Below, piece after piece: positions 1 to 64,000 of a stretch of DNA of 64,000 bases (position 1 is the first letter of the stretch; the number at the start of each line of letters is the position of its first letter). The notes under the pieces are model-generated. The model saw only the letters and a list, made by a program, of their open reading frames with translations. It had not been told where the DNA came from and made no database searches. This stretch comes from Shouchella clausii (GTDB taxonomy: Bacteria > Bacillota > Bacilli > Bacillales > Bacillaceae_D): the NCBI RefSeq assembly GCF_002250115.1, contig NZ_CP019985.1:3410001-3474000 (forward strand), written 5' to 3'. A program made the position numbers and the translations under genes.

Positions 1-412
1 GATCTTCCTATGCGGCCATTATGAAGGCTTTGACGAGCGTGTCCGTCATCTCGTGACCGATGAACTGTCGATTGGCGATTATGTGCTTACAGGCGGGGAA
101 CTCGCGGCAATGGTCATTGCCGACAGCGTTGTTCGGCTTTTGCCAGGCGTGCTCGGAAATGATGAATCAGCAGTTACAGACTCCTATTCAACTGGCTTGT
201 TGGAACATCCCCATTATACACGGCCCGCCGATTTTCGCGGCATGAAAGTCCCCGATGTGCTCCTTTCTGGCCATCATGCCAAAATTGAAGAGTGGCGAAT
301 GGAACAATCGTTGCGACGTACGTTAGAGCGGCGCCCAGACTTACTAAAAGGGCATGAACTTACTGCCAAAGAAGCAGACATTCTTAAGCGGCTAACGGAC
401 AAGCAAAAGTAA
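1..412 (+). CDS. trmD: tRNA (guanine-N1-)-methyltransferase TrmD, 3' part
   Basis: C-terminal part of the SPOUT-class methyltransferase that makes m1G37 in tRNAs reading CNN and GGN codons, protecting against +1 frameshifting. The reading frame is already open at base 2 ([14 protein letters not shown]), so the gene starts left of the window. Visible family blocks are the knot region [28 protein letters not shown], which forms the AdoMet-binding trefoil knot, and the late HPHYTRP motif. The stop is TAA at 410-412. In Bacillus, rplS normally follows directly; here an argS-like gene intervenes. Confidence 0.97.
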
Positions 413-413
413 A

Positions 414-451
414 GGCAACCACTCTGGGAGATGTCGCCCAGTGAGGTTGTC
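414..451 (+). terminator. Imperfect hairpin after trmD
   Basis: GGCAACCACTCTGGG (414-428) pairs with CCCAGTGAGGTTGTC (437-451) in 13 of 15 positions, with an 8-base loop. An A-run rather than a T-run follows, so this may be a weak terminator or an RNA-processing hairpin rather than a standard intrinsic terminator. Confidence 0.35.
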
Positions 452-580
452 GCCAAAAAAACTTGCCGTACGGATCGAAATCGCTTCCTTTTAACATTCA
501 AGTTTTCAAAAAAAGCGATGTTCCTTTACTGAAGGATCATGTATACTAGATAGCATTATAGCAAAAGGTGGTTTCATACA

Positions 581-2407
581 ATGCATGTAGAACAAACGCT
601 GATTGAAGCGATTGCAGCAGCGGCCAGTGAGTTCCAAAATGACATCGAAGTCGAACTCGAGCAGCCGGCTCAACTGATCCATGGCGACTATTCGACAAAC
701 GTGGCGATGAAGCTTGCACGAGTAGCGAGAAAAAACCCGCTAACCATTGCGGAAACAATAAAAGAAAAGCTAGAGCGTCGGCGTTTGCCAGTCACAGCAA
801 TAGAGGTAGTAAAACCAGGTTTTATTAACTTTTTTATTGAATGGGATGAAGCGTTGGCTGACGGCGATGAGCCACAGGCTCTTTCTAGCAGCGGCAAGAC
901 CGTGATCGAGCATACGTCCATTAATCCGAATAAGTCGGCTCATATTGGCCATTTACGCAACGCTTGCATAGGCGACACATTGGCGCGGCTCTTGAAAGCA
1001 TGTGGCGAAAATGTGGAAGTACATAACTATGTTGATGACTTAGGGAACCAGCTTGCAGACACGCTGACTGCGTTGCTCCAAACGGACTCAGACAGCGTAG
1101 CGACACGCTTTGGCGATTATTGCTGGGATGTTTATTCACGCTTAAACGAGGCATACGACAAAGGGACCATTTCGACGAGTATCCGCGACGAAGTGCTACA
1201 TAAATTAGAAGAAGGCAATAACAGCACGGCATGGCTTGGCTATGTGGTCGCCGATAAGATTACTTCAGAGCATATTGAGGAAATGGGCCAATTTGGGATT
1301 GACTATGATTTGCTTGTTTGGGAAAGGGACATCGTACAAAGAGGCTTCTGGCATACTGCCTTTCAGAAGCTACAGCAAAGTGATGTGTTTGTCAAACAGG
1401 ACAGCGGTCCACAAGCAGGCTGTTGGGTGCTTCGGATGTCAGACAACGAAAACGAAGAAAGCAGTGAGCATCAAAGCGATAAAGTTCTTGTCCGCTCGAA
1501 TGGCGTGTTAACGTATACAGCAAAAGATATTGCTTATCATATGTGGAAGTTTGGCCTTCTCAACGATGATTTTGCCTATAAAGAAAAATGGCCTGGCCTG
1601 TGGACAACCACTAGCTCAGGTGTGCCAGCCACTTTTGGGCGAGGCGATGCCGTCATTAATGTCATTGACTATCGCCAAGAATACCCGCAAAAGGTTGTCA
1701 AGCAGGCGCTTGCTGCTGTCGGGTATGAAAAGGAGGCAGAGCGGCTTTTCCACGTGCCTTATGGTGTCGTTTCACTAAGCAAACAAACGGCTAACCAACT
1801 CGGTCTTGAAACGGAAGATGGGAAATCGGTTTATGCAATGTCTGGGCGTAAAGGCATTGGCATCAAGATTAGCGAGCTGATCCAACATATGAAGGAAGCT
1901 GTCCGTGCCCAAAGCACGGATGCGAGCGAAGCGACCGTTGAAGCGCTCGCTTTTGCGGCGATCCGTTACAATATGCTTCGTTATAACACGACATCTGACA
2001 TTGTGTTCGATTTAACAGAGGCAACGCAAGTGACAGGCAATACAGGCATCTATTTAATTTACACGTATGCCCGGGCAAACAGCATTATTACCAAAGCCAA
2101 ACAGGCAGGCCTGTCTCCAGAAGGGGCAACCTTTAAAGGCGCTGAAGATGCGGAGCGGGCGTTGCTCAAGCACTTGGCAGGCTGGAGTACAGTCAAGCGC
2201 AAAGCAGCTGCATCGTTTGAACCAAATTTAATTTGTACTTTTGCCTTTGAGCTTGCAAGCCTCTATAACCGTTTCTATTCACAATGCCCAGTTTTAAAAG
2301 CTGAGCCTTTGGAACAAGCGAAGCGTCTAGCGATCACAGAACGTGTTAGCCAGCAACTCGAGCGCGTTTTCACGATACTCGGTTTGCCGAGCTTGAAAAA
2401 GATTTAA
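581..2407 (+). CDS. argS: Arginyl-tRNA synthetase, divergent, probably a second copy
   Basis: Class I synthetase that charges tRNA-Arg with arginine. The 608 residues start with the ArgRS-specific N-terminal domain (HGDYSTNVAMKLAR at about 34-47). The HIGH motif at 121-124 sits in NPNKSAHIGHLRNAC, the KMSKS-equivalent is MSGRKG at 420-425, and a DALR-type anticodon-binding domain ends the protein. The start is ATG with AAGGTGG 9 bases upstream. The gene stands between trmD and rplS, an unusual place for argS; many Bacillaceae carry the main copy elsewhere, so a duplicate or transferred copy is inferred. The HIGH and KMSKS regions are intact, so it is probably active. Confidence 0.93.
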   Translation: MHVEQTLIEAIAAAASEFQNDIEVELEQPAQLIHGDYSTNVAMKLARVARKNPLTIAETIKEKLERRRLPVTAIEVVKPGFINFFIEWDEALADGDEPQALSSSGKTVIEHTSINPNKSAHIGHLRNACIGDTLARLLKACGENVEVHNYVDDLGNQLADTLTALLQTDSDSVATRFGDYCWDVYSRLNEAYDKGTISTSIRDEVLHKLEEGNNSTAWLGYVVADKITSEHIEEMGQFGIDYDLLVWERDIVQRGFWHTAFQKLQQSDVFVKQDSGPQAGCWVLRMSDNENEESSEHQSDKVLVRSNGVLTYTAKDIAYHMWKFGLLNDDFAYKEKWPGLWTTTSSGVPATFGRGDAVINVIDYRQEYPQKVVKQALAAVGYEKEAERLFHVPYGVVSLSKQTANQLGLETEDGKSVYAMSGRKGIGIKISELIQHMKEAVRAQSTDASEATVEALAFAAIRYNMLRYNTTSDIVFDLTEATQVTGNTGIYLIYTYARANSIITKAKQAGLSPEGATFKGAEDAERALLKHLAGWSTVKRKAAASFEPNLICTFAFELASLYNRFYSQCPVLKAEPLEQAKRLAITERVSQQLERVFTILGLPSLKKI

Positions 2408-2413
2408 TCTTTA

Positions 2414-2442
2414 TTGTGCAAGCTTGTTTTCTATGCTATGAT
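2414..2442 (+). promoter_or_regulatory. SigA-type promoter of rplS
   Basis: TTGTGC (2414-2419), a 17-base spacer and TATGAT (2437-2442) lie just after argS and about 100 bases before rplS. This lets L19 be transcribed independently of the trmD-argS genes. Confidence 0.7.
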
Positions 2443-2448
2443 AGTGGT

Positions 2449-2550
2449 TGTGGCTGATTGAACGTTCTTAGACGGACGGTTAGCAAGATTACGATATTCC
2501 GCTGCTGCAGTGTTGGCATGAATGTCTGTAGGGAAGGAGGGAACGATACG
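2449..2550 (+). promoter_or_regulatory. Long 5' leader of rplS, possible L19 autoregulatory leader
   Basis: About 100 untranslated bases separate the promoter from the rplS start. Firmicutes are known to carry an L19 leader RNA here that controls rplS. The leader contains short self-complementary segments (for example CTGCTGCAG), but I could not confirm the family fold by eye, so the identity rests mainly on position. Confidence 0.4.
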
Positions 2551-2898
2551 ATGAGCAACCTCATTGCAGAAATCACAAGTGAGCAATTGCGCACAGACCA
2601 TCCTGATTTCCGTCCTGGCGATACGCTATCGATCCACGTAAAAGTTGTCGAGGGTACTCGCGAGCGGATTCAATTGTTCGAAGGCGTTGTTATTAAACGC
2701 CGCGGCTCAGGGATTAGCGAAACGTTTACTGCGCGTAAAATCTCATACGGTGTAGGTGTTGAACGTACATTCCCATTACATTCACCAAAGATCGATAAGA
2801 TCGAAGTGAAACGTTACGGTAAAGTACGCCGCGCGAAACTTTACTACTTGCGCAGCCTTCGTGGCAAAAAAGCACGTATTAAAGAAATTCGTCGTTAA
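2551..2898 (+). CDS. rplS: 50S ribosomal protein L19
   Basis: L19 lies at the 30S-50S interface near the 16S/23S bridge. The 115-residue product has the family blocks [50 protein letters not shown] and a basic C-terminus rich in Lys and Arg. The start is ATG 2551 because GGAAGGAGGG lies 9 bases upstream and the length then equals the usual 115; the frame is open upstream, but that extension has no counterpart in L19. It has its own promoter and terminator. Confidence 0.98.
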
Positions 2899-2925
2899 AC
2901 ATGCGGCATTTGACGAAAAGAGAAG

Positions 2926-2959
2926 GAACGTTCCTCGTAAGGAGGAGCGTTCTTTTTTT
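2926..2959 (+). terminator. Intrinsic terminator of rplS
   Basis: GAACGTTCCTC pairs with GAGGAGCGTTC around a GTAAG-type loop and runs straight into seven or more T residues. It also marks the left edge of the accessory island. Confidence 0.9.
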
Positions 2960-3008
2960 AATGGTTTAGAAAGGTTCCAGAAAGCTTAAAGCGTGGTAAC
3001 AAAAAAAC

Positions 3009-3393
3009 AGTTTAGCACACACAACCTGGAATTGTAAGTATCACATCGTGTTTGCCCCAAAATATAGAAGGATAGAAGGCAGGTCATTTATGGAAAATAC
3101 AAAAAGAGTATTGGACAAATCATTCATGTTAATTAGTATCCTACCCAAATTAAGTGTATCTCAATTCATGGGTTATCTAAATGGGAAAAGCAGCCTGATG
3201 ATATTTGTCGACATGCAAATTTGAAAGATCGTTATGGAAATCGGAAATTCTGGTGTCGAGGCTTCTACGTCGATACGGTGGGTAGAAATAAGAAAAAATA
3301 CAAAAATATATAAGAAATCAGCTAAAAGAAGACGGTATGGCCGATCAGTTAACGTTGTTCGAAGAAATCGACCCATTTACGGGGAAGAAATAA
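3009..3393 (+). pseudogene. tnpA: Decayed IS200/IS605-family TnpA transposase
   Basis: Conceptual translation restores an IS200-type Y1 transposase: HTTWNCKYHIVFAPKYRR, then SVSQFMGYLNGKSSLMIF, then RHANLKDRYGNRKFWCRGFY and VDTVGRNKK, ending IDPFTGKK before TAA at 3391-3393. It is broken in at least four ways. No start codon precedes SLAHTTW. The stretch between KYRR and the HUH motif is internally shortened. The HUH site itself reads KSF where HIH is expected. There are two 1-base losses, one at about 3204-3210 (GATCGA reduced to GTCGA) and one in the A-run at about 3291-3298. It is non-functional and marks old insertion activity next to the island. Confidence 0.85.
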
Positions 3394-3525
3394 TGAAATT
3401 CTTTAGAATTGGTGTGTGAATGTGGTGCGGAAGGGAAACCTTTTCAGTGAGCCTTTTAGGCCGAGGCCGGTAAGAGAGGCTTTCAGCCGCAGAGCAAACC
3501 ACCAGTTCACACTGGTGGATATTAT
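3009..3525 (+). mobile_element. IS200/IS605-family element remnant with right-end hairpin
   Basis: The tnpA remnant is followed by about 130 bases of structured DNA typical of the right end of such elements, closing with the perfect hairpin CCACCAGT / ACTGGTGG (3499-3506 and 3511-3518). No tnpB gene is present. The left end is not recognisable; the boundaries are approximate. Confidence 0.65.
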
Positions 3526-3550
3526 AGGTCTATTAAAGAATCAATTAACG

Positions 3551-3566
3551 ATGTAAACGGAAAAAG
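3551..3566 (+). promoter_or_regulatory. Weak cre-like site upstream of kdgD
   Basis: ATGTAAACGGAAAAAG matches the left half and the central CG of the CcpA cre consensus, but the right half has lost the CA. It lies about 30 bases upstream of a good -35. Carbon catabolite control is possible only; a stronger cre stands at 6336. Confidence 0.3.
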
Positions 3567-3597
3567 ATCCGAATTTGTCAGCTAATAAAATTGATAG

Positions 3598-3626
3598 TTG
3601 ACAGACAATTCTATATGTCTTACAAT
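3598..3626 (+). promoter_or_regulatory. Promoter of kdgD with operator-like motif over the -10
   Basis: TTGACA (3598-3603), 17 bases, TACAAT (3621-3626) is a near-consensus SigA promoter. The segment 3614-3626 (TATGTCTTACAAT) shares TGTNNTACAAT with the palindrome at 4693-4705, which overlaps the -10 of the next promoter in the same way. This suggests a common repressor. Confidence 0.75.
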
Positions 3627-3669
3627 TAAAATGTAAAATGATTTATTTGTTAAGAAAGGACGAGATAAA

Positions 3670-4590
3670 ATGGACAAGGAGAGGCAATCACCTACCGGTA
3701 TTTTAGGTTTTCCAGTGGCCCCAATGGATACCAACGGAAAATTGGATTTGAAAGGATTGGAAAAAAATATTCATTTTTTGATGGATGAAGGACTTTCTTC
3801 TATTTTCGTTGGATGTGGAGCAGGAGAATTTCATGCCATCAGTAATGAAGAATATAGGGAAATGGTTGAAGTTGCAGTGGCAGCGACAAAAGGCAAAGTT
3901 CCTCTTTATACAGGAGTAGGAGGCAATATTAGCCATGCGCTGGAACAAACTAAGATTTCAGAGGAGTTAGGGGCAGAAGGGTATTTAATTTTGCCTCCAT
4001 ACTTGATCGACCCTTCTCCTGAAGGCTTATATAACTATTTAAGTACACTGATTGCCAGTACATCCTTAAATGCAATTGTTTACCATCGCGATAACTGCCA
4101 ATTAAATTTGGACATCCTTCAGCGTTTAATCGATTACCCTCAGTTGGTCGGTTTTAAAGATGGAATTGGCAATAATGAATTAAATAATGAGCTTACCCAT
4201 GTTATTGGCGATCGGCTGGAATGGATCAACGGTATGCCGCTGGCAGAAGCGACAATGGCTTCCTATGTCAATCTTGGATTCCGGTCATATTCTTCAGCCA
4301 TTTCGAATTATATTCCTCATATTTCGCAAATTTTTTATGATGCCCTTTTAAATGAGAAAAAAGACGTGCTGAATGATGTCTATCAGGAAGTCATCCTGCC
4401 GATTCATCGGATTAGAAGACAAAAGAAAGGATATGCCGTTGCTTTGATCAAAGCTGGGATGGAGATCGTCGGTTTGCCTGTTGGAACGAGCGTTCGCCCT
4501 CCGGTTGCTTCTGTTGAAAAAGAACATTATCAACAGTTAGAGCAGATCATCAAAAAAGCGCTAGAAAAATTTCCTAAGGAAAGACGATAA
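3670..4590 (+). CDS. kdgD: 5-dehydro-4-deoxyglucarate dehydratase, DHDPS family
   Basis: Class I aldolase-fold enzyme expected to dehydrate and decarboxylate 5-keto-4-deoxyglucarate to alpha-ketoglutarate semialdehyde. The 306 residues follow the KdgD/YcbC pattern: GILGFPVAPMD near the start, Tyr138 in AIVYHRDN, Schiff-base Lys163 in VGFKDGIGN, NGMPLAEATM, YSSAISNYIPHIS and the C-terminal GYAVALIKAGMEIVGLP. ATG follows AGAAAGGAC. It opens the catabolic island, with RidA- and NicX-like genes downstream, and its product is the substrate of the dehydrogenase at 9295. Related family members act on 2-keto-3-deoxyarabinonate or on hydroxyproline-derived pyrroline, so the exact substrate is less sure than the family. 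Confidence 0.87.
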   Translation: MDKERQSPTGILGFPVAPMDTNGKLDLKGLEKNIHFLMDEGLSSIFVGCGAGEFHAISNEEYREMVEVAVAATKGKVPLYTGVGGNISHALEQTKISEELGAEGYLILPPYLIDPSPEGLYNYLSTLIASTSLNAIVYHRDNCQLNLDILQRLIDYPQLVGFKDGIGNNELNNELTHVIGDRLEWINGMPLAEATMASYVNLGFRSYSSAISNYIPHISQIFYDALLNEKKDVLNDVYQEVILPIHRIRRQKKGYAVALIKAGMEIVGLPVGTSVRPPVASVEKEHYQQLEQIIKKALEKFPKERR

Positions 4591-4676
4591 TGCAGACGTT
4601 ATAATGAAGTAACGATAGCTTTATAGTTTTTGAAATATTTTTTGGTGTTATTTTGTAATATTTTATTGAATTCATA

Positions 4677-4705
4677 TTGAAATATGATTTATATTGTAAT
4701 ACAAT
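4677..4705 (+). promoter_or_regulatory. Promoter of the RidA/NicX-like genes with palindromic operator
   Basis: TTGAAA (4677-4682), 17 bases, TACAAT (4700-4705). The palindrome ATTGTA-A-TACAAT (4693-4705) covers the -10. Its shape is that of operators bound by FadR/FCD-type GntR regulators, which is family knowledge; no such regulator is encoded in the window. Confidence 0.75.
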
Positions 4706-4745
4706 TTGAAACACTCAATATTTTTCGAAGGAAGGAGATGCGTAT

Positions 4746-5204
4746 ATGAATTTTGAGGGAAAATTAGAGAGAGCAGGATATAAGCTTCCTGATCGAAGGA
4801 AGGGCAACCAACGCCCATTTGAGGATGGCATTCAAACCAGCCAATTAATTTTTGTATCCGGAAACGCTGCCAAGATAGATGGCGTTTTGAAGTACAAAGG
4901 AATTGTGGGTGATACAGTTTCTTTGGAGCAGGCCCAGGACGCAGCCAAAATTGCCTTCGTAAATTGCTTGGCAGCCGTAAAATATATGACGGGAAGCCTG
5001 GATCACATAAAAAAAATTGTCAATATAAAAGGTTATGTAGCAAGTACACCTGATTTTATTGAGCAACCGGAAATAATGAATGAAGTATCTTTTTTGGTAA
5101 ATGAAATATTTGGTGAGGCTGGAAAGCACAGCAGAGCCGCCTTGGGAACTGCATCTCTTCCTGGAGGAACCCCTGTCGAAGTTGAAATTGTTGTTGAAGT
5201 GTAA
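4746..5204 (+). CDS. RidA (YjgF/YER057c/UK114) family protein
   Basis: Small trimeric-fold protein of 152 residues. Family members hydrolyse reactive enamine/imine intermediates, or act as dedicated deaminases in catabolic clusters. The C-terminal signature HSRAALGTASLPGGTPVEVE carries the carboxylate-binding Arg130 and the following VEVE strand. An N-terminal extension and the stretch FVNCLAAVKYMTGSLDHIKKIV place it in the roughly 150-residue subgroup rather than in housekeeping RidA (about 125). GGAAGGAGATG precedes ATG 4746. It is followed 50 bases later by the NicX-like gene, so the two probably work on the same nitrogenous intermediate. Confidence 0.9.
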   Translation: MNFEGKLERAGYKLPDRRKGNQRPFEDGIQTSQLIFVSGNAAKIDGVLKYKGIVGDTVSLEQAQDAAKIAFVNCLAAVKYMTGSLDHIKKIVNIKGYVASTPDFIEQPEIMNEVSFLVNEIFGEAGKHSRAALGTASLPGGTPVEVEIVVEV

Positions 5205-5254
5205 ATTAAAGTGAATAGCTTTTCAAAACAAATGAAAAAAGGGGAGAAATAAAT

Positions 5255-6229
5255 ATGATCGAGTTTTCAAAAGATATGCCGTTAGGGATTAAACAACTAT
5301 TTACCAGTGTTACCCATTTAAAAGAAGGGGAAAAAGTATTAGTGATTACGGATGATCATAAAAGAGAGATCGGGGAGTTCGTTTATAAGTATGCAAAGGA
5401 ATATTTTGATACAACGATGATTGTAATGACGCCAAGAGAAGGGCATGGTGCAGAACCGACCGAAGCCGTCAGAGCGGCATTAAATGCTTGCGATGTGGCC
5501 TTTGGCGCAACGACGATGTCGATGTATCATTCAAAAGCACGGTTGGAAACGAGCAGAAACGGCCGGCTCCGTTGGGTAGGACTTCAAGATTATGCACTTC
5601 ATATGTTTGATGAAGGCGGTTTAACAGCTGATTTTGACGAAGTGAGGGAGGTCATTGACCGGGTTTCTCAATACTACCAAGGGACAACATTTACATTAAC
5701 TGCTCCTGGCGGTACGAATATGGTTTGCAGTATAGAAGGACGAAAGCCTGTTTTCGACTATGGAACATCTAGAGAACCGGGATCTGCTTCTTTTCCGCCT
5801 AATGCAGAAGTGGCGCTTGGACCTGTCGAAGGGACTGCCAATGGCGTATTGGTATTTGACGGAAGCATTCCTCATCCGTTGCTAAATTTACTTGATGAGC
5901 CAGTTACATGCAAAGTTGAAGGCGGTTACATTACGGAAATTACAGGCGGGGGCGAGGCAGACATTTTACGCAAGCTTTTGGCCGACTTTAACGATTCTTC
6001 GGTTTATAATATCGCGGAACTTGGCCTTGGATTAAATAAAGAAAATTATTTGTGCGGTCATATGGCGCCGGATGAAGGTTCATTTGGAAATATCCATATT
6101 GGAATAGGAAAAAATTTAAACTTCGGAGGACATGTGGATTCTCCGCTGCACTTGGACTTGGTCATTAAGGATGTCACCATTGTCATTGACGATCGCACGA
6201 TCATGAAAGATGGCGTTTTGAAGGTGTAA
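5255..6229 (+). CDS. M29-aminopeptidase/NicX-like metalloenzyme
   Basis: 324 residues of the M29 aminopeptidase fold family, which also includes NicX, the Fe(II) 2,5-dihydroxypyridine 5,6-dioxygenase of nicotinate degradation. The signature AEVALGPVEGTANGVLVFDGS is at about 190-210. Candidate metal ligands near the C-terminus are His281 (GNIHIG), His293/Asp295 and His299/Asp301 (HLD). In NicX a His plus an H-x-D pair bind iron. It could be a ring-cleaving dioxygenase, an amide hydrolase or a peptidase; the sequence alone does not decide. The neighbouring RidA and the sugar-acid enzymes argue for small-molecule catabolism over peptide turnover. The start is ATG with AAAGGGGAG upstream. Confidence 0.75.
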   Translation: MIEFSKDMPLGIKQLFTSVTHLKEGEKVLVITDDHKREIGEFVYKYAKEYFDTTMIVMTPREGHGAEPTEAVRAALNACDVAFGATTMSMYHSKARLETSRNGRLRWVGLQDYALHMFDEGGLTADFDEVREVIDRVSQYYQGTTFTLTAPGGTNMVCSIEGRKPVFDYGTSREPGSASFPPNAEVALGPVEGTANGVLVFDGSIPHPLLNLLDEPVTCKVEGGYITEITGGGEADILRKLLADFNDSSVYNIAELGLGLNKENYLCGHMAPDEGSFGNIHIGIGKNLNFGGHVDSPLHLDLVIKDVTIVIDDRTIMKDGVLKV

Positions 6230-6243
6230 TTTGCATCCTAAAC

Positions 6244-6307
6244 GTTCCCTTCCTTTGGAACAGTATTGTCCGAAGAGGCTTGGTCAGGGAGGGGATTCCC
6301 CCTCCTT
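6244..6307 (+). terminator. Tandem hairpins between the NicX-like gene and dctP
   Basis: GTTCC (6244-6248) pairs with GGAAC (6257-6261). Then a 9-bp stem AGGGAGGGG (6286-6294) / CCCCTCCTT (6299-6307) closes on an ATTC loop. There is no T-run, so termination may be partial; it may instead serve as an mRNA-stabilising or processing element separating two operons. Confidence 0.5.
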
Positions 6308-6335
6308 AAAGTTAATGAACATGAAGCTGTTTTTG

Positions 6336-6351
6336 TTGTAAGCGTTTGCAA
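6336..6351 (+). promoter_or_regulatory. cre site for CcpA upstream of the TRAP transporter
   Basis: TTGTAAGCGTTTGCAA matches 15 of 16 positions of the cre consensus WTGNAARCGNWWWCAW. It lies 56 bases before the dctP start. Repression of substrate uptake in the presence of preferred sugars is the expected effect. I see no convincing SigA core promoter in the adjoining bases; TTGACA at 6373 has no -10 at proper spacing. Confidence 0.7.
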
Positions 6352-6406
6352 AATGGTTCGCCATTAAAAGTTTTGACAATACGATTTCATTATACAAGGT
6401 GATTAA

Positions 6407-7423
6407 ATGAAAAAGATGAATAATATTACGTCCGTAATGATAAGTATTGCCTTGGTATTCGTGTTAATTGGATGTTCTGCTTCGGCAAATGCCAATTTAG
6501 AACAGAAAAAGGTTATCAGCATAGCGACCGTACAGCCTGATAACCATTCAATAACGATCGCCCTAAACGCATTTAAAGATTACATTGAAGAAAAACTTGG
6601 GGATAAATTTGAAATTAGGATCTTTTCCAACAGTATAATGGGCGGAAATACGGAAGCAATTGAATTGCTGCAGATGGGCAGTCTCGATATTGTTGCGACT
6701 AGTGGAAGCAATTTGGAATCCTTTGCCAATGAATATAAGATTTTCGGTTTTCCGTATTTGTTTAATGATGAAGCAAGCTTTCGCAAAGTGATGAATAATG
6801 AGGAGTTTATAATGGAAATTTACAACGCTACTGCTGATAACGGAATTCAGGGAGTAGCCTGGTTTGCCAATGGTGTAAACAACTTTTATTCTTCTAAAAG
6901 AATTGAAACTCCCAAAGATTTAAAAGGGTTAAAGGTTCGCGTACAATCCAGTGAGGCAAATGTAAAGATGGTACAAGCTTTTGATGCTGCAGCAGTTGTC
7001 ATGGCTCATGGTGAAGTATATACCGCATTGCAAAATGGCGTGATTGATGCGGGTGCAAACCCAGAGATGGCACTGGTAAGCTTGAAGCATGGTGAGGTCG
7101 CCAATTTTTATTCCCGGACGGAACATCAGATTTTTACAGACATGCTCATGGCCAATACGAAATTTCTGGATTCTCTTACGGCTGAAGAAAAAGAAATTTT
7201 TGAATACGGCTTTAAAATGACCACACAAGTTCAAAATGAAGAATGGGATAAACAGATTCCGGAAGTAATAGAAGAGGCAGAGAAGATGGGAGTAGAGTTT
7301 GTGACCGTCGACAAAAAGTCATTTAAAGAAGTGTTAAAACCAGTAAATGAAGAATTGTTGAATAAGTATCCGGAATTAAAGCTGCTGTATGACAAGGTTC
7401 AGGAGATTCAGAACGATACGTAG
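6407..7423 (+). CDS. dctP: TRAP transporter solute-binding lipoprotein, DctP family
   Basis: Extracytoplasmic receptor that captures a carboxylate ligand for the membrane subunits DctQ and DctM. The N-terminus is a lipoprotein signal peptide: basic MKKMNN, hydrophobic core, lipobox LIGC with Cys23. The mature part has the DctP pattern: FSNSIMGGNTEAIELLQMGSLDI, FGFPYLFNDEASFRKV and GLKVRVQSSEAN, where the Arg of KVRV is the family's ligand-carboxylate contact. 338 residues. AAGGTGA lies 4 bases before ATG, a short spacing. The ligand cannot be read from the sequence; a sugar acid or related organic acid is inferred from the neighbours. Confidence 0.92.
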   Translation: MKKMNNITSVMISIALVFVLIGCSASANANLEQKKVISIATVQPDNHSITIALNAFKDYIEEKLGDKFEIRIFSNSIMGGNTEAIELLQMGSLDIVATSGSNLESFANEYKIFGFPYLFNDEASFRKVMNNEEFIMEIYNATADNGIQGVAWFANGVNNFYSSKRIETPKDLKGLKVRVQSSEANVKMVQAFDAAAVVMAHGEVYTALQNGVIDAGANPEMALVSLKHGEVANFYSRTEHQIFTDMLMANTKFLDSLTAEEKEIFEYGFKMTTQVQNEEWDKQIPEVIEEAEKMGVEFVTVDKKSFKEVLKPVNEELLNKYPELKLLYDKVQEIQNDT

Positions 7424-7435
7424 GGAGTAGATGAG

Positions 7436-7930
7436 ATGAGAAAAATAAAAAGCATACTGGATAAAGTGCTTTCCGCTGTGTGCGCCGCACTATTGGCCTT
7501 TATGACGCTACTCACTATATACCAGGTTGTGATGAGGTATGTATTTCACAGTCCGAGCACGATGTCTGAAGATATATTGAGTTACTCATTTGTTTGGGTA
7601 TCATTGCTTGGTACAGCATTGGTTTTTGGCCAAAAAGATCATATGAAATTGTCTTTTTTTTGCGACAAGGTAAAAGGAAAAGGCCAGTTAGTATTATCCA
7701 TCTTTTCCGAGCTGTTAATATTGGCTGTAGCCATTACCGTCTTTCTAGTTGGAGGAAAAGCGGTAATGGGGGTCGGTGTATTGCAGACATCTCCTACCCT
7801 AGGTATTCACATGGATTGGATTTATATCATTCTTCCTATAAGCGGTGTATTGATCATCGTCTATAGTTTTATCCATATTATCCAATCGATACAGGAATTT
7901 AACATGGACGGAAAAGGGGAGTTGCAATGA
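7436..7930 (+). CDS. dctQ: TRAP transporter small membrane subunit, DctQ family
   Basis: 164-residue protein with four predicted hydrophobic segments (about 12-32, 45-65, 85-108 and 127-150) and the conserved early stretch IYQVVMRYVFHSPSTMSEDILSYSFVW. This subunit bridges the binding protein and the DctM channel in Na+-driven TRAP uptake. It starts 12 bases after dctP and its stop overlaps the start of dctM (ATGA at 7927), so the two are translationally coupled. Confidence 0.92.
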   Translation: MRKIKSILDKVLSAVCAALLAFMTLLTIYQVVMRYVFHSPSTMSEDILSYSFVWVSLLGTALVFGQKDHMKLSFFCDKVKGKGQLVLSIFSELLILAVAITVFLVGGKAVMGVGVLQTSPTLGIHMDWIYIILPISGVLIIVYSFIHIIQSIQEFNMDGKGELQ

Positions 7931-9234
7931 GTATAGCATTGTCGGCAGGCTTAATATTGTTTGTTACCATTGTCATTTTATTGTTACTCGGTATTCCGAT
8001 CGGAATTTCGCTTATGGTTGCGGGAATTTTGGCCATTACCCAGTCATTGGGCTTTTCAGCAGCCATTCCGGCATCGGCATTAAAGATGTTTCAAGGTATT
8101 AACATCTTTACTTTATTGGCGATTCCTTTCTTTGTTCTGGCAGGCAATATTATGAGTAAAGGCGGGATAGCCGTCCGCTTGATTCATTTTGCAACTGCCT
8201 TGACCGGCAGGATACCAGGCTCCCTTGCCCATACGAATGTTGTGGCCAACATGCTCTTTGGGTCCGTCTCCGGTTCCGGCACAGCTGCTGCATCAGCAAT
8301 GGGAACGATCATTGGTCCGATCCAAAAAAAAGAAGGCTACAATGAGGATTTTTCAGCTGCACTAAATGTTGCTACAGCGCCTACAGGCCTGTTGATTCCA
8401 CCGAGTACGGCTTTGATTACGTATGCTTTGGCAAGCGGGAGCACTTCTGTTGCGGCCCTTTTCCTTGGCGGAGTGATCCCAGGGATTTTATGGGGATTAA
8501 GCTGTATGCTTGTCGTCTACTTTTATGCGAAAAAGAATGGGTATGTTGCTAAAAGAGCTATAAGCGCCAAGGAATTTTTTAGGGTGACCTTTGACGCCCT
8601 ACCGAGTTTGCTGTTGATTGTGATTGTAATCGGCGGGATTGTAAGCGGTATTTTCACAGCTACGGAAGCATCGGCAATGGCAGTTGCCTATAGTTTACTT
8701 TTATCGATGTTCCTTTATAAAACAATCACAATAAAAGAGTTATACACTATTCTGATTGACAGTGCCAAGTTGTCGGCTATTATCATGTTTTTAATTGGTG
8801 CATCCAACATTTTGGCATGGGTGATGTCATTTACTGAAATTCCAACCTTGATTGCGGATACCATATTGGGCATTTCAGATAATCCGATTATTATTCTATT
8901 GGTGATCAATTTACTGTTGTTGTTTGTGGGCACATTTATGGATTTGACTCCTGCCATTTTAATTTTCACACCGATTTTGCTTCCTGTATGCCAAGCGTTG
9001 GGGATGACTCCGTTGCATTTTGGCATTATGCTGACATTTAATTTGAGTATCGGGACCATTACTCCTCCAGTAGGCAATATTTTGTTTGTTGGGATAAAAG
9101 TGGCCCAAAGGAAGCTGGAAAATGTGATGCCGCACCTCTTTCGGTTTTATGCCGCCATTTTCGTTATTCTTATGTTGATCACATATGTTTCATGGTTTTC
9201 AACATTCTTGCCAAAGCTGGCCGGCTACTTTTAA
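7927..9234 (+). CDS. dctM: TRAP transporter large permease, DctM family
   Basis: 435-residue polytopic protein of the ion-transporter superfamily that forms the translocation path of the TRAP system. Family blocks visible are LLGIPIGISLMVAG, NIFTLLAIPFFVLAGNIMSKGGIA, GSVSGSGTAAASAMGTI, the re-entrant PTGLLIPPSTALITYALASG and FGIMLTFNLSIGTITPPVG. It overlaps dctQ by 4 bases with GGGGAGTTG upstream. With dctP and dctQ it makes a complete three-part high-affinity uptake system, the only transporter of the island. Confidence 0.95.
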   Translation: MSIALSAGLILFVTIVILLLLGIPIGISLMVAGILAITQSLGFSAAIPASALKMFQGINIFTLLAIPFFVLAGNIMSKGGIAVRLIHFATALTGRIPGSLAHTNVVANMLFGSVSGSGTAAASAMGTIIGPIQKKEGYNEDFSAALNVATAPTGLLIPPSTALITYALASGSTSVAALFLGGVIPGILWGLSCMLVVYFYAKKNGYVAKRAISAKEFFRVTFDALPSLLLIVIVIGGIVSGIFTATEASAMAVAYSLLLSMFLYKTITIKELYTILIDSAKLSAIIMFLIGASNILAWVMSFTEIPTLIADTILGISDNPIIILLVINLLLLFVGTFMDLTPAILIFTPILLPVCQALGMTPLHFGIMLTFNLSIGTITPPVGNILFVGIKVAQRKLENVMPHLFRFYAAIFVILMLITYVSWFSTFLPKLAGYF

Positions 9235-9294
9235 TAACATGAACGTATAATTGATTAATTTTTAATTTTGAAATTTAAAAAGGAGAAGATAAAC

Positions 9295-10761
9295 ATGAGT
9301 TCTTTCGATCGTATAAACAACACTTACTTCAACTATATAAATGGAGAGTGGATAGCATCTGAAAGCAATATAACAGAGGCAAGCACGAATCCCGCCAAAA
9401 TGGATGAGGTGGTGGGCTATTTTCAAAAATCGACGCAGGGAGATTTAAATAAAGCTGTGTCCTCAGCAAAACAAGCACAGCAGCAGTGGAAAAAACTGAC
9501 CGGAAATGTACGCGGCGATTTCTTATTGAAAACCGCATCCATACTGGAAAGCAGGGTAGATGAAGTTGCCGAAACTATGACGAAAGAGATGGGAAAGACT
9601 TTTCCTGAAGCAAAAGGTGAAACATTAAGAGGCGTAGCGATTTTACGCTATTACGCAGGAGAAGGTTTACGCTCTGTCGGAGATGTCATTCCCTCTACTG
9701 ACAGTGAAGCATTAATGTTTACAACGAGGGCGCCATTAGGCGTTGTCGGGGTCATCACTCCCTGGAATTTTCCGGTAGCCATTCCCATTTGGAAAATGGC
9801 GCCTGCGCTCATCTATGGAAATACGGTGGTGATTAAGCCAGCAAGTGAAACGGCTGTCACCTGTGCTAAGATCATCGACTGCTTTGCCGCAGCAGGTATG
9901 CCGGCAGGAACAGTTAATATGGTAACCGGTTCCGGATCGGTTATTGGACAAGGGCTGGCAGAGCACCCTGATGTAAACGGCATTACTTTTACAGGATCCA
10001 ATACGGTGGGAAAAAAAATCGGCCAGGCCGCACTGGCTAGAGGAGCCAAATATCAGCTTGAAATGGGGGGCAAAAATCCGGTCATTGTGGCGGAAGATGC
10101 TGATCTTGATTTAGCTGTGGAGGCGACCATTAGCGGGGGGCTGCGTTCCACCGGCCAAAAATGTACCGCAACAAGCAGGGTGATCATCCAAAGCAAAGTA
10201 TATGAAGTATTTAAAGAAAAGCTTCTTGCAAAAGTGAAGGAAATAACAGTAGGAGATGGCATGCAGGAAGGTATCTGGATGGGTCCATGTGCAAATAAAA
10301 ATCAGCTGGATACAGTTCTTTCATATATAGAAAAAGGAAAGCTAGAAGGGGCGGCTTTATTATATGGAGGCAACCGGCTTCAAGATGGAAATACAGGCAG
10401 CGGTTATTTTGTTGAACCCACGGTATTTGAAAATGTGAATACAAATATGGTGATTGCACAAGAAGAAATCTTCGGGCCGGTTTTGGTGTTAATGAAAGTA
10501 GAGAGCATTGAAGAGGCGCTTTCTCTCGCCAATGATGTTGAATATGGATTAAGTGCTTCCATCTTTACAACTAATATCAGCAACATGCTTTCTTTTATCA
10601 ATGAAATGGATGCAGGGTTAGTGCGGATTAATGCGGAAAGCGCGGGGGTAGAACTTCAGGCTCCTTTTGGCGGAATGAAGCAATCAAGCTCCCATTCCCG
10701 CGAGCAAGGAAGAGCGGCAATCGAATTTTATACATCTATTAAAACCGTGTTCGTCAAATAA
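9295..10761 (+). CDS. Alpha-ketoglutarate semialdehyde dehydrogenase-like aldehyde dehydrogenase
   Basis: 488-residue NAD(P)-dependent aldehyde dehydrogenase. Catalytic residues are visible: Asn158 in TPWNFP, Glu256 in LEMGGKNP and Cys290 in GQKCTATSR. The C-terminal [16 protein letters not shown] is typical of the KGSADH/YcbD branch. With the KdgD-type dehydratase at 3670 it would complete the last two steps of glucarate-type degradation, giving 2-oxoglutarate. The start ATG 9295 is chosen because AAAAAGGAG sits 9 bases upstream; an in-frame TTG at 9268 precedes that site. Close relatives include succinate semialdehyde dehydrogenases, so the aldehyde is inferred from context. Confidence 0.88.
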
Positions 10762-10861
10762 GCAGTATTGTTTTACGCTTTCATAGAAGACAGCAACGCT
10801 GTTGTTGATCTCTAAAATATGTGCTTTTGGGACTATGATGATTTTTGAGCAAGTATGAACC

Positions 10862-10989
10862 ATAAAAGAGCTAGTAAACTTGGGCAATAAAGCTTTCCAG
10901 GAAGCCAATTAACGATGTTCAAATCTGTTGGGCAAGCCATTTTTGACATCCTTACGGCAAAGTTAATTTATGAAAAATTACAAGGTTGA
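10862..10989 (+). pseudogene. C-terminal remnant of an ornithine-cyclodeaminase-like gene
   Basis: The 25 codons from 10915 read MFKSVGQAIFDILTAKLIYE plus KLQG and a stop. This is the hallmark C-terminal helix of the ornithine cyclodeaminase / mu-crystallin / ketimine reductase family (usual form: FKSVGxAxxDxxxAxxxYE). In front of it, one base out of frame, is LVNLGNKAFQEAN (10870-10908), as if one T were lost at about 10909. The rest of the gene is gone. It suggests that the island once held an imine-reducing or deaminating enzyme between the dehydrogenase and the aldolase. Confidence 0.6.
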
Positions 10990-11045
10990 ATAACATAGAG
11001 AACGGCGTGGACCATTTCACTTGAATCATGTTGGGGGGATGAGCA

Positions 11046-11813
11046 ATGAGTAAACTAAAAGAAGCACTCGATCATCATCAAATTGCTTATGGTATTTTTT
11101 CAGCATTAAAAGATCCGGCAATTATAGAAATTTTGGGGTACGCCGGTTATGATTTTGCCGTCATTGATTTAGAACATTCTACCGTGGATTTATCAACAAT
11201 GGAGCATATGATTAGAGCTGCGCAAGTTGTCAACATCACATCCATAGTCAGAACGCCTCAGGAAGATTACGGTACTATTTTGAGGGCTGTCGAGGCAGGT
11301 GCTGATGCAGTTATGGTACCGCACTTAACTTCGAAAAAACAAGCTGAAAAAATAGTCTCAATGGCAAAGTATCAACCAATCGGGCAGCGAGGACTAGATG
11401 CGTCAACAAGAGTAGCGCAATTCGGTGGGATCAATGTGAATCTCGAAGATCATATGCGAAAACAAAACGAGCGGCTGCTCATTATTGGGATGATTGAAGA
11501 TGCGGAGGCCGTCTTGAATATTGAGGACATTGTCACTGCAAAAGGCTTAGATTTACTATTTATTGGTCCATCCGATTTATCGGCATCGTTTGGGTATCCG
11601 GGACAAGTTACACATCCAGTTGTCCGTAAAGCGATTCAAAAGGTGATTGATAAAGCGAATAAAGCGGGCGTAAAGGTGGGGATTCCGGCTTTTAAACCCA
11701 ATCAAGTAAAAGAAGTCATCGATATGGGGGTTAGCTATCTGACAACCCCTGCTGTAGAGGCCTCGTTTTTAACGCAAAGTTTAAAAATTCATCTCGAATC
11801 TGTCAAAAGATGA
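11046..11813 (+). CDS. HpcH/HpaI-family aldolase
   Basis: 255-residue class II pyruvate-type aldolase of the HpcH/HpaI/GarL family, which cleaves 2-keto-3-deoxy acids or 4-hydroxy-2-oxo diacids to pyruvate plus an aldehyde. Motifs: His44 in IDLEHSTVD, Arg69 in IVRTP, metal ligands Glu151 in GMIEDAEAV and Asp177 in IGPSDLSASFG, and VGIPA near the end. A strong GGGGGGATGAG precedes ATG. It starts a second group of genes after the cyclodeaminase remnant. It could cleave 2-keto-3-deoxyglucarate (GarL-type) or an unrelated 2-oxo acid; I cannot tell which. Confidence 0.88.
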   Translation: MSKLKEALDHHQIAYGIFSALKDPAIIEILGYAGYDFAVIDLEHSTVDLSTMEHMIRAAQVVNITSIVRTPQEDYGTILRAVEAGADAVMVPHLTSKKQAEKIVSMAKYQPIGQRGLDASTRVAQFGGINVNLEDHMRKQNERLLIIGMIEDAEAVLNIEDIVTAKGLDLLFIGPSDLSASFGYPGQVTHPVVRKAIQKVIDKANKAGVKVGIPAFKPNQVKEVIDMGVSYLTTPAVEASFLTQSLKIHLESVKR

Positions 11814-11847
11814 TGATGCAGACAAATCATAACAAGGAGTTGTTCGC

Positions 11848-12045
11848 GTGATGGATGTAAAGCAGAGATTGCTCATGTTATTTGAACACAATAAGATAGA
11901 CATCCAGTATTTTGATTTACACGCTTTTTCCAAAGAGGCAACTGTTTTTATAAAAAAAATTCAAGATGTTAAAAAGAATAACCCACAACTGAAACATGAA
12001 CCGATATTTTCACTTCAGCAACTGAGAGGGGAATCTGACAGATGA
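11848..12045 (+). CDS. AtzG/GatC-sized partner protein of the amidase (inferred)
   Basis: 65-residue acidic-basic helical protein. AAGGAG lies 8 bases before GTG 11848 (ATG 11851 is the alternative). It overlaps the following amidase by the ATGA at 12042-12045, so the two are translationally coupled. I do not recognise its sequence. Size, predicted helices and position match AtzG, the small subunit that stabilises the AtzE amidase, and GatC next to GatA. On that basis alone I infer an accessory subunit of the amidase. LLMLFEHNKIDIQYFDLHAF and DVKKNNPQLKHEPIFSLQQL are the distinctive stretches. Confidence 0.6.
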   Translation: MMDVKQRLLMLFEHNKIDIQYFDLHAFSKEATVFIKKIQDVKKNNPQLKHEPIFSLQQLRGESDR

Positions 12046-13487
12046 GCCGATTTAATTTCTTGGAATGGAATATCGAACAGCTAAGTAAAAGCATGAAAGA
12101 AAAAGAAATTTCTCCAGTTGAAGTGTTAGAGGCAAGCCTTGATTTAATCTCAGCGCAAAACAAAGAGTTGAATGCGTTCGTTACTGTAATGGAAGAAGAC
12201 TCAATAAAAGCTGCTAAACAGGCTGAAGAGGAAATAATGATGGGTACTGATAAAGGACCGCTTCATGGCGTTCCAATTGGGTTAAAAGATTTAATTTGTA
12301 CAACGGGTATTAAAACGACTTTTGGCTCTGAAGTTTATAAAGATTACGTCCCTCATTTTGATGCAGAGGTAGTTACGAACTTAAAGGATGCTGGGGCCAT
12401 TATGATCGGCAAATTGAATATGCATGCATTTGCATATGGGACAACGGGTGACCGATCGTTTTTCGGGCCAGTGAAAAACCCGCATAACCCGAAAAAAATA
12501 ACGGGAGGATCGAGTTCCGGATCCGGTGCGGCGGTAGCTTCCTACCAATGTTATGGTTCAGTCGGATCGGATACTGGGGGATCGATTCGAATGCCTGCCT
12601 CCATGTGCGGGATTGTCGGGATGAAACCGACTTTTGGCAGAGTGAGCAGGTATGGCGCCATCCAATTGTGCCCCACTTTAGACCATTTAGGGCCTATGAC
12701 CCGAACTGTTACGGATAACGCACTTCTATTAAACGTCTTATCCGGTTTTGACGAGAAAGATCGTTATTCGGTTGCTTCAAAAAAAGAAAATTTTACTGAA
12801 GGGATTAATGCAAGTATTAAAGGTAAAAAAATCGGCATTCCAACTTCTTTTTATTTTGACATCATCGACACGGAAGTTCAACGTGTGTTTAACTCAGCGG
12901 TTGAAAATTGCCGCCTGCTTGGTGCCGAAATAGTCCCGATTGAACTTCCTGGTATGGATGATCTTTTGACAGCACAGCAAGTTATTTTGGCTGCAGAGGC
13001 ATATACGTCATTGGAGAGACATTTAAGCAATACACCTGAACAGGTTGAAGAAGAAGTGAGATCACGAGCGATTGCTGGGATGCTTATTCAAGCGAGTGAG
13101 TATATTCAAATGTTACAAATAAAACATAAAGCAGTTGAAATGCATAACAAAGCTTTTGAACAAGTAGACGTTATTTTGACGCCAACCTTACCAATGGTAC
13201 CAACTAATATTGATCAGAGAATGACAGATTCTTATGGATTACAGGAACATGTCCGAATTTTCGCGCGTTTAACTGGTCCAAGTAATACGACTGGGCTGCC
13301 AGCTATTTCTGTTCCAGGAGGGATGTCACAATGTGGATTGCCGATTGGCGTACAATTTATTGGAAAAGCCTTTGCTGAAAAAGAGCTTTATCGGTTTGCT
13401 TATGCGCTAGAACAAACAGGAGCGTACCGTTCATCTCTATCTTCAAACAGACTTGGTAAGTCCACATTAGAAGAAGCAGTAGAATAG
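12042..13487 (+). CDS. Amidase-signature family amidohydrolase
   Basis: 481-residue serine hydrolase with the complete Ser-cisSer-Lys triad: Lys82 in HGVPIGLKDL, Ser157 in GGSSSGSG and nucleophile Ser181 in GSDTGGSIRMPA. The spacing (75 and 24 residues) is that of GatA. It resembles GatA and AtzE rather than fatty-acid amide hydrolases. The downstream FARLTGPSNTTGLPAISVPGG is typical. It follows the 65-residue protein with a 4-base overlap and precedes the NHL protein. It is not a likely tRNA amidotransferase because gatB is absent. Hydrolysis of an amide, carbamoyl or ureido group of the island's substrate is inferred. Confidence 0.92.
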   Translation: MSRFNFLEWNIEQLSKSMKEKEISPVEVLEASLDLISAQNKELNAFVTVMEEDSIKAAKQAEEEIMMGTDKGPLHGVPIGLKDLICTTGIKTTFGSEVYKDYVPHFDAEVVTNLKDAGAIMIGKLNMHAFAYGTTGDRSFFGPVKNPHNPKKITGGSSSGSGAAVASYQCYGSVGSDTGGSIRMPASMCGIVGMKPTFGRVSRYGAIQLCPTLDHLGPMTRTVTDNALLLNVLSGFDEKDRYSVASKKENFTEGINASIKGKKIGIPTSFYFDIIDTEVQRVFNSAVENCRLLGAEIVPIELPGMDDLLTAQQVILAAEAYTSLERHLSNTPEQVEEEVRSRAIAGMLIQASEYIQMLQIKHKAVEMHNKAFEQVDVILTPTLPMVPTNIDQRMTDSYGLQEHVRIFARLTGPSNTTGLPAISVPGGMSQCGLPIGVQFIGKAFAEKELYRFAYALEQTGAYRSSLSSNRLGKSTLEEAVE

Positions 13488-13550
13488 TGGGTTAACTTAC
13501 TTTCTTCAAAATTTTCCTTAACGATGATTGCTTTATGGAGGTGGAGAATG

Positions 13551-14384
13551 ATGGAAGTTTTTAGTCTCGGTCATCATCAATATCGGGTAAAAAGGGATTG
13601 GATAAAACTACCTCAAAATAAACCCTTAAATCATATTTCGGGAGTCTCTACTGATAATGACGGACATATCTACGTATTGCAACGCAGTAATCCTTTTATG
13701 CTCATTTTTTCTAACGATGGGGAACTTCTCGATGAGTGGTATGATGAGACACTCTCAGACGGCCACTATTTTAGGTTAACAAACGATGGCAGAGTATGCG
13801 TTGTTGACCGCAATCATCACAGGATCGTCATATTTAACCGTTCGGGCCAGATTCTCCAAGTAATTGGTGATCAGCAAAATCCCGGTCGCTTGGGTATTCC
13901 CTTTAATCATCCTACAGATGTATCTGTAACGGATCAAGGTAATTTCTTTGTTTCAGATGGTTATGGAAACTTTTCTGTTCATCATTTAGATTCGAATGGT
14001 GAATTGATCAATACTTGGGGAAAACCCGGGAAAGGCAAAGGTGAATTTACAGTTCCTCACTCGGTTTTGGTAGATCAGCGTGATCGTGTCTTAGTGGTTG
14101 ATCGGGAAAATAATCGGGTCCAGATTTTTAATCAAAGCGGAACTTATCTGGGTGAAATCAATCACCTTTATCGCCCGATGAATATTTATGAAGATAAGGA
14201 CGGTTTCCTTTATGTAACGGATCAGACACCAACAGTCAAACTATTTCATTCAAACGGGGAACTTTTAGGACGGTTCCTTACTTTAGGTACGATCGGGCAT
14301 GGCGTGACTGTTGACGAAAATGGCGATGTCTATATCGCTGAGATGTTTCATGATGAGATTATTAAATTTATCCGCTTATCTTAA
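13551..14384 (+). CDS. NHL-repeat beta-propeller protein, possible amidoglycolate-lyase-like enzyme
   Basis: 277 residues composed almost wholly of NHL/six-bladed propeller repeats, for example GVSTDNDGHIYVLQRSNPFM, DGRVCVVDRNHHRIVIFN, GNFFVSDGYGNFSVHHL, DRVLVVDRENNRVQIFN, GFLYVTDQTPTVKLFH and GDVYIAEMFHDEIIKF. No signal peptide is visible, so it is cytoplasmic. Similar soluble propellers include the peptidyl-alpha-hydroxyglycine amidating lyase fold, and annotation as such is common but untested. GGAGGTGG with 6-base spacing supports ATG 13551; an in-frame ATG at 13524 precedes this site. As last gene of the island operon it may act on the amide chemistry of the amidase, but that is a guess. 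Confidence 0.8.
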   Translation: MEVFSLGHHQYRVKRDWIKLPQNKPLNHISGVSTDNDGHIYVLQRSNPFMLIFSNDGELLDEWYDETLSDGHYFRLTNDGRVCVVDRNHHRIVIFNRSGQILQVIGDQQNPGRLGIPFNHPTDVSVTDQGNFFVSDGYGNFSVHHLDSNGELINTWGKPGKGKGEFTVPHSVLVDQRDRVLVVDRENNRVQIFNQSGTYLGEINHLYRPMNIYEDKDGFLYVTDQTPTVKLFHSNGELLGRFLTLGTIGHGVTVDENGDVYIAEMFHDEIIKFIRLS

Positions 14385-14398
14385 GTATTGAAAAAATT

Positions 14399-14441
14399 GA
14401 AAGCCAGCGTGTGACGGTCGTTGCCGGGTACGCTGGCTTTC
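14399..14441 (+). terminator. Terminator at the right edge of the island
   Basis: GAAAGCCAGCGT (14399-14410) pairs perfectly with ACGCTGGCTTTC (14430-14441) and is followed by the T-rich ATTTAATTTCTT. It separates the catabolic genes from the housekeeping lepB region. Confidence 0.8.
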
Positions 14442-14605
14442 ATTTAATTTCTTGGCTGGTTTTGTCCCGGCCTCTTTGATTGGGCACAAAAGAGGGTCAC
14501 AAGAAAAATGGCCTCTTGAAAAGATCGACTACGGCCCTGTCCAGGCGTTACCAAGGCAACAGTCAGGCTTTACAAATAAAGGAGTATCAAAGCGAGGCTG
14601 GTTGG

Positions 14606-14797
14606 TCAACGAGTCAGCGGAAAGCTGACGACAACATAGAAAGCAAATAGGATAATGCCAAAACTGGAAAAAAACACAATCTTGGCAGGTTTAGGCCAAT
14701 TTTTTAGCCACCCCCATCTCTTACTGTCTTGGTCTAGCCACAAGAAATCGGCAATGACAAACACAAAAATAAGAACGAGTGCCAATGTCGGATTCAT
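14606..14797 (-). CDS. Small two-helix membrane protein, unknown function
   Basis: 63 residues from ATG (complement of 14795-14797) to TGA (14606-14608). AAGGGGTGG stands 5 bases before the start on the - strand. The predicted topology is two hydrophobic helices (LALVLIFVFVIADFLWL and IVFFSSFGIILFAFYVVVSF) joined by the basic, Trp-rich loop DSKRWGWLKNWPKPAK. I do not recognise the family. It is one of only two plausible - strand genes in the window and sits in the gap between the island terminator and lepB. Confidence 0.6.
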   Translation of the reverse strand: MNPTLALVLIFVFVIADFLWLDQDSKRWGWLKNWPKPAKIVFFSSFGIILFAFYVVVSFPLTR

Positions 14798-14979
14798 ACT
14801 GACCACCCCTTTTTTTATGTTGTTTTCATCCTATCATATTTGGGATTAAATGGGTTGTCATTTTGCTGCTTTTAGAAAGTTTAGTGGTCGTGTATGTTGG
14901 GCAGAATTTTGCAGAACCGCCAAGTGACTACGTGCTTCTTTTTATGGTAAACTAAAGAGAAAAAGAGGAGGCATCCCAG

Positions 14980-15534
14980 GTGGCATTTCGCGGATTTCCA
15001 ATTGAGTGGGCCAAAGCCATTTGCATCGCGTTATGCGCCACAATGCTCGTACGCCTTTTTTTGTACGCGCCCATTGTTGTAGACGGCCATTCGATGCAGC
15101 CAACGCTCGACTCTGGGGACAAAATGATCGTCAACCAAATTGGGTATGTTTTTATTGAGCCAAAACGTTTTGATATTGTTGTTTTCCACGCACCTGGCGG
15201 GAAAGATTATATTAAACGGATCATTGGCCTCCCTGGCGACCATTTGAAATATGAAAACGATACGCTTTATATTAACGGGGAAGAAACAGCGGAACCTTAT
15301 TTAAACTCGCTGAAACAGACGCTTTACGGCGACCAATTGCTTACTGGCGATTTTACACTGGAAGAGTTAATCGGCGAAGAGGTAATCCCTGACGATCATT
15401 ATTTTATGATGGGCGATAATCGCCGTTTAAGTAAAGACAGCCGTGATATTGGTCTCATTCCGAAATCAGAAATTATCGGCAAAGCGAACGTCATTTTTTA
15501 TCCGTTTGAACATATAAGCATTGTTAACGATTAA
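14980..15534 (+). CDS. lepB: Type I signal peptidase
   Basis: 184-residue single-span membrane protease of the SipS/SipT type that removes signal peptides on the outer face of the membrane. An N-terminal anchor (about 11-30) precedes catalytic Ser38 in GHSMQPTL and general-base Lys79 in [12 protein letters not shown]; the box [14 protein letters not shown] closes the site. It starts at GTG with AGAGGAGG 8 bases upstream. A possible promoter is GTGACT (14924-14929), 18 bases, TAAACT (14948-14953). rbgA follows 34 bases later. Confidence 0.96.
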
Positions 15535-15568
15535 TGGGCTTCCTTTGCCCACAAAGCAGGTGAAATGG

Positions 15569-16438
15569 TTGAAAACGATTCAATGGTACCCTGGCCATAT
15601 GGCCAAGGCGCGCCGAGAAATAAAAGAAAAATTAAAACTGATCGATGTTGTGATTGAACTTGTCGATGCTCGCATTCCCCAGTCTTCCCGCAATCCACTC
15701 ATTGATGAATTGGCGCAACAAAAGCCGAGACTGATGCTGTTAAATAAGGCTGATTTAGCTGACCCAGCGGAAACAGAACAGTGGCGCGCTTTTTTTAAAC
15801 GGACTGGAGCTGAAGTCCTGGCAATCAATGCGCAAACAGGAGGAGGCGTTAAAAACATTGCTCCTGCCTGCAAAATGCTAGCAAGCGCCCTTTATCAAAA
15901 ATGGGAACAAAAAGGGATGAAGCCGCGCCCGCTGCGAGCGATCATTCTTGGTATCCCCAATGTCGGCAAATCGACGCTCATTAACCGCCTTGTTAATAAA
16001 CGGCAGGCGAAAGTCGGAGATCGCCCTGGGGTGACCAAGCAACAGCAATGGATCAAAGTCAAGCAGGAACTTGAACTTCTAGACACACCGGGGATTTTAT
16101 GGCCTAAATTTGATGACCAAGAAGTCGGATTACGCCTTGCTGCAACAGGTGCAATTAAAGATGAATTGCTAGACTACGGCGACGTGGCTGCCTATGCGCT
16201 TCGCTACTTAGCAGCTGAGTACCCAGATTTGCTCCAAGCACGCTATGGCATCGAACGAAGCAGCGAAGAGGACGATGACATCGTCCCTTTGTTTGAAGCG
16301 ATCGGAAAAAAACGGGGTTGCATCGTTCGTGGAGGCCTTGTCGATTTTGATAAAACAGCTGAATTGATCTTGCGCGAGCTGCGTAGCGGCACAATTGGAA
16401 AAGTGACGCTGGAAAAGGCGGAATACGAAGCGTTGTAG
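15569..16438 (+). CDS. rbgA: Ribosome-biogenesis GTPase RbgA (YlqF)
   Basis: Circularly permuted GTPase needed for late 50S assembly, especially the joining of L16 and neighbours. Motifs run in the permuted order G4 (LLNKADL), G1 (GIPNVGKST), G3 (LLDTPGI), after the N-terminal [14 protein letters not shown] that carries the catalytic-His region. The 289-residue product from TTG 15569 fits the family length (AGGTGA 5 bases upstream). The frame is open to 15521, but the extra residues lack a counterpart. As in Bacillus it sits shortly before rnhB. Confidence 0.93.
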
Positions 16439-16518
16439 GCGATTTAGTAGTTACAGGCAACATCACTCAGGCTAATTGACGAGGAATGCAGGCGAGAGAC
16501 GGTGCAAAGAGACGTATT

Positions 16519-16683
16519 TTATGGGCGATTGTTTTTTGCGCATGGAACGAAAAGAGTGTCTGTTGCAAACGACGGCGCCTGCTGACTCGCCTTGGGAAAA
16601 TAAGCGACGACACCGTATGTGTGGATCATACCGGCAAAGAAGCCGATAAAAAGCAAAAGCGCCCATTCCAAGAGTGCGATCAT
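16519..16683 (-). CDS. Possible small membrane protein on the - strand
   Basis: 54 residues starting MIALLEWALLLFIGFFAGMI, with one long hydrophobic segment followed by a Pro/Ser/Thr-rich tail and two Cys. AGAGGTG lies 6 bases before the ATG (complement of 16681-16683). It occupies the 318-base gap between rbgA and rnhB, where the opposite strand has an open frame without membrane or family features. I do not recognise it; the call rests on the start site and hydrophobicity. Confidence 0.4.
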   Translation of the reverse strand: MIALLEWALLLFIGFFAGMIHTYGVVAYFPKASQQAPSFATDTLFVPCAKNNRP

Positions 16684-16756
16684 TATAAGCACCTCTATTA
16701 CATGAGAGTCATACATACTATCCTATTGCCAGTTTCATAGACAAGGAGGAAAGGCA

Positions 16757-17536
16757 TTGGTGCCAATCGCGGCAATCCGTAGAAAGCTAATGGACGGATC
16801 CATTAGCCACAATGAATTAGACGAGTTAAAAAAAGATCAGCGCAAAGGAGTCCAAGACCTGCTTAAACGTTATCAAGCGCAGCAGGAAAAGCAGCAAACG
16901 CTTATACAAATGCATAAGGAAATGTGGCGTTACGAACAGGAACTAAAACAGCGCGGCTATGTAGCTGTTTGCGGCGTTGACGAAGTGGGGAGAGGCCCCC
17001 TTGCTGGCCCTGTAACAGCGTGCGCTTGCATATTGCCTGATGGCTTTCAATTATTAGGGCTGACGGATTCGAAAAAACTGTCAAAAGCCAAACGGGAAGA
17101 ATATGCAAAAATGATTGCCGAACAAGCAGTCGCCTATTCGATTGCCAGCGTAAGCGCAGCGGAAATTGATGAAATCAACATTTTACAAGCGACGAAAAAG
17201 GCGATGACGAAAGCAATCAACGGCCTCAGCCAGAAGGCGGACCATTTGCTGCTCGATGCCGTTCGCCTTGATGTGCCAATCGCTCAAACATCGCTTATAA
17301 AGGGAGACGCCAAAAGTTTATCGATCGCCGCCAGTTCAGTGCTCGCCAAAGTATGGCGTGACCGTTATATGGAGGAATTGGCACAGACATACCCTGGATA
17401 CGGTTTTGAAACACATGCTGGCTATGGCACAGCGTCACACTTGCAAGCTTTGCGGACTTACGGAATGACACCTGAGCACCGCAAGTCCTTCCGGCCGGTG
17501 CTGGAAGAAAGCCAAGGCTTAGTTTACGGTACATAA
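16757..17536 (+). CDS. rnhB: Ribonuclease HII
   Basis: 259-residue endonuclease that nicks RNA-DNA hybrids and removes misincorporated ribonucleotides. The active-site blocks are present: CGVDEVGRGPLAGPV (Asp and Glu), LTDSKKLS, LLLDAVRL (Asp) and KGDAKSLSIAASSVLAKVWRD (Asp). The roughly 70-residue N-terminal extension before the catalytic core is normal for Bacillus RNase HII. TTG 16757 is preceded by AAGGAGGAAAGG; the adjacent GTG at 16760 is an alternative. The gene is followed after 16 bases by the ylqG-like gene. Confidence 0.95.
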   Translation: MVPIAAIRRKLMDGSISHNELDELKKDQRKGVQDLLKRYQAQQEKQQTLIQMHKEMWRYEQELKQRGYVAVCGVDEVGRGPLAGPVTACACILPDGFQLLGLTDSKKLSKAKREEYAKMIAEQAVAYSIASVSAAEIDEINILQATKKAMTKAINGLSQKADHLLLDAVRLDVPIAQTSLIKGDAKSLSIAASSVLAKVWRDRYMEELAQTYPGYGFETHAGYGTASHLQALRTYGMTPEHRKSFRPVLEESQGLVYGT

Positions 17537-17552
17537 AAAAGAGGAGAAACCA

Positions 17553-18314
17553 ATGGAAATCGGAAGTTTGTTCGTTGGTCGAGTAAATGGATCAGGCCAA
17601 ACATTGGCCTTTCATGAAGGGCAAGTCTTGCGTGGCGTTGTGCTGAACCGTTTTGCCGATTCTGGGCTTGTGCAAATTCAATTGAAGGATACACGTGTCG
17701 TGGCCGAGTTAAAAGCGGATTTGATGGTTGGCAAGACCTATTGGTTTACCGTGCAAAAAGGACAACCTTTGCCAATCTTGCAAAAAGCGGCAGAAGGCCA
17801 TTCATATGAACAGCTTCTCACGTCATGGAATAGAATGCCTTCACACCGCAATGTCCGTGTGCTTGCACTGTTGGATTCAACCGGATTGCCTTTGACAAAA
17901 AAGGGATTTGCAGGCGTGGCCCACGCGTATGCATCATTGAAACTGTCTGAACAGCAGACAAAAGAAGCATTGCTTTACATCAAGCAGCAGAACGTAAACG
18001 TGACAGCCGCCACGCTCCAAGCAGCCCATGTGGAAGTAAACGCATCTGAGTCGTTAAGTGTCGCGCTACGGCAGTTTGCTGCAGCCTGGAAACATACAGT
18101 GCCTGCCCAACTCCTTTTCCAATTGGAGGAGCTTGGGCGCCAGCTGGAAGCAGGCGAATTTCGACGAGGTGAGCTGTTAAAAGCGTATATAAGCACGCTA
18201 GGACGGGTGACGGAGCTACTTGATCCCATTCGAAATGGAGCAGGAGACAGGAAAGCAAAAAAGCAGCTGAAGAGCTGGCTTTGCGCTTTTCTCTTTACCA
18301 AGAAGGCACACTGA
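17553..18314 (+). CDS. ylqG: YlqG-like protein, N-terminal part; frame ends after an A AAA AAG heptamer
   Basis: Position between rnhB and ylqH and the start MEIGSLFVGRVNGSGQT mark the poorly understood YlqG of Bacillus; the function is unknown. The zero frame makes 253 residues, but its last 16 codons after the heptamer AAAAAAG (18257-18263) read like out-of-frame text, whereas the -1 frame continues with sensible sequence to 18667. AGGAG lies exactly 10 bases before the heptamer. This is either a simple 1-base loss in a gene of about 370 codons or programmed -1 frameshifting giving both a short and a long product. Confidence 0.7.
   Translation: MEIGSLFVGRVNGSGQTLAFHEGQVLRGVVLNRFADSGLVQIQLKDTRVVAELKADLMVGKTYWFTVQKGQPLPILQKAAEGHSYEQLLTSWNRMPSHRNVRVLALLDSTGLPLTKKGFAGVAHAYASLKLSEQQTKEALLYIKQQNVNVTAATLQAAHVEVNASESLSVALRQFAAAWKHTVPAQLLFQLEELGRQLEAGEFRRGELLKAYISTLGRVTELLDPIRNGAGDRKAKKQLKSWLCAFLFTKKAH
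18257..18263 (+). promoter_or_regulatory. Candidate -1 frameshift site (A AAA AAG)
   Basis: The heptamer is in the correct phase (GCA AAA AAG in the zero frame). An internal AGGAG (18242-18246) is spaced 10 bases before it, the same arrangement as in Escherichia coli dnaX. A short stem CAGCT/AGCTG (18264-18277) follows at once. Confidence 0.5.
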
Positions 18315-18667
18315 TCCCTTTGATAAAACAGCAGTTTATTCCTTTGTTTGGCCGCGATTGGTTGCTGCAATGGGAAAGCGCCGAGAACAGCGAGGAGAAC
18401 AAGCCGCTTCGTTTTTATATTAGCGCTGAGCTTGAACAGCTTGGTTATGTATTAGTAGATGGACGCCAGCATGAACAGCGGCTATTCGCGACGATTTACA
18501 GCGGGCAACCGGCACCGTCTGCTTTTGTTTCGTTAGTGGAACAACTCCGTGATCGATTAGCAGCAGCTGGTTATACACTTGAAACATGCCGTTGGCTGAA
18601 AAGCGAATCCCATACAAACAAGGCAATGCCCCGTTTGCCTGCTAAAGGAGTCGATATTCGCCTATGA
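18263..18667 (+). CDS. ylqG: YlqG-like protein, C-terminal part in the -1 frame
   Basis: Read directly from the G of the slippery heptamer, this frame gives AAEELALRFSLYQEGTLIPL and continues for 134 codons to TGA at 18665-18667. No good independent start exists: TTG 18281 has no ribosome binding site in front of it. The stop overlaps the ATG of ylqH (18664), as expected if this were the true end of the upstream gene. The sequence is a helix-rich cytoplasmic domain without recognisable motif. Confidence 0.6.
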   Translation, partial: AAEELALRFSLYQEGTLIPLIKQQFIPLFGRDWLLQWESAENSEENKPLRFYISAELEQLGYVLVDGRQHEQRLFATIYSGQPAPSAFVSLVEQLRDRLAAAGYTLETCRWLKSESHTNKAMPRLPAKGVDIRL

Positions 18668-19149
18668 AGCAAAAACGTATCAAGCGCGCCTATGCTCTTT
18701 CCTACAAAGACGGAGAAGAGGCGCCGCGCCTTGTCGCCAAAGGAGCGCGGAAGCAAGCTGAGGCGATGGTCGCTGAAGCAAAAAAACAGGGCATCCCCGT
18801 TATAAAGCACCAGCAACTTTCAGAAGAGCTAGCGAATCTTCGTGAAAGGCAATTCATCCCCGAGTCTCTCTATGAAGTAGCCGCCGAACTATTTGTTTTT
18901 CTCCATTCCCTCGATTCTGTTCATGATTTTCCAGGATCAGCCCATACTAAAGCAGAGAAAGGGGGAAAAGAGATGGATGAAAAACGCAAAATCGGCGAAG
19001 AGGAATTTTCCGATGAATTTGGCCAAAATCGCCCCGCGCTTGAAAAGGACGTGATCGCAAAGGGGCTGAAAGCACTGTTTTCAAAAAAAAACAAACCACG
19101 CCAAAAAAGCGCTGAGCCCCAAGAGGAAAAACAGAAAGATAAAAAATGA
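18664..19149 (+). CDS. ylqH: YlqH, FlhB C-terminal-domain homologue
   Basis: 161 residues. The first 95 or so match the cytoplasmic domain of the flagellar export gate FlhB (RIKRAYALSYKDGEEAPRLV, AKKQGIPVIKHQQLSEEL, LYEVAAELFVFLHSLD) without the NPTH autocleavage site and without membrane segments. The remaining 65 residues are a charged Lys/Glu-rich tail. YlqH-type (FlhX-like) proteins can partly replace the FlhB C-terminal domain in Bacillus. Its ATG overlaps the end of the upstream -1 frame by 4 bases. The charged tail is longer than I expect for the family. Confidence 0.85.
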   Translation: MKQKRIKRAYALSYKDGEEAPRLVAKGARKQAEAMVAEAKKQGIPVIKHQQLSEELANLRERQFIPESLYEVAAELFVFLHSLDSVHDFPGSAHTKAEKGGKEMDEKRKIGEEEFSDEFGQNRPALEKDVIAKGLKALFSKKNKPRQKSAEPQEEKQKDKK

Positions 19150-19283
19150 AACAAATTGTCGGAATGATAACGGTTACCCCTCCCCAAGCGGCGAAAAAAG
19201 TGCTAAAATGGAAAAGAATTTCGTATTAACACGAAAATTCTCGTGCAAAGCGAAGCACGTGATTACAGGAGGCTGGAGAGAGA

Positions 19284-20444
19284 ATGAATATCCACGAGTA
19301 CCAGGGTAAAGAAATTCTTCGTTCGTACGGCGTAGCCGTTCCAAACGGAAAAGTAGCATTTTCTGTTGAAGAAGCAGTAGAAGCCGCAAAAGAGCTTGGC
19401 TCATCTGTATCTGTTGTCAAAGCACAGATTCACGCAGGGGGGCGGGGAAAAGCTGGCGGCGTAAAAGTTGCAAAGAACCTCGATGAAGTTCGTACATATG
19501 CGGAAGAAATTCTTGGGAAAACGCTTGTCACGCATCAAACTGGACCGGCAGGGAAAGAAGTAAAGCGCTTACTCATTGAAGAAGGCTGTGACATTAAAAG
19601 CGAATACTATATAGGCCTTGTTGTCGACCGTGCGACTTCAAGCGTTGTCTTGATGGCTTCTGAAGAAGGTGGCACTGAAATCGAAGAAGTGGCCGAAAAA
19701 ACACCAGAAAAGATCTTTAAAGAAGTGATTGACCCTGCCGTAGGTTTGCAAGGGTTCCAAGCGAGACGCATAGCTTTTAACATAAATATTCCAAAAGAAC
19801 TTGTCGGCCAAGCCGTCAAATTTATGATGGGCTTGTACCAAGTGTTTGTGGATAAAGATGCATCGATTGCTGAAATCAACCCACTTGTAACAACTGGCGA
19901 CGGCAAAGTCATGGCATTGGATGCCAAGTTCAACTTTGATTCAAATGCGCTTTACCGCCATAAGGACATTTTGGAATTACGCGATTTGGAAGAGGAAGAT
20001 GTAAAAGAAATCGAAGCATCTAAACATGACTTAAACTACATTGCCTTAGATGGAAACATCGGCTGCATGGTGAATGGAGCTGGCCTTGCTATGGCAACAA
20101 TGGACATTATTAAACACTATAATGGCGATCCGGCTAACTTCCTTGATGTTGGGGGCGGCGCAACGGCAGAAAAAGTAACGGAAGCGTTTAAGCTGATTTT
20201 GTCAGACGAAAACGTAAAAGGCATTTTTGTTAACATCTTTGGTGGCATTATGAAATGTGACATCATCGCGGACGGTGTCATTGCAGCAACGAAAGAAGTT
20301 GGCCTAGAAATCCCGCTTGTTGTCCGCTTGGAAGGCACAAACGTGGAACTTGGCAAAAAAATGCTAAAAGAATCAGGCTTAAACATTACCGCAGCCGATT
20401 CAATGGCCGATGGCGCACAAAAAATCGTTTCATTAGTGAACTAG
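19284..20444 (+). CDS. sucC: Succinyl-CoA synthetase beta subunit (ADP-forming)
   Basis: 386-residue ATP-grasp subunit of the TCA-cycle enzyme that interconverts succinyl-CoA and succinate. The N-terminus [17 protein letters not shown], nucleotide-binding [38 protein letters not shown] and the C-terminal [13 protein letters not shown] are characteristic. ACAGGAGGC precedes ATG. The 134-base spacer from ylqH has a hairpin (CGTGC/GCACG at about 19242-19259) but no clear core promoter. sucD follows 18 bases later, so the two subunits are made together. Confidence 0.98.
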
Positions 20445-20462
20445 AAGGGTGGAGCTAAGCAA

Positions 20463-21377
20463 ATGAGCATCTTAATCAATAAAGATACAAAAGTGATTGT
20501 TCAAGGGATTACAGGCGCTACTGGGCTGTTCCATACAAAGCAAGCGCTTGAATATGGGACAAACATCGTCGGTGGCGTAACGCCAGGAAAAGGCGGAACA
20601 GACATTGAAGGCGTACCTGTATTTAACACGGTTCAAGAAGCTGTAGAGGCAACAGGTGCCAATGCGAGCGTCATTTATGTACCGCCAGCCTTTGCTGCTG
20701 ATGCGATAATGGAAGCAACCGATGCAGAACTTGAGCTTGTCATTTGCATTACTGAAGGCATTCCTGTTCTAGATATGGTAAAAGTCAAGCGTTATATGGC
20801 AGGCAAGCAAACACGCCTCGTCGGGCCAAACTGCCCAGGCGTTATTACACCAGAAGAATGCAAAATTGGCATCATGCCTGGCTATATTCATAAAAAAGGC
20901 CATATCGGCGTTGTTTCCCGTTCAGGGACATTGACTTATGAGGCTGTTCATCAACTATCAACGGCTGGCATTGGGCAATCAACAGCTGTCGGCATTGGTG
21001 GCGACCCTGTAAATGGCACTGATTTTATTGACGTTCTATCTTTGTTTAATGAAGATCCAGATACGTATGCTGTAATTATGATTGGTGAAATTGGCGGCAC
21101 GGCTGAAGAAGAAGCGGCAGAATGGGTCAAAGCAAACATGACAAAACCAGTCGTAGGCTTTATCGGCGGGCAAACAGCCCCTCCAGGAAAGCGGATGGGC
21201 CATGCAGGCGCGATCATCTCAGGCGGCAAAGGGACGGCAGCAGAGAAAATCAAAACGATGGAAGCGTGTGGCATTCGTGTAGCTGCTACCCCTTCTGATA
21301 TGGGAGAAACACTTATTGAAGCATTAAAGGCGAACGGCTTGTATGAAAAAAGCCTCACCCACGAAACCGCAAAATAA
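20463..21377 (+). CDS. sucD: Succinyl-CoA synthetase alpha subunit
   Basis: 304-residue CoA-binding subunit carrying the phosphohistidine. Seen: the Rossmann start [48 protein letters not shown] and the active-site His in [17 protein letters not shown]. It pairs with sucC just upstream; together they form the heterotetramer or dimer giving substrate-level ATP. AAGGGTGGAG precedes ATG. The end is followed by a terminator-like hairpin. Confidence 0.98.
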
Positions 21378-21390
21378 TGGTATGGCTTTT

Positions 21391-21418
21391 AGCCCCTTGC
21401 CTCGTTGTAAGGGGCTTC
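21391..21418 (+). terminator. Hairpin after sucD
   Basis: AGCCCCTT pairs with AAGGGGCT across a 10-base loop, followed by TCTC. It is a G/C-rich 8-bp stem with only a weak T-tract, plausible as the sucCD terminator. Confidence 0.55.
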
Positions 21419-21462
21419 TCAAAGTGTGGCAGACTTTTCCCCTTGAACGCTTAAATAACGTT

Positions 21463-22401
21463 ATGCGCCCCATTCAATACAGAAAGGAGTTGTCTCTTAT
21501 TTCTTTTGTACGACGCTATGTACACGTACATACGTGGCTATACGGCCATTATCGTGCGTTTTCGAAATTGCTCTGTTGGGATCCGACACTACAGGCGCCT
21601 TATCACGCTAGCCCCGTGGAAATTGCCGCTAAGCTCGGCATAAATGAAAAAAGCGCCACTGCTTTTTGGCGCCATCTCCATAAGACAACTCCTGAAAACA
21701 TGTACGCCAACCTTATTAAGACAGGCATTCAAGTACTTCCGCTTTTTCATCCTCTCTACCCGCCCCTATTAAAAACGATTTACGATCCACCTTATTTGTT
21801 ATACGCAAAAGGAAACATCAAACTATTGCAAACGAAAAAAATTGCCATTTGCGGCACGCGCACGCCGACTGCTTACGGCCGGGCAGCGCTTGCGACGATT
21901 ACAAAACCAATTTCCGAACATTCTTTGACAATTGTTAGTGGAATGGCTCGTGGCATTGATGGGCTGGCCCATGAGCAGGCGATTCGAACAGGTGGCGCCA
22001 CAATTGCCGTTCTAGGTTCCGGTTTTGACAACATTTATCCTCCTGAACATTCAACACTTTTCCATGCATTGGCAGAACATCAGTTGCTGTTAAGTGAGTA
22101 TCCGCCGTTTGTAAAACCCCAGCGCTGGCACTTTCCCGTCCGAAATCGTATTATTAGTGGCTTGTCACAAGCGGTTATCATAATAGAAGCAAAGCGGAAA
22201 AGCGGATCGCTTATTACGGCCGACTTAGCGTTAGAGCAAGGGCGTGATGTCTTTGCTGTGCCAGGACCTGTCACTTCAGCACAGTCGGAAGGCACGAACT
22301 GGCTCATTAGCCAAGGCGCCGGCTGCCTATACGCGAGCGAATCATTATTCGAAGCAATGCCGCAACTTTTGTCAAAAACAGGCGAATCGCCGTCTTTTTA
22401 A
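21463..22401 (+). CDS. dprA: DNA processing protein DprA (Smf)
   Basis: Loads RecA on incoming single-stranded DNA during transformation. The Rossmann-like core is clear: KKIAICGTRTPTAYGR, IVSGMARGIDGLAHEQAI, TIAVLGSGFDNIYPPEH, LLSEYPP, FPVRNRIISGLSQAVIIIEA, KSGSLITADLALEQGRDVFAVPG. The start is uncertain. ATG 21463 is in frame but has no ribosome binding site. The only AAAGGAG (21483-21489) lies 9 bases before an ATT at 21499, whose product (ISFVRRYVHVHTWL) matches the usual DprA length. An ATT start is therefore possible. No winged-helix C-terminus is evident. Confidence 0.93.
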   Translation: MRPIQYRKELSLISFVRRYVHVHTWLYGHYRAFSKLLCWDPTLQAPYHASPVEIAAKLGINEKSATAFWRHLHKTTPENMYANLIKTGIQVLPLFHPLYPPLLKTIYDPPYLLYAKGNIKLLQTKKIAICGTRTPTAYGRAALATITKPISEHSLTIVSGMARGIDGLAHEQAIRTGGATIAVLGSGFDNIYPPEHSTLFHALAEHQLLLSEYPPFVKPQRWHFPVRNRIISGLSQAVIIIEAKRKSGSLITADLALEQGRDVFAVPGPVTSAQSEGTNWLISQGAGCLYASESLFEAMPQLLSKTGESPSF

Positions 22402-22420
22402 ACCGGCTGCTTTCTACCGT

Positions 22421-22449
22421 TTGACAAATGGGGAATGTCTGTTTAATAA
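22421..22449 (+). promoter_or_regulatory. Promoter of topA
   Basis: TTGACA (22421-22426), a 17-base spacer and TAATAA (22444-22449); about 47 bases before the topA start. Confidence 0.6.
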
Positions 22450-22495
22450 TGAGGAAGATTTACATTATGAATAAGTTGAGAGGGAGCTGCTTTAC

Positions 22496-24568
22496 ATGTC
22501 CGATTATTTAGTAATCGTGGAATCTCCCGCTAAAGCCAAAACCATTGGCAAATATTTAGGTAAAAAATACGTGGTCAAAGCCTCGATGGGCCATGTGCGT
22601 GATTTGCCTAAAAGCCAAATGGGCGTTAGTGTTGAAGACAATTATGAGCCAAGGTATATTACAATCCGCGGGAAAGGCCCCGTGTTAAAAGAGTTAAAAA
22701 CAGCTGCCAAAAAAGCCAAACGCGTTTATCTAGCTGCTGACCCTGATCGCGAAGGAGAAGCGATTGCTTGGCATTTGGCACACAGCTTGAATATTGACGA
22801 AAACTCCGATTGCCGCGTTGTTTTTAATGAAATAACAAAAACAGCGATTAAAGATGCCTTTAAACATCCCCGTCCGATTAATATGGACTTGGTCGATGCC
22901 CAACAAGCGAGACGTATTTTGGATCGCCTTGTTGGCTATAACATCTCGCCGCTTTTGTGGAAAAAAGTGAAAAAAGGCTTGAGTGCCGGGCGCGTTCAGT
23001 CAGTCGCAGTCAAACTGATTACAGATAGGGAAAAAGAAATTCAGCAATTTGTGCCTGAAGAGTATTGGAGCATAACAGGGTCGTTTTTGCTTGGCGATGA
23101 GCCATTTGAAGCAAAGTTTTATGGCCGAAATGGCAAAAAAGAAAGCTTAACGAGTGAAGAAAACGTCAATGAAGTGTTAAAGCAAATAAAAGGAAAACAG
23201 TTTGCTGTTGCTGATGTTGTCAAAAAAGAACGGCGCCGCAACCCTGTTTCGCCTTTTACGACGTCGTCGCTGCAGCAAGAAGCGGCAAGGAAGTTAAATT
23301 TTCGGGCTAAGAAAACGATGCTCATTGCCCAACAATTGTATGAAGGCATCGATTTAGGGAAAGAGGGGACAGTCGGTTTAATTACGTACATGCGTACCGA
23401 TTCAACCCGAATTTCTGATACAGCCAAACAAGAAACATATGAGTACATTCGCTCCACATACGGCGAAGAGTACGCCCGTAAAGGTGATAGAAAACAAAAG
23501 CAGGACAAAAATGCCCAGGATGCCCATGAGGCGATTCGGCCGACTTCGGTCAAGTATGAGCCGAAACAGCTAAAAGAATATTTGTCACGGGACCAACTTC
23601 GCTTGTACCGCCTCATTTGGGAGCGTCTTGTCGCAAGTGAAATGGCACCTGCGATAATGGATACGATGACGGTTGATTTGGAAAATAATGGTGTAAGGTT
23701 TCGTGCCAACGGCTCAAAAGTCAAATTTCCTGGCTTTATGAAAGTGTACATTGAAGGGAATGACGACAACAAAAAAGAGGAAGATCGGTTGTTGCCAGCG
23801 TTGGCAAAAGGGCAACAAGTTGAAAAAGCAGAAGTGACGCCAAATCAGCATTTTACACAGCCGCCTCCACGCTATACGGAAGCAAGGCTTGTAAAAACAC
23901 TTGAAGAACTTGGGATCGGGCGGCCGTCTACGTATGCGCCAACACTTGATACCATTCAGCGACGTGGATACGTAGCCCTAGATGAAAAGCGCTTCGTTCC
24001 GACAGAGCTTGGTGAAATCGTGTTGGACTTGATTGTTGAATTCTTCCCTGAAATCCTCGATGTGGAATTTACGGCGAAAATGGAAGAAGACCTTGATAGC
24101 ATCGAAGACGGACGGGACAACTGGATTAGCATCATCGACCAGTTTTACCAAAGTTTTGAGAAACGCTTAAAAGTGGCTGAAGAAGAAATGGAAGAAGTCG
24201 AGATTAAAGACGAACCGGCTGGAGAAGACTGTGAAAAATGCGGCCATGAGATGGTCTATAAAATGGGGCGATACGGAAAGTTTATGGCCTGCTCCAACTT
24301 CCCTGAATGCCGAAATACAAAAGCGATTGTCAAAGAAATTGGCGTCACTTGCCCTACGTGTAAAGAAGGAAACATTGTTGAACGAAAAAGCAAGAAGCGT
24401 CGGATTTTCTATGGATGTGACCGTTACCCAGACTGTGAATTTGTGTCTTGGGATAAACCGATTTCGCGCCCGTGCCCAAAATGTCAAGGGTTGTTAGTGG
24501 AGAAGAAATCGAAAAAAGGTGTGTTTGTCGCTTGCACTTCATGTGATTATGAGGAAGAAAAACAGTAA
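22496..24568 (+). CDS. topA: DNA topoisomerase I
   Basis: 690-residue type IA topoisomerase that relaxes negative supercoils. The TOPRIM domain has Asp82/Asp84/Glu86 (ADPDREGE). [13 protein letters not shown] precedes the active-site Tyr298 in [12 protein letters not shown]. The tail has three four-Cys zinc modules at about 580-690: CEKC with CSNFPEC, CPTC with CDRYPDC, and CPKC with CTSC. This is the usual Bacillus architecture. The gene order dprA-topA-trmFO-xerC-hslVU-codY equals that of Bacillus subtilis. Confidence 0.98.
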
Positions 24569-24602
24569 TTTGTCGAAAAAAGGCTTTAGCGAATGCTATT
24601 AG

Positions 24603-24631
24603 TTGAAATCAAGCTAGAAAGATACTATGAT
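24603..24631 (+). promoter_or_regulatory. Promoter of trmFO
   Basis: TTGAAA (24603-24608), 17 bases, TATGAT (24626-24631): near-consensus SigA core, giving an untranslated leader of about 85 bases. Confidence 0.75.
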
Positions 24632-24655
24632 AGGGGTACTTGATGATGAAAGCCT

Positions 24656-24682
24656 TCACTCTGCTAAGGAGTGGAGGCATTT
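24656..24682 (+). promoter_or_regulatory. Leader hairpin upstream of trmFO
   Basis: GCCTTCACTC and GAGTGGAGGC form a 10-bp stem (one G-U pair) around a 7-base loop in the 5' leader, followed by ATTTGTGTG rather than a T-run. It may stabilise the mRNA or act as a weak attenuator; coordinates are to within a few bases. Confidence 0.4.
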
Positions 24683-24721
24683 GTGTGAAATGATTGTCGG
24701 GAAAAAGGAGCATTTGTTTAA

Positions 24722-26032
24722 ATGACGCATAAACAGTCGATAAATGTAATAGGGGCTGGTCTCGCTGGTAGCGAAGCGGCTTGGCAAATAGCGAAACGAG
24801 GAGGCCATGTTCGGCTCTATGAAATGAGACCGGTGAAACAGACGCCTGCTCATCATACGGACAAGTTTGCCGAACTTGTATGCAGCAATTCGTTAAGGGG
24901 CAACTCACTTGCCAATGCTGTCGGCGTGCTGAAAGAGGAAATGCGCCATCTTGATTCGGTCATTATTAAAGCAGCTGATGAAGCAGCCGTTCCTGCTGGC
25001 GGCGCCCTTGCTGTAGACCGCCATGATTTTGCTGGCAAAGTCACCGAATATGTCAAAGGCCATCCAAACGTAACAGTCGTCCAGGAGGAAGTGACTGAAA
25101 TACCTGAAGGCCCGACGATTATTGCTACCGGTCCACTCACTTCTGAAGCATTGGCGGAACAATTAAAGGCATTTAGCGGCGAAGAATATTTATATTTCTA
25201 TGACGCTGCCGCACCTATCATTGACGCCGAAACGATAGACCGCGACAAAGTCTACTTGAAAAGCCGCTATGATAAAGGGGAGGCTGCCTATCTCAACTGT
25301 CCGATGACAGAAGAAGAATTTGATCGTTTCTACCAAGCATTGATTGAAGCGGAAACCGTTCCGCTGCGGGAATTTGAAAAAGACATTTTTTTCGAAGGCT
25401 GCATGCCAATTGAAGTGATGGCTTCCCGTGGCAAGAAAACGATGCTGTTTGGACCATTAAAGCCTGTTGGACTAGAAGATCCGAAAACTGGGAAGCGCCC
25501 TTTTGCTGTCGTGCAGTTACGGCAAGACAATTCTTCCGGAACGTTGTACAATATGGTTGGTTTCCAAACGCATTTAAAATGGGGCCCGCAAAAAGAAGTG
25601 ATCCGCATGATTCCAGGTTTGGAAAACGCTGATATTGTCCGCTATGGGGTTATGCACAGAAATACGTTTTTAAATTCCCCTAACTTGTTAAAGCCGACCT
25701 ACCAATCGAAAAAACGCAGTGATTTGTTCTTTGCAGGGCAGATGACAGGCGTTGAGGGCTATGTAGAGTCAGCGGCAGCAGGATTGGTTGCAGGCATGAA
25801 CGCCTTTAAATGGACGCAAAGCCAGGAGCTCGCTGTTTTTCCTGAAGAAACGATGATCGGTAGTATGGCTGCCTACATTACAAATGCCAATGCGAAAACG
25901 TTCCAGCCTATGAATGCGAACTTTGGTCTTGTTCCACCGCTTAATGTTCGTATAAAAGCGAAAAAAGAACGCTATGAGGCGCTAGCTAAGCGTGCGTTGG
26001 AGTCGATTCAGAATTTTATGAAAGAAGTGTGA
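24722..26032 (+). CDS. trmFO: Methylenetetrahydrofolate-tRNA-(uracil-5-)-methyltransferase TrmFO
   Basis: 436-residue FAD enzyme that forms m5U54 in the T-loop of tRNA using methylene-THF as carbon donor. The N-terminal dinucleotide fold [21 protein letters not shown] is followed by Cys54 in [18 protein letters not shown], the family's conserved cysteine, and [25 protein letters not shown] and [19 protein letters not shown]. Formerly called Gid. AAATG follows a purine-rich GGGAAAAAGGAGC. Its 3' end runs into the xerC promoter and hairpin. Confidence 0.97.
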
Positions 26033-26038
26033 CATCAG

Positions 26039-26068
26039 TTGCTTCTCCCTCTTGAACTATGGTAAAAT
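26039..26068 (+). promoter_or_regulatory. Promoter of xerC
   Basis: TTGCTT (26039-26044), 18 bases, TAAAAT (26063-26068). The -10 sits in the loop of the inverted repeat 26045-26088. Confidence 0.55.
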
Positions 26069-26088
26069 TTATTAGTTCTAAGAGGGAG
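26045..26088 (+). repeat. 15-bp inverted repeat enclosing the xerC promoter and ribosome binding site
   Basis: CTCCCTCTTGAACTA (26045-26059) pairs with TAGTTC-T-AAGAGGGAG (26073-26088), 15 pairs with one bulged T (26079) and a 13-base loop holding the -10. The right arm is the xerC ribosome binding site. Only RNA reading through from trmFO could fold it; RNA from the local promoter lacks the left arm. Confidence 0.8.
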
Positions 26089-26090
26089 GC

Positions 26091-26999
26091 ATGAATGTGG
26101 AATTATCTGAACGGCTTTTGATTGACCAATTTGTCCGCTATGTCCAAGTCGAAAAGAACGGTTCAAAATGGACAATCGACCACTATCGAAAAGACGTACA
26201 GCAATTCGCCGCATTTATGTCGGCAGCGGGCATTGCCGAGATAAAAGACGTAAAGCACCAAGATGTCCGCCTATTTATAAGCGAGCTAGTCGATAAGAAG
26301 TACGCGAGAAAATCGATCGCGAGAAAATTGTCGGCGCTTAGAACCTTTGGAAAATTCTTGATGGAAGAGGGGCATATTAGCGAAAACCCTTTCTTGCACA
26401 CGCATTTGCCTAAACAAAAAACGGGTTTGCCTACTTTTCTCTATGAAGAAGAAATGGAGCACTGGCTTTTAGCGCTTCCTGCGAATAAGCCTCTCGAAAA
26501 GCGTGATAAGGCGATCATTGAGTTGCTGTATGCAACGGGAATGCGTGTTTCGGAATGCAGCATGCTGGCACTCGACCAATGGGATCGAGTAAGCGAGACG
26601 GTGCGTGTTTTCGGAAAAGGCCGCAAAGAGCGATATGTTCCAGTAGGGAAAATGGCTGTTAGCGCTGTTGAATCGTACATAAACGAGGCGCGTCCTAAGC
26701 TACTCCGTGCCAACGATCCGACTTCCCATTTGTTTTTGAACTATCGTGGAGGAGCGTTAAGCGATCGGAGCATTCGGAAGATTGTGGAAAAAAGGCTGGA
26801 CGAAGCGGCTATGCAGAAAAAAATAAGCCCACATGCCATTCGCCATTCCTTTGCGACCCATTTGCTTAATGCGGGTGCTGACTTGCGCGCTGTCCAAGAG
26901 TTGCTAGGCCACCAATCGCTAAAGACGACACAAGTTTATACACATGTAAGCAAGGAGCGGCTCTATGCCGTTTATAAAGGCGCCCATCCGCGAGCCTAA
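26091..26999 (+). CDS. xerC: Tyrosine recombinase XerC (CodV)
   Basis: 302-residue site-specific recombinase that with XerD (RipX) resolves chromosome dimers at dif. An N-terminal SAM-like DNA-binding domain (about 5-90) precedes the catalytic domain with Arg in ATGMRVSEC, Lys in GKGRKERYVP, His and Arg in HAIRHSFATH, His in ELLGHQS and the nucleophile Tyr in TTQVYTHVS. AGAGGGAGG precedes ATG. It starts the xerC-hslV-hslU-codY operon known from Bacillus. Confidence 0.97.
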   Translation: MNVELSERLLIDQFVRYVQVEKNGSKWTIDHYRKDVQQFAAFMSAAGIAEIKDVKHQDVRLFISELVDKKYARKSIARKLSALRTFGKFLMEEGHISENPFLHTHLPKQKTGLPTFLYEEEMEHWLLALPANKPLEKRDKAIIELLYATGMRVSECSMLALDQWDRVSETVRVFGKGRKERYVPVGKMAVSAVESYINEARPKLLRANDPTSHLFLNYRGGALSDRSIRKIVEKRLDEAAMQKKISPHAIRHSFATHLLNAGADLRAVQELLGHQSLKTTQVYTHVSKERLYAVYKGAHPRA

Positions 27000-27023
27000 G
27001 TCTATAAAAAGGAGCGTTTGACA

Positions 27024-27569
27024 ATGGAGGGTTTCCACGCAACAACGATTTTTGCGATTGCCCATAATGGCGGGTTTGCTATGGCTGGCGACGGCCAAGT
27101 GACGTTTGGCAATGCTGTGGTGATGAAACATACCGCACGCAAAGTCCGCAGGCTATACCATAATAACGTTCTTGCTGGCTTTGCTGGTTCAGTTGCTGAT
27201 GCTTTTACATTGTTCGAAAAGTTTGAAGCAAAACTGGAAGAATACAATGGCAATTTGCAGCGCGCCTCTGTCGAGCTAGCAAAGGAGTGGCGCAGCGACC
27301 GGGTGTTACGAAAACTTGAGGCGATGCTGATTGTGATGGATAAACAGGCTTTGCTTCTTATTTCAGGAACAGGAGAAGTGATCCAGCCTGACGACGGGAT
27401 TCTCGCTATTGGCTCTGGAGGAAATTACGCACTGAGTGCAGGCCGTGCGCTAAAGCGCCATGCCCCTGGGATGAGCGCACGTGAAATCGCCGTAGCTGCC
27501 CTTGAAACGGCTGGCGAAATTTGTGTGTATACAAATGACCAAATTGTCGTTGAGGAACTGACAGAGTGA
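27024..27569 (+). CDS. hslV: HslV/ClpQ protease subunit of the HslUV (CodWX) complex
   Basis: 181-residue beta-type proteasome-like peptidase degrading proteins fed by HslU. The body [42 protein letters not shown] is typical, as is [13 protein letters not shown] at the end. ATG 27024 lies 9 bases after AAGGAG and gives MEGFHATT. Bacillus subtilis ClpQ uses an N-terminal Ser exposed after Met removal, and Escherichia coli HslV uses Thr1 of TTIV; here neither Ser nor Thr follows Met. A TTG at 27018 would give M-T-M-E-G with Thr second, but only 3 bases from the Shine-Dalgarno. Confidence 0.93.
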
Positions 27570-27594
27570 TGATGAACGATTGGAGGGTAAAGCA

Positions 27595-28986
27595 ATGACA
27601 AGCACATTGACGCCTCGGGAAATTGTAGAGCGGTTGAACCAATACATTGTCGGGCAAGACGGGGCCAAACGGTCTGTTGCTGTTGCACTGCGCAATCGCT
27701 ATCGCCGTACAAAGCTTGATCCTTCCATGAGGGAGGAAATTACTCCGAAAAACATTTTAATGATTGGCCCTACTGGCGTTGGGAAAACAGAAATTGCCAG
27801 AAGGCTTGCAAAACTTGTAGGCGCGCCGTTTATTAAGGTGGAGGCCACAAAGTTTACGGAAGTCGGTTATGTCGGCCGCGACGTTGAGTCCATGGTGCGC
27901 GATTTGGTTGAGTCAAGTGTTCGTCTTGTCAAAGAAGAGCGGGTCGCACTCGTGAAAGACGAAGCGAAAGAGCTGGCTGACAAACGGCTTATCGAACTTC
28001 TTGTCCCTTCCATGAAAAAGGAAACCAATTATAAAAATCCGTTTGAAATGCTCTTTAGCCAGCCGGATAAAGAGGATGAGGAAGACGGAGAAGAGGAACT
28101 GACCCGTGCCAATTTAAAGAAAAAAATGGCGGAAAAGCTAAAGCAAGGCGAGCTGGAAGAGCGCATCGTTACTGTTGAAGTGACGGAACAAAATCATGGT
28201 TTTATGGATTTGTTTCAAGGCGGGGCGGGTATGGAACAAATGGGCATGAATATGCAAGAAATGTTATCAAGCATGATGCCGAAGAAAAAGAAAAAACGCC
28301 GCATGACAGTGGCCGAAGCCCGTGGTGTACTCGCTGAAGAAGAAGCGCAGAAACTGATTGATATGGATGATGTCACACAGGAAGCGATTACACGGGCTGA
28401 ACAGCTCGGGATTATCTTTATCGACGAAATTGATAAAGTGGCTGGAAAAAACGATCAAGGGGCCAATGTATCTCGAGAAGGTGTCCAACGCGACATTTTG
28501 CCTATTGTGGAAGGTTCGACTGTCGTGACGAAATACGGTGCCGTTAAAACGGACCATATCCTTTTTATTGCAGCAGGCGCTTTTCATATGGCTAAACCAG
28601 CAGATTTAATTCCGGAATTGCAAGGGCGCTTTCCGATTAGGGTTGAACTGCAAAGTCTTTCTGTCGATGACTTTGTCCGCATTTTAGTGGAACCGGACAA
28701 CGCATTGACAAAGCAATATGAAGCACTTTTGCAGACTGAAGGTATAGAAATGAAGTTTTCAGACGAAGCTGTTCGTAAGATTGCGACGATTGCGAGCGAA
28801 GTGAACCAAGAAACAGAAAACATCGGAGCGCGCCGTTTGCATACGTTGCTAGAAAAATTGCTTGAAGATTTGTCCTTTGAAGCAGCTGATATTCACTTGG
28901 AGACACTTGAAATCACCGAACAGTATGTCGAAGAAAAACTAGGTTCCATTGCAAAAAACCGCGATTTGAGCCAATTTATATTGTAA
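27595..28986 (+). CDS. hslU: HslU/ClpY AAA+ unfoldase
   Basis: 463-residue ATPase partner of HslV. Walker [15 protein letters not shown], Walker [13 protein letters not shown], sensor and arginine-finger region [11 protein letters not shown], and the HslU-specific I-domain (about 110-240, charged and Met-rich, [20 protein letters not shown]) that engages substrates are all present. The C-terminal DLSQFIL is the tail that docks between HslV subunits. TGGAGGGT 7 bases before ATG 27595 sets the start; an upstream TTG at 27580 is in frame but precedes that site. Confidence 0.97.
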
Positions 28987-29011
28987 TAGCAAACAAAGGA
29001 GAGATGTAGGA

Positions 29012-29791
29012 ATGGATTTACTTACAAGAACAAGAAAGATTAATGAAATGCTGCAGAAAACAAGCGGACAACACGTCAATTTCCGGGAAATGGCGATGAC
29101 GTTGCGTGAAGCGATTGGCTCTAACGTCTTTGTCGTTAGCCGCCGTGGTAAATTGCTCGGTTTCTCTATTGAAGAAGAGATTGAGAATGATCGCATGAAA
29201 AAAATGCTCGACGAACGCCAGTTTCCAGAAGAGTATACTGATGGCCTATTTAAAATTGAGGACACTTCTGCCAACATTGATGTAGACAGCGAGTATACTG
29301 CGTTTCCGGTTGAAAACCGTGACATCTTTAAAAATGGCTTAACAACAATTGTGCCAATTAAAGGTGGCGGTCAACGTCTTGGTACGTTGATTCTATCCCG
29401 TTTAAACCGCTCTTTTAGCGATGATGATTTGATCTTGGCTGAATACGGGGCAACGGTTGTCGGCATGGAAATTCTCCATGAGAAGACACAAGAAATTGAA
29501 GAAGAAGCGCGCAGCAAAGCAGTGGTACAAATGGCGATCAGTTCACTTTCATACAGTGAGTTAGAAGCAGTTGAGCATATTTTTGAGGAGCTTGACGGCA
29601 GAGAAGGATTGCTTGTAGCAAGCAAAATTGCTGACCGTGTGGGCATTACCCGTTCTGTTATCGTTAATGCATTGCGTAAACTTGAAAGTGCAGGCGTCAT
29701 CGAATCTCGTTCTTTAGGAATGAAAGGCACATACATTAAAGTGCTTAATGACAAGTTTCTATTGGAACTAGAGCGCATGAAAGAAGACTAA
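29012..29791 (+). CDS. codY: GTP-sensing transcriptional regulator CodY
   Basis: 259-residue global repressor of stationary-phase, nitrogen and branched-chain amino-acid genes, activated by GTP and Ile/Leu/Val. The N-terminal GAF-like domain (about 1-155, with [22 protein letters not shown]) binds the branched-chain amino acids. The C-terminal winged helix is [43 protein letters not shown] precedes ATG, 25 bases after hslU, as in Bacillus. A strong terminator closes the operon. Confidence 0.99.
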
Positions 29792-29830
29792 GCCCAATTA
29801 TAAAATCAACCAGATTGATCGACAGGCTGG

Positions 29831-29866
29831 AACCACCCGTCCAAGGAAGGACGGGTGGTTTTTTGT
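29831..29866 (+). terminator. Intrinsic terminator of the xerC-hslVU-codY operon
   Basis: ACCACCCGTCC and GGACGGGTGGT form an 11-bp perfect stem around AAGGAA, followed by TTTTTTG. Confidence 0.95.
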
Positions 29867-29990
29867 TATGTGATCTGTGCTCTTTTTCAACTAGCAAAAA
29901 GGACCTAAGGTAGGATGATGTTTCAAGTGTTTAGTCGATATGTAGTGTTGGTAAAGGGACCAAATGCCTAAATAGTAACAAAGTTAGCTA

Positions 29991-30056
29991 TGGAAGAGAG
30001 AAGGGAGATTAGAAACGGGCATTAATGCCCAGTTCCAACTAAAAACTCTCTTTCCA
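29991..30056 (+). repeat. Nested inverted repeats with a perfect 14-bp palindrome
   Basis: The inner palindrome is GGGCATTAATGCCC (30017-30030). Outer arms TGGAAGAGAG (29991-30000) and CTCTCTTTCCA (30046-30056) pair apart from one extra base. Together they could form a 66-base stem structure or a tandem operator upstream of the flagellar promoter. Confidence 0.6.
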
Positions 30057-30191
30057 ATAAACTAGTAAAAATGACAATCTCACCAAGAGTCTAAAGTCCT
30101 AAAAATCGTGACGTTAGGTTGTTAATTGGGACTAAAATCACTTCGTATCATGGTACATTAGACTTAATTATATATAAATCTCAAATGAGCT

Positions 30192-30220
30192 TAGACAAAC
30201 ATCTCAAAAACTAGTAAAAT
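30192..30220 (+). promoter_or_regulatory. SigA-type promoter of the fla/che operon
   Basis: TAGACA (30192-30197), 17 bases, TAAAAT (30215-30220), about 80 bases before flgB. It is the likely major promoter for the following 23 kb of co-directional flagellar genes. Confidence 0.65.
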
Positions 30221-30302
30221 TTTATCAGGGCTAAACATGGGAAATAGTGCTTAATCTTTCCTGTTTTTATGAGAAAAGACATGAGTAAAAGGAGGGAGAC
30301 GA

Positions 30303-30698
30303 TTGTTCGTTACTAGTACAATAGCAGCGCTTGAAGAAGGCATACGCTACTCGTCGACGAAACAAAAAGCGATCTCAACAAATCTAGCAAATGTCGACAC
30401 ACCTAATTTTAAAGAGAAAACCGTGTCTTTTGACCAAGTTTTACAGGCTGTCGGGGAAAAAACGGGCCACTTGCAAGCAAAGCGGACAGACGAGCGCCAT
30501 TTGTCTTTTCCGCTTCCTGGGAATGGCGGTATTTCATTACGGGAAAAGGGAGAGCTATACAACCACAATGGGAACAGTGTCGACGTAGATAAGCAAATGA
30601 CTGAAATGGCGAAAAACCAACTTTATTACAATGCACTCGTTGACCGAATCAGCGGAAGCTTCCAATCGATTGAAACAGCAATTAAAGGTGGCAAATAG
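30303..30698 (+). CDS. flgB: Flagellar basal-body rod protein FlgB
   Basis: 131-residue proximal rod subunit, exported by the flagellar secretion apparatus. The N-terminal rod-family motif is present as KQKAISTNLANVDTPNFKEKTVSF, and the C-terminal NGNSVDVDKQMTEMAKNQLYYNALVDRIS is the conserved coiled-coil end. TTG start with AAAAGGAGGG 6 bases upstream. First gene of the fla/che operon; flgC follows 12 bases later. Confidence 0.97.
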   Translation: MFVTSTIAALEEGIRYSSTKQKAISTNLANVDTPNFKEKTVSFDQVLQAVGEKTGHLQAKRTDERHLSFPLPGNGGISLREKGELYNHNGNSVDVDKQMTEMAKNQLYYNALVDRISGSFQSIETAIKGGK

Positions 30699-30710
30699 GA
30701 GGAAAGGCAT

Positions 30711-31157
30711 ATGACGATGTTTTCAAGCATGAACGTATCTGGGTCAGGACTGACACTACAGCGATTGCGAATGGATGTAGCAGCAAGCAACATTGCTAAT
30801 GCTGATACAACAAGGGCCGAACTTGTAAATGGCGAATGGCAGCCCTACCAGCGGCGAATGGTTGTCCAAGGCCCAACGTCGATGGGGCGCTTTTCGACAG
30901 AGCTGCAAAAAGCAACGGCCGAGCTTGACCAAGGAGTAGTAGCAAAACAAATTGTCCGTGATCCTACACCGGCCACACTTGTTTATGACCCAACCCATCC
31001 TGATGCAAATGAAGATGGGTATGTCGCGAAACCAAATGTCGAGATTGCAAGAGAAATGGTGGATATTACAAGTGCCACGAGGTCCTATGAAGCGAACGTC
31101 ACAGCGCTTCAAGCTAGTAAAGGGATGGTTATGAAAGCACTGGAAATAGGTCGTTAA
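30711..31157 (+). CDS. flgC: Flagellar basal-body rod protein FlgC
   Basis: 148-residue proximal rod protein. SGSGLTLQRLRMDVAASNIANADTTRAE is the N-terminal rod motif, and VEIAREMVDITSATRSYEANVTALQASKGMVMKALEIG is the conserved C-terminal helix. Start ATG with AGGAGGAAAGG upstream. It sits between flgB and fliE as in all Bacillus fla operons. Confidence 0.98.
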   Translation: MTMFSSMNVSGSGLTLQRLRMDVAASNIANADTTRAELVNGEWQPYQRRMVVQGPTSMGRFSTELQKATAELDQGVVAKQIVRDPTPATLVYDPTHPDANEDGYVAKPNVEIAREMVDITSATRSYEANVTALQASKGMVMKALEIGR

Positions 31158-31173
31158 AGGAGGATGAGGAAAG

Positions 31174-31467
31174 ATGACAATTGAAGCGATGCAGCCACTT
31201 CTCCAACCGCTCGCTACACAAACTGGCAAAACGGAGGCAAACAGCAAAGGCGATTTTAAGTCGGCTTTAATGAATGCTCTCCAATCAGTCAACCAAGACC
31301 AGCTTGCTTCAAGTGAAGCAACACAAGCACTGGTTAAACAAGAACCGATTGATGTTCATGATGTCATGATTGCGGCGAGCAAGGCATCGGTTTCAATGCA
31401 AGCCGCGCTAGAAGTACGAAATAAAGCAGTAGAAGCGTATCAGGAAATGATGAGAATGCAAATTTAA
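31174..31467 (+). CDS. fliE: Flagellar hook-basal body protein FliE
   Basis: 97-residue adaptor between the FliF MS ring and the rod. The conserved part is FKSALMNALQSVNQDQLASSEATQALVKQEPIDVHDVMIAASKASVSMQAALEVRNKAVEAYQEMMRMQ. The first 25 residues are Thr/Gln-rich and variable. AAAGGAGG 9 bases before ATG. fliF follows. Confidence 0.97.
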   Translation: MTIEAMQPLLQPLATQTGKTEANSKGDFKSALMNALQSVNQDQLASSEATQALVKQEPIDVHDVMIAASKASVSMQAALEVRNKAVEAYQEMMRMQI

Positions 31468-31501
31468 GCCGCCTGAAAGGCGAGATGCAAGCGGAGGCGC
31501 C

Positions 31502-33082
31502 ATGAAGGAGAAAGCGAAGCAATTCAAGAACCAGGTGCAAACGTTTTGGACAGAGAGCAGTACGCTGCGAAAAAGTGCAGTCATTTCCGTTGTTTTACTA
31601 CTTTTATTAGCGATTGCACTGGCTGCGGCCCTTCTATTCCGAACGAATTATGCGCCCTTATATAGCCAATTGACATTGGCCGAAGCTGGCCAAATACAAG
31701 AAGCACTCGAGCAACGAGGGGTGGCTGCCCGCGTTTCAAATGACGGCACCACCATTCACGTGCCTGAGGCGGATGTAGATCGGTTGAAAGTTGAACTCGC
31801 CGCTGAAGGACTACCTAAAAGCGGCAGCATCGATTATGCGTTTTTTCAAAACCAAATGGGTTTTGGGATGACTGACAATGAGTTTACCGTTATCGAACGG
31901 TCCCTTATGCAAACGGAGCTTGCCGAATTAATAAGGGGCGTCCAAGGCGTCGAGCAAGCGAATGTCATCATTACGCTCCCTGAAGAAAGCGTCTGGCTGA
32001 ATTCAGGCCAAGAAAGCTCGACTGCTGCGGTAGTGTTGCAGTTAGAGCCGGGGTATACGCTCGATTCGTCGCAAGTGAAAGCTTTATATCATTTAATATC
32101 AAAAAGTGTACCTAATTTACCGATTGAAAATATTGTGTTATCCGATTCGCAGTTCAACAACTATACATACCAGGAAGAGGAAACAAGTCCTGCTGCTTCG
32201 TTCCAATCACAGCGTGAAATCAAACAAGAAATTGAGTCGGACTTGAAACAAACGATCAATCAACTTTTAAGTGCGGTGGTCGGGCCAGAAAATGCAATCG
32301 TATCTGTTACGGCAGATATCGATTTTACCCAAGAACAGCGGACTGAGGATTTGGTTGAGCCAGTTGACGAAGAAGAGGTTTCTGGGCTGGCAATCAGTGT
32401 TGAACGAATTAATGAAATGTATGAAGGAACAACAGGCAATGAGGAAGGTGTCGCTGGTGTAGGCGATGAGATTCCCAATTATACTGGCGCAGCAGGCGGT
32501 GGCGATTCTGAATCAGAGCGAACTGAAGAGCGGATTAATTATGAAGTTAACCGGATCCACCGGGAAATCATCGAAAGCCCTTATGAAATCCGCGATTTAG
32601 GAATTCAAGTAATGGTCAACCCGCCAGAAGGGATGCAAGCATTGCCGCCTCAGCAAACAGCTGACATCACCGCTATGTTAGAGACGATTATCCGTACGAC
32701 ATTGCCAGATGGTAGCGAGGAGGAAGGAGAACAGGATGTTGGTGACCGTGTAGTGGTGACATCAATGCCATTCGCACAAACGGAAACGGGAGAGGCGGAA
32801 CAGCCGGCAGCAACGATACCTGTCTGGATTTACGCTGTAGCTGCTGGATTAGTCTTGCTGATTATCATACTAGCTGTCCTGCTATACCGGAAAAGAGAAC
32901 CAGCTGACTTAGCGGAAGAGCAAGATGAGGCGCCAGAACCAGAGCCAGAGCAAGAGGATGAGCCACTTATGGAAACGGAAGAAACAGAAGAGAGCAAGCA
33001 AATGCGGCAATTAAACCGACTAGCAAAAGAACAACCAGAAGACTTTTCAAAGCTTTTGCGGACATGGCTTTCAGATGAATAG
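31502..33082 (+). CDS. fliF: Flagellar MS-ring protein FliF
   Basis: 526-residue membrane protein that forms the MS ring, on which FliG and the export gate assemble. Two membrane spans (about 25-46 and 441-464) flank the periplasmic ring-building domains; YAPLYSQLTLAEAGQIQEALEQRGV and VNVIITLPEE-like blocks are visible. The cytoplasmic tail is acidic and ends in RLAKEQPEDFSKLLRTWLSDE, the FliG-binding segment. GCGGAGGCGCC precedes ATG. Confidence 0.97.
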   Translation: MKEKAKQFKNQVQTFWTESSTLRKSAVISVVLLLLLAIALAAALLFRTNYAPLYSQLTLAEAGQIQEALEQRGVAARVSNDGTTIHVPEADVDRLKVELAAEGLPKSGSIDYAFFQNQMGFGMTDNEFTVIERSLMQTELAELIRGVQGVEQANVIITLPEESVWLNSGQESSTAAVVLQLEPGYTLDSSQVKALYHLISKSVPNLPIENIVLSDSQFNNYTYQEEETSPAASFQSQREIKQEIESDLKQTINQLLSAVVGPENAIVSVTADIDFTQEQRTEDLVEPVDEEEVSGLAISVERINEMYEGTTGNEEGVAGVGDEIPNYTGAAGGGDSESERTEERINYEVNRIHREIIESPYEIRDLGIQVMVNPPEGMQALPPQQTADITAMLETIIRTTLPDGSEEEGEQDVGDRVVVTSMPFAQTETGEAEQPAATIPVWIYAVAAGLVLLIIILAVLLYRKREPADLAEEQDEAPEPEPEQEDEPLMETEETEESKQMRQLNRLAKEQPEDFSKLLRTWLSDE

Positions 33083-33102
33083 TAGAAAGGAGATTGGACG
33101 AA

Positions 33103-34110
33103 ATGCCGAAAGCAAAGCTGACGGGACGCCAAAAAGCAGCGATATTGCTGATTTCACTCGGGCCAGACACGGCAGCGCAAGTGTATAAACACTTAACTGA
33201 GGATGAAATTGAATTGCTGTCGCTTGAAATATCCGCGATGCGAAAAGTCGATAAAGATGTTCAAAACAATGTCATGGGCGAATTTCATTCGATGGCGAAA
33301 GCGCAGGAGTACATTGCCCAAGGCGGTATAGGTTTTGCGAAGACGATTTTAGAAAAAGCATTAGGAGAAGAAGCGGCCGCCTCGATGATCCAACGGCTGA
33401 CGTCAACGATCCAAGTAAGGCCATTTGATTTTGCCCGCAAAACGGATGCAAGCCAAATATTAAATTTTATCCAGCATGAGCATCCGCAAACCATTGCCGT
33501 AATCCTATCGTACTTGTCAGCCAAGCAGGCAGGTCAAATCATTTCTGCTTTGCCAGAAACGATCCAGACCGATGTCGCAAGGCGAATGGCGCTAATGGAC
33601 AGCTCTTCTCCAGAAGTGATCGCTCAAGTGGAAGCGGTTTTGGAAGAGAAGCTGTCGCAAACATTGTCACAAGACTTTACGGAAACGGGCGGAATTGAAG
33701 CAGTCGTAGAAGTGTTGAATGGTGTGGACCGTTCAACGGAACGGACGATTCTTGATGGGCTCTATATCCAAGATCCTGAGTTGGCGGAAGAAATCAAAAA
33801 ACGGATGTTTGTGTTTGAAGATATTGTCACACTTGAAAAACGGGCGATCCAAAGAGTCATCCGCGATGTGGACAACGATGACTTGAAGCTTGCCTTGAAA
33901 GTAGCAAGCGATGACGTGAAAGAAATGGTGTTTGACAATATGTCCCAACGGATGGCTGAAGCATTTAAAGACGAAATGGATTACATGGGGCCTGTCCGCT
34001 TACGTGATGTAGAAGAAGCACAATCGCGGATTGTCGCTACCATCAGGCAGCTCGAAGAAATGGGCGAAATTGTGATTGCCCGCACGAATGGAGATGACGT
34101 CCTTGTCTAA
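33103..34110 (+). CDS. fliG: Flagellar motor switch protein FliG
   Basis: 335-residue rotor protein that couples stator ion flow to torque. FliG_N (LTGRQKAAILLISLGPDTAAQVYKHLTEDEIELLSLEI), FliG_M (QHEHPQTIAVILSYLSAKQAGQII) and FliG_C with the charged torque helix (LALKVASDDVKEMVFDNMSQRMAEAFKDEMDYMGPVRLRDVEEAQ). ATG 33103 is chosen because AAAGGAG lies 10 bases before it; the in-frame TTG at 33094 is too close to the site. It overlaps fliH. Confidence 0.97.
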   Translation: MPKAKLTGRQKAAILLISLGPDTAAQVYKHLTEDEIELLSLEISAMRKVDKDVQNNVMGEFHSMAKAQEYIAQGGIGFAKTILEKALGEEAAASMIQRLTSTIQVRPFDFARKTDASQILNFIQHEHPQTIAVILSYLSAKQAGQIISALPETIQTDVARRMALMDSSSPEVIAQVEAVLEEKLSQTLSQDFTETGGIEAVVEVLNGVDRSTERTILDGLYIQDPELAEEIKKRMFVFEDIVTLEKRAIQRVIRDVDNDDLKLALKVASDDVKEMVFDNMSQRMAEAFKDEMDYMGPVRLRDVEEAQSRIVATIRQLEEMGEIVIARTNGDDVLV

Positions 34111-34876
34111 TGTAATCCGTTCTACTAAGAATGTGAGCATTGCACGGGAAATTGGCATTAAACCTTTGTATCAACGGGCAAGAGAACGGGAAACAAGACA
34201 AGAACTTGCCAAAGAAGAAGAAGCCCAATTCGAACAGCTACAAGAAAAAGCAGAAGCAAAGGCAGCCCAATTGATCGAGGAAGCACAAGCACAAGCGACG
34301 GCAATCGAAGAAAAGATGGAAAGCAAACAAGCGGAGCTAGAGCAACAATGGGAAAAAGCGCGCTTGAAAGCAGAACAAGAAGGGTATGATGCTGGCTTTA
34401 CAGCGGGTGAAAGCCAAGCAAAAGCGATTTACGAGTCAACGATTGCGGAAGCGAAACAAGTGCTAGAAGAGGCGCAGGCTGCGGCTGCATTAAAAGTAGA
34501 CAATGAACAACCGCTTTTGATTGAGCTTGCCTGTGCCATTGCTGAAAAGGTGATCGGCGTTTCTATCGCAGAGGACCCGTACTTGCAGAATATCGTGCGA
34601 GCCGCTCTTGCCGAAGTGCGCGACCACGCATTTGTCAAATTGTATGTGCCGCCCCATTGGTATAAAAGACTCGCTGCTTGTGTGGACGAGTTGCAAGGGG
34701 CCATACCTGCCTGCGAAGATTTTCAGCTTATACCAGACGGGCAACTACAAGACGACCACTGTTTTATCGTCACCAATGCTGGAAGAATGGATGCCTCTCT
34801 TCCGACGCAGATCGAGCAGTTGAAAAAGCAGCTTCATGAGGCTGCGAGGTGTGGTTCCTTTGCAAAAGCTCATTGA
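34094..34876 (+). CDS. fliH: Flagellar assembly protein FliH
   Basis: About 260 residues. FliH binds and regulates the export ATPase FliI. A long charged coiled coil (about 30-130, many Glu/Gln/Ala) with GYDAGFTAGESQAKA is followed by the C-terminal FliI-binding domain (ELACAIAEKVIGVSI, VPPHWYKRL, SLPTQIEQLKKQL). The start is ambiguous within the fliG overlap: ATG 34076, 34088 and 34094 and TTG 34103 are all in frame. TTG 34103 has GGAG at the best spacing. I list ATG 34094 (MTSLSNVIRS), the start that agrees with family N-termini. Confidence 0.92.
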   Translation: MTSLSNVIRSTKNVSIAREIGIKPLYQRARERETRQELAKEEEAQFEQLQEKAEAKAAQLIEEAQAQATAIEEKMESKQAELEQQWEKARLKAEQEGYDAGFTAGESQAKAIYESTIAEAKQVLEEAQAAAALKVDNEQPLLIELACAIAEKVIGVSIAEDPYLQNIVRAALAEVRDHAFVKLYVPPHWYKRLAACVDELQGAIPACEDFQLIPDGQLQDDHCFIVTNAGRMDASLPTQIEQLKKQLHEAARCGSFAKAH

Positions 34877-36173
34877 TCATGTTCACACACTGTCCCCGTA
34901 TAAGTGGTATGGGCAAGTTCGCCATGCCGCGGGGTTGACGATTGAATCAGCTGGGCCGAGAGCATTTATCGGTGAACTGTGCTATATCTGGGCTAGTCCA
35001 GATCAAAAAGGGACTAAAGTCCGAGCTGAAGTCGTTGGTTTTAAGGACGACCGCATTTTGCTCATGCCGCTAGACGATACGAGGCGAATCGCGCCTGGGA
35101 GCTATGTAGAAGGAACGGGAAAGCCGTTAAATGTTGCGTGTGGACCAAGTTTGATTGGCCAAATTGTCAATGGCGTCGGTGAACCATTTTTGCAAAGCAC
35201 GGCCTTGGGAGATACAGACGCCAACTATTCAACAGACAATTCACCTCCAAACCCGCTAGAAAGACCGCGCATTTCCGAAATTATGAGCGTTGGTGTCCGC
35301 GCAATTGACGGGCTGTTGACGATGGGAAAAGGGCAAAGAGTGGGCATTTTTGCTGGCAGCGGTGTAGGGAAGAGCACACTCATGTCGATGATTGCCAAAC
35401 AGTCAGATGCAGATGTGAATGTGATCGCTTTAATTGGTGAACGGGGCAGAGAGGTAAAAGAATTTGTTGAGCGCGACTTAGGAGAGGAAGGGCTGAAAAA
35501 GTCGGTCGTTGTCGTCGCAACATCAGACCAGCCGGCGTTGTTACGAGTGAAAGGAGCGCAAACGGCTACCGCCATTGCTGAATATTTCCGCGACAAGGGC
35601 AAGAATGTCAATTTAATGATGGATTCGGTCACCCGGTTTGCAATGGCGCAGCGCGAAATTGGCTTGGCAATTGGCGAACCACCGACGACAAAAGGCTACC
35701 CTCCTTCTGTTTTTGCGATGATGCCGAAGCTGCTTGAACGGTCAGGTACAAACCAGTCAGGCTCGATCACCGGTTTATACACCGTTCTTGTAGATGGCGA
35801 CGACATGAATGAGCCTATTGCAGATGCCGTGCGAGGGATTCTTGACGGACACTTTGTATTGGACAGGCAACTCGCCAATCGTGGGCAGTATCCAGCCGTT
35901 AATGTTTTAAAAAGCGTTAGCAGGCTAATGAAAGATTTGGTGGAAAACGAGCACCTTCATGCAGCAAAGCTTTTTAGACAGCGTTTAGCAGATTATGAGC
36001 AGTCAGAAGATTTAATTTCGCTGGGAGCTTATAAACAGGGCAGTTCCAAAGACATTGACGCTGCCATTCATGACCATCCAGCTATGCTTGACTTTCTTAA
36101 ACAAGAAGTCGAAGAAAGCGATTCGTTTGCAGAAACGAAAACGAAGCTTATACAACTTTTTAAACGGGAGTGA
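34860..36173 (+). CDS. fliI: Flagellum-specific ATPase FliI
   Basis: About 437 residues, homologous to the F1-ATPase beta subunit; it energises unloading of chaperone-cargo at the export gate. Walker A is GIFAGSGVGKSTLMSMIAKQ. ALIGERGREVKEF, LMMDSVTRFAMAQREIGLAIGEPPTTKGYPPSVFAMMPKLLERSG and the arginine-finger region are intact. TTG 34860 lies 8 bases after GAGGTG and matches family N-termini (QKLIDHVHTLSPYKWYGQV). The frame is open to ATG 34836. The gene overlaps fliH by 17 bases. Confidence 0.96.
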   Translation: MQKLIDHVHTLSPYKWYGQVRHAAGLTIESAGPRAFIGELCYIWASPDQKGTKVRAEVVGFKDDRILLMPLDDTRRIAPGSYVEGTGKPLNVACGPSLIGQIVNGVGEPFLQSTALGDTDANYSTDNSPPNPLERPRISEIMSVGVRAIDGLLTMGKGQRVGIFAGSGVGKSTLMSMIAKQSDADVNVIALIGERGREVKEFVERDLGEEGLKKSVVVVATSDQPALLRVKGAQTATAIAEYFRDKGKNVNLMMDSVTRFAMAQREIGLAIGEPPTTKGYPPSVFAMMPKLLERSGTNQSGSITGLYTVLVDGDDMNEPIADAVRGILDGHFVLDRQLANRGQYPAVNVLKSVSRLMKDLVENEHLHAAKLFRQRLADYEQSEDLISLGAYKQGSSKDIDAAIHDHPAMLDFLKQEVEESDSFAETKTKLIQLFKRE

Positions 36174-36176
36174 CGC

Positions 36177-36626
36177 TTGCAAATGGCCTTTCAATTTTCG
36201 TTACAAACAGCGATGGATGTATGCAAGCAAGAAAAAGAAGCAGCCCATAAGCAATACGAAGTGGCTGTTGACGCATTTGAATCTGAGGCAATGGCGCTGT
36301 TCCGTTTGCTAAAGCAAAAAGAAGATGTACAAGCGGCGACCGAGAAGATGCTGGTTGAAAAAGCGTCGGTTTCCGATTTGCTTATTAGCCAGGCGTGTTT
36401 AGACGGACTGCAGCAGCAAATTGGAAAACAACAGCTGCGAACTGACCAAGCTAGGGTTGATATGCTTCAAAAGAAAGCGACGTTCCAGCAACATGCCGTC
36501 TCGTATAAACAATATGAACGGTTGAAAGAAAAGAAACGCCTTGAACAAAAACAAGCAGAAAACCGCCGGGAGCAACAACTGATGGATGAGTTGTGCGTGA
36601 CCCGGTTCAAAAGGAAATTTGCCTAA
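36177..36626 (+). CDS. fliJ: Flagellar export chaperone FliJ
   Basis: 149 residues of almost continuous coiled coil, FQFSLQTAMDVCKQEKEAAHKQYEVAVD at the start and YKQYERLKEKKRLEQKQAENRREQQLMDELCVTRF at the end, as in FliJ, the gamma-like stalk protein of the FliI ring. TTG 36177 has GGGAG 6 bases upstream; ATG 36183 is the alternative. Its TAA is directly followed by the ATG of the next gene. Confidence 0.92.
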   Translation: MQMAFQFSLQTAMDVCKQEKEAAHKQYEVAVDAFESEAMALFRLLKQKEDVQAATEKMLVEKASVSDLLISQACLDGLQQQIGKQQLRTDQARVDMLQKKATFQQHAVSYKQYERLKEKKRLEQKQAENRREQQLMDELCVTRFKRKFA

Positions 36627-37187
36627 ATGAAAGAGAAACCGACAAAAAAACGCTGGACTGTGATTTTTGCTTTTGCCGTTCCGTTTTTTGTCATCGTCCT
36701 TGCTGCGCTGTTTTTTATCGGCCCTTTGCTAGGGTTTTCGCCAATGGACAGCATTAAAAATGCATTCGGGTTTCATACGAATAACCAGGCAGAGAATGAG
36801 TGGCAAAAAAAGTATGAGCAGTTGGAAGGCGAACTGCTCGATTTGCAAACACAGTTGCAGGAGCTCTCCAATGAGCTCGAAGTGAAAAATGCTGAACTAG
36901 CAGAAGCGCAAGGACAGCTTGATGACATCGAGGCAAACGAGGACGAGGCAAGCGCTAATGTGGAAACTGAAAACATGCTTGAAGAAGGCAACTTGACAGC
37001 TGTATTAAAGACATATGAACAAATGACGCCAAAGCGTGCAGCTGCATTGCTCGATGAAATGAATGAAGAAGAAGCTTATCGCCATGTGGCTGCTATGAAA
37101 GATCAACTACGTGGCTCGATTCTTGCGAAAATGCCGGAAGAAAAGGCGGCCCGGTTTTTAGAAAGACTTGCGCAAGAAGGGGGGTAG
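36627..37187 (+). CDS. ylxF: MotE/YlxF-type flagellar protein with MgtE N-domain
   Basis: 186-residue bitopic protein: basic N-terminus, one membrane span (about 13-33), a heptad-rich coiled coil (about 60-110, ELLDLQTQLQELSNELEVKNAEL) and a C-terminal MgtE_N-like domain (TYEQMTPKRAAALLDEMNEEEAYRHVAAMKDQLRGSILAKMPEEKAARFLERL). Such proteins (YlxF, MotE) help stator or basal-body assembly in some species; the exact role in Bacillus is not settled. It sits between fliJ and fliK as in Bacillus. Confidence 0.88.
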   Translation: MKEKPTKKRWTVIFAFAVPFFVIVLAALFFIGPLLGFSPMDSIKNAFGFHTNNQAENEWQKKYEQLEGELLDLQTQLQELSNELEVKNAELAEAQGQLDDIEANEDEASANVETENMLEEGNLTAVLKTYEQMTPKRAAALLDEMNEEEAYRHVAAMKDQLRGSILAKMPEEKAARFLERLAQEGG

Positions 37188-37195
37188 ACGCAAAC

Positions 37196-38770
37196 GTGCA
37201 CATTACACAAATGGTGAATGAAATCGCAACATCACGACCGTTAAGCCAGGTGAAAGGACGAAGCCAATCGTTTTCTGATCTTCTAATAAATAAGGCTTCA
37301 TCGTCTGCTGAAGGGCGAAACACGATTTTTCTTCCTCTTGAAACCAATACAGACGAGTTGGACAACGACGTTGAAACGTCGGCACCAAACGATGAACAAG
37401 CAAATGACACTGATTTAAGTGGGATTGCCGTTGAAAATCAGGTGAATTCAAATCAGATGCCAGTAGGCACTGTGGACTTTGGCCAGCCTAGTGTTGTGAA
37501 TGAAGAAGGTGGTAGCAAGCCCGCTCCAGTGGACTCGACAAGTTGGGATTTAGGCAAAACCACGACGGGTGCTTCCCATGCAGCGTTGACCGAGGCAACA
37601 TCGAGTGCAGAAGCAGGTGAGCGGTTAGAGAAACTTGCACAGGTGCCGGAGGAAAAGGACAGTGCTAGCGGTAAACCTGCTCTAAGCCAAGATGAACTTA
37701 AAGACATAGCCGTTGATAGTAAAACAAGTGAAAAGGAACCGTCACTCCGGCAAGTCGCTCCTCCTCCTTTACAGGACATAGAGACGGAACCGACTAAGGA
37801 AGAAAACCGAGCATTTAGTGATAAAAATCAACAAATGGCTCCTGACCGTCCGGCCCCTTTGCCGCAAGGCGGCGACAAAACAGAGCCTGAAAATAGGGCG
37901 GAGTCGCTGAAGCAGGAACAAGAAGTTGCACCTTTAACAAAGGAGAAGGCAAATCCAAGTGACGTGATAAAAGCCAGCACGAACGATGCAGAGTCGCAAG
38001 TCGTTTCAAATTCAAGCGTGAAAGACGAGTCTCCTGCTAGGACAGAAGCAGAGCAGACCCAAGTTTTTAAAAATGAACCAAACAAGCTTGCTAATCATGA
38101 AGAAAATGAGTTACATACTGGGCGAAATAAGGCGACAACGTTAGCCGATTCTCAGGCAGAAGGGGAATTCGTACAAGCAGACTCTAACAAGCGAATCGTT
38201 CGTGAAAAGGAGCCAAGCACTGCGCCGCGCATCATAGAGGGTCCTAACAAACAACCGCATAACGGCACAGGAATGGCTAGCACTCAAACAGGAATTGAAG
38301 GAAGCGTTGCTGTAGAAGCCACGAAACTACCAAGTGGGAAAAGTGCGCTGCCTCCTATGCTGGCTAAGCAGCTCGAACGAGTGCTAAGAGCGGCTGTATT
38401 AAAGCAACATGGAGATGGTGCGCTGCAATTGACGGTTAAGCTTCATCCAGAATCACTTGGACGTTTGCATGTACAACTGCTCCATTCAAGCCAAGGGCTA
38501 GTCGTCAAACTGCTTGCTGATAAAAAAGCAACCGCAGAAACGCTAGAGCGGGCTCTCCCTGGATTAAGGCAAATGTTTAACCAAGACACCGCGTTTGAAA
38601 TCGGGCCAATTGATGAAGATGGGGACGAGCAAAGCAATGGTGAAAGCGGACAGGAAGGCGGGCGAAAGCAACCGGAAGAAGAGGTTGGCGAACAACGGAA
38701 GCAGCATTCATTTTCAGATTGGATGAGTCAAAAACAAGGAGAAGGAGAGGGAGCGGATGACGCAAGTTGA
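37196..38770 (+). CDS. fliK: Flagellar hook-length control protein FliK
   Basis: 524 residues. The first 370 form a low-complexity Glu/Ser/Thr/Pro-rich ruler without cysteine. The last 140 hold the Flg_hook domain (MLAKQLERVLRAAVLKQHGDGALQLTVKLHPESLGRLHVQLLHSS, LERALPGLRQMF), the switch that changes export specificity from hook to filament. GTG start after a G-rich GGGGGG site. It overlaps flgD by 14 bases. The ruler region diverges quickly between species, so its length fits hook length rather than homology. Confidence 0.95.
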   Translation: MHITQMVNEIATSRPLSQVKGRSQSFSDLLINKASSSAEGRNTIFLPLETNTDELDNDVETSAPNDEQANDTDLSGIAVENQVNSNQMPVGTVDFGQPSVVNEEGGSKPAPVDSTSWDLGKTTTGASHAALTEATSSAEAGERLEKLAQVPEEKDSASGKPALSQDELKDIAVDSKTSEKEPSLRQVAPPPLQDIETEPTKEENRAFSDKNQQMAPDRPAPLPQGGDKTEPENRAESLKQEQEVAPLTKEKANPSDVIKASTNDAESQVVSNSSVKDESPARTEAEQTQVFKNEPNKLANHEENELHTGRNKATTLADSQAEGEFVQADSNKRIVREKEPSTAPRIIEGPNKQPHNGTGMASTQTGIEGSVAVEATKLPSGKSALPPMLAKQLERVLRAAVLKQHGDGALQLTVKLHPESLGRLHVQLLHSSQGLVVKLLADKKATAETLERALPGLRQMFNQDTAFEIGPIDEDGDEQSNGESGQEGGRKQPEEEVGEQRKQHSFSDWMSQKQGEGEGADDAS

Positions 38771-39191
38771 CCCATCGTTGTGGCTTTCCTCGTCACAAAA
38801 CCAACAGCGGCAACCAAACAATGCACTTGGCCAAGACGCGTTTTTGAAGCTTTTGATTACACAATTGCAAAACCAAGACCCGAGCAACCCGATAGAAGAT
38901 CGGGAGTTTATCGCCCAATTAGCAACTTTTTCCCAGTTGGAGCAGCTCACGAAACTGAATAGCACGATGGAATATATGTACTATGAGCAAAAAAGCCAGC
39001 AATTGATGGCGCTAAGCGAGTTAATCGGCAAATCGGTTGAATGGCTTAACGAAAAAGACAAAGTCGAGCAAGCAACAGTGACTGGAGTTAAATACAGCGA
39101 GTCTGGGGACTTGCTCGTGCAAATCGATGATGACAAGTGGATTGAGGCAAGCAATTTAATTTCAATTATTAAACCAACATCAAACGAGTAA
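38757..39191 (+). CDS. flgD: Flagellar hook-capping scaffold FlgD
   Basis: 144 residues. FlgD caps the growing hook. The conserved N-terminal half is seen: LGQDAFLKLLITQLQNQDPSNPIEDREFIAQLATFSQLEQLTKLN, then MALSELIGKSVEW. The protein is short, lacking the long Ig-like domain of enterobacterial FlgD, as usual in Bacillus. The ATG overlaps the fliK end with AAGGAGAAGGAGAGG upstream. flgE follows after 15 bases. Confidence 0.96.
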   Translation: MTQVDPSLWLSSSQNQQRQPNNALGQDAFLKLLITQLQNQDPSNPIEDREFIAQLATFSQLEQLTKLNSTMEYMYYEQKSQQLMALSELIGKSVEWLNEKDKVEQATVTGVKYSESGDLLVQIDDDKWIEASNLISIIKPTSNE

Positions 39192-39206
39192 AGGAGACGA
39201 TCCGTT

Positions 39207-40010
39207 ATGATTCGTTCTATGTATTCAGGCATCTCAGGTATGAAAGGTTTCCAAACAAAGCTAGACGTTGTCGGTAATAACATTGCTAACGTAAATACAC
39301 ATGGTTTCAAAAAAGGGCGCGTCATGTTTCAAGATATGGTTAGCCAGCAAGTACAAGGGCCAATGGCCGCAACTCCTGACCGTGGTGGCGTCAATAGCAA
39401 GCAAATTGGGTCTGGTTCAATGGTTGGCGCAATTGACACGGTTCATACTGGAGGAGGCAACCAATATACAGGGCGTGAATTGGACTTAGCGATAAATGGC
39501 GATGGCTACTTTGCAGTTCAAGTCGGAGCCGATACGTTTTATACGCGTGCTGGAAATATTTATGTCGACCATGACGGCAATGTTGTCAATAGCTCAGGCG
39601 CCTTTTTGTTAGGGCCAAATGGAAACAGGTTGCAAATTGAGCCGGAAGTTCTGGATAACATGCAAAGTATTTCTGTTAACAAGCAAGGTGAAATCGTCAT
39701 TTCTGTCCAAGGCCAAGACGATCCAGTAACACTACAAATTGGCGTTGCCAGCTTTTCGAATCCAGAAGGGTTAAATAGCGCGGGTGGATCGCTATTTACA
39801 GCAACACCAGCATCAGGCCCTGCCAATATGGTTGTCCCAGGAACACAAGGCACTGGTGACATTCAGTCTGGTTATTTAGAAATGTCGAATGTGGACCTCG
39901 CTGATGAATTTTCGGAAATGATCGTCGCCCAGCGTGGTTTTCAAGCTAACTCCCGGATCATTACGACTTCAGATGAAATTTTACAAGAACTTGTCAACTT
40001 AAAACGATAG
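39207..40010 (+). CDS. flgE: Flagellar hook protein FlgE (formerly FlgG in Bacillus)
   Basis: 267-residue hook or rod-hook structural protein. The N-terminal MIRSMYSGISGMKGFQTKLDVVGNNIANVNTHGFKKGR and the C-terminal QSGYLEMSNVDLADEFSEMIVAQRGFQANSRIITTSDEILQELVNLK are the signature ends of the FlgE/F/G group. The middle (about 75-215) is the exposed domain. Position after flgD and before swrD identifies it as the Bacillus hook gene. AAAGGAGACG precedes ATG. Confidence 0.96.
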   Translation: MIRSMYSGISGMKGFQTKLDVVGNNIANVNTHGFKKGRVMFQDMVSQQVQGPMAATPDRGGVNSKQIGSGSMVGAIDTVHTGGGNQYTGRELDLAINGDGYFAVQVGADTFYTRAGNIYVDHDGNVVNSSGAFLLGPNGNRLQIEPEVLDNMQSISVNKQGEIVISVQGQDDPVTLQIGVASFSNPEGLNSAGGSLFTATPASGPANMVVPGTQGTGDIQSGYLEMSNVDLADEFSEMIVAQRGFQANSRIITTSDEILQELVNLKR

Positions 40011-40019
40011 GTGACTGGC

Positions 40020-40235
40020 ATGATTCCATTAACGCGCTTAAACGGGCAACGGCTGTTGTTAAATTTGTTGTTGATCGAAAAAGTAGAAGCGTTGCCTGAT
40101 ACAACGATCACGCTTGTAAATGGAAAAAAGCTCGTCGTTGCCGATGACATGGAACAAGTCGGCCAAGCGATCAACAACCGCATGGCCGAGATCGGCCTTG
40201 TCGGAAGCTACAAAAGGGAGGATTTATCAGGTTGA
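40020..40235 (+). CDS. swrD: SwrD/FlbD-family swarming motility protein (YlzI)
   Basis: 71 residues: [40 protein letters not shown], the FlbD-family core. In Bacillus subtilis SwrD raises flagellar motor torque. ATG 40020 is set by AGGTGA 5 bases upstream and by the family N-terminus; the GTG at 40011 lies inside that site. The stop overlaps the fliL start (TTGA). Confidence 0.93.
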
Positions 40236-40663
40236 AAAAAAACCGTGTAATTGGCGTAGCGTTCAGCCTCTTGCTCACCGGAGTCGTCATAGTTGCAGGG
40301 CTCTATATGCTTGGCATTGGCCCTTTTGCTCAAAACAAGGCGAGCGGTGCGCCAACGATAGAGGACATTAATGAGCGCTCATTTGATACAGAAGAAATTA
40401 CGACCAATTTAAAGTCAGGGGAATTCATCCGCGCTCAATTTCGGATTGAACTCGATCACAAAGACACACTTACGGACATCGATAAAAGAGGGTTCCAGGT
40501 GAATAATGTCATTTTGCTGACACTTGCAGAAATGTCTGCAGAGGACTTGGTCGGTGAAGAGGGGCTAGCCGAGCTGCAGGAAACGATACAGACAAAATTA
40601 AACGACCATTTAGAACAAGGCACTGTCAAAGCTGTTTATACGACAGTGAAAGTGGTCCAATAA
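40232..40663 (+). CDS. fliL: Flagellar basal-body-associated protein FliL
   Basis: 143-residue single-span protein around the stators. A basic N-terminus and membrane span (about 5-28) precede the stomatin-like periplasmic domain ([66 protein letters not shown]). TTG start with AAGGGAGGA about 10 bases upstream. It is between swrD and fliM as in Bacillus. Confidence 0.95.
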
Positions 40664-40681
40664 CAAAAATGAGGTGCTCTA

Positions 40682-41671
40682 ATGGCTGATGTGCTGTCTC
40701 AAGGTGAGATTGATGCGCTCCTTTCTGCTTTGACGACTGGAGAAATGGATGCCGAAGAGTTATTAAAACTAGAGTCAGAGAAGAAAGTTCGGGTTTATGA
40801 TTTTAAACGAGCGCTACGCTTTTCAAAAGACCAAATTCGGAACTTATCCCGCATCCATGAAAATTACGCGCGGTTGTTGACAACCAATTTATCGGCCAAG
40901 CTCCGTTCGCTTGTGCAAATCCAAGTAGCCTCTGTCGAACAGGTTCCATACGAAGAGTATGTCCGCAGCATACCGACAATGACATTTTTGAACGTGATTG
41001 AGCCTATACCATTAAATGGACGGGTCTTAATTGAAATTAATCCTAATATCGCCTACGCCATGTTTGACCGTGTACTTGGCGGACATGGGATGAGCTTTAA
41101 TAAAATTGATAATTTGACAGAAATTGAGACGAAAATTTTATCAGGGCTATTTGAATCGATGCTGGCAAGTTTCGCTGAAGCTTGGACGACTGTAATTGAA
41201 ATGGAGCCGATCACCGAAAACATTGAAGTGAATCCCCATTTTTTGCAGCTCGTGTCACCGAACGAAACGGTTGTTGTCATTTCGCTGTCAACAAGCATTG
41301 CCAATACGACAGGGCTCATGACGATCTGTTTGCCCCATGTCGTATTAGAAGAAATATTGCCGAAATTAACGAGCCACCATTGGTTTCAAGAACAGCGCGG
41401 TGCCCTTTCGACAGAAGATAAAGCATTGTTAAACAAACAAGTCCGGCAAACGACGCTTGAAGTTGCCGTCGAACTTGGACGTTCAACGATTACGATTGAA
41501 GAATTTCTTCGCCTTGCTAAAGGGGATGTCGTTGCTTTAAACCAGCTAATTGATGAACCACTTGATGTGCTCGTAGGCGGTGAAAAGAAATTTAGCGGCC
41601 AGCCAGGAGTAAAGAGAGACCGGATGGCTTTGCAAGTGACTGACGTATTAGGAGGAACGGATGATGAATGA
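40682..41671 (+). CDS. fliM: Flagellar motor switch protein FliM
   Basis: 329-residue C-ring protein that binds phosphorylated CheY. The CheY-binding N-terminal peptide is LSQGEIDALLSALTTGEM. The middle CheC-like domain (YDFKRALRFSKDQIRNLSRIHENYARLLTTNLS, ILIEINPNIAYAMFDRVLGG) and the C-terminal SpoA domain (LGRSTITIEEFLRLAKGDVVALNQLIDEPLDVLVGGEKKFSGQPG) are complete. It overlaps fliY by 11 bases. Confidence 0.98.
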   Translation: MADVLSQGEIDALLSALTTGEMDAEELLKLESEKKVRVYDFKRALRFSKDQIRNLSRIHENYARLLTTNLSAKLRSLVQIQVASVEQVPYEEYVRSIPTMTFLNVIEPIPLNGRVLIEINPNIAYAMFDRVLGGHGMSFNKIDNLTEIETKILSGLFESMLASFAEAWTTVIEMEPITENIEVNPHFLQLVSPNETVVVISLSTSIANTTGLMTICLPHVVLEEILPKLTSHHWFQEQRGALSTEDKALLNKQVRQTTLEVAVELGRSTITIEEFLRLAKGDVVALNQLIDEPLDVLVGGEKKFSGQPGVKRDRMALQVTDVLGGTDDE

Positions 41672-42851
41672 CAAGCCGCTTTCCCAGGAAGAAATAAACG
41701 AATTGTTAAAGGGGCTCCAGGATGGCGAAGCTCCCGAAGAGGCTGGGCAACAGGAAGTCCATGAAGGCGAATCCCAGCCAGAAGAAACACAGACGGAGCC
41801 CCCGGATATTAACGAGTTTTTAACTCCCATGGAGCAAGACACGATCGGCGAAATCGGCAATATTTCCTTTGGTAGTTCGGCGACTGCGTTATCAGCACTG
41901 TTGAATCAAAAAGTCGAAATTACGACACCGGTTGTATCGGCAGTCAGCTCAGACATGTTGCGCCAGCTTTTTCCACGGCCGAACGTCATTGTCCATGTCA
42001 AATACACAGAGGGATTCGAAGGCTCGAACTTATTTGTGATTACGACTGATGACGCAGCGATCATTGCAGATCTCATGCTTGGAGGAAATGGGGAAAACCC
42101 TGACCCAGAATTGTCGGAGATGCATTTAAGTGCAGTCCAAGAAGCGATGAACCAAATGATGGGCTCTGCCTCAACGTCGATGTCGACGTTATTCAATCGT
42201 CGTGTCGACATTTCGCCGCCTAAAGTGGAAGTGATCGAATTTGATGAACAGTCGCGGACGGAGTATGTTCCCGATGGTGAAGATTTGATTGCGATTTCGT
42301 TTTCTCTTCGCGTTGGCGATCTGATTGATTCAAAGTTAATGCAACTTATTAGCGTTCCTTTCAGCAAAGATTACGCAAACGCCTTGCTTGGCGGTGGCGC
42401 CACCGAAGAAGCGCCAGTGCAAGAGGCACAACCGTTGCCTGAACCTGCTCCGTCCATTGGCGGGCATGGAGATGGCACAAGTGCTGGGCGAGTGAACCAG
42501 CATATTGGCCAAAGGGTAAAAGACGCTGAGCAAGTCGTGGAAAAAGCGGTGTTCTCTAATTTTGAGACAACAAAGCCAGACGAAGCAGAAATGCAAAACT
42601 TAGACATGCTCTTAGACATACCGCTGGAAGTTAAAGTGGAATTGGGACGTACGAAAAAAACGATCCGTGAAATTTTGTCGATTGCGCAAGGATCGATTAT
42701 TGAACTTGATAAGTTGGCAGGTGAGCCGGTCGATGTGCTTATCAATGACAAGTTGATTGCCAAAGGCGAAGTGGTCGTAATTGACGAAAACTTTGGCGTG
42801 CGGATTACAGACATTGTTAGCAAAAAAGACCGTCTTACCCACTTGCGTTAA
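41661..42851 (+). CDS. fliY: Flagellar motor switch phosphatase FliY
   Basis: 396 residues. It combines a CheY-binding N-terminal peptide (LSQEEINELLKGLQDG), a CheC-like CheY-P phosphatase domain with two active-site motifs (MEQDTIGEIGNISFGSSATAL and LSAVQEAMNQMMGSAS), a Pro/Glu/Gln linker (about 245-290) and the FliN/SpoA C-terminus (LDIPLEVKVELGRTKKTIREILSIAQGSIIELDKLAGEPVDVLIND). This arrangement is specific to Firmicutes. GGAGGAACGG precedes ATG. Confidence 0.98.
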   Translation: MMNDKPLSQEEINELLKGLQDGEAPEEAGQQEVHEGESQPEETQTEPPDINEFLTPMEQDTIGEIGNISFGSSATALSALLNQKVEITTPVVSAVSSDMLRQLFPRPNVIVHVKYTEGFEGSNLFVITTDDAAIIADLMLGGNGENPDPELSEMHLSAVQEAMNQMMGSASTSMSTLFNRRVDISPPKVEVIEFDEQSRTEYVPDGEDLIAISFSLRVGDLIDSKLMQLISVPFSKDYANALLGGGATEEAPVQEAQPLPEPAPSIGGHGDGTSAGRVNQHIGQRVKDAEQVVEKAVFSNFETTKPDEAEMQNLDMLLDIPLEVKVELGRTKKTIREILSIAQGSIIELDKLAGEPVDVLINDKLIAKGEVVVIDENFGVRITDIVSKKDRLTHLR

Positions 42852-42896
42852 CTTTTATCTATCTTAAGAAATCAACATATAGAAAGAGGGCTTTTC

Positions 42897-43259
42897 ATGT
42901 CAAAAAAAGTATTGGTTGTTGATGATGCAGCATTTATGCGCATGATGCTTAAAGACATTTTAACAAAGAACGGTTATAACGTAGTTGGAGAAGCCAATGA
43001 TGGCAACCAAGCAGTTGAAAAATATAAGGAACTATCCCCTGACTTAGTGACGATGGATATTACGATGCCGGAAAAAGACGGAATTTCGGCGCTGAAAGAG
43101 ATTAAACAGTATGATCCGAGTGCCAAAGTGATTATGTGCTCGGCGATGGGCCAACAAGCAATGGTCATTGACGCGATCCAAGAAGGCGCAAAAGATTTTA
43201 TCGTAAAACCATTTCAGGCGGATCGAGTGATCGATGCGATTTCTAAAACGCTTAGTTAA
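42897..43259 (+). CDS. cheY: Chemotaxis response regulator CheY
   Basis: 120-residue single receiver domain. The acid pocket Asp9/Asp10 (VLVVDDAAFMR), phospho-acceptor Asp54 (LVTMDITMPEKDG), the Ser of MCSAMG and Lys104 (DFIVKPF) are all intact. In Bacillus, phosphorylated CheY promotes counter-clockwise smooth swimming. GAAAGAGGGC lies before ATG. The stop lies inside the start of fliO (26-base overlap). Its kinase gene cheA is not in this window. Confidence 0.98.
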   Translation: MSKKVLVVDDAAFMRMMLKDILTKNGYNVVGEANDGNQAVEKYKELSPDLVTMDITMPEKDGISALKEIKQYDPSAKVIMCSAMGQQAMVIDAIQEGAKDFIVKPFQADRVIDAISKTLS

Positions 43260-43887
43260 CGTTTCGTCTATCATTGCGCTGGCCCTGCTACTCGTTGGTT
43301 TAGCAGGGTTCAGCCCCGCTGAAGCAAAGGACTGTAGCGTCAATGACGTGCTCGAGAACGGCGAATGCGATGAGGAACTGGCCAATGAAGAAGTGAAAGA
43401 AGCCGAAGCTGAGGCGGAAGCGCTCATGGAGCCGCCTTGGCTCAGCTTTGTCAAGATGATCGCGGCGCTTCTTGTTGTCATAGCTCTGTTATATGGGCTG
43501 TTGCGCTTTGTGAACAAACGGGCGAAAACATTTCAAGAAACAAAGGCGCTTCATCTCGTCTCTGGCGTTTCTCTTGGCCAAAACAAATCCGTTCAGTTGG
43601 TTAAAGTCGGGGAAACATTATTGGTTGTGGGCGTCGGTGATCAAGTGCAATTGCTAAAAGAAATTACCGATCCAGACGAAATAACGGCCATTCTCGCCAA
43701 ACAGCAAGCTGGGGATGAGGAACCGTTTCTCGGTCATGCTTTAGGAACCATGAAAGCGGCGTTCTCGAAAAAAGCAGGCACTGCACCACCGACGTTCCAA
43801 CACATTTTAAGGGACAAGCTTGCGGCTTCCAAGCAAGAACTGCAAGACACACGCCAGGCATTTATAGAAAAGAGGAAGGACCGATGA
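43234..43887 (+). CDS. fliO: Flagellar biosynthesis protein FliO (FliZ)
   Basis: 217 residues. FliO assists assembly of the FliP ring in the export gate. A cleavable-looking signal (LKRLVNVSSIIALALLLVGLAGFSPAEA) is followed by an acidic periplasmic part, a membrane span (about 70-90) and the FliO core (VNKRAKTFQETKALHLVSGVSLGQNKSVQLVKVGETLLVVGVGDQVQLLKEI). The start overlaps cheY in another frame, and the end overlaps fliP by 4 bases. Confidence 0.93.
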   Translation: MRFLKRLVNVSSIIALALLLVGLAGFSPAEAKDCSVNDVLENGECDEELANEEVKEAEAEAEALMEPPWLSFVKMIAALLVVIALLYGLLRFVNKRAKTFQETKALHLVSGVSLGQNKSVQLVKVGETLLVVGVGDQVQLLKEITDPDEITAILAKQQAGDEEPFLGHALGTMKAAFSKKAGTAPPTFQHILRDKLAASKQELQDTRQAFIEKRKDR

Positions 43888-44567
43888 TTTTACAACATGC
43901 AGTAGCTGCTTTTGCCTCGTTTGATTTTACGAATGGCGAGACAATGGCGACAACGGTCCAAATTGCCTTATTGCTAACGGTGCTGACGATTGCGCCAGGA
44001 ATTTTAATTTTGATGACATGCTTCACCCGCATCATCATTGTGCTAGCCTTTGTACGACAAGGGCTCGCCACTCAATCGACGCCACCAAACCAAGTGTTAA
44101 TTGGGCTTGCGTTGTTTATGACCGCCTTTATTATGGCCCCTGTCATTCAAGAAGTGTATGAGACAGCATACGTGCCTTTAGCGGATGGGGAGTATTCCAG
44201 CGAGGAAGCATTTGAGGCAGCCGTTGTACCAATTAAAGAATTTATGAGCGCCCATACAAGGGAAAAGGATTTGGCGTTGTTTATGGGGTACGGCGGATAT
44301 GACAGGCCTGCTTCAATCGACGACGTGCCGTTGACGGCGCTTGTGCCTGCTTTTGCAATTAGTGAGTTAAAAACAGCCTTTCAAATCGGCTTTTTGATTT
44401 TTATCCCTTTTCTTGTGATCGATATGATTGTTGCTAGTGTATTAATGTCGATGGGGATGATGATGCTGCCACCTGTCATGATCGCTCTGCCGTTTAAAGT
44501 GCTCTTGTTCGTGTTAGTAGATGGCTGGTATTTAGTCGTTCAAAGCTTGCTGATCAGCTATCAATAG
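43884..44567 (+). CDS. fliP: Flagellar export gate protein FliP
   Basis: 227-residue membrane protein that forms with FliQ and FliR the helical export pore. Conserved blocks: LTIAPGILILMTCFTRIIIVLAFVRQGL, PPNQVLIGLALFMTAFIMAPV, LVPAFAISELKTAFQIGFLIFIPFLVIDMIVASVLMSMGMMMLPPVMIALPFKVLLFVLVDGW. ATGA overlap with fliO. The next gene, fliQ, is 97 bases away, an unusually long gap for this operon. Confidence 0.98.
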   Translation: MILQHAVAAFASFDFTNGETMATTVQIALLLTVLTIAPGILILMTCFTRIIIVLAFVRQGLATQSTPPNQVLIGLALFMTAFIMAPVIQEVYETAYVPLADGEYSSEEAFEAAVVPIKEFMSAHTREKDLALFMGYGGYDRPASIDDVPLTALVPAFAISELKTAFQIGFLIFIPFLVIDMIVASVLMSMGMMMLPPVMIALPFKVLLFVLVDGWYLVVQSLLISYQ

Positions 44568-44664
44568 CGATGGGAACAATCATAATCGGCTCTCGTATTC
44601 TAGTGGGGCTGGCAGTTGCAGGAATGAACCAATGAGATTACCGATTCAATAGGAGTGAGCCGCT

Positions 44665-44934
44665 ATGAGTTTAGAAATGGTTACGCACTTAGCCCAAAGC
44701 GGTGTATGGACCGTACTGATCGTTGCTGGTCCGCTTTTGGTTGTAGCGTTGGCGCTCGGTCTGATTGTAAGTATATTCCAAGCGACGACGCAAATCCAGG
44801 AGCAAACACTAGCATTTATCCCTAAAATTGCTGGCGTGCTGCTTGCGCTCGTTTTCTTTGGCCCGTGGATGTTGTCGCAACTGACTGAGATGGCGTATAG
44901 CATTTACAACAATTTGTATAGGTTTATTGGCTGA
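44665..44934 (+). CDS. fliQ: Flagellar export gate protein FliQ
   Basis: 89 residues with two membrane helices (about 15-38 and 50-72): GPLLVVALALGLIVSIFQATTQIQEQTLAFIPKIAGVLLALVFFGPWML, the FliQ signature. AGGAGTGAG precedes ATG. Its last base is shared with the ATG of fliR (TGATGG). With FliP and FliR it builds the FliP5Q4R1 channel. Confidence 0.97.
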   Translation: MSLEMVTHLAQSGVWTVLIVAGPLLVVALALGLIVSIFQATTQIQEQTLAFIPKIAGVLLALVFFGPWMLSQLTEMAYSIYNNLYRFIG

Positions 44935-45716
44935 TGGATGAATGGCTAACGCTTTATCCGGCTTTTTTACTTATATTTATTCGCGTCAGCTCTTTTTTCG
45001 TCGTGCTGCCGCTTTTCAACCACCGGACGGTGCCTGCTCCGCTCAAGCTCGGACTATCGGCGTTTTTGGCTGCAATTCTCGCAGTATCTCTCGACGTGCC
45101 TGAGTTAGCACTAGATTTGCCATTTTTGCTTCTTGCCTTAAAGGAATTTGCGATTGGCATTGCTGCTGGACTGATCGCTTCGATGATTCTCTATGCTGTG
45201 CAAGTTGCGGGCGGTGTGATTGATTTCCATTTAGGCTTTATGCTTGCCAATGTCGTTGACCCGCAGACCGGGGCGCAAAGCCCGTTGACAGGAAGTTATT
45301 TATACCTTTTCGCGATGTTATATTTGCTAATTATAGACGGACACCATTTGCTTCTTGATGGCGTAATCTACAGTTATCAATTTGTCCCTCTTGACCAACT
45401 GGCGCTTCCGTTTGGGAGCGGGCATGTCATGGAGCATGTGGCGCAAGTGATGGTGATGCTGTTTGCGATGGCAGTGTCGATGGCTATGCCTGTAGTTGGT
45501 GCACTCTTTTTAGTTGATGTGGCCTTAGGCATTATCTCAAGAACCGTTCCGCAAATGAATGTGTTTGTCGTCGGGATTCCAATTAAGATGTTGGCAGGTT
45601 TTATCGTGTTTGCTATCTATATCGGCGTCTTTTTTATGAGCGTGAACGTTTTATTTGAAGAATTATTGCTTGCGATGAGGCGTCTGCTAGAAGGGCTAGG
45701 TGGTGGTCCGCAATGA
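44934..45716 (+). CDS. fliR: Flagellar export gate protein FliR
   Basis: 260-residue polytopic membrane protein, the single-copy subunit closing the export pore. Blocks: FLLIFIRVSSFFVVLPLFNHRTVPAPLKLGLSAFLAAIL, KEFAIGIAAGLIASMILYAVQVAGGVIDFHLGFMLANVVDPQTGAQSPLTG. The stop overlaps the start of flhB by 4 bases, giving coupled translation of two proteins that touch each other. Confidence 0.97.
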   Translation: MDEWLTLYPAFLLIFIRVSSFFVVLPLFNHRTVPAPLKLGLSAFLAAILAVSLDVPELALDLPFLLLALKEFAIGIAAGLIASMILYAVQVAGGVIDFHLGFMLANVVDPQTGAQSPLTGSYLYLFAMLYLLIIDGHHLLLDGVIYSYQFVPLDQLALPFGSGHVMEHVAQVMVMLFAMAVSMAMPVVGALFLVDVALGIISRTVPQMNVFVVGIPIKMLAGFIVFAIYIGVFFMSVNVLFEELLLAMRRLLEGLGGGPQ

Positions 45717-46801
45717 CAAGGCTACCTATGGATCTGCAATGGTTTGCAGAGGAGAAAACAGAAAAAGCGACGCCTAAAAAAAGGCAGGAGACCCGCAAAA
45801 AAGGGCAAGTGCCAAAGAGCCAGGACGTCAATACCGCGTTTATGCTATTTGCCGCATTTTTGCTTCTATCCCTCTTTGCTGGGCCAATGCTGTTTGCTGC
45901 TTTGAAGGAAATGATGGCTGATGTGTTTCAGCGCTTTCTATCATTGCCGCTAACAGCTGAAAATAGTGCGGCATTGTTTAACGAATTGACATGGGAGATG
46001 GGAATGGCGGCTTTGCCGATTATGGCGCTGACTGTTCTTGCCGGCGCATTTGCCAGCTTCGTGCAAGTCGGTTCTTTATTTACGGCCGAGCCAATGAAAC
46101 TGAAACTGGAAAAATTAGATCCGATTAAAGGGGCCAAGCGAATATTTTCGACGCGGGCACTCGTCGAACTTGGCAAATCGATGTTAAAGATTGTCTTTAT
46201 TGGCGCAGCAGTGGCCTTTGTGATTTATGCAAATATAGGCGATGTCTTGCTTTTATCACAAAAAAGTGTTGAGGTCGGCGCTGCTTCGATTGGCCATTTA
46301 ACAGTGACAATGGGACTGTTTGCGGCGGTATTGTTAATGGTCCTCGCTATACCAGATTACCTTTACCAGCGCTATGACCATGAAAAGCAAATCCGGATGT
46401 CAAAAAAAGATATTCGTGATGAGCATAAGACGATGGAAGGTGACCCGAAAATTAGGGCGCGCCGGAAACAACGGCAATTGGAAATGTCGATGAACAGGAT
46501 TATGCAAGAAGTGCCAAAAGCGGATGTCGTCATTACAAACCCGACCCATTACGCGGTAGCGCTTCGCTACGACCAAGAACAAGCCGATGCGCCAATCGTT
46601 GTCGCAAAAGGCGTTGATTATATGGCTGAACGAATTAAAACGGTCGCCAAAAGCCATGATGTTCCGCTTGTTGAAAACGTTGCGTTAGCAAGGGCGATGT
46701 ATGCGTCTGTTGAACTGATGCATCCAATCCATGAAGACATGTTCCAAGCTGTCGCCGAAGTGCTTGCCTACGTGTACCGGTTAAAGAAAAACAAACATTA
46801 A
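45713..46801 (+). CDS. flhB: Flagellar export switch protein FlhB
   Basis: 362 residues. Four membrane helices (about 30-200) and a cytoplasmic domain with the autocleavage site NPTH in ADVVITNPTHYAVALRYD. EKTEKATPKKRQETRKKGQVPKSQD is the conserved N-terminus. FlhB switches export from rod-hook to filament substrates after the signal from FliK. Its cytoplasmic domain is paralogous to YlqH at 18664. Confidence 0.98.
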   Translation: MTRLPMDLQWFAEEKTEKATPKKRQETRKKGQVPKSQDVNTAFMLFAAFLLLSLFAGPMLFAALKEMMADVFQRFLSLPLTAENSAALFNELTWEMGMAALPIMALTVLAGAFASFVQVGSLFTAEPMKLKLEKLDPIKGAKRIFSTRALVELGKSMLKIVFIGAAVAFVIYANIGDVLLLSQKSVEVGAASIGHLTVTMGLFAAVLLMVLAIPDYLYQRYDHEKQIRMSKKDIRDEHKTMEGDPKIRARRKQRQLEMSMNRIMQEVPKADVVITNPTHYAVALRYDQEQADAPIVVAKGVDYMAERIKTVAKSHDVPLVENVALARAMYASVELMHPIHEDMFQAVAEVLAYVYRLKKNKH

Positions 46802-46823
46802 ACATGAAAAGGAGGGAGATGCG

Positions 46824-48860
46824 ATGAAAGCGAGGGATTTAACGGTTTTAGCAGGCGTGATTTTAATCATTGTTATGCTGATTATCCCGCTTCCGCCTTT
46901 TTTGCTCGATGTCTTAATTATATTCAATATTTCACTGTCATTGCTCATTTTGCTAGTAGCCATCAGTACAAAAGATGCCCTTGACTTTTCCATTTTTCCA
47001 ACGATGCTGTTGCTCGTCACACTGTTTCGCTTAGGATTAAGCGTGTCGACGACACGGTCGATTCTCGGCAATGCGGAAGCAGGGAATGTAATTGACACGT
47101 TTGGGAGTTTTGTCATTGGCGGCAATGCTGTAGTTGGGTTTATCGTCTTTTTAATCCTCATCGTTATCCAGTTTATTGTCATTACAAAAGGGGCAGAGCG
47201 TGTTTCGGAAGTCGGTGCCCGCTTTACGCTTGACGCCATGCCAGGAAAACAAATGAGCATTGATGCAGATTTGAATGCTGGGCTCATTTCTGACCGTGAG
47301 GCGAAACAACGCCGCGAAAAAATTGAGCGCGAGGCTGACTTTTATGGTTCGATGGACGGTGCCAGCAAATTTGTAAAAGGCGATGCCATTGCTAGCATCA
47401 TTATTGTCATCATTAATATGCTCGGCGGCCTCTTGATTGGCATGATGCAAATGGGCATGGACATGAACACGGCGGCCAATACATACACGCTTCTAACAGT
47501 CGGGGACGGCTTGGTCACGCAAATACCGGCATTGCTTATTTCTACAGCTACAGGCGTCATTGTTACCAAGGCCGCTTCAGAAGGAAACTTAAGCACCGAT
47601 CTGTCGGGGCAAATTCTCGCTTACCCGAAGCTTCTTTATGTAACGGCAGCCACTATTTTTCTACTTGGTTTAGCAACGCCGATTACGAAAGTTGTCACGT
47701 TTTCGATCGCAGGGTTGCTCGCTTTTGCAGGCTACCGACTGTCAAAAGCAAGCTTGGCAAAAGCGAATTTAGAAGAAGCCCTTTTAGAAGAAGCGCCACC
47801 TGAAGAGCCGTCTGGCCCTGAGAGCGTCGTCCAACTTTTGCAAATGGACCCGATTGAATTTGAGTTTGGCTACGGCTTGATTCCGTTAGCAGATGCCAAC
47901 CAAGGGGGAGATTTGCTCGACCGTGTCGTGATGATTCGCAAGCAAATGGCCCTTGAACTTGGTTCTGTCATCCCTGTTATACGGATCCGCGACAACATTT
48001 CCCTTGAGCCAAACAGTTATACGATCAAAGTTAAAGGCACTGTTGTTGCCAAAGGGGAAGTGCTGCTCGACCATTACATGGCCATGAGCACAGGGGAACA
48101 AGATGACTCGATTATTGGCATTGAAACGATTGAACCTGCATTTGGACTGCCTGCTTTATGGGTAGACGAGGACATGCGCGACCGCGCTGAAATGGCCGGT
48201 TACACAGTCGTCGATCCGCCGACAGTCATTTCGACACATTTAACGGAAGTGTTAAAAGCACATGCCCATGAGCTGCTTGGGCGTGAAGAAACGAAGCAGC
48301 TTATCGACCATCTGATAGAATCGTATCCGACGCTGGTCGAAGAAGTAACGCCGAACCCGCTCACAACGGGCGATATTCAAAAAGTGCTCCGCAATTTGTT
48401 GCGCGAACAATTATCGATCCGGAATTTGCCTGTTATTTTTGAAGCGCTCGCTGATTACGGCCCGCTAACAAAAGACATGAATGTCGTCACGGAGTATGTG
48501 CGCCAAGCTTTATCACGGCAAATTACAACACAATTGACAAACGGCGGAAACGAATTATTCGTCATCACGTTAGCCGCTGCTGTTGAAAAGAAAATTGCTG
48601 ATGCGATTGGCCAGAATGAGAATGGCAGCTTTTTGGCACTTGCGCCTGCTGATTCACAAGCGATTTTACAAAACACGGCCAAGGAAGTACAAAAAGTGGC
48701 TGAACTTGGCAGACAGGCCGTGATTTTATGTTCGCCGGCCGTACGAATGCACATGCGCCAATTAATCGAGCGCTATTTGCCCCATGTTCCCGTCGTGTCT
48801 TATAACGAACTGGAACCGGATGTGGAAGTCCAAAGCGTAGGAGTGGTTAATGCCGAATGA
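46824..48860 (+). CDS. flhA: Flagellar export gate protein FlhA
   Basis: 678 residues. Eight membrane helices in the first 330 or so include the FHIPEP region (TLFRLGLSVSTTRSIL, KGAERVSEVGARFTLDAMPGKQMSIDADLNAGLISDREAKQRR); the large cytoplasmic ring domain (about 350-678) binds export chaperones. AAAGGAGGGAG precedes ATG. The stop overlaps the flhF ATG (ATGA). Complete length for the family. Confidence 0.98.
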   Translation: MKARDLTVLAGVILIIVMLIIPLPPFLLDVLIIFNISLSLLILLVAISTKDALDFSIFPTMLLLVTLFRLGLSVSTTRSILGNAEAGNVIDTFGSFVIGGNAVVGFIVFLILIVIQFIVITKGAERVSEVGARFTLDAMPGKQMSIDADLNAGLISDREAKQRREKIEREADFYGSMDGASKFVKGDAIASIIIVIINMLGGLLIGMMQMGMDMNTAANTYTLLTVGDGLVTQIPALLISTATGVIVTKAASEGNLSTDLSGQILAYPKLLYVTAATIFLLGLATPITKVVTFSIAGLLAFAGYRLSKASLAKANLEEALLEEAPPEEPSGPESVVQLLQMDPIEFEFGYGLIPLADANQGGDLLDRVVMIRKQMALELGSVIPVIRIRDNISLEPNSYTIKVKGTVVAKGEVLLDHYMAMSTGEQDDSIIGIETIEPAFGLPALWVDEDMRDRAEMAGYTVVDPPTVISTHLTEVLKAHAHELLGREETKQLIDHLIESYPTLVEEVTPNPLTTGDIQKVLRNLLREQLSIRNLPVIFEALADYGPLTKDMNVVTEYVRQALSRQITTQLTNGGNELFVITLAAAVEKKIADAIGQNENGSFLALAPADSQAILQNTAKEVQKVAELGRQAVILCSPAVRMHMRQLIERYLPHVPVVSYNELEPDVEVQSVGVVNAE

Positions 48861-49837
48861 ACGTAAAACGATTTGTAGCCCCGACGCTAGAAGAAGCGGC
48901 AAAAGACATTCGCAAGCAGTTGGGCAAGGATGCTGTTATATTGCACGTAAAAGAAGTGATGACAGGAGGACTATTTGGGTTTTTTGGCAAAAAGCAAGTC
49001 CAAGTGACCGCTGGCATTGACGGACCGAGTCATCGTAACAGCAACGTTAGCCGCGAAGGTGATGATAAGCAATCACCGCTTTTAAAAGAAGCAAACCGCC
49101 ATTTGCAACAGCTGGGCGTGTCGAACCGTGTTCTTAAAAATTTGCAGTTGACAGCACAAATGGCAGAGAAGCAAGGCGACGCCCGGACGAAAGAAGAGTT
49201 GCTTATGCATACATTTCGCGCCAGTTTGCAGCTGCAACCATTCGCGCAAAAACGGCAACAAACACTCATTGTCGCTGGGCCAACTGGGGTAGGAAAAACA
49301 ACAACAATCGCCAAGCTTGCTGCAAAAGCCATGTTTGAGGAAAACAAAACGGTTTCTTTCATCACATTTGATACGTATCGGATTGCCGCAGTCGAACAGT
49401 TAAAAACATATGCTCATATTCTCGATTGCCCTATTTATACAGCATACAATGAAGCAGAATTAATCGATTTGTGCAGCCGGCAAACGGCTGATCTTGTCTT
49501 AGTTGACACAGCTGGGCGCAATTATTTGCATGAGCAAATGCCTGTGGAGCTCATTGATTATATACGGCAGAGCGCGTCTTGCCATTTGTTGGTTGCCCTT
49601 AGTTTGGCTGCCAAAGCAGAAGATGCACGGCATATGCTTAGCCGTTTTCCAAAAGAGCTTGTCAATGGCCTGATCTTAACGAAGTTGGATGAAACGGCTT
49701 CACTTGGAACACTTTGTGAGCTTTTGTACAGCGAGGCGATTCCGGTTGCTTGTGTGACGACCGGGCAAAATGTGCCAGAAGATATTTGCTGGCCTGATAA
49801 AGAACAATTGCTGAAGTGGCTTACCGGGGGTGTCTAA
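48857..49837 (+). CDS. flhF: SRP-type GTPase FlhF
   Basis: 326-residue GTPase that sets number and placement of flagella. A short B domain (about 1-60, VKRFVAPTLEEAAKDIRKQLGKDAVILHVKEV), N domain (about 75-130) and G domain with G1 [10 protein letters not shown] (141-150), DTYRIAAVEQLKTYA, G3 DTAGR and G4 TKLDE. It overlaps flhA by 4 bases and the next gene by the shared TAATG. Its partner FlhG is represented downstream by an aberrant protein. Confidence 0.97.
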   Translation: MNVKRFVAPTLEEAAKDIRKQLGKDAVILHVKEVMTGGLFGFFGKKQVQVTAGIDGPSHRNSNVSREGDDKQSPLLKEANRHLQQLGVSNRVLKNLQLTAQMAEKQGDARTKEELLMHTFRASLQLQPFAQKRQQTLIVAGPTGVGKTTTIAKLAAKAMFEENKTVSFITFDTYRIAAVEQLKTYAHILDCPIYTAYNEAELIDLCSRQTADLVLVDTAGRNYLHEQMPVELIDYIRQSASCHLLVALSLAAKAEDARHMLSRFPKELVNGLILTKLDETASLGTLCELLYSEAIPVACVTTGQNVPEDICWPDKEQLLKWLTGGV

Positions 49838-50412
49838 TGGATCAAGCAGAAGGCTTGCGCATGCTTGCAAGCAGGAAAACGAAAGCATTTGAAATCCAGC
49901 TTTCAAACGCGCAAGAAACAATGATGATAGAAGAATTTTGTCAAGCGCTCGATCGCTATGGGTTCCAAGCGGTTATTATCGCAACCGACGCCGCAAAACA
50001 ACTTTTTTCAGCCCAGAAACAAGACCATCTATTTACCCGAGAATCGAGTAAAACGCTGTCCGCTGCCAATGTACAAGTGCTGTTTTATATCCGGACAGCG
50101 GGGGAGAAAAAACAATTGCGCCAAGATGTTCCTTTGTTGTTGTTTACAGTGGCGGATAAAGAGGCGCTTCTTGCCAACTATCAGTTTGTGAAACAAGAAA
50201 TGCCTCATTCTGTTTTACTCCTTGGATTGTCACAAGGAGATTCAGAGAAAGCGAAGCGGGCTGCTTACAATATGGCGCATACGATTACGACATTTTTAGA
50301 AAAGCGGGCAACAATCCTCGGTGTCATTGAAAACGGGCCTCGCGAAGCGTACGTTGATAGCATTTACGAGAGTGTAAGCGTGCTCGTAAAGGAATTTTTA
50401 TTGGAATGGTGA
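49837..50412 (+). CDS. Degenerate FlhG/YlxH-position protein without P-loop
   Basis: 191 residues at the exact place of flhG (ylxH), with the start overlapping the flhF stop (TAATG). It begins MDQAEGLRMLASRKTK, which keeps the DQAxxLR motif by which FlhG stimulates the FlhF GTPase. The MinD-type ATPase core of normal FlhG (about 290 residues, with GKGGVGKSN) is missing: no Walker A, no switch motifs. The later part, AAYNMAHTITTFLEKRATILGVIEN, weakly recalls the C-terminal part of FlhG. I infer a shortened FlhG that keeps the FlhF contact but has lost ATP-driven polar or membrane cycling. Confidence 0.7.
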   Translation: MDQAEGLRMLASRKTKAFEIQLSNAQETMMIEEFCQALDRYGFQAVIIATDAAKQLFSAQKQDHLFTRESSKTLSAANVQVLFYIRTAGEKKQLRQDVPLLLFTVADKEALLANYQFVKQEMPHSVLLLGLSQGDSEKAKRAAYNMAHTITTFLEKRATILGVIENGPREAYVDSIYESVSVLVKEFLLEW

Positions 50413-51335
50413 CCGTAGCGATTGTGAGCCCTTCTTTGTTTAAGCAGCAATTTCTACAAACGGCGCTACGTCAAGTCGGGGGAATTGAGGCAAATGTTGC
50501 TTTTTCAAACTGGGAGGAGGCGATTGTGACTGTTGATGCATTTTTATATGCGCCTTGTGACGAATGGGAGCAAATCGACGTCATGGGGTTGCCTCGCCAT
50601 ACAGTGTTTGTGCTGGAACGGCATCAGCGAGTGGTTGACAGCGAACGTACCGTCTTCTGGCAAACGGCAAATGCTAAAGCGCTAACCAAAGACATTGCCG
50701 CCAAACTGTTGCCATGTCGCAAACGAGAGGAAGCGCCAGTGCAGCCATTAGGGGAAGTGGTTGCCATTGGTGCATCATCAGGCGGCCCTCTTGCTCTCAC
50801 ACACGTGCTGACAAAGCTAGCCCCTGACTTTTCAGCTCCAGTCGTTATTGCCCAGCATATGCCAGCAGGTTTTACGAAATCGCTCGCCGCTCGGCTTGAT
50901 CGCTTATGTCGGATTCGCGTCAAAGAAGCATCACATGGGGAAGCGCTACTTGGAGGTACTGCTTATATTGCCCCAGGAGGCGCCCAGTTGGAACTAAATA
51001 AACGCGGCGCTCGCTTGTACGCGCACATTTCACCTGCTGGCAAACATGATTTGTACCATCCTAGTGTGTCCCTGCTTTTTCAGTCTACCATTGCGTGTGC
51101 AACGAAAACGCTTGTTGTGTTAACAGGCATGGGGAATGATGGTTCAAAAGTATTGGAAATGGTCAAGCAAAGCGGCGGTTGTGAAATCTTAGCAGAATCG
51201 GAAAAATCGGCGGCGATTTTTGGAATGCCTAAGGCGGCGATTGCGAGCAATCAAGTCGACGTTGTCATGGACAAGGATGAGATCGGGCGCTATTTAGCTA
51301 AAAAAGATAAACGGGAAGGGGGATTTTATGCGTAA
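50406..51335 (+). CDS. cheB: CheB-type protein-glutamate methylesterase with degenerate receiver
   Basis: 309 residues. The C-terminal methylesterase domain is complete: Ser124 in IGASSGGP, His151 in AQHMPAGF, Asp245 in TGMGNDG. It demethylates chemoreceptor glutamates. The first 105 residues have receiver-domain length, but VAIVSPSLFKQ replaces the VVDDSAFMR acid pocket, no Asp occupies the phospho-acceptor strand (DAFLYAPCDEW) and the Lys-Pro block is gone. Phosphorylation by CheA therefore looks impossible. It overlaps the upstream gene by 7 bases and cheC by 8. cheA and cheW, which follow cheB in Bacillus subtilis, are absent here. Confidence 0.9.
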   Translation: MVTVAIVSPSLFKQQFLQTALRQVGGIEANVAFSNWEEAIVTVDAFLYAPCDEWEQIDVMGLPRHTVFVLERHQRVVDSERTVFWQTANAKALTKDIAAKLLPCRKREEAPVQPLGEVVAIGASSGGPLALTHVLTKLAPDFSAPVVIAQHMPAGFTKSLAARLDRLCRIRVKEASHGEALLGGTAYIAPGGAQLELNKRGARLYAHISPAGKHDLYHPSVSLLFQSTIACATKTLVVLTGMGNDGSKVLEMVKQSGGCEILAESEKSAAIFGMPKAAIASNQVDVVMDKDEIGRYLAKKDKREGGFYA

Positions 51336-51942
51336 TCGATTAGACGGAATGAAGGAAATGGCCAATATCGGCACAGGCTACGCGGCGACAGCTCTGTCCA
51401 GCCTCCTTGGCGCCAATGTCGTCATGGACGTTCCCGCGGCCCGCTACTTATGCATGGCTGAACTGCCCCGCTTCCGTTTTGCGGAGGATGAAGAAATTGC
51501 TGCTGTTTATGCCCCCCTTGGCGGCGAGCTTAGCGGCGGAATGTTCTTTATGGCGACCACGAAGGCAGCAGCTGCTTTTTCCGCTTATTTGCTTGAAGAG
51601 AAGCTCAAGCTAAAGCCACATGTATTTGCGGCAAGTGAGCTAGCCCAGTCAGCTTTCCAAGAAGTAGGCAATCTATTAATCGGTGCTTATTTGACTGCTT
51701 TATCAAAACTGACAGACTTAAAATGCTACCCGCTTGTGACGGAGCTTTCCATTGACTTAGCAAGCGCTGTTCTGGCAGAAGGGGCGCTACATTTAATCGA
51801 TGACGAAGAATGTATTGTGATGGAAACGGACATTTGCCTTCCACAATCGACGCAGCCCCTTGACGGCTTATTGCTGTTTATACCCGATAAAAACGCGAGT
51901 GTCACCTTAACGCAGGCGTTGGAGGCTAGCTGCCATGACTAA
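51328..51942 (+). CDS. cheC: CheY-P phosphatase CheC
   Basis: 204 residues. CheC dephosphorylates CheY-P and binds CheD in the Bacillus adaptation loop. Both phosphatase sites are kept: Asp6-Glu10-Asn13 with Pro36 ([15 protein letters not shown]) and Ser108-Glu112-Asn115 ([16 protein letters not shown]). AAGGGGGAT precedes ATG. It overlaps cheB by 8 bases and cheD by 8 bases, so translation is coupled. Confidence 0.95.
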
Positions 51943-52414
51943 GGGCGAAACCATCTCAATCGGAGAGTGGAAAATTGTCAAAGGCGAGGGTGTCTTACGG
52001 ACGTGCGGCTTAGGCTCTTGTATCGGCATTGTCTTGTATGATCAGGAACGAGTCATCGCCGGCATGGTCCATGTGATGCTCCCTGATTCGACGAAGGCGC
52101 GAAAAGGGGCAAATCCATGGCGCTATGCGGATACAGCCATCGCCTCCTTGCAGGCAGAGTTAAAAAAGCAGGGCGCTAGGAAACTTTGCGCAAAAATGGC
52201 GGGGGGTGCACAAATGTTTAAACACGCAGTGAAACGTGAATTTATGCAAATCGGCGAGCGCAACGCGGCGGCTGCCAGAGAGACACTCGCGCGCTTAGGC
52301 ATCACACTTGTTGCAGAAGACACAGGTGGAACGAAGGGGCGGACGATCCAATACGACGTCAAAACAGGCGAATTGGCCGTCCGTACGGTCCATCACGGGC
52401 AAATGATACTTTGA
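51935..52414 (+). CDS. cheD: Chemoreceptor glutamine deamidase CheD
   Basis: 159 residues. The catalytic Cys29 (CGLGSCIGI), His46 (GMVHVMLP) and Thr137 (KGRTIQYD) are present. CheD deamidates receptor glutamines and raises receptor output when released from CheC. Start ATG overlaps cheC. Stop TGA (52412-52414) lies at the Shine-Dalgarno of sigD. Confidence 0.96.
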
Positions 52415-52431
52415 AAGGGGAGTGCGGCTTT

Positions 52432-53196
52432 ATGGCAAATGCTGCAGAGTTATGGAAACAATGGGATGACGAACATTCAGAAGTAGCTGCTGAAGCGTTG
52501 ATCGAACACTATATGCCGCTAGTTGCTTACCATGTGCAACGCATATCGAATGGCTTGCCGTCATCGATTTCAAAAGATGAACTGAAAAGCCACGCCTTAA
52601 GCGGCCTGCTAGATGCAATTGCCAAGTTTGATTCCAAGCGAGCGCTAAAATTTGATACATATGCATCGTTTCGAATCCGGGGAGCGATTATCGATGGGCT
52701 CCGCAAAGAAGACCGCCTGCCACGGACAATCCGTGATAAAGTAAAAAAGTTGGAACAAATCACAGAACAACTAGAACAGGAGAAAGGGCGGTCTGTTCTT
52801 CCTGGTGAAGTTGCCGCTGCAATGGGTTTGCCAGAAAAAGAGGTCGAAGCGTTAAAACGGGAACAATTTGCCAGCCATACGCTTTCCTTGGACGACGTTA
52901 TGCATATGAACGACCACTTGGACCCTAGCGCTGTAGCTTACCAATTTGAAGACGAACAAGCGATTATGCCTGATGACAAATTAGTCGAAGAAGATACACG
53001 GAAAGAATTAGCAGAGATGATTAAAGAGCTAGGACGCAATGAACAGCTTGTCATCCAACTTAGCTATTACGAAGAGTTGTCATTGACGGAAATCGGGCGC
53101 ATTTTAAATTTGTCGACTTCACGCATTTCACAAATTCATGCCCGGGCAATTGCTAAACTGCGGAAAGGCTTGCAAAAGAAAGAATTTGTCCGTTAA
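52432..53196 (+). CDS. sigD: RNA polymerase sigma factor SigD (FliA/sigma-28 family)
   Basis: 254 residues. It directs transcription of late flagellar, chemotaxis and autolysin genes. Region 2 (LIEHYMPLVAYHVQRI, GLLDAIAKFDSKRALKFDTYASFRIRGAIIDGLRKEDRLPRTIRDK), region 3 and region 4 (LGRNEQLVIQLSYYEELSLTEIGRILNLSTSRISQIHARAIAKLRK) are complete. AAAGGGGAG 10 bases before ATG 52432 sets the start; TTG 52411 is in frame but precedes the site. It keeps the Bacillus position near the operon end, where distance from the promoter limits its level. Confidence 0.98.
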   Translation: MANAAELWKQWDDEHSEVAAEALIEHYMPLVAYHVQRISNGLPSSISKDELKSHALSGLLDAIAKFDSKRALKFDTYASFRIRGAIIDGLRKEDRLPRTIRDKVKKLEQITEQLEQEKGRSVLPGEVAAAMGLPEKEVEALKREQFASHTLSLDDVMHMNDHLDPSAVAYQFEDEQAIMPDDKLVEEDTRKELAEMIKELGRNEQLVIQLSYYEELSLTEIGRILNLSTSRISQIHARAIAKLRKGLQKKEFVR

Positions 53197-53208
53197 GGGG
53201 GAGAGCAA

Positions 53209-54096
53209 TTGACGGAAATCTTAGTATTTGCCCTTTTGCTACTGTGCGGCTATTTGTTTATGAAACAGGTTGCCCTTGAAAGCAAAGTAAACGCGCTTAA
53301 AGAGGGGCATGTAGATAAAAGCGAACTAGAAGAAGCGCTTGAAGAATTTTTAGCTGAAGTAAAAGAAAGCAACGACCAGCTACTTGCGGTGTTAAGCGAC
53401 AGCTACGAACAAGACGTTGACACCTATCAAGTGAAAGAAAGGGAACAGCCAACATTTACTGGTCTAGCTAAAGGCGATCCAGGTGTTAAGCCTGTTAAAC
53501 AAGGGAAAGACAATAACTATGAAGAACGGGCCAGTCGAGGCAAGCATGATCCAGATGTGAAGCTTGCTGATCAGGCTAAGGCCGATAAACAGGTGAACCT
53601 CGTTCGTCAAAGTCAAAGCGATCAACGTGCGAGACTTGTCCATCAAGGGGATAGTGGTCGATGGAATAAGTATGCTCATCAGGAGCAAGACGATCAACAG
53701 GTGCATTTCGACAATCAAGCCGACCGCAATCAACGTGAGAAACGTCACAGTGACAACGATTCCGCTGATCGTCGTATCATTGATAACCGTAGCAAGTACA
53801 AAACAATTGCTAATGAGGAAAACGACAAACGCAGCAAGCCTCACGATCATAACGAAAATAAATACGACAACGGCCAAGACGGCGGGCTGGAGTCCGTTGA
53901 AGATAAAGAGGAATTTACCCATTCAGCTACGTACAGCCAAGTATTTTCGCTAAGGAAGCAAGGGCTGACGGTTGAAGAAATTGCCCGTGACTTAGGGATC
54001 GGTGTAACGGAAGTGAGCTTGTTGCTTCGCTTTCATGAAAAAAATGATGAAAATCCGCATGTATCCAGTTGCAGGGAATCGGACAATATGGTATAG
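53209..54096 (+). CDS. swrB: SwrB-like swarming/flagellar activation protein with repeat insertion
   Basis: 295 residues, far longer than the roughly 167 of Bacillus subtilis SwrB. An N-terminal membrane anchor (about 3-21) and acidic helix (KSELEEALEEFLAEVKESND) are followed by eight tandem 12-residue repeats (93-188) rich in Gln, Asp, Lys, Arg and His, a charged tail, and the C-terminal helix-turn-helix-like YSQVFSLRKQGLTVEEIARDLGIGVTEVSLLLRF. SwrB activates assembly of the export apparatus. TTG start after GGGGGAGAG. The rpsB promoter lies inside its 3' end. Confidence 0.88.
   Translation: MTEILVFALLLLCGYLFMKQVALESKVNALKEGHVDKSELEEALEEFLAEVKESNDQLLAVLSDSYEQDVDTYQVKEREQPTFTGLAKGDPGVKPVKQGKDNNYEERASRGKHDPDVKLADQAKADKQVNLVRQSQSDQRARLVHQGDSGRWNKYAHQEQDDQQVHFDNQADRNQREKRHSDNDSADRRIIDNRSKYKTIANEENDKRSKPHDHNENKYDNGQDGGLESVEDKEEFTHSATYSQVFSLRKQGLTVEEIARDLGIGVTEVSLLLRFHEKNDENPHVSSCRESDNMV
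53485..53772 (+). repeat. Eight degenerate 36-bp tandem repeats inside swrB
   Basis: Each unit encodes 12 residues on the pattern VxLxxQxxxDxQ: VKPVKQGKDNNY, EERASRGKHDPD, VKLADQAKADKQ, VNLVRQSQSDQR, ARLVHQGDSGRW, NKYAHQEQDDQQ, VHFDNQADRNQR, EKRHSDNDSADR. The units are diverged, so the array is old, but the register is kept throughout. Confidence 0.8.
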
Positions 54097-54097
54097 T
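54069..54097 (+). promoter_or_regulatory. Promoter of rpsB inside the 3' end of swrB
   Basis: TTGCAG (54069-54074), 17 bases, TATAGT (54092-54097). This is a good SigA core that frees rpsB-tsf from the flagellar operon. Confidence 0.75.
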
Positions 54098-54104
54098 AAT
54101 TGAC

Positions 54105-54205
54105 GGTGTTAAATACACACGCCTTGGATTTTGGCGAAGGTGCTTAGGCGAATGCGCTGAGTGTCGTCAAAAAATGAAGAGTGCGGAGGAAACTAAAACC
54201 AACCT
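54105..54205 (+). promoter_or_regulatory. Structured 5' leader of rpsB
   Basis: About 115 bases between promoter and start contain nested complementary segments: ACAC/GTGT outside, CCTT/AAGG and GCG-AAT-CGC inside. A ribosomal-protein S2 autoregulatory leader is known in Firmicutes; I infer this by position and potential fold only. Confidence 0.4.
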
Positions 54206-54220
54206 AAGGAGGTGTTCGAT

Positions 54221-54949
54221 GTGGCAGTAATCTCCATGAAGCAATTGCTTGAAGCGGGTGTCCACTTTGGCCATCAAACACGCCGCTGGAACCCTAAAAT
54301 GGATCGCTACATCTTCACAGAAAGAAACGGAATTTACATTATTGACTTGCAAAAAACGGTCAAAAAAGTCGAAACAGCGTACAACTTTGTTCGCGATCTT
54401 GCGGCTGATGGAGGGAAAATCCTTTTTGTCGGCACGAAAAAACAAGCGCAAGACTCTGTTCGCGACGAAGCAATCCGCTGCGGCATGTTCTACATTAACC
54501 AACGCTGGCTTGGCGGAACGCTTACAAACTTTGAGACGATTCAAAAGCGGATTACGCGCTTGAAAAACCTTGAAAAAATGCAAGAAGACGGCACTTTTGA
54601 TGTGCTTCCAAAGAAAGAAGTCATCTTGCTGAAAAAAGAAATGGACCGTCTAGAAAAATTCTTAGGCGGAATTAAAGACATGAACGGCGTGCCGGATGCG
54701 TTGTTTGTTATCGACCCTCGTAAAGAGCGGATTGCAATTGCCGAAGCGCATAAATTAAACATTCCAATTGTAGCGATTGTCGATACAAACTGTGATCCTG
54801 ACGAAATCGATTACGTCATCCCTGGTAACGATGATGCCATCCGCGCTGTAAAACTACTAACTGGCAAAATGGCTGACGCTGTGATTGAAGCGACAGCTGG
54901 TGAATCAGAAGAAGAAGTCGACGTTGAAGAAGAAACAACAACAGCGTAA
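54221..54949 (+). CDS. rpsB: 30S ribosomal protein S2
   Basis: 242 residues. S2 sits on the back of the 30S subunit and helps S1/mRNA docking. [123 protein letters not shown] and an acidic tail are typical. GTG 54221 is preceded by AAGGAGGTG at 7-base spacing; the open frame upstream is not S2. Confidence 0.98.
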
Positions 54950-54963
54950 ATGACGGACTCCAA

Positions 54964-55007
54964 AAAGGGTGGTAAAGGGAGATGAACCCTTTACTTCCCT
55001 TTTTTTG
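54964..55007 (+). terminator. Terminator/attenuator between rpsB and tsf
   Basis: Inner stem GTAAAGGG/CCCTTTAC (54972-54979 and 54987-54994) is continued by an outer AAAAGGG/CCCTTTT across a 2x2 internal loop, ending in TTTTTTT. It would reduce tsf relative to rpsB. Confidence 0.9.
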
Positions 55008-55047
55008 TGGAAAAAGTGAAAACACGTACTGAAGGAGGCAATACTTA

Positions 55048-55932
55048 ATGGCAGTAACAGCTAGTATGGTAAAAGAACTGCGCGAAAAAACAGGCGCAGG
55101 CATGATGGATTGTAAAAAAGCGCTTGTCGAAGTAGACGGAGACATGGAAAAAGCAATTGATTATCTTCGTGAAAAAGGCATTGCAAAAGCAGAGAAAAAA
55201 GCAGACCGTGTTGCCGCGGAAGGCCTTGCTTCTGTTGTGACAGAAGGAAACAAAGCCGTTATTCTTGAAGTGAACTCTGAAACGGATTTCGTTGCCAAAA
55301 ACGAGAATTTCCAAGCGCTTGTAACAGAATTGGCTGAGCACATTTTGGCTGAAGAGCCTGCTGACGTAGAGGCAGCTCTTGCGCAACCATTCAAAGGCGG
55401 AAGCGAAACGGTGCAAGATCACATTAATACGGCAATTGCTAAAATCGGCGAGAAGCTTTCATTGCGCCGCTTTACAGTTGTGGAAAAAGAAGACGCTGAC
55501 GTGTTTGGTTCTTACCTTCACATGGGTGGCCGCATTGGCGTACTAACGGTTATTGGCTCCTCTTCCGACCAAGAGTTGGCAAAAGACATTGCTATGCACG
55601 TGGCAGCGATCAACCCGACTTACATTTCACGCGATGAAGTGACAAAAGACGTTGTTGACCGTGAGCGGGAAGTGTTAAAGCAACAAGCCCTTAACGAAGG
55701 CAAGCCTGAAAACATTGTTGAAAAAATGGTCGAAGGCCGCCTAAGCAAGTTCTTTGAACAAGTCTGCTTGCTAGACCAGCCGTTTGTTAAAGATGGCGAC
55801 CAAAAAGTCGGCAAATATGTGAAGAGCAAACAAGCTTCTGTTAAATCGTTTGTCCGCTATGAAGTTGGCGAAGGCATCGAAAAACGCGAAGACAACTTTG
55901 CGGAAGAAGTTATGTCGCAAGTGAAAAAGTAA
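55048..55932 (+). CDS. tsf: Elongation factor Ts
   Basis: 294-residue nucleotide exchange factor for EF-Tu. The N-terminal UBA-like domain ([40 protein letters not shown]) and the core TDFVAKNE block ([18 protein letters not shown]), followed by the dimerisation/C-terminal module, are complete. GAAGGAGGC precedes ATG. Strong terminators stand on both sides. Confidence 0.98.
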
Positions 55933-55950
55933 ATCGATAAAGAACGTGGG

Positions 55951-55985
55951 AAGGGGACACTGCGAGAAGTTGTGTCCCTTTTTTC
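55951..55985 (+). terminator. Intrinsic terminator of tsf
   Basis: AAGGGGACAC (55951-55960) pairs with GTGTCCCTT (55972-55980), then TTTTTT. Confidence 0.93.
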
Positions 55986-56031
55986 AAAGACTGTTTTTTG
56001 AAAGTCACGGATAATGGAGGTTAAGATAAGC

Positions 56032-56742
56032 GTGTATAATCGTGTCGTTTTAAAATTAAGCGGAGAAGCATTAGCAGGAGAACAAGGCTATGGCATAGAT
56101 CCAACTGTCATCCAATCGATTGCTAGGCAAATTAAAGAGATTACCGAATTGAACATTGAAGTGGCAGTCGTCGTTGGTGCCGGCAACATTTGGCGCGGCA
56201 TGGCTGGAAGCGCTCAAGGGATGGATCGGGCAACAGCAGACTATATGGGGATGCTTGCTACAGTTATGAATTCCCTTGCCTTGCAAGACAGCCTCGAAGC
56301 AATTGGCGTCGAATCCCGTGTGCAAACGTCGATTGAAATGCGGCAAGTAGCAGAACCATACATACGTCGCAAAGCGATTCGCCATCTACAAAAAAAACGT
56401 GTTGTGATTTTCGCAGCAGGAACAGGCAACCCGTATTTCTCAACAGACACTACCGCCGCTCTACGGGCAGCTGAAATTGAAGCAGAAGTAATTTTAATGG
56501 CGAAAAACAACGTCGATGGCGTCTACAACGCAGATCCGCGCGTGGACGACAAGGCGCAGAAATTTGACACGATTACGTACATGGATGTCCTTAAAGACGG
56601 TTTGCAAGTCATGGATTCGACGGCGTCGTCTTTATGTATGGACAACGACATTCCGCTTATCGTATTCTCAATTATGGAAGAAGGAAACATTAAACGCGCC
56701 GTGTTAGGCGAAAAAATCGGAACGACTGTAAGGGGGAAATAA
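56032..56742 (+). CDS. pyrH: UMP kinase
   Basis: 236-residue amino-acid-kinase-fold enzyme, UMP + ATP to UDP, a hexamer activated by [105 protein letters not shown] and the C-terminal [10 protein letters not shown] are typical. GTG 56032 is taken as the start because TGGAGG (56015-56020) precedes it; ATG 56014 would include that site in the coding region. Confidence 0.96.
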
Positions 56743-56745
56743 CCA

Positions 56746-57303
56746 ATGACAAAGGAAATCAAAGCAGATGCAAAAACACGGATGGACAAAGCCATTGACG
56801 TGCTGTCACGTGAATTAGCGAAATTGCGTGCAGGCCGTGCCAACCCAGCTTTGCTCGACCGCGTAACGGTAGAATATTATGGAGCACAAACGCCGCTCAA
56901 CCAGCTTGCTTCAGTCACGGTGCCAGAAGCGCGCCTATTGCTTATTACACCGTATGACAAGACGGCAGTTGCTTCAATTGAGAAGGCCATTTTGAAATCG
57001 GATTTAGGCCTTACACCATCAAACGATGGCCAAGTCATTCGCATTGCGATTCCGCCACTTACGGAAGAACGCCGGAAAGACCTTGTGCGATTGGTTAGCA
57101 AAACCGCTGAAGAATCAAAAGTGGCCGTCCGCAACATTCGCCGTGATGCCAATGATGAATTGAAAAAGCAGCAAAAAGACGGGGAAATGACGGAGGATGA
57201 ACTTCGCAGCGCCACTGATGATATCCAAAAATTGACTGACACGTACGTTGCAAAAATCGACGAAAAAGCAAAACAGAAAGAACAAGAAATCATGGAAGTG
57301 TAA
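56746..57303 (+). CDS. frr: Ribosome recycling factor
   Basis: 185 residues, the tRNA-mimicking three-helix-bundle protein that with EF-G splits post-termination ribosomes. Blocks: [73 protein letters not shown]-like [34 protein letters not shown] and the helical end. It starts 3 bases after pyrH behind AAGGGGGAAA. Confidence 0.98.
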
Positions 57304-57335
57304 CACGTTTATGTGTATGATGAAGAGTAGTAGGA

Positions 57336-57361
57336 GACCCTCTTAAGCAAGGGGGTTTTTT
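57336..57361 (+). terminator. Intrinsic terminator of pyrH-frr
   Basis: ACCCTCTT and AAGGGGGT (one G-T pair) around AAGC, followed by TTTTTT. Confidence 0.9.
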
Positions 57362-57419
57362 ACACTTTTCCAGCTGGATGCAGGCTGGCCAAGAGCGCCA
57401 GCGAGATGGAGGGCGTAAA

Positions 57420-58193
57420 ATGCTTGAGAGATTTTCAAAATGGAGGCAAGCCTTTACGGATACAGAAGATGAGGAGCCTACATCAATAGACCCGCAAAAT
57501 ATACCGAGGCATGTCGCCATTATTATGGATGGAAATGGCCGTTGGGCCAAAGAGAAAGGGCTGCCGCGCATTGCTGGGCATAGGGAAGGCATGAAGACGG
57601 TTAATAAGATTGTTCGTGCTGCCAATACCCTCAATATTGAAATATTGACGCTTTATGCTTTTTCAACAGAAAACTGGAAACGCCCGAAAGCGGAGGTCGA
57701 ATTTCTGCTAAAATTGCCACAACGCTATTTGAAAAGCGAATTGCCGACGCTAATAGAGGAAAATGTGCAAGTGCGTTTAATGGGTTCAAAGGACGGTTTG
57801 CCTTCGTATACACTCCATGCAGTGGATGAAGCGATTGAAAAGACAAAGCATAATACGGGACTGATTTTAAATTTTGCTTTAAACTATGGAAGCAGGTTCG
57901 AACTAACGAGTGCCATGCAACAAATTGCCAAAAAGGTACAGCAAGGCGAGTTGAAGCCAGAGCACATTACAGAAGAAACGATTAGCGCCCACTTAATGAG
58001 CAACCATTTGCGTGATCCAGACTTGCTTATTCGCACGAGCGGAGAGTTGCGGCTAAGCAACTTTATGTTGTGGCAGCTCGCATACAGCGAATTTTTGTTT
58101 ATGGATGTGTATTGGCCAAACTTTACTGAGCACCACTTCTATAAAGCGGTCTTAACGTATCAGAATAGGGGGCGGCGCTATGGCGGCGTGTAG
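57420..58193 (+). CDS. uppS: Undecaprenyl diphosphate synthase (isoprenyl transferase UppS)
   Basis: 257 residues. It condenses eight isopentenyl units on farnesyl-PP to give the C55 carrier for cell-wall synthesis. Family motifs: PRHVAIIMDGNGRWAKEKGLPRIAGHREGMKTV (catalytic Asp in IMDGNGRW), LTLYAFSTENWKRP, LNFALNYGSR, DLLIRTSGELRLSNFMLWQLAYSEFLFMDVYWPNF. ATG 57420 is set by GGAGGGCG; in-frame codons further up (from 57378) have no ribosome binding site after the terminator. Confidence 0.97.
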   Translation: MLERFSKWRQAFTDTEDEEPTSIDPQNIPRHVAIIMDGNGRWAKEKGLPRIAGHREGMKTVNKIVRAANTLNIEILTLYAFSTENWKRPKAEVEFLLKLPQRYLKSELPTLIEENVQVRLMGSKDGLPSYTLHAVDEAIEKTKHNTGLILNFALNYGSRFELTSAMQQIAKKVQQGELKPEHITEETISAHLMSNHLRDPDLLIRTSGELRLSNFMLWQLAYSEFLFMDVYWPNFTEHHFYKAVLTYQNRGRRYGGV

Positions 58194-58208
58194 GAAGGGG
58201 ATGTGCAA

Positions 58209-59006
58209 GTGAAGACACGAGTAGTTACAGGCTTATTTATTGGCGCCGTCATCTTGGCGATGATCGCACTTGGCGGCTGGTGGTTTACGACTTTTGTTAG
58301 CTTGATGGCCACCATCGCTATGGTTGAGCTATTAAGAATGAAAAAAATTAGCGCTCTTTCTTTGCGTGGCATCGTCGGCCTCGTTTCAATGTGGTTGTTG
58401 CTCATTCCTGACACGCTTTTTCATAGCGCCATTCCCCTCAATGTGACAAAAGTAGAGCTGTTCCTATTTTTAATCTTAGGTTTATTATTGCTGACAGTAT
58501 TGACAAAAAACAAATTTACATTTGATGAAGTTGGTTTTGTGATCGTATCAAGCGTCTATATTGGTTTTGGCTTCCATTACTTAATTTTAACGAGAGCGAT
58601 TCCAGATGTAGGCGTATGGCTTGTCCTATTTGTCATTGTATTGATTTGGACAACCGATTCAGGGGCTTACTTTGTCGGAAAAGCGATCGGCAAGAACAAA
58701 TTGTGGCCAGATATTAGCCCAAATAAAACGATTGAAGGTTCGGTCGGTGGGATTGTCCTTGCTGTTGTCGTCGGTACGATTTTTTATATGATCCATCCAT
58801 TTTTTAGCTCATACATAATTGCGCTTTGCATCATGCTAGTTACGGCCGTGTTTGGTCAAATGGGCGATCTTGTTGAGTCAGCCTTAAAACGGCATTATGC
58901 TGTAAAAGATTCAGGCAATGTCCTGCCAGGGCATGGCGGCATCCTTGACCGGTTCGACAGCTTGATTTATGTTATGCCGATTCTCCATTTGCTTCAACTT
59001 TTGTAA
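58209..59006 (+). CDS. cdsA: Phosphatidate cytidylyltransferase CdsA
   Basis: 265-residue polytopic membrane enzyme making CDP-diacylglycerol from phosphatidate and CTP. Eight or so hydrophobic segments and the C-terminal signature LVESALKRHYAVKDSGNVLPGHGGILDRFDSL are visible, with DSGAYFVGKAIGKNKLWPDISPNKTIEGSVGG before it. GTG 58209 is 8 bases from AAGGGGA; an in-frame GTG at 58203 is too close. Confidence 0.97.
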   Translation: MKTRVVTGLFIGAVILAMIALGGWWFTTFVSLMATIAMVELLRMKKISALSLRGIVGLVSMWLLLIPDTLFHSAIPLNVTKVELFLFLILGLLLLTVLTKNKFTFDEVGFVIVSSVYIGFGFHYLILTRAIPDVGVWLVLFVIVLIWTTDSGAYFVGKAIGKNKLWPDISPNKTIEGSVGGIVLAVVVGTIFYMIHPFFSSYIIALCIMLVTAVFGQMGDLVESALKRHYAVKDSGNVLPGHGGILDRFDSLIYVMPILHLLQLL

Positions 59007-59072
59007 CCGAAAAACGAGCTATCGAACAAACTGTTTAGCAAACATGAATTTTTCATAAGGGAGGCGAGTATA

Positions 59073-60212
59073 GTGAAACAAATCAGTTTGCTTGGATCGA
59101 CAGGGTCGATCGGCACACAGACACTTGACGTGATCCGTGATTATCCAGATAAATTTACGCTTTCGGCGCTCGCGTGCGGCACAAATTTAGAGTTATGCCG
59201 CAACCAAATAAAGGAGTTCCAACCAAAACTCGTCTCAGTACAACGCCCAGAAGACGCACAAACGCTAGCAGGGGAATTCGGTGATTCTATTGAATTCTTA
59301 TATGGAGAAGAAGGCTTAAAAGAGGTGGCGCGTTATAGCGAATCTGACATCGTTGTGACAGCCATTACTGGTTCGATCGGGCTTTTGCCGACGCTCAGTG
59401 CCATCAAGGCGAAAAAAGCAGTCGCTATTGCCAATAAAGAAACACTTGTCAGTGCGGGCCACCTTGTTGTCAGTGCGGCAAAGGAAAACGATGTGCCGCT
59501 CATTCCTGTGGACAGCGAGCATTCTGCGATTTTCCAAGCGCTGAATGGCGAACCAAACAAAGCGGTCGACCGTTTGATTTTGACTGCTTCTGGCGGCAGT
59601 TTTCGCGACAAGAGCCGGGCGGAGCTCGATGGCGTGACAGTCGAACAAGCATTGGCGCACCCGAATTGGTCCATGGGGGCGAAAGTGACGATCGATTCTG
59701 CTACAATGATGAATAAAGGCTTGGAAGTGATTGAGGCGAAATGGCTGTTCGGTCTGGATTATGACCAAATCGATGTGTTGATCCACAAAGAGAGCATCAT
59801 CCACTCCATGGTTGAATATGTAGACCGCAGCGTCATTGCCCAGCTAGGCACTCCCGATATGCGCGTCCCGATCCAGTATGCCTTAACGTATCCAGAGCGC
59901 TTTGCCCGCCCGAAACATGAACGTTTAGATTTAGCGGAGCTTGGCAAACTCCACTTCGAAAAAATGGATATGGAGCGTTTCCGGTGCATGAAACTCGCCT
60001 ACGAAGCAGGGCGTGTTGGTGGCACAATGACAACGGTGCTTAACGCAGCCAATGAAGTAGCTGTATTCCGCTTTTTGCAAGGCGAGATCACTTTCTTGGA
60101 AATCGAGCGCATCATTGAAGAGGCACTAAGTGCCCATTCGCCGATTGCGCATCCATCGCTCGAAGAGATCCAAGCTGTCGATGCTTCAATCCGCAAACAG
60201 CTCCAAGCATAA
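59073..60212 (+). CDS. dxr: 1-deoxy-D-xylulose 5-phosphate reductoisomerase
   Basis: 379-residue NADPH enzyme of the MEP isoprenoid pathway, DXP to MEP. NADPH fold [30 protein letters not shown], the metal-binding [11 protein letters not shown], the flexible active-site lid [54 protein letters not shown], and the C-terminal helical part are all present. GTG start with AAGGGAGGCG. It precedes rseP as in Bacillus. Confidence 0.98.
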
Positions 60213-60235
60213 CAAACCGAGAGGCGGTATCGTTT

Positions 60236-61492
60236 TTGAATACATTACTTGCTTTTATTGCGATATTTAGTGTGCTTGTCTTTGTCCACGAATGGGGCCA
60301 TCTCTACTTTGCCAAAAAAGCGGGGATTCTTTGCTATGAATTTGCCATTGGCATGGGGCCAAAACTGTTTGCCTTTGAGCGAAATGACACGATTTACACC
60401 ATTCGTTTATTGCCGATTGGCGGTTATGTTCGTATGGCAGGCGAAGAGCCTGAGCAGCCAACGATCCGGCCAGGCTATGAAATTGGACTGGTGCTTGACG
60501 AGAAAGATACCGTTAAGGAAATTATCGTCAACAACAAGTCAAAACATCCAGAAGCACAAGTCGTGCAAGTGGAACGGATTGATTTGGTCCATGACTTGTT
60601 TGTGGAAACGATTGACGAAGACACTGGCGAACTTGTTCGTTATCAAATTGATGAAAAAGCGTTCATCGTTCAAGATGAAGTGGCGCAAATCATTGCCCCA
60701 TGGAATCGCCAATTTGGCTCAAAACCACTGCCAAAAAGGGCGATGGCGATCTTTGCTGGGCCGTTGATGAATTTCATACTTGGTTTTGTGATTTTACTCG
60801 GCTTAAGTTTGTACCAAGGTGTGCCTCTTAGCTCAGAAATTGTTATTAATGTGGAGAACTCGCCCGCAGAAGCAGCTGGTCTTCAAGACGGCGACGTTAT
60901 TACAGCGGTCAACGGTGTAGAAGTTGATTCTTGGAAAGAAATGACAACAGAAGTCAAGAAATATCCTGGTGAAGAAGTGAGTATTGATTATGAGCGCAAT
61001 GGAGAAGCGATGCAGACGAATGCCACTCTTAGCCAAGTCGAAGTGTTGCCTGATGAGTACGAAGGCTTTTTAGGTGTGAGTGGTGTAGCTGAGTTTTCAT
61101 TGCTTGGTTCTTTACAGTATGCAGGAAATGAATTTATAAACATGGCTACATCTATTTTTGATACGCTTGGTTTAATTTTTACTGGCCAGTTTTCCCTTGA
61201 TTACATTTCAGGGCCAGTTGGCATTTATGATATTACAGACCAAGCCGTTTCATTGGGCATCCAAACTGTTATATTCTTTGCTGCGCTGTTAAGCATTAAT
61301 CTAGGCGTCATCAACTTAATGCCGATTCCTGCCCTTGACGGCGGACGTCTCATGTTTTTAGCCTATGAGGGGATCCGCGGCAAGCCTGTTTCGCCTGAAA
61401 AAGAAGGCGCGATTCAGTTTATCGGCTTTGCCCTCGTGATGTTGTTGATGATTGTAGTGACATGGAACGATATAAGTAAGCTGTTTTCATAA
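60236..61492 (+). CDS. rseP: Intramembrane zinc metalloprotease RseP/RasP (site-2 protease)
   Basis: 418 residues. The zinc motif HEWGH is in the first membrane helix (SVLVFVHEWGHLYFAKKAG), the third ligand block is LMPIPALDGGRLMF, and one PDZ domain (about 200-270, NSPAEAAGLQDGDVITAVNGVEVDSWKEM) lies between. In Bacillus RasP cleaves anti-sigma factors such as RsiW and clears signal-peptide remnants. TTG start with GAGAGGCGG. Complete for the family. Confidence 0.97.
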   Translation: MNTLLAFIAIFSVLVFVHEWGHLYFAKKAGILCYEFAIGMGPKLFAFERNDTIYTIRLLPIGGYVRMAGEEPEQPTIRPGYEIGLVLDEKDTVKEIIVNNKSKHPEAQVVQVERIDLVHDLFVETIDEDTGELVRYQIDEKAFIVQDEVAQIIAPWNRQFGSKPLPKRAMAIFAGPLMNFILGFVILLGLSLYQGVPLSSEIVINVENSPAEAAGLQDGDVITAVNGVEVDSWKEMTTEVKKYPGEEVSIDYERNGEAMQTNATLSQVEVLPDEYEGFLGVSGVAEFSLLGSLQYAGNEFINMATSIFDTLGLIFTGQFSLDYISGPVGIYDITDQAVSLGIQTVIFFAALLSINLGVINLMPIPALDGGRLMFLAYEGIRGKPVSPEKEGAIQFIGFALVMLLMIVVTWNDISKLFS

Positions 61493-61526
61493 TGAGACAA
61501 TTGCATAAGAAAGGGAAGTGTGTCAC

Positions 61527-63227
61527 TTGAGACAATCTACTTACTTAGCCCCGACAATGCGGGATGTGCCTGCAGACGCAGAGGCGATTAGCCACCAGCT
61601 CATGCTGCGCGCAGGAATGATGCGGCAAATTGCCGCAGGCGTTTATGCGTACTTGCCGCTAGCAAAGCGGACAATCGCGAAAATAGAAGCGATCATCCGC
61701 GAAGAATTAGATGCCATTGGTGCCCAAGAATTGACGTTGCCGAGTTTGCACCCAGCTGAACTTTGGCAAGCTTCTGGCCGTTGGGAGGCGATGGGTGATG
61801 AGTTAGTGCGCTTAAAGGATCGCCATAACCGCGATTTTGCCCTCGGCCCAACACATGAGGAAGTCATCACCTCTTTAATTAAAGATGGAATTGCTTCTTA
61901 TAAAAAATTGCCACTTTGCGTCTACCAAGTTCAGACAAAGTTTCGCGATGAGCGGCGGCCTCGTTTCGGTTTGCTCCGTGGGCGTGAGTTTATCATGAAA
62001 GATGCCTATTCGTTCCACGACTCGCCGGAAAGCCTTGATGAAGCATACTGGCAAATGCATGGCGCCTATAGCCGCATTTTTACGCGAGTTGGCCTCGAAT
62101 TTCGGCCTGTGATTGCCGATTCCGGGACGATGGGTGGCAAAGATACGCACGAATTTATGGCGCTTGCAAGCGTAGGGGAAGATACTGTCGTCTATTCCGA
62201 TGGATCTGATTACGCAGCCAACTTGGAAATGGCAAAAGCTGCGCTGCCAGAGGCGCCAAGTGTACAAGCACATGGCTTGCTTGAAAAGAGAGCAACGCCG
62301 GAAGCAAAAACGGTCGACGAAGCCGCTGAAGCACTAGGTTTTGATGCCGATGACATTTTTAAAGCGCTTGTTGTTGTTGTCGATGACGTGCTATCCCTTT
62401 TTATCTTGCGTGGCAACGATGAGCTTAACGAAGTCAAAGCATTGCATGAACTTGGCGCAAAAACGTTGCGCATGGCGAGTGAAGAAGAAGTCGTTGCCGC
62501 TTTCGGCGCGACTCCTGGATCAATTGGTCCTGTAGGCGTAAAGGATGTGCCGATTTATGCCGACTACCGGATTCGCAGCATGGAGCGCATTGCGTGCGGA
62601 GCCAATGAAACAGGCTACCACTATGTAAATGTCGGCCCAGGCCGCGACTATGAAGTGACCGCTTATAAAGATTTGCGCACTGTGCGCGAAGGCGATCCGT
62701 CTCCAGACGGCAAAGGGACATTGCGCTTTGCTGAAGGAATTGAAATCGGGCAAATCTTTAAACTGGGTACCCGTTACTCTGAATCACTCGATGCGAAATA
62801 TTTAGATGGCCAAGGAAAAGCGCAGCCTTTTCTAATGGGCTGTTATGGTATCGGCGTATCGCGGACGCTTGCCGCTGTGATTGAACAGCATCATGACGAG
62901 GCGGGCATTGTTTGGCCGAAGGCAGTGGCGCCGTTCGACGTCCACTTATTAGCGTTAAATGTGAAAAATGAAGACCAGAAAACACTTGCTGAACAGCTAT
63001 ACAGCGACATTCGCCAAGCTGGAATCGACGTATTGTATGATGATCGGCCAGAACGGGCAGGCGTTAAATTTAAAGACGCTGACTTAATTGGCTTGCCAGT
63101 ACGGGTAGCCGTTGGCAAACGGGCCGGAGAAGGCATCGTCGAAGTGAAAGTCCGCAAAACGGGCGAACAGCTAGAGTTGACAGCTAGTGAGCTAGTTCGT
63201 TGGCTTAACGATTTTTTACGTGAATAA
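61527..63227 (+). CDS. proS: Prolyl-tRNA synthetase, bacterial type with editing domain
   Basis: 566 residues, class II synthetase. Motif 1 and 2 regions (LPSLHPAELWQASGRW, FRDERRPRFGLLRGREFIMKDAYSFH), motif 3 (LMGCYGIGVSRTLAAVIEQ) and the YbaK-like editing insertion (about 230-390, DDIFKALVVVVDDVLSLFILRGNDELNEVK) that clears mischarged Ala-tRNA-Pro. TTG 61527 gives the family start RQSTYLAPTMRDVPADAEA; upstream GTG codons (61518) are in frame but fall next to the Shine-Dalgarno AAGGGAAG. Confidence 0.97.
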   Translation: MRQSTYLAPTMRDVPADAEAISHQLMLRAGMMRQIAAGVYAYLPLAKRTIAKIEAIIREELDAIGAQELTLPSLHPAELWQASGRWEAMGDELVRLKDRHNRDFALGPTHEEVITSLIKDGIASYKKLPLCVYQVQTKFRDERRPRFGLLRGREFIMKDAYSFHDSPESLDEAYWQMHGAYSRIFTRVGLEFRPVIADSGTMGGKDTHEFMALASVGEDTVVYSDGSDYAANLEMAKAALPEAPSVQAHGLLEKRATPEAKTVDEAAEALGFDADDIFKALVVVVDDVLSLFILRGNDELNEVKALHELGAKTLRMASEEEVVAAFGATPGSIGPVGVKDVPIYADYRIRSMERIACGANETGYHYVNVGPGRDYEVTAYKDLRTVREGDPSPDGKGTLRFAEGIEIGQIFKLGTRYSESLDAKYLDGQGKAQPFLMGCYGIGVSRTLAAVIEQHHDEAGIVWPKAVAPFDVHLLALNVKNEDQKTLAEQLYSDIRQAGIDVLYDDRPERAGVKFKDADLIGLPVRVAVGKRAGEGIVEVKVRKTGEQLELTASELVRWLNDFLRE

Positions 63228-63237
63228 TGCGGGAATG

Positions 63238-63263
63238 CAGGCTGGCTAGTCGTCAGCCTGTTT
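63238..63263 (+). terminator. Short hairpin between proS and polC
   Basis: CAGGCTG (63238-63244) pairs with CAGCCTG (63254-63260), followed by only three T residues. A weak terminator or a processing site. Confidence 0.45.
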
Positions 63264-63287
63264 ACGCTTTAGCAAGGAGTGAAACAA

Positions 63288-64000
63288 ATGAGCCAAGCGA
63301 AAGAGACGAGAAAAGAGCGCCTTCAACTATTGCTTGACCAGCTGCAAATTCCAGATGACGGCCGTTCCCATTTTCAAGACGGCTATATTGAAAAACTAGC
63401 AATCTCAAAAGAACAGAAAGTCTGGCATTTTTTCATTCGATTAGAACGGTTGCTGCCAGCCGAATGGTGCGAACTGTTTAGAGGGCGTCTCGCCCAGACG
63501 TTTCGAGAAATCGCCAATGCACGTTGCTCATTTGCATATGCCAACAGCGAGACGGATGAATCAGTATGGCGCAGCTATTGGCCTCTTATCGCCAACGAAT
63601 TGGCGCGTGTCTCTCCACCTCTTGCTGCTACGTTGCAAAAGCAAGCCCCGACAGTCAATGACAATAAGCTGTCTTTAGTAGCGCAAAACGAAGCGGAAGC
63701 AGAAGCGATAAGGCGAAAGCTTGCCGATCCGTTTAAAGACATATGCGGCCAGTTTGGCTTGCCTGTATTGCCCCTTGCAGTCGCCGTACAACAATCACAG
63801 GAAGCTTATGATGAATTTGTCCGCAAACGTGCTGAAGAAGACCGGTCAAAAGTGGTCGAAGCGATGTTGGAAAAACAACGGGTTGAAGAGGAAATGGCGA
63901 AGCAAGTAAAACAAGCCAACTTGTCTATGGGTTATCCCATTAAAGATGAGCCGACGCCGCTCGAAGCGATTGTCGATGAAGAACGGCGCATTACCATTCA
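63288..64000 (+). CDS. polC: DNA polymerase III PolC, N-terminal part
   Basis: The first 237 codons of the Gram-positive replicative polymerase, cut by the window end. The start is ATG 63288 with AAGGAG 8 bases upstream. MSQAKETRKERLQLLLDQLQIP opens the tau-binding N-terminal domain. KVWHFFIRLERLLPAEWCELF and LADPFKDICGQFGLPVLPL are characteristic, and the charged linker VRKRAEEDRSKVVEAMLEKQ precedes the OB/PHP region. The rseP-proS-polC order is that of Bacillus. Confidence 0.93.
   Translation, partial: MSQAKETRKERLQLLLDQLQIPDDGRSHFQDGYIEKLAISKEQKVWHFFIRLERLLPAEWCELFRGRLAQTFREIANARCSFAYANSETDESVWRSYWPLIANELARVSPPLAATLQKQAPTVNDNKLSLVAQNEAEAEAIRRKLADPFKDICGQFGLPVLPLAVAVQQSQEAYDEFVRKRAEEDRSKVVEAMLEKQRVEEEMAKQVKQANLSMGYPIKDEPTPLEAIVDEERRITI

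Follow-up and report, generated by a model that had tools for sequence, protein, structure and literature searches.

The locus raises the question of which compound is broken down by a gene cluster of Shouchella clausii that combines sugar-acid and nitrogen-compound enzymes. We examined it within a stretch of 64,000 nucleotides (hereafter, the window). Reading its genes by sequence, we lean towards the view that the core of the cluster, module A, feeds the hexarate pathway, in which an imported nitrogenous uronate-like acid would be converted to 5-keto-4-deoxyglucarate and then to 2-oxoglutarate.

Organization of the inserted island

The cluster lies in a segment that is missing from sister genome G399, whose contig (L055) aligns with the window at 1000–2959 and 14473–15994 with overlapping subject ends. 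The GC content per 1 kb is 37–46% within the island versus 44–50% in the flanks. All genes listed in the original prediction were found to be present, including the dead IS element adjoining the cluster (a broken IS200-type remnant at 3006–3520); a copy of this element elsewhere in the genome (L219) retains an open 162-aa TnpA frame, which we take from its sequence to be of the IS200 type. ARAGORN detected no tRNA gene in the 64-kb window, and nothing of use was found in a search for repeats inside the island. The features are as follows.

2960–14472, no strand assigned: whole island, an inserted segment with no counterpart in sister genome G399
3006–3520, + strand: broken IS200-type transposase remnant, 69–87% to several own-genome copies
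3615–3625, no strand assigned: operator-like ATGTCTTACAA upstream of kdgD, one mismatch to TTGTCTTACAA
3670–4590, + strand: kdgD, 5-dehydro-4-deoxyglucarate dehydratase, module A (TIGR03249, 414.8 bits; cut-off, 373.95)
4694–4704, no strand assigned: palindromic operator-like TTGTAATACAA upstream of rid, fitting TTGTNNNACAA
4746–5204, + strand: putative imine/enamine deaminase of the Rid family, module A (PF14588, 62 bits; PF01042, 36 bits)
5255–6229, + strand: NicX/M29-fold metalloenzyme, proposed hydrolase, module A
6407–7423, + strand: dctP, TRAP solute-binding protein, module A (PF03480, 234 bits; nearest solved structure 4n91, 6e-77)
7436–7930, + strand: dctQ, TRAP small permease (PF04290, 106 bits)
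7927–9234, + strand: dctM, TRAP large permease (TIGR00786, 422 bits)
9295–10761, + strand: aldh, alpha-ketoglutaric semialdehyde dehydrogenase (KGSADH), module A (NF042993, 903 bits; cut-off, 770)
10906–10995, + strand: C-terminal part of a decayed OCD-family gene, module A (matches the OCD protein of L091 at 70% over 30 aa, E 3e-7)
11046–11813, + strand: HpcH/HpaI-family aldolase, module B (PF03328, 126 bits; a 67% identical gene lies beside an amidase in G211)
11848–12045, + strand: small ORF before the amidase, module B (AtzG-like by size and place only)
12042–13487, + strand: amidase signature enzyme, module B (PF01425, 414 bits; ~60% to G211)
13524–14384, + strand: NHL-repeat propeller, assigned to neither module (PF01436, 84 bits)

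The aldh frame opens at 9268 (TTG), a ribosome-binding-like aaggag precedes 9295, and the ATG at 9295 is likely the start. The remnant formerly described as cyclodeaminase-like is borne out by its match to the L091 OCD protein. The genes of the single catabolic island originally proposed are thus real, but they split into module A (kdgD–rid–NicX/M29-like–dctPQM–aldh and the OCD remnant; 3670–10995) and module B (11046–13487). The island is foreign DNA carrying module A together with an unrelated neighbouring module B.

Recurrence of module A

Orthologues were sought by scanning contigs with one peptide pattern, so that those lacking the pattern were missed, and the best 80 of 538 matches were taken. 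Among these, 13 proteins at 61–85% identity are orthologous to the NicX/M29-like protein of the window. Neighbouring genes were clustered at 40% identity and half length, with window names given above 45%, and the frames of the GC-rich locus L100, where longest-ORF picking is unreliable, were re-read individually. The rid–nicX–dctPQM block surrounds 11 of the 13 orthologues from the best 80 of 538; kdgD–aldh–GntR adjoins it in seven loci, all among those 11, and kdgD does not adjoin the module in the other six of the 13. Carriers of the block are Psychrobacillus, Sporosarcina, Halalkalibacter, and clostridial genomes, the orthologues in Clostridium and Lachnospiraceae being 61–78% identical. 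An OCD gene is found in only three of the seven kdgD-linked loci, besides the decayed copy in the window, and an aminotransferase lies near the module in Lachnospiraceae. Near the 67 weaker relatives (34–45%; the rest of the best 80 of 538), many of whose loci are incomplete, tblastn at E 1e-6 found no rid.

Co-occurrence in other genomes, which had been proposed as a check, shows that module A is no one-strain accident. The linkage in seven of the 13 loci also ties the TRAP importer, the NicX/M29-fold protein, and Rid to KdgD and KGSADH as foreseen, though not by way of the amidase or the HpcH aldolase. The gene set is conserved and apparently undescribed: among open-licence PMC papers (titles and abstracts, listings partial), we found none describing it, which is no proof of absence, and none on amino-hexarate or lactam substrates in the open-licence PMC literature.

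Downstream enzymes, operator, and Rid protein

KdgD and KGSADH of module A, both above their curated cut-offs (414.8 versus 373.95 and 903 versus 770 bits), are shared with the glucarate/galactarate pathway, which comprises KdgD, KGSADH, GudD, GarD, and a GntR-type regulator. The likeness extends to a GntR-FCD regulator beside the block in 7/13 loci and to an operator as in other KdgD clusters, whereas rid, the NicX/M29-like gene, and the TRAP genes occupy the place of GudD/GarD. In a tree confined to matches longer than 200 residues, the window KdgD falls in a clade with seven module KdgDs (support, 99/97), apart from the second KdgD of the host and from that of the H. oceani glucarate cluster. 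The module KdgD is the only KdgD above the cut-off in the seven kdgD-linked genomes. The usual glucarate or galactarate dehydratase is indeed missing, as first noted: no GudD or GarD above the cut-off was found in the own genome or in these seven genomes, whose completeness is unreported. Three of the seven have GarD-superfamily proteins below the cut-off (192–290 bits), and other enolase-superfamily hexarate dehydratases may be present, with weak matches of 19–33 bits in G796, G801, G803, G805, and G808. Three of the six loci without an adjoining kdgD (G802–G804) belong to genomes with GarD above the cut-off and GudD-like proteins of 709–737 bits, and the downstream route there is therefore not tied to the module.

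The exact TTGTCTTACAA occurs upstream in all seven GntR-linked loci and in none of the six loci without that GntR; in L092 and L094, where the blocks lie apart, it precedes both. It also precedes three other KdgD genes (L209, L057, and L183), and the module operator matches that of the gudD–garD cluster of H. oceani. The window has no GntR gene and carries variants rather than the exact TTGTCTTACAA, with four sites fitting TTGTNNNACAA in 64 kb. In the own genome, the looser pattern WTTGTNNTACAAW shows no enrichment (23 matches versus 16 for the reversed control), specificity being confined to the exact TTGTCTTACAA.

The closest solved relatives of the Rid protein are 3d01 and PA0814, and among tested proteins it comes closest to Rid1 imine deaminases. 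The Arg of the HSR motif, whose position we equated by eye with what we presume to be the Escherichia coli RidA motif, is kept in 12/12 Rid proteins. The catalytic Arg (RidA Arg105) is given as a criterion for Rid imine deaminases in an earlier report (PMC5619798). PA0814 and ACIAD3089 belong to the same Rid family by sequence and share this conserved Arg linked to imine hydrolysis; unlike them, the module Rid sits in a catabolic operon.

In a simpler scheme, a plain hexarate or lactone (perhaps idarate, altrarate, or mannarate) would be imported, the NicX/M29-like protein would act as a dehydratase or lactonase yielding 5-keto-4-deoxyglucarate, and Rid would scavenge stray imines. The absence of GudD/GarD above the cut-off from 7/7 genomes carrying the linked module, the operator common to other KdgD clusters, including gudD–garD of H. 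oceani, and the uronate-binding kin of DctP agree with such ordinary hexarate use. However, rid adjoins nicX in 11/13 loci, closer than a scavenger requires; OCD and, in Lachnospiraceae, aminotransferase genes are nearby; G802–G804 and G808 retain GarD/GudD-type proteins alongside the module; and the NicX/M29-like fold is common to an amide-bond hydrolase family. We therefore consider ordinary hexarate use rather unlikely. The original prediction of a nitrogen-bearing acid ending as 2-oxoglutarate stands as the best reading for module A, because the TRAP importer, the NicX/M29-fold protein, and Rid are recurrently linked with KdgD/KGSADH while GudD/GarD are absent above the cut-off; its amidase and HpcH steps are not supported, and the opening is unlikely to be by an oxygenase.

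TRAP importer

The solved proteins nearest to DctP are the uronate binders Apre_1383 (4n91) and Bpro_3107 (4mhf). The carboxylate Arg and Asn of these proteins (Arg170 and Asn210 in STM3169 numbering) are kept in the module DctPs by sequence alignment, but the second ligand Arg (position 150) is replaced by Asn in 12/12, so that the residue set differs from that of the uronate binders. Import of glucuronate, galacturonate, or an unsaturated uronate, leading to 5-keto-4-deoxyglucarate without nitrogen chemistry, would fit these nearest structures; given this replacement, and since the module genes of the window include neither a uronate dehydrogenase nor a gene of the KduI type, such a route is improbable.

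Module B

The small ORF of module B (65 aa) has no Pfam match and is 41% identical over 27 aa (E 0.002) to a 64-aa ORF in G211, and the amidase scores under the AtzE cut-off (TIGR02715, 323 versus 425.75 bits) and the GatA cut-off. The hpcH–small ORF–amidase unit (11046–13487) recurs in G211 without module A in about 23 kb read around it, and at E 1e-20 nothing NicX-like was matched in G211. Sister genome G403 retains the last 39 aa of the propeller at 95%. Beside the 13 NicX-like orthologues, no close homologue of hpcH, the small ORF, the amidase, or the propeller was found, the exceptions for hpcH being one weak match (27%, L100) and GarL-like aldolases (~32%) further along two Lachnospiraceae contigs. 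Judged by these neighbourhoods, module B is a separate unit beside module A. That the two modules act on one substrate, as first supposed from their adjoining within one inserted segment, is thus very improbable, and the amidase, aldolase, small ORF, and propeller are not supported as pathway steps.

NicX/M29-like protein

The protein shares its overall fold with the NicX and M29 families in structural matches, which are silent on the metal bound. Compared with NicX (2,5-dihydroxypyridine 5,6-dioxygenase), the Fe ligands His265 and Ser302 are replaced by Glu255 and Gly283, and the substrate residue His189 by Phe; His318 and Asp320 are kept as His299 and Asp301. M29 metallopeptidases bind metal through Glu, Glu, His, His, and Asp. 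Glu185 and His299/Asp301 align with PepS in weak local matches, and Glu255 and His281 are invariant, their ligand role being placed by pattern rather than by superposed coordinates; the alignment comprised 34 sequences, in which the window protein was set beside all but two of the 13 orthologues and 22 weaker relatives. The protein differs from the M29 aminopeptidases AmpT, AmpS, and PepS in being ~90 residues shorter and under the Pfam M29 cut-off (PF02073, 16.1 versus 27 bits), and a Tyr that we presume to lie at the M29 ligand site is not conserved.

Dioxygenase activity is unlikely, because two of the four NicX Fe ligands are replaced and orthologues occur in clostridia. True ring cleavage of a hydroxypyridine carboxylate is accordingly a highly improbable role, with His189 also lost and orthologues at 61–78% in Clostridium and Lachnospiraceae, lineages known as anaerobes.

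Among 397 order and 398 phylum genomes (own genome in both), no NicX-like match exceeded 42% identity besides that of the window, and only the own genome among the 397 has such a gene above 37%; four genus genomes in the order set gave no match at E 1e-20. The gene was not found in 12 other genus genomes, an absence that is not absolute since candidates were scored only in part (e.g., 23/52). Plasmid matches (145 records) are all below 60% identity, and 24–34% among the 20 listed; plasmid records often label such relatives simply 'aminopeptidase'. This patchiness could suggest chance neighbours assembled by an IS element in this strain, but for module A that is barely credible, being contradicted by the equal block in Psychrobacillus, Sporosarcina, Halalkalibacter, and clostridia and by operators common to seven genomes.

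A possible second drain and the proposed pathway

Two Lachnospiraceae pair the NicX-like orthologue with glycerate kinase (above the cut-off; its frame overlaps nicX by 4 bases), tartronate-semialdehyde reductase (GarR, 411–415 bits; cut-off, 340.75), and a GarL-like aldolase (218 bits in L206; a 32% tblastn match in L207), and no rid was found within 10 kb either side of nicX in either. This set on the nicX contig resembles the E. coli-type drain (GarL, GarR, and glycerate kinase), but the aldolase is under the GarL cut-off and the input enzyme is the NicX/M29-like protein. GarR is no clean marker of this drain, because it is also above the cut-off in four genomes with KdgD (G798, G801, G805, and G808). 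Both drains, KdgD/KGSADH and GarL-type, suit 5-keto-4-deoxyglucarate.

For the nitrogenous feeder, we propose that the TRAP system imports an acid resembling a uronate, with its nitrogen as an amide, lactam, or amino group. The NicX/M29-fold protein, to judge from its fold, ligands, and clostridial carriers a metal hydrolase and not a dioxygenase, would open the nitrogen bond, and Rid, by its family and conserved Arg, would hydrolyse the resulting enamine or imine to a 2-keto acid and ammonia. The OCD-family enzyme, decayed in the window, may participate in some strains. Genomic context points to 5-keto-4-deoxyglucarate, or else to an epimer of it, as this keto acid, which KdgD and KGSADH would convert to 2-oxoglutarate by the established chemistry of both families, and which the two Lachnospiraceae would drain through the aldolase, the reductase, and glycerate kinase. 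More tentatively, this could be a new pathway whose substrate is an amino-hexarate, a lactam, or a cyclic amino acid bearing hydroxyl groups, in which the NicX/M29-fold enzyme as a ring-opening or acyl hydrolase and an obligate, dedicated Rid protein yield 5-keto-4-deoxyglucarate and ammonia, one input having evolved onto two drains (Bacilli and Lachnospiraceae); on chemical grounds, candidates include glucaro-delta-lactam, N-acyl amino-hexarates, and polyhydroxylated oxopipecolates.

If the proposal is right, part of the NicX/M29-like family would acquire a testable catabolic role, the Rid protein would gain a pathway function rather than a repair job, and a nitrogenous entry would be added to the hexarate metabolism of Bacilli and clostridia. 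With DctP, the NicX-like protein, and KdgD conserved together, a ligand screen should be able to identify the substrate.

Boundaries and content of the inserted segment

The segment at 2960–14472 of the window is an insertion, with rplS on one side and lepB on the other, and the gene set listed in the original prediction is present within it. The island holds two modules, not one, as follows:

~3006–3520, broken IS200-type element
3670–10995, module A (kdgD, rid, NicX/M29-like gene at 5255–6229, dctPQM with dctP at 6407–7423, aldh and OCD remnant)
10906–10995, OCD remnant (70% identical, across 30 residues, to its Sporosarcina counterpart at locus L091)
11046–13487, module B (hpcH, small ORF, amidase)
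13524–14384, NHL propeller

In the sister genome G399, the alignment ends at window base 2959 and restarts at 14473 with 0 bases between, and in the sister G402 it ends at 2958 and restarts at 14556, with ~145 bases of its own in the gap. In the third sister, G403, position 3020 is joined directly to 14266, so that the terminal 39 propeller codons are retained (95%), and ~1.4 kb of own sequence comes after them. Survival of this 3′ end at an otherwise empty site (locus L054, 1061–1500) suggests that G403 formerly had the propeller, or even the entire island, and later lost it by deletion. The GC content per 1-kb window is 37–46% in the island and 44–50% in the flanks, and the rid/NicX-like stretch had no match among the candidates scored in 12 other genomes of the genus. 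All frames of module A are open except that of the OCD gene.

Module B as a separate unit

No close homologue of hpcH, the small ORF, the amidase or the propeller was found across the loci of the 13 NicX-like orthologues described below. Among 397 genomes, G211 is the sole carrier of hpcH at E 1e-60 besides the host, encoding an HpcH (67% identical), a 64-residue ORF matching the small ORF of the window weakly, and an amidase (~60%). Module A genes are absent from the ~23 kb read around this hpcH, and G211 gave no NicX-like match at E 1e-20. Genes for an amidohydrolase-like protein, a GntR, an RraA-like aldolase/decarboxylase and what we take to be an MFS-like carrier adjoin the unit in G211. 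With these neighbours, module B looks like a catabolic pathway of its own.

Conservation and operator-like site of module A

NicX-like orthologues were sought by scanning genome contigs with an alignment, and among the best 80 of 538 matches 13 orthologues share 61–85% identity, below which there is a gap down to 42%, except for one partial match at 45%. The rid–nicX–dctPQM set is kept in 11 of the 13 loci, and is adjoined in seven by kdgD and aldh, every time with a GntR-type regulator (carrying an FCD domain in the single one scanned). Near the 67 weaker NicX-like relatives, many of whose loci are truncated, no rid was detected at E 1e-6. Elsewhere in the host, locus L214 (692000–708000) encodes at 8701–9675 a second NicX/M29-like protein (28% to that of the window; 40.9 bits, against the Pfam M29 cut-off of 27), beside an S-Me-THD-like (DUF917-type) protein, a membrane protein and presumably an AroM-like protein, and is likely another catabolic cluster.

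The exact sequence TTGTCTTACAA lies upstream of the first gene in all seven kdgD/GntR-linked loci, preceding each block in the two loci where the genes form two separate blocks (L092 and L094), and is missing from the six orthologue loci without a linked GntR-type regulator. It also precedes the KdgD genes of the host (second copy), of genus genome G398 and of the Halalkalibacter oceani gudD–garD cluster. The window has variants of the site, ATGTCTTACAA ahead of kdgD and TTGTAATACAA ahead of rid; a looser pattern shows no genome-wide enrichment. The window yielded no GntR similar to the regulator encoded in the operons of the relatives; the GntR beside the second host KdgD is 51–53% identical to that regulator. 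This second GntR–KdgD–ALDH cluster (L209, 836000–852000) also encodes a TctA-type transporter and bears the exact TTGTCTTACAA site, yet the host genome has no GudD match.

Probable product and candidate substrate of module A

The product of module A is probably 5-keto-4-deoxyglucarate. The KdgD and dehydrogenase of the window both score above curated cut-offs, and this KdgD falls in one clade (support 99/97) with the module KdgDs of the seven linked loci, a group that excludes the second host KdgD and that of the H. oceani glucarate cluster. In the seven kdgD-linked genomes, the module KdgD is the sole KdgD above cut-off and neither GudD nor GarD exceeds it, with GarD-superfamily proteins at 192–290 bits in three. 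A further H. oceani stretch (L213, 10214–17350) encodes in a row GntR, a lactate-racemase-like protein, KdgD, Ldh_2 and a transporter, presumably Tct-like, with no recognised hexarate dehydratase within that stretch.

Glycerate kinase, tartronate-semialdehyde reductase and a GarL-type aldolase form the other known drain of the same keto-deoxy-hexarate. A glycerate kinase gene (427.6 bits in L101; cut-off, 168.45) overlaps the nicX orthologue in two Lachnospiraceae, and farther along both contigs is a gene for tartronate-semialdehyde reductase that scores 411–415 bits against a cut-off of 340.75. GarL-like aldolases are found on the L206 contig (218 bits, under the cut-off of 406.75) and the L207 contig (tblastn match, 32%).

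Rid proteins bearing the equivalent of RidA Arg105 are described as hydrolysing imines, and PA0814 and ACIAD3089, both of subfamily Rid1, are reported to have been tested as imine deaminases (PMC5619798; PMC4433059). These two are the closest named relatives of the module Rid, and the Arg is retained in 12 of 12 module Rids. Other nitrogen enzymes encoded nearby are OCD (three of the seven linked loci, besides the remnant) and, at the loci from Lachnospiraceae, an aminotransferase. The nearest solved structures to DctP, 4n91 and 4mhf, are reported uronate binders (PMC7660916). DctP retains the carboxylate-binding Arg and Asn, with the second Arg replaced by Asn in 12 of 12, and its ligand should therefore be uronate-like, yet not a uronate. 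In the chemistry we judge neatest, an amide or lactam would be hydrolysed to a 2-amino-enoate, which Rid would convert by hydrolysis to 2-keto-3-deoxy-hexarate.

Alternatively, the input could be a plain hexarate, with an unusual dehydratase as the first enzyme. Linked kdgD is missing in 6 of the 13 loci, neither Lachnospiraceae locus showed a Rid, G802–G804 possess GarD and GudD-like proteins, GarR is above cut-off in four KdgD-bearing genomes, and the dehydratase search covered GudD and GarD, leaving room for other enolase-superfamily dehydratases. Because of these points, the plain-hexarate reading, improbable as we consider it, keeps an appreciable share of the probability. The single nitrogen-compound and sugar-acid pathway originally proposed for the whole island holds in outline for module A, given its conserved gene sets, and fails for the amidase side, which lacks close homologues in the 13 loci and forms its own unit in G211. 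Under the nitrogen-compound reading, module A would be a new input to the known hexarate pathway.
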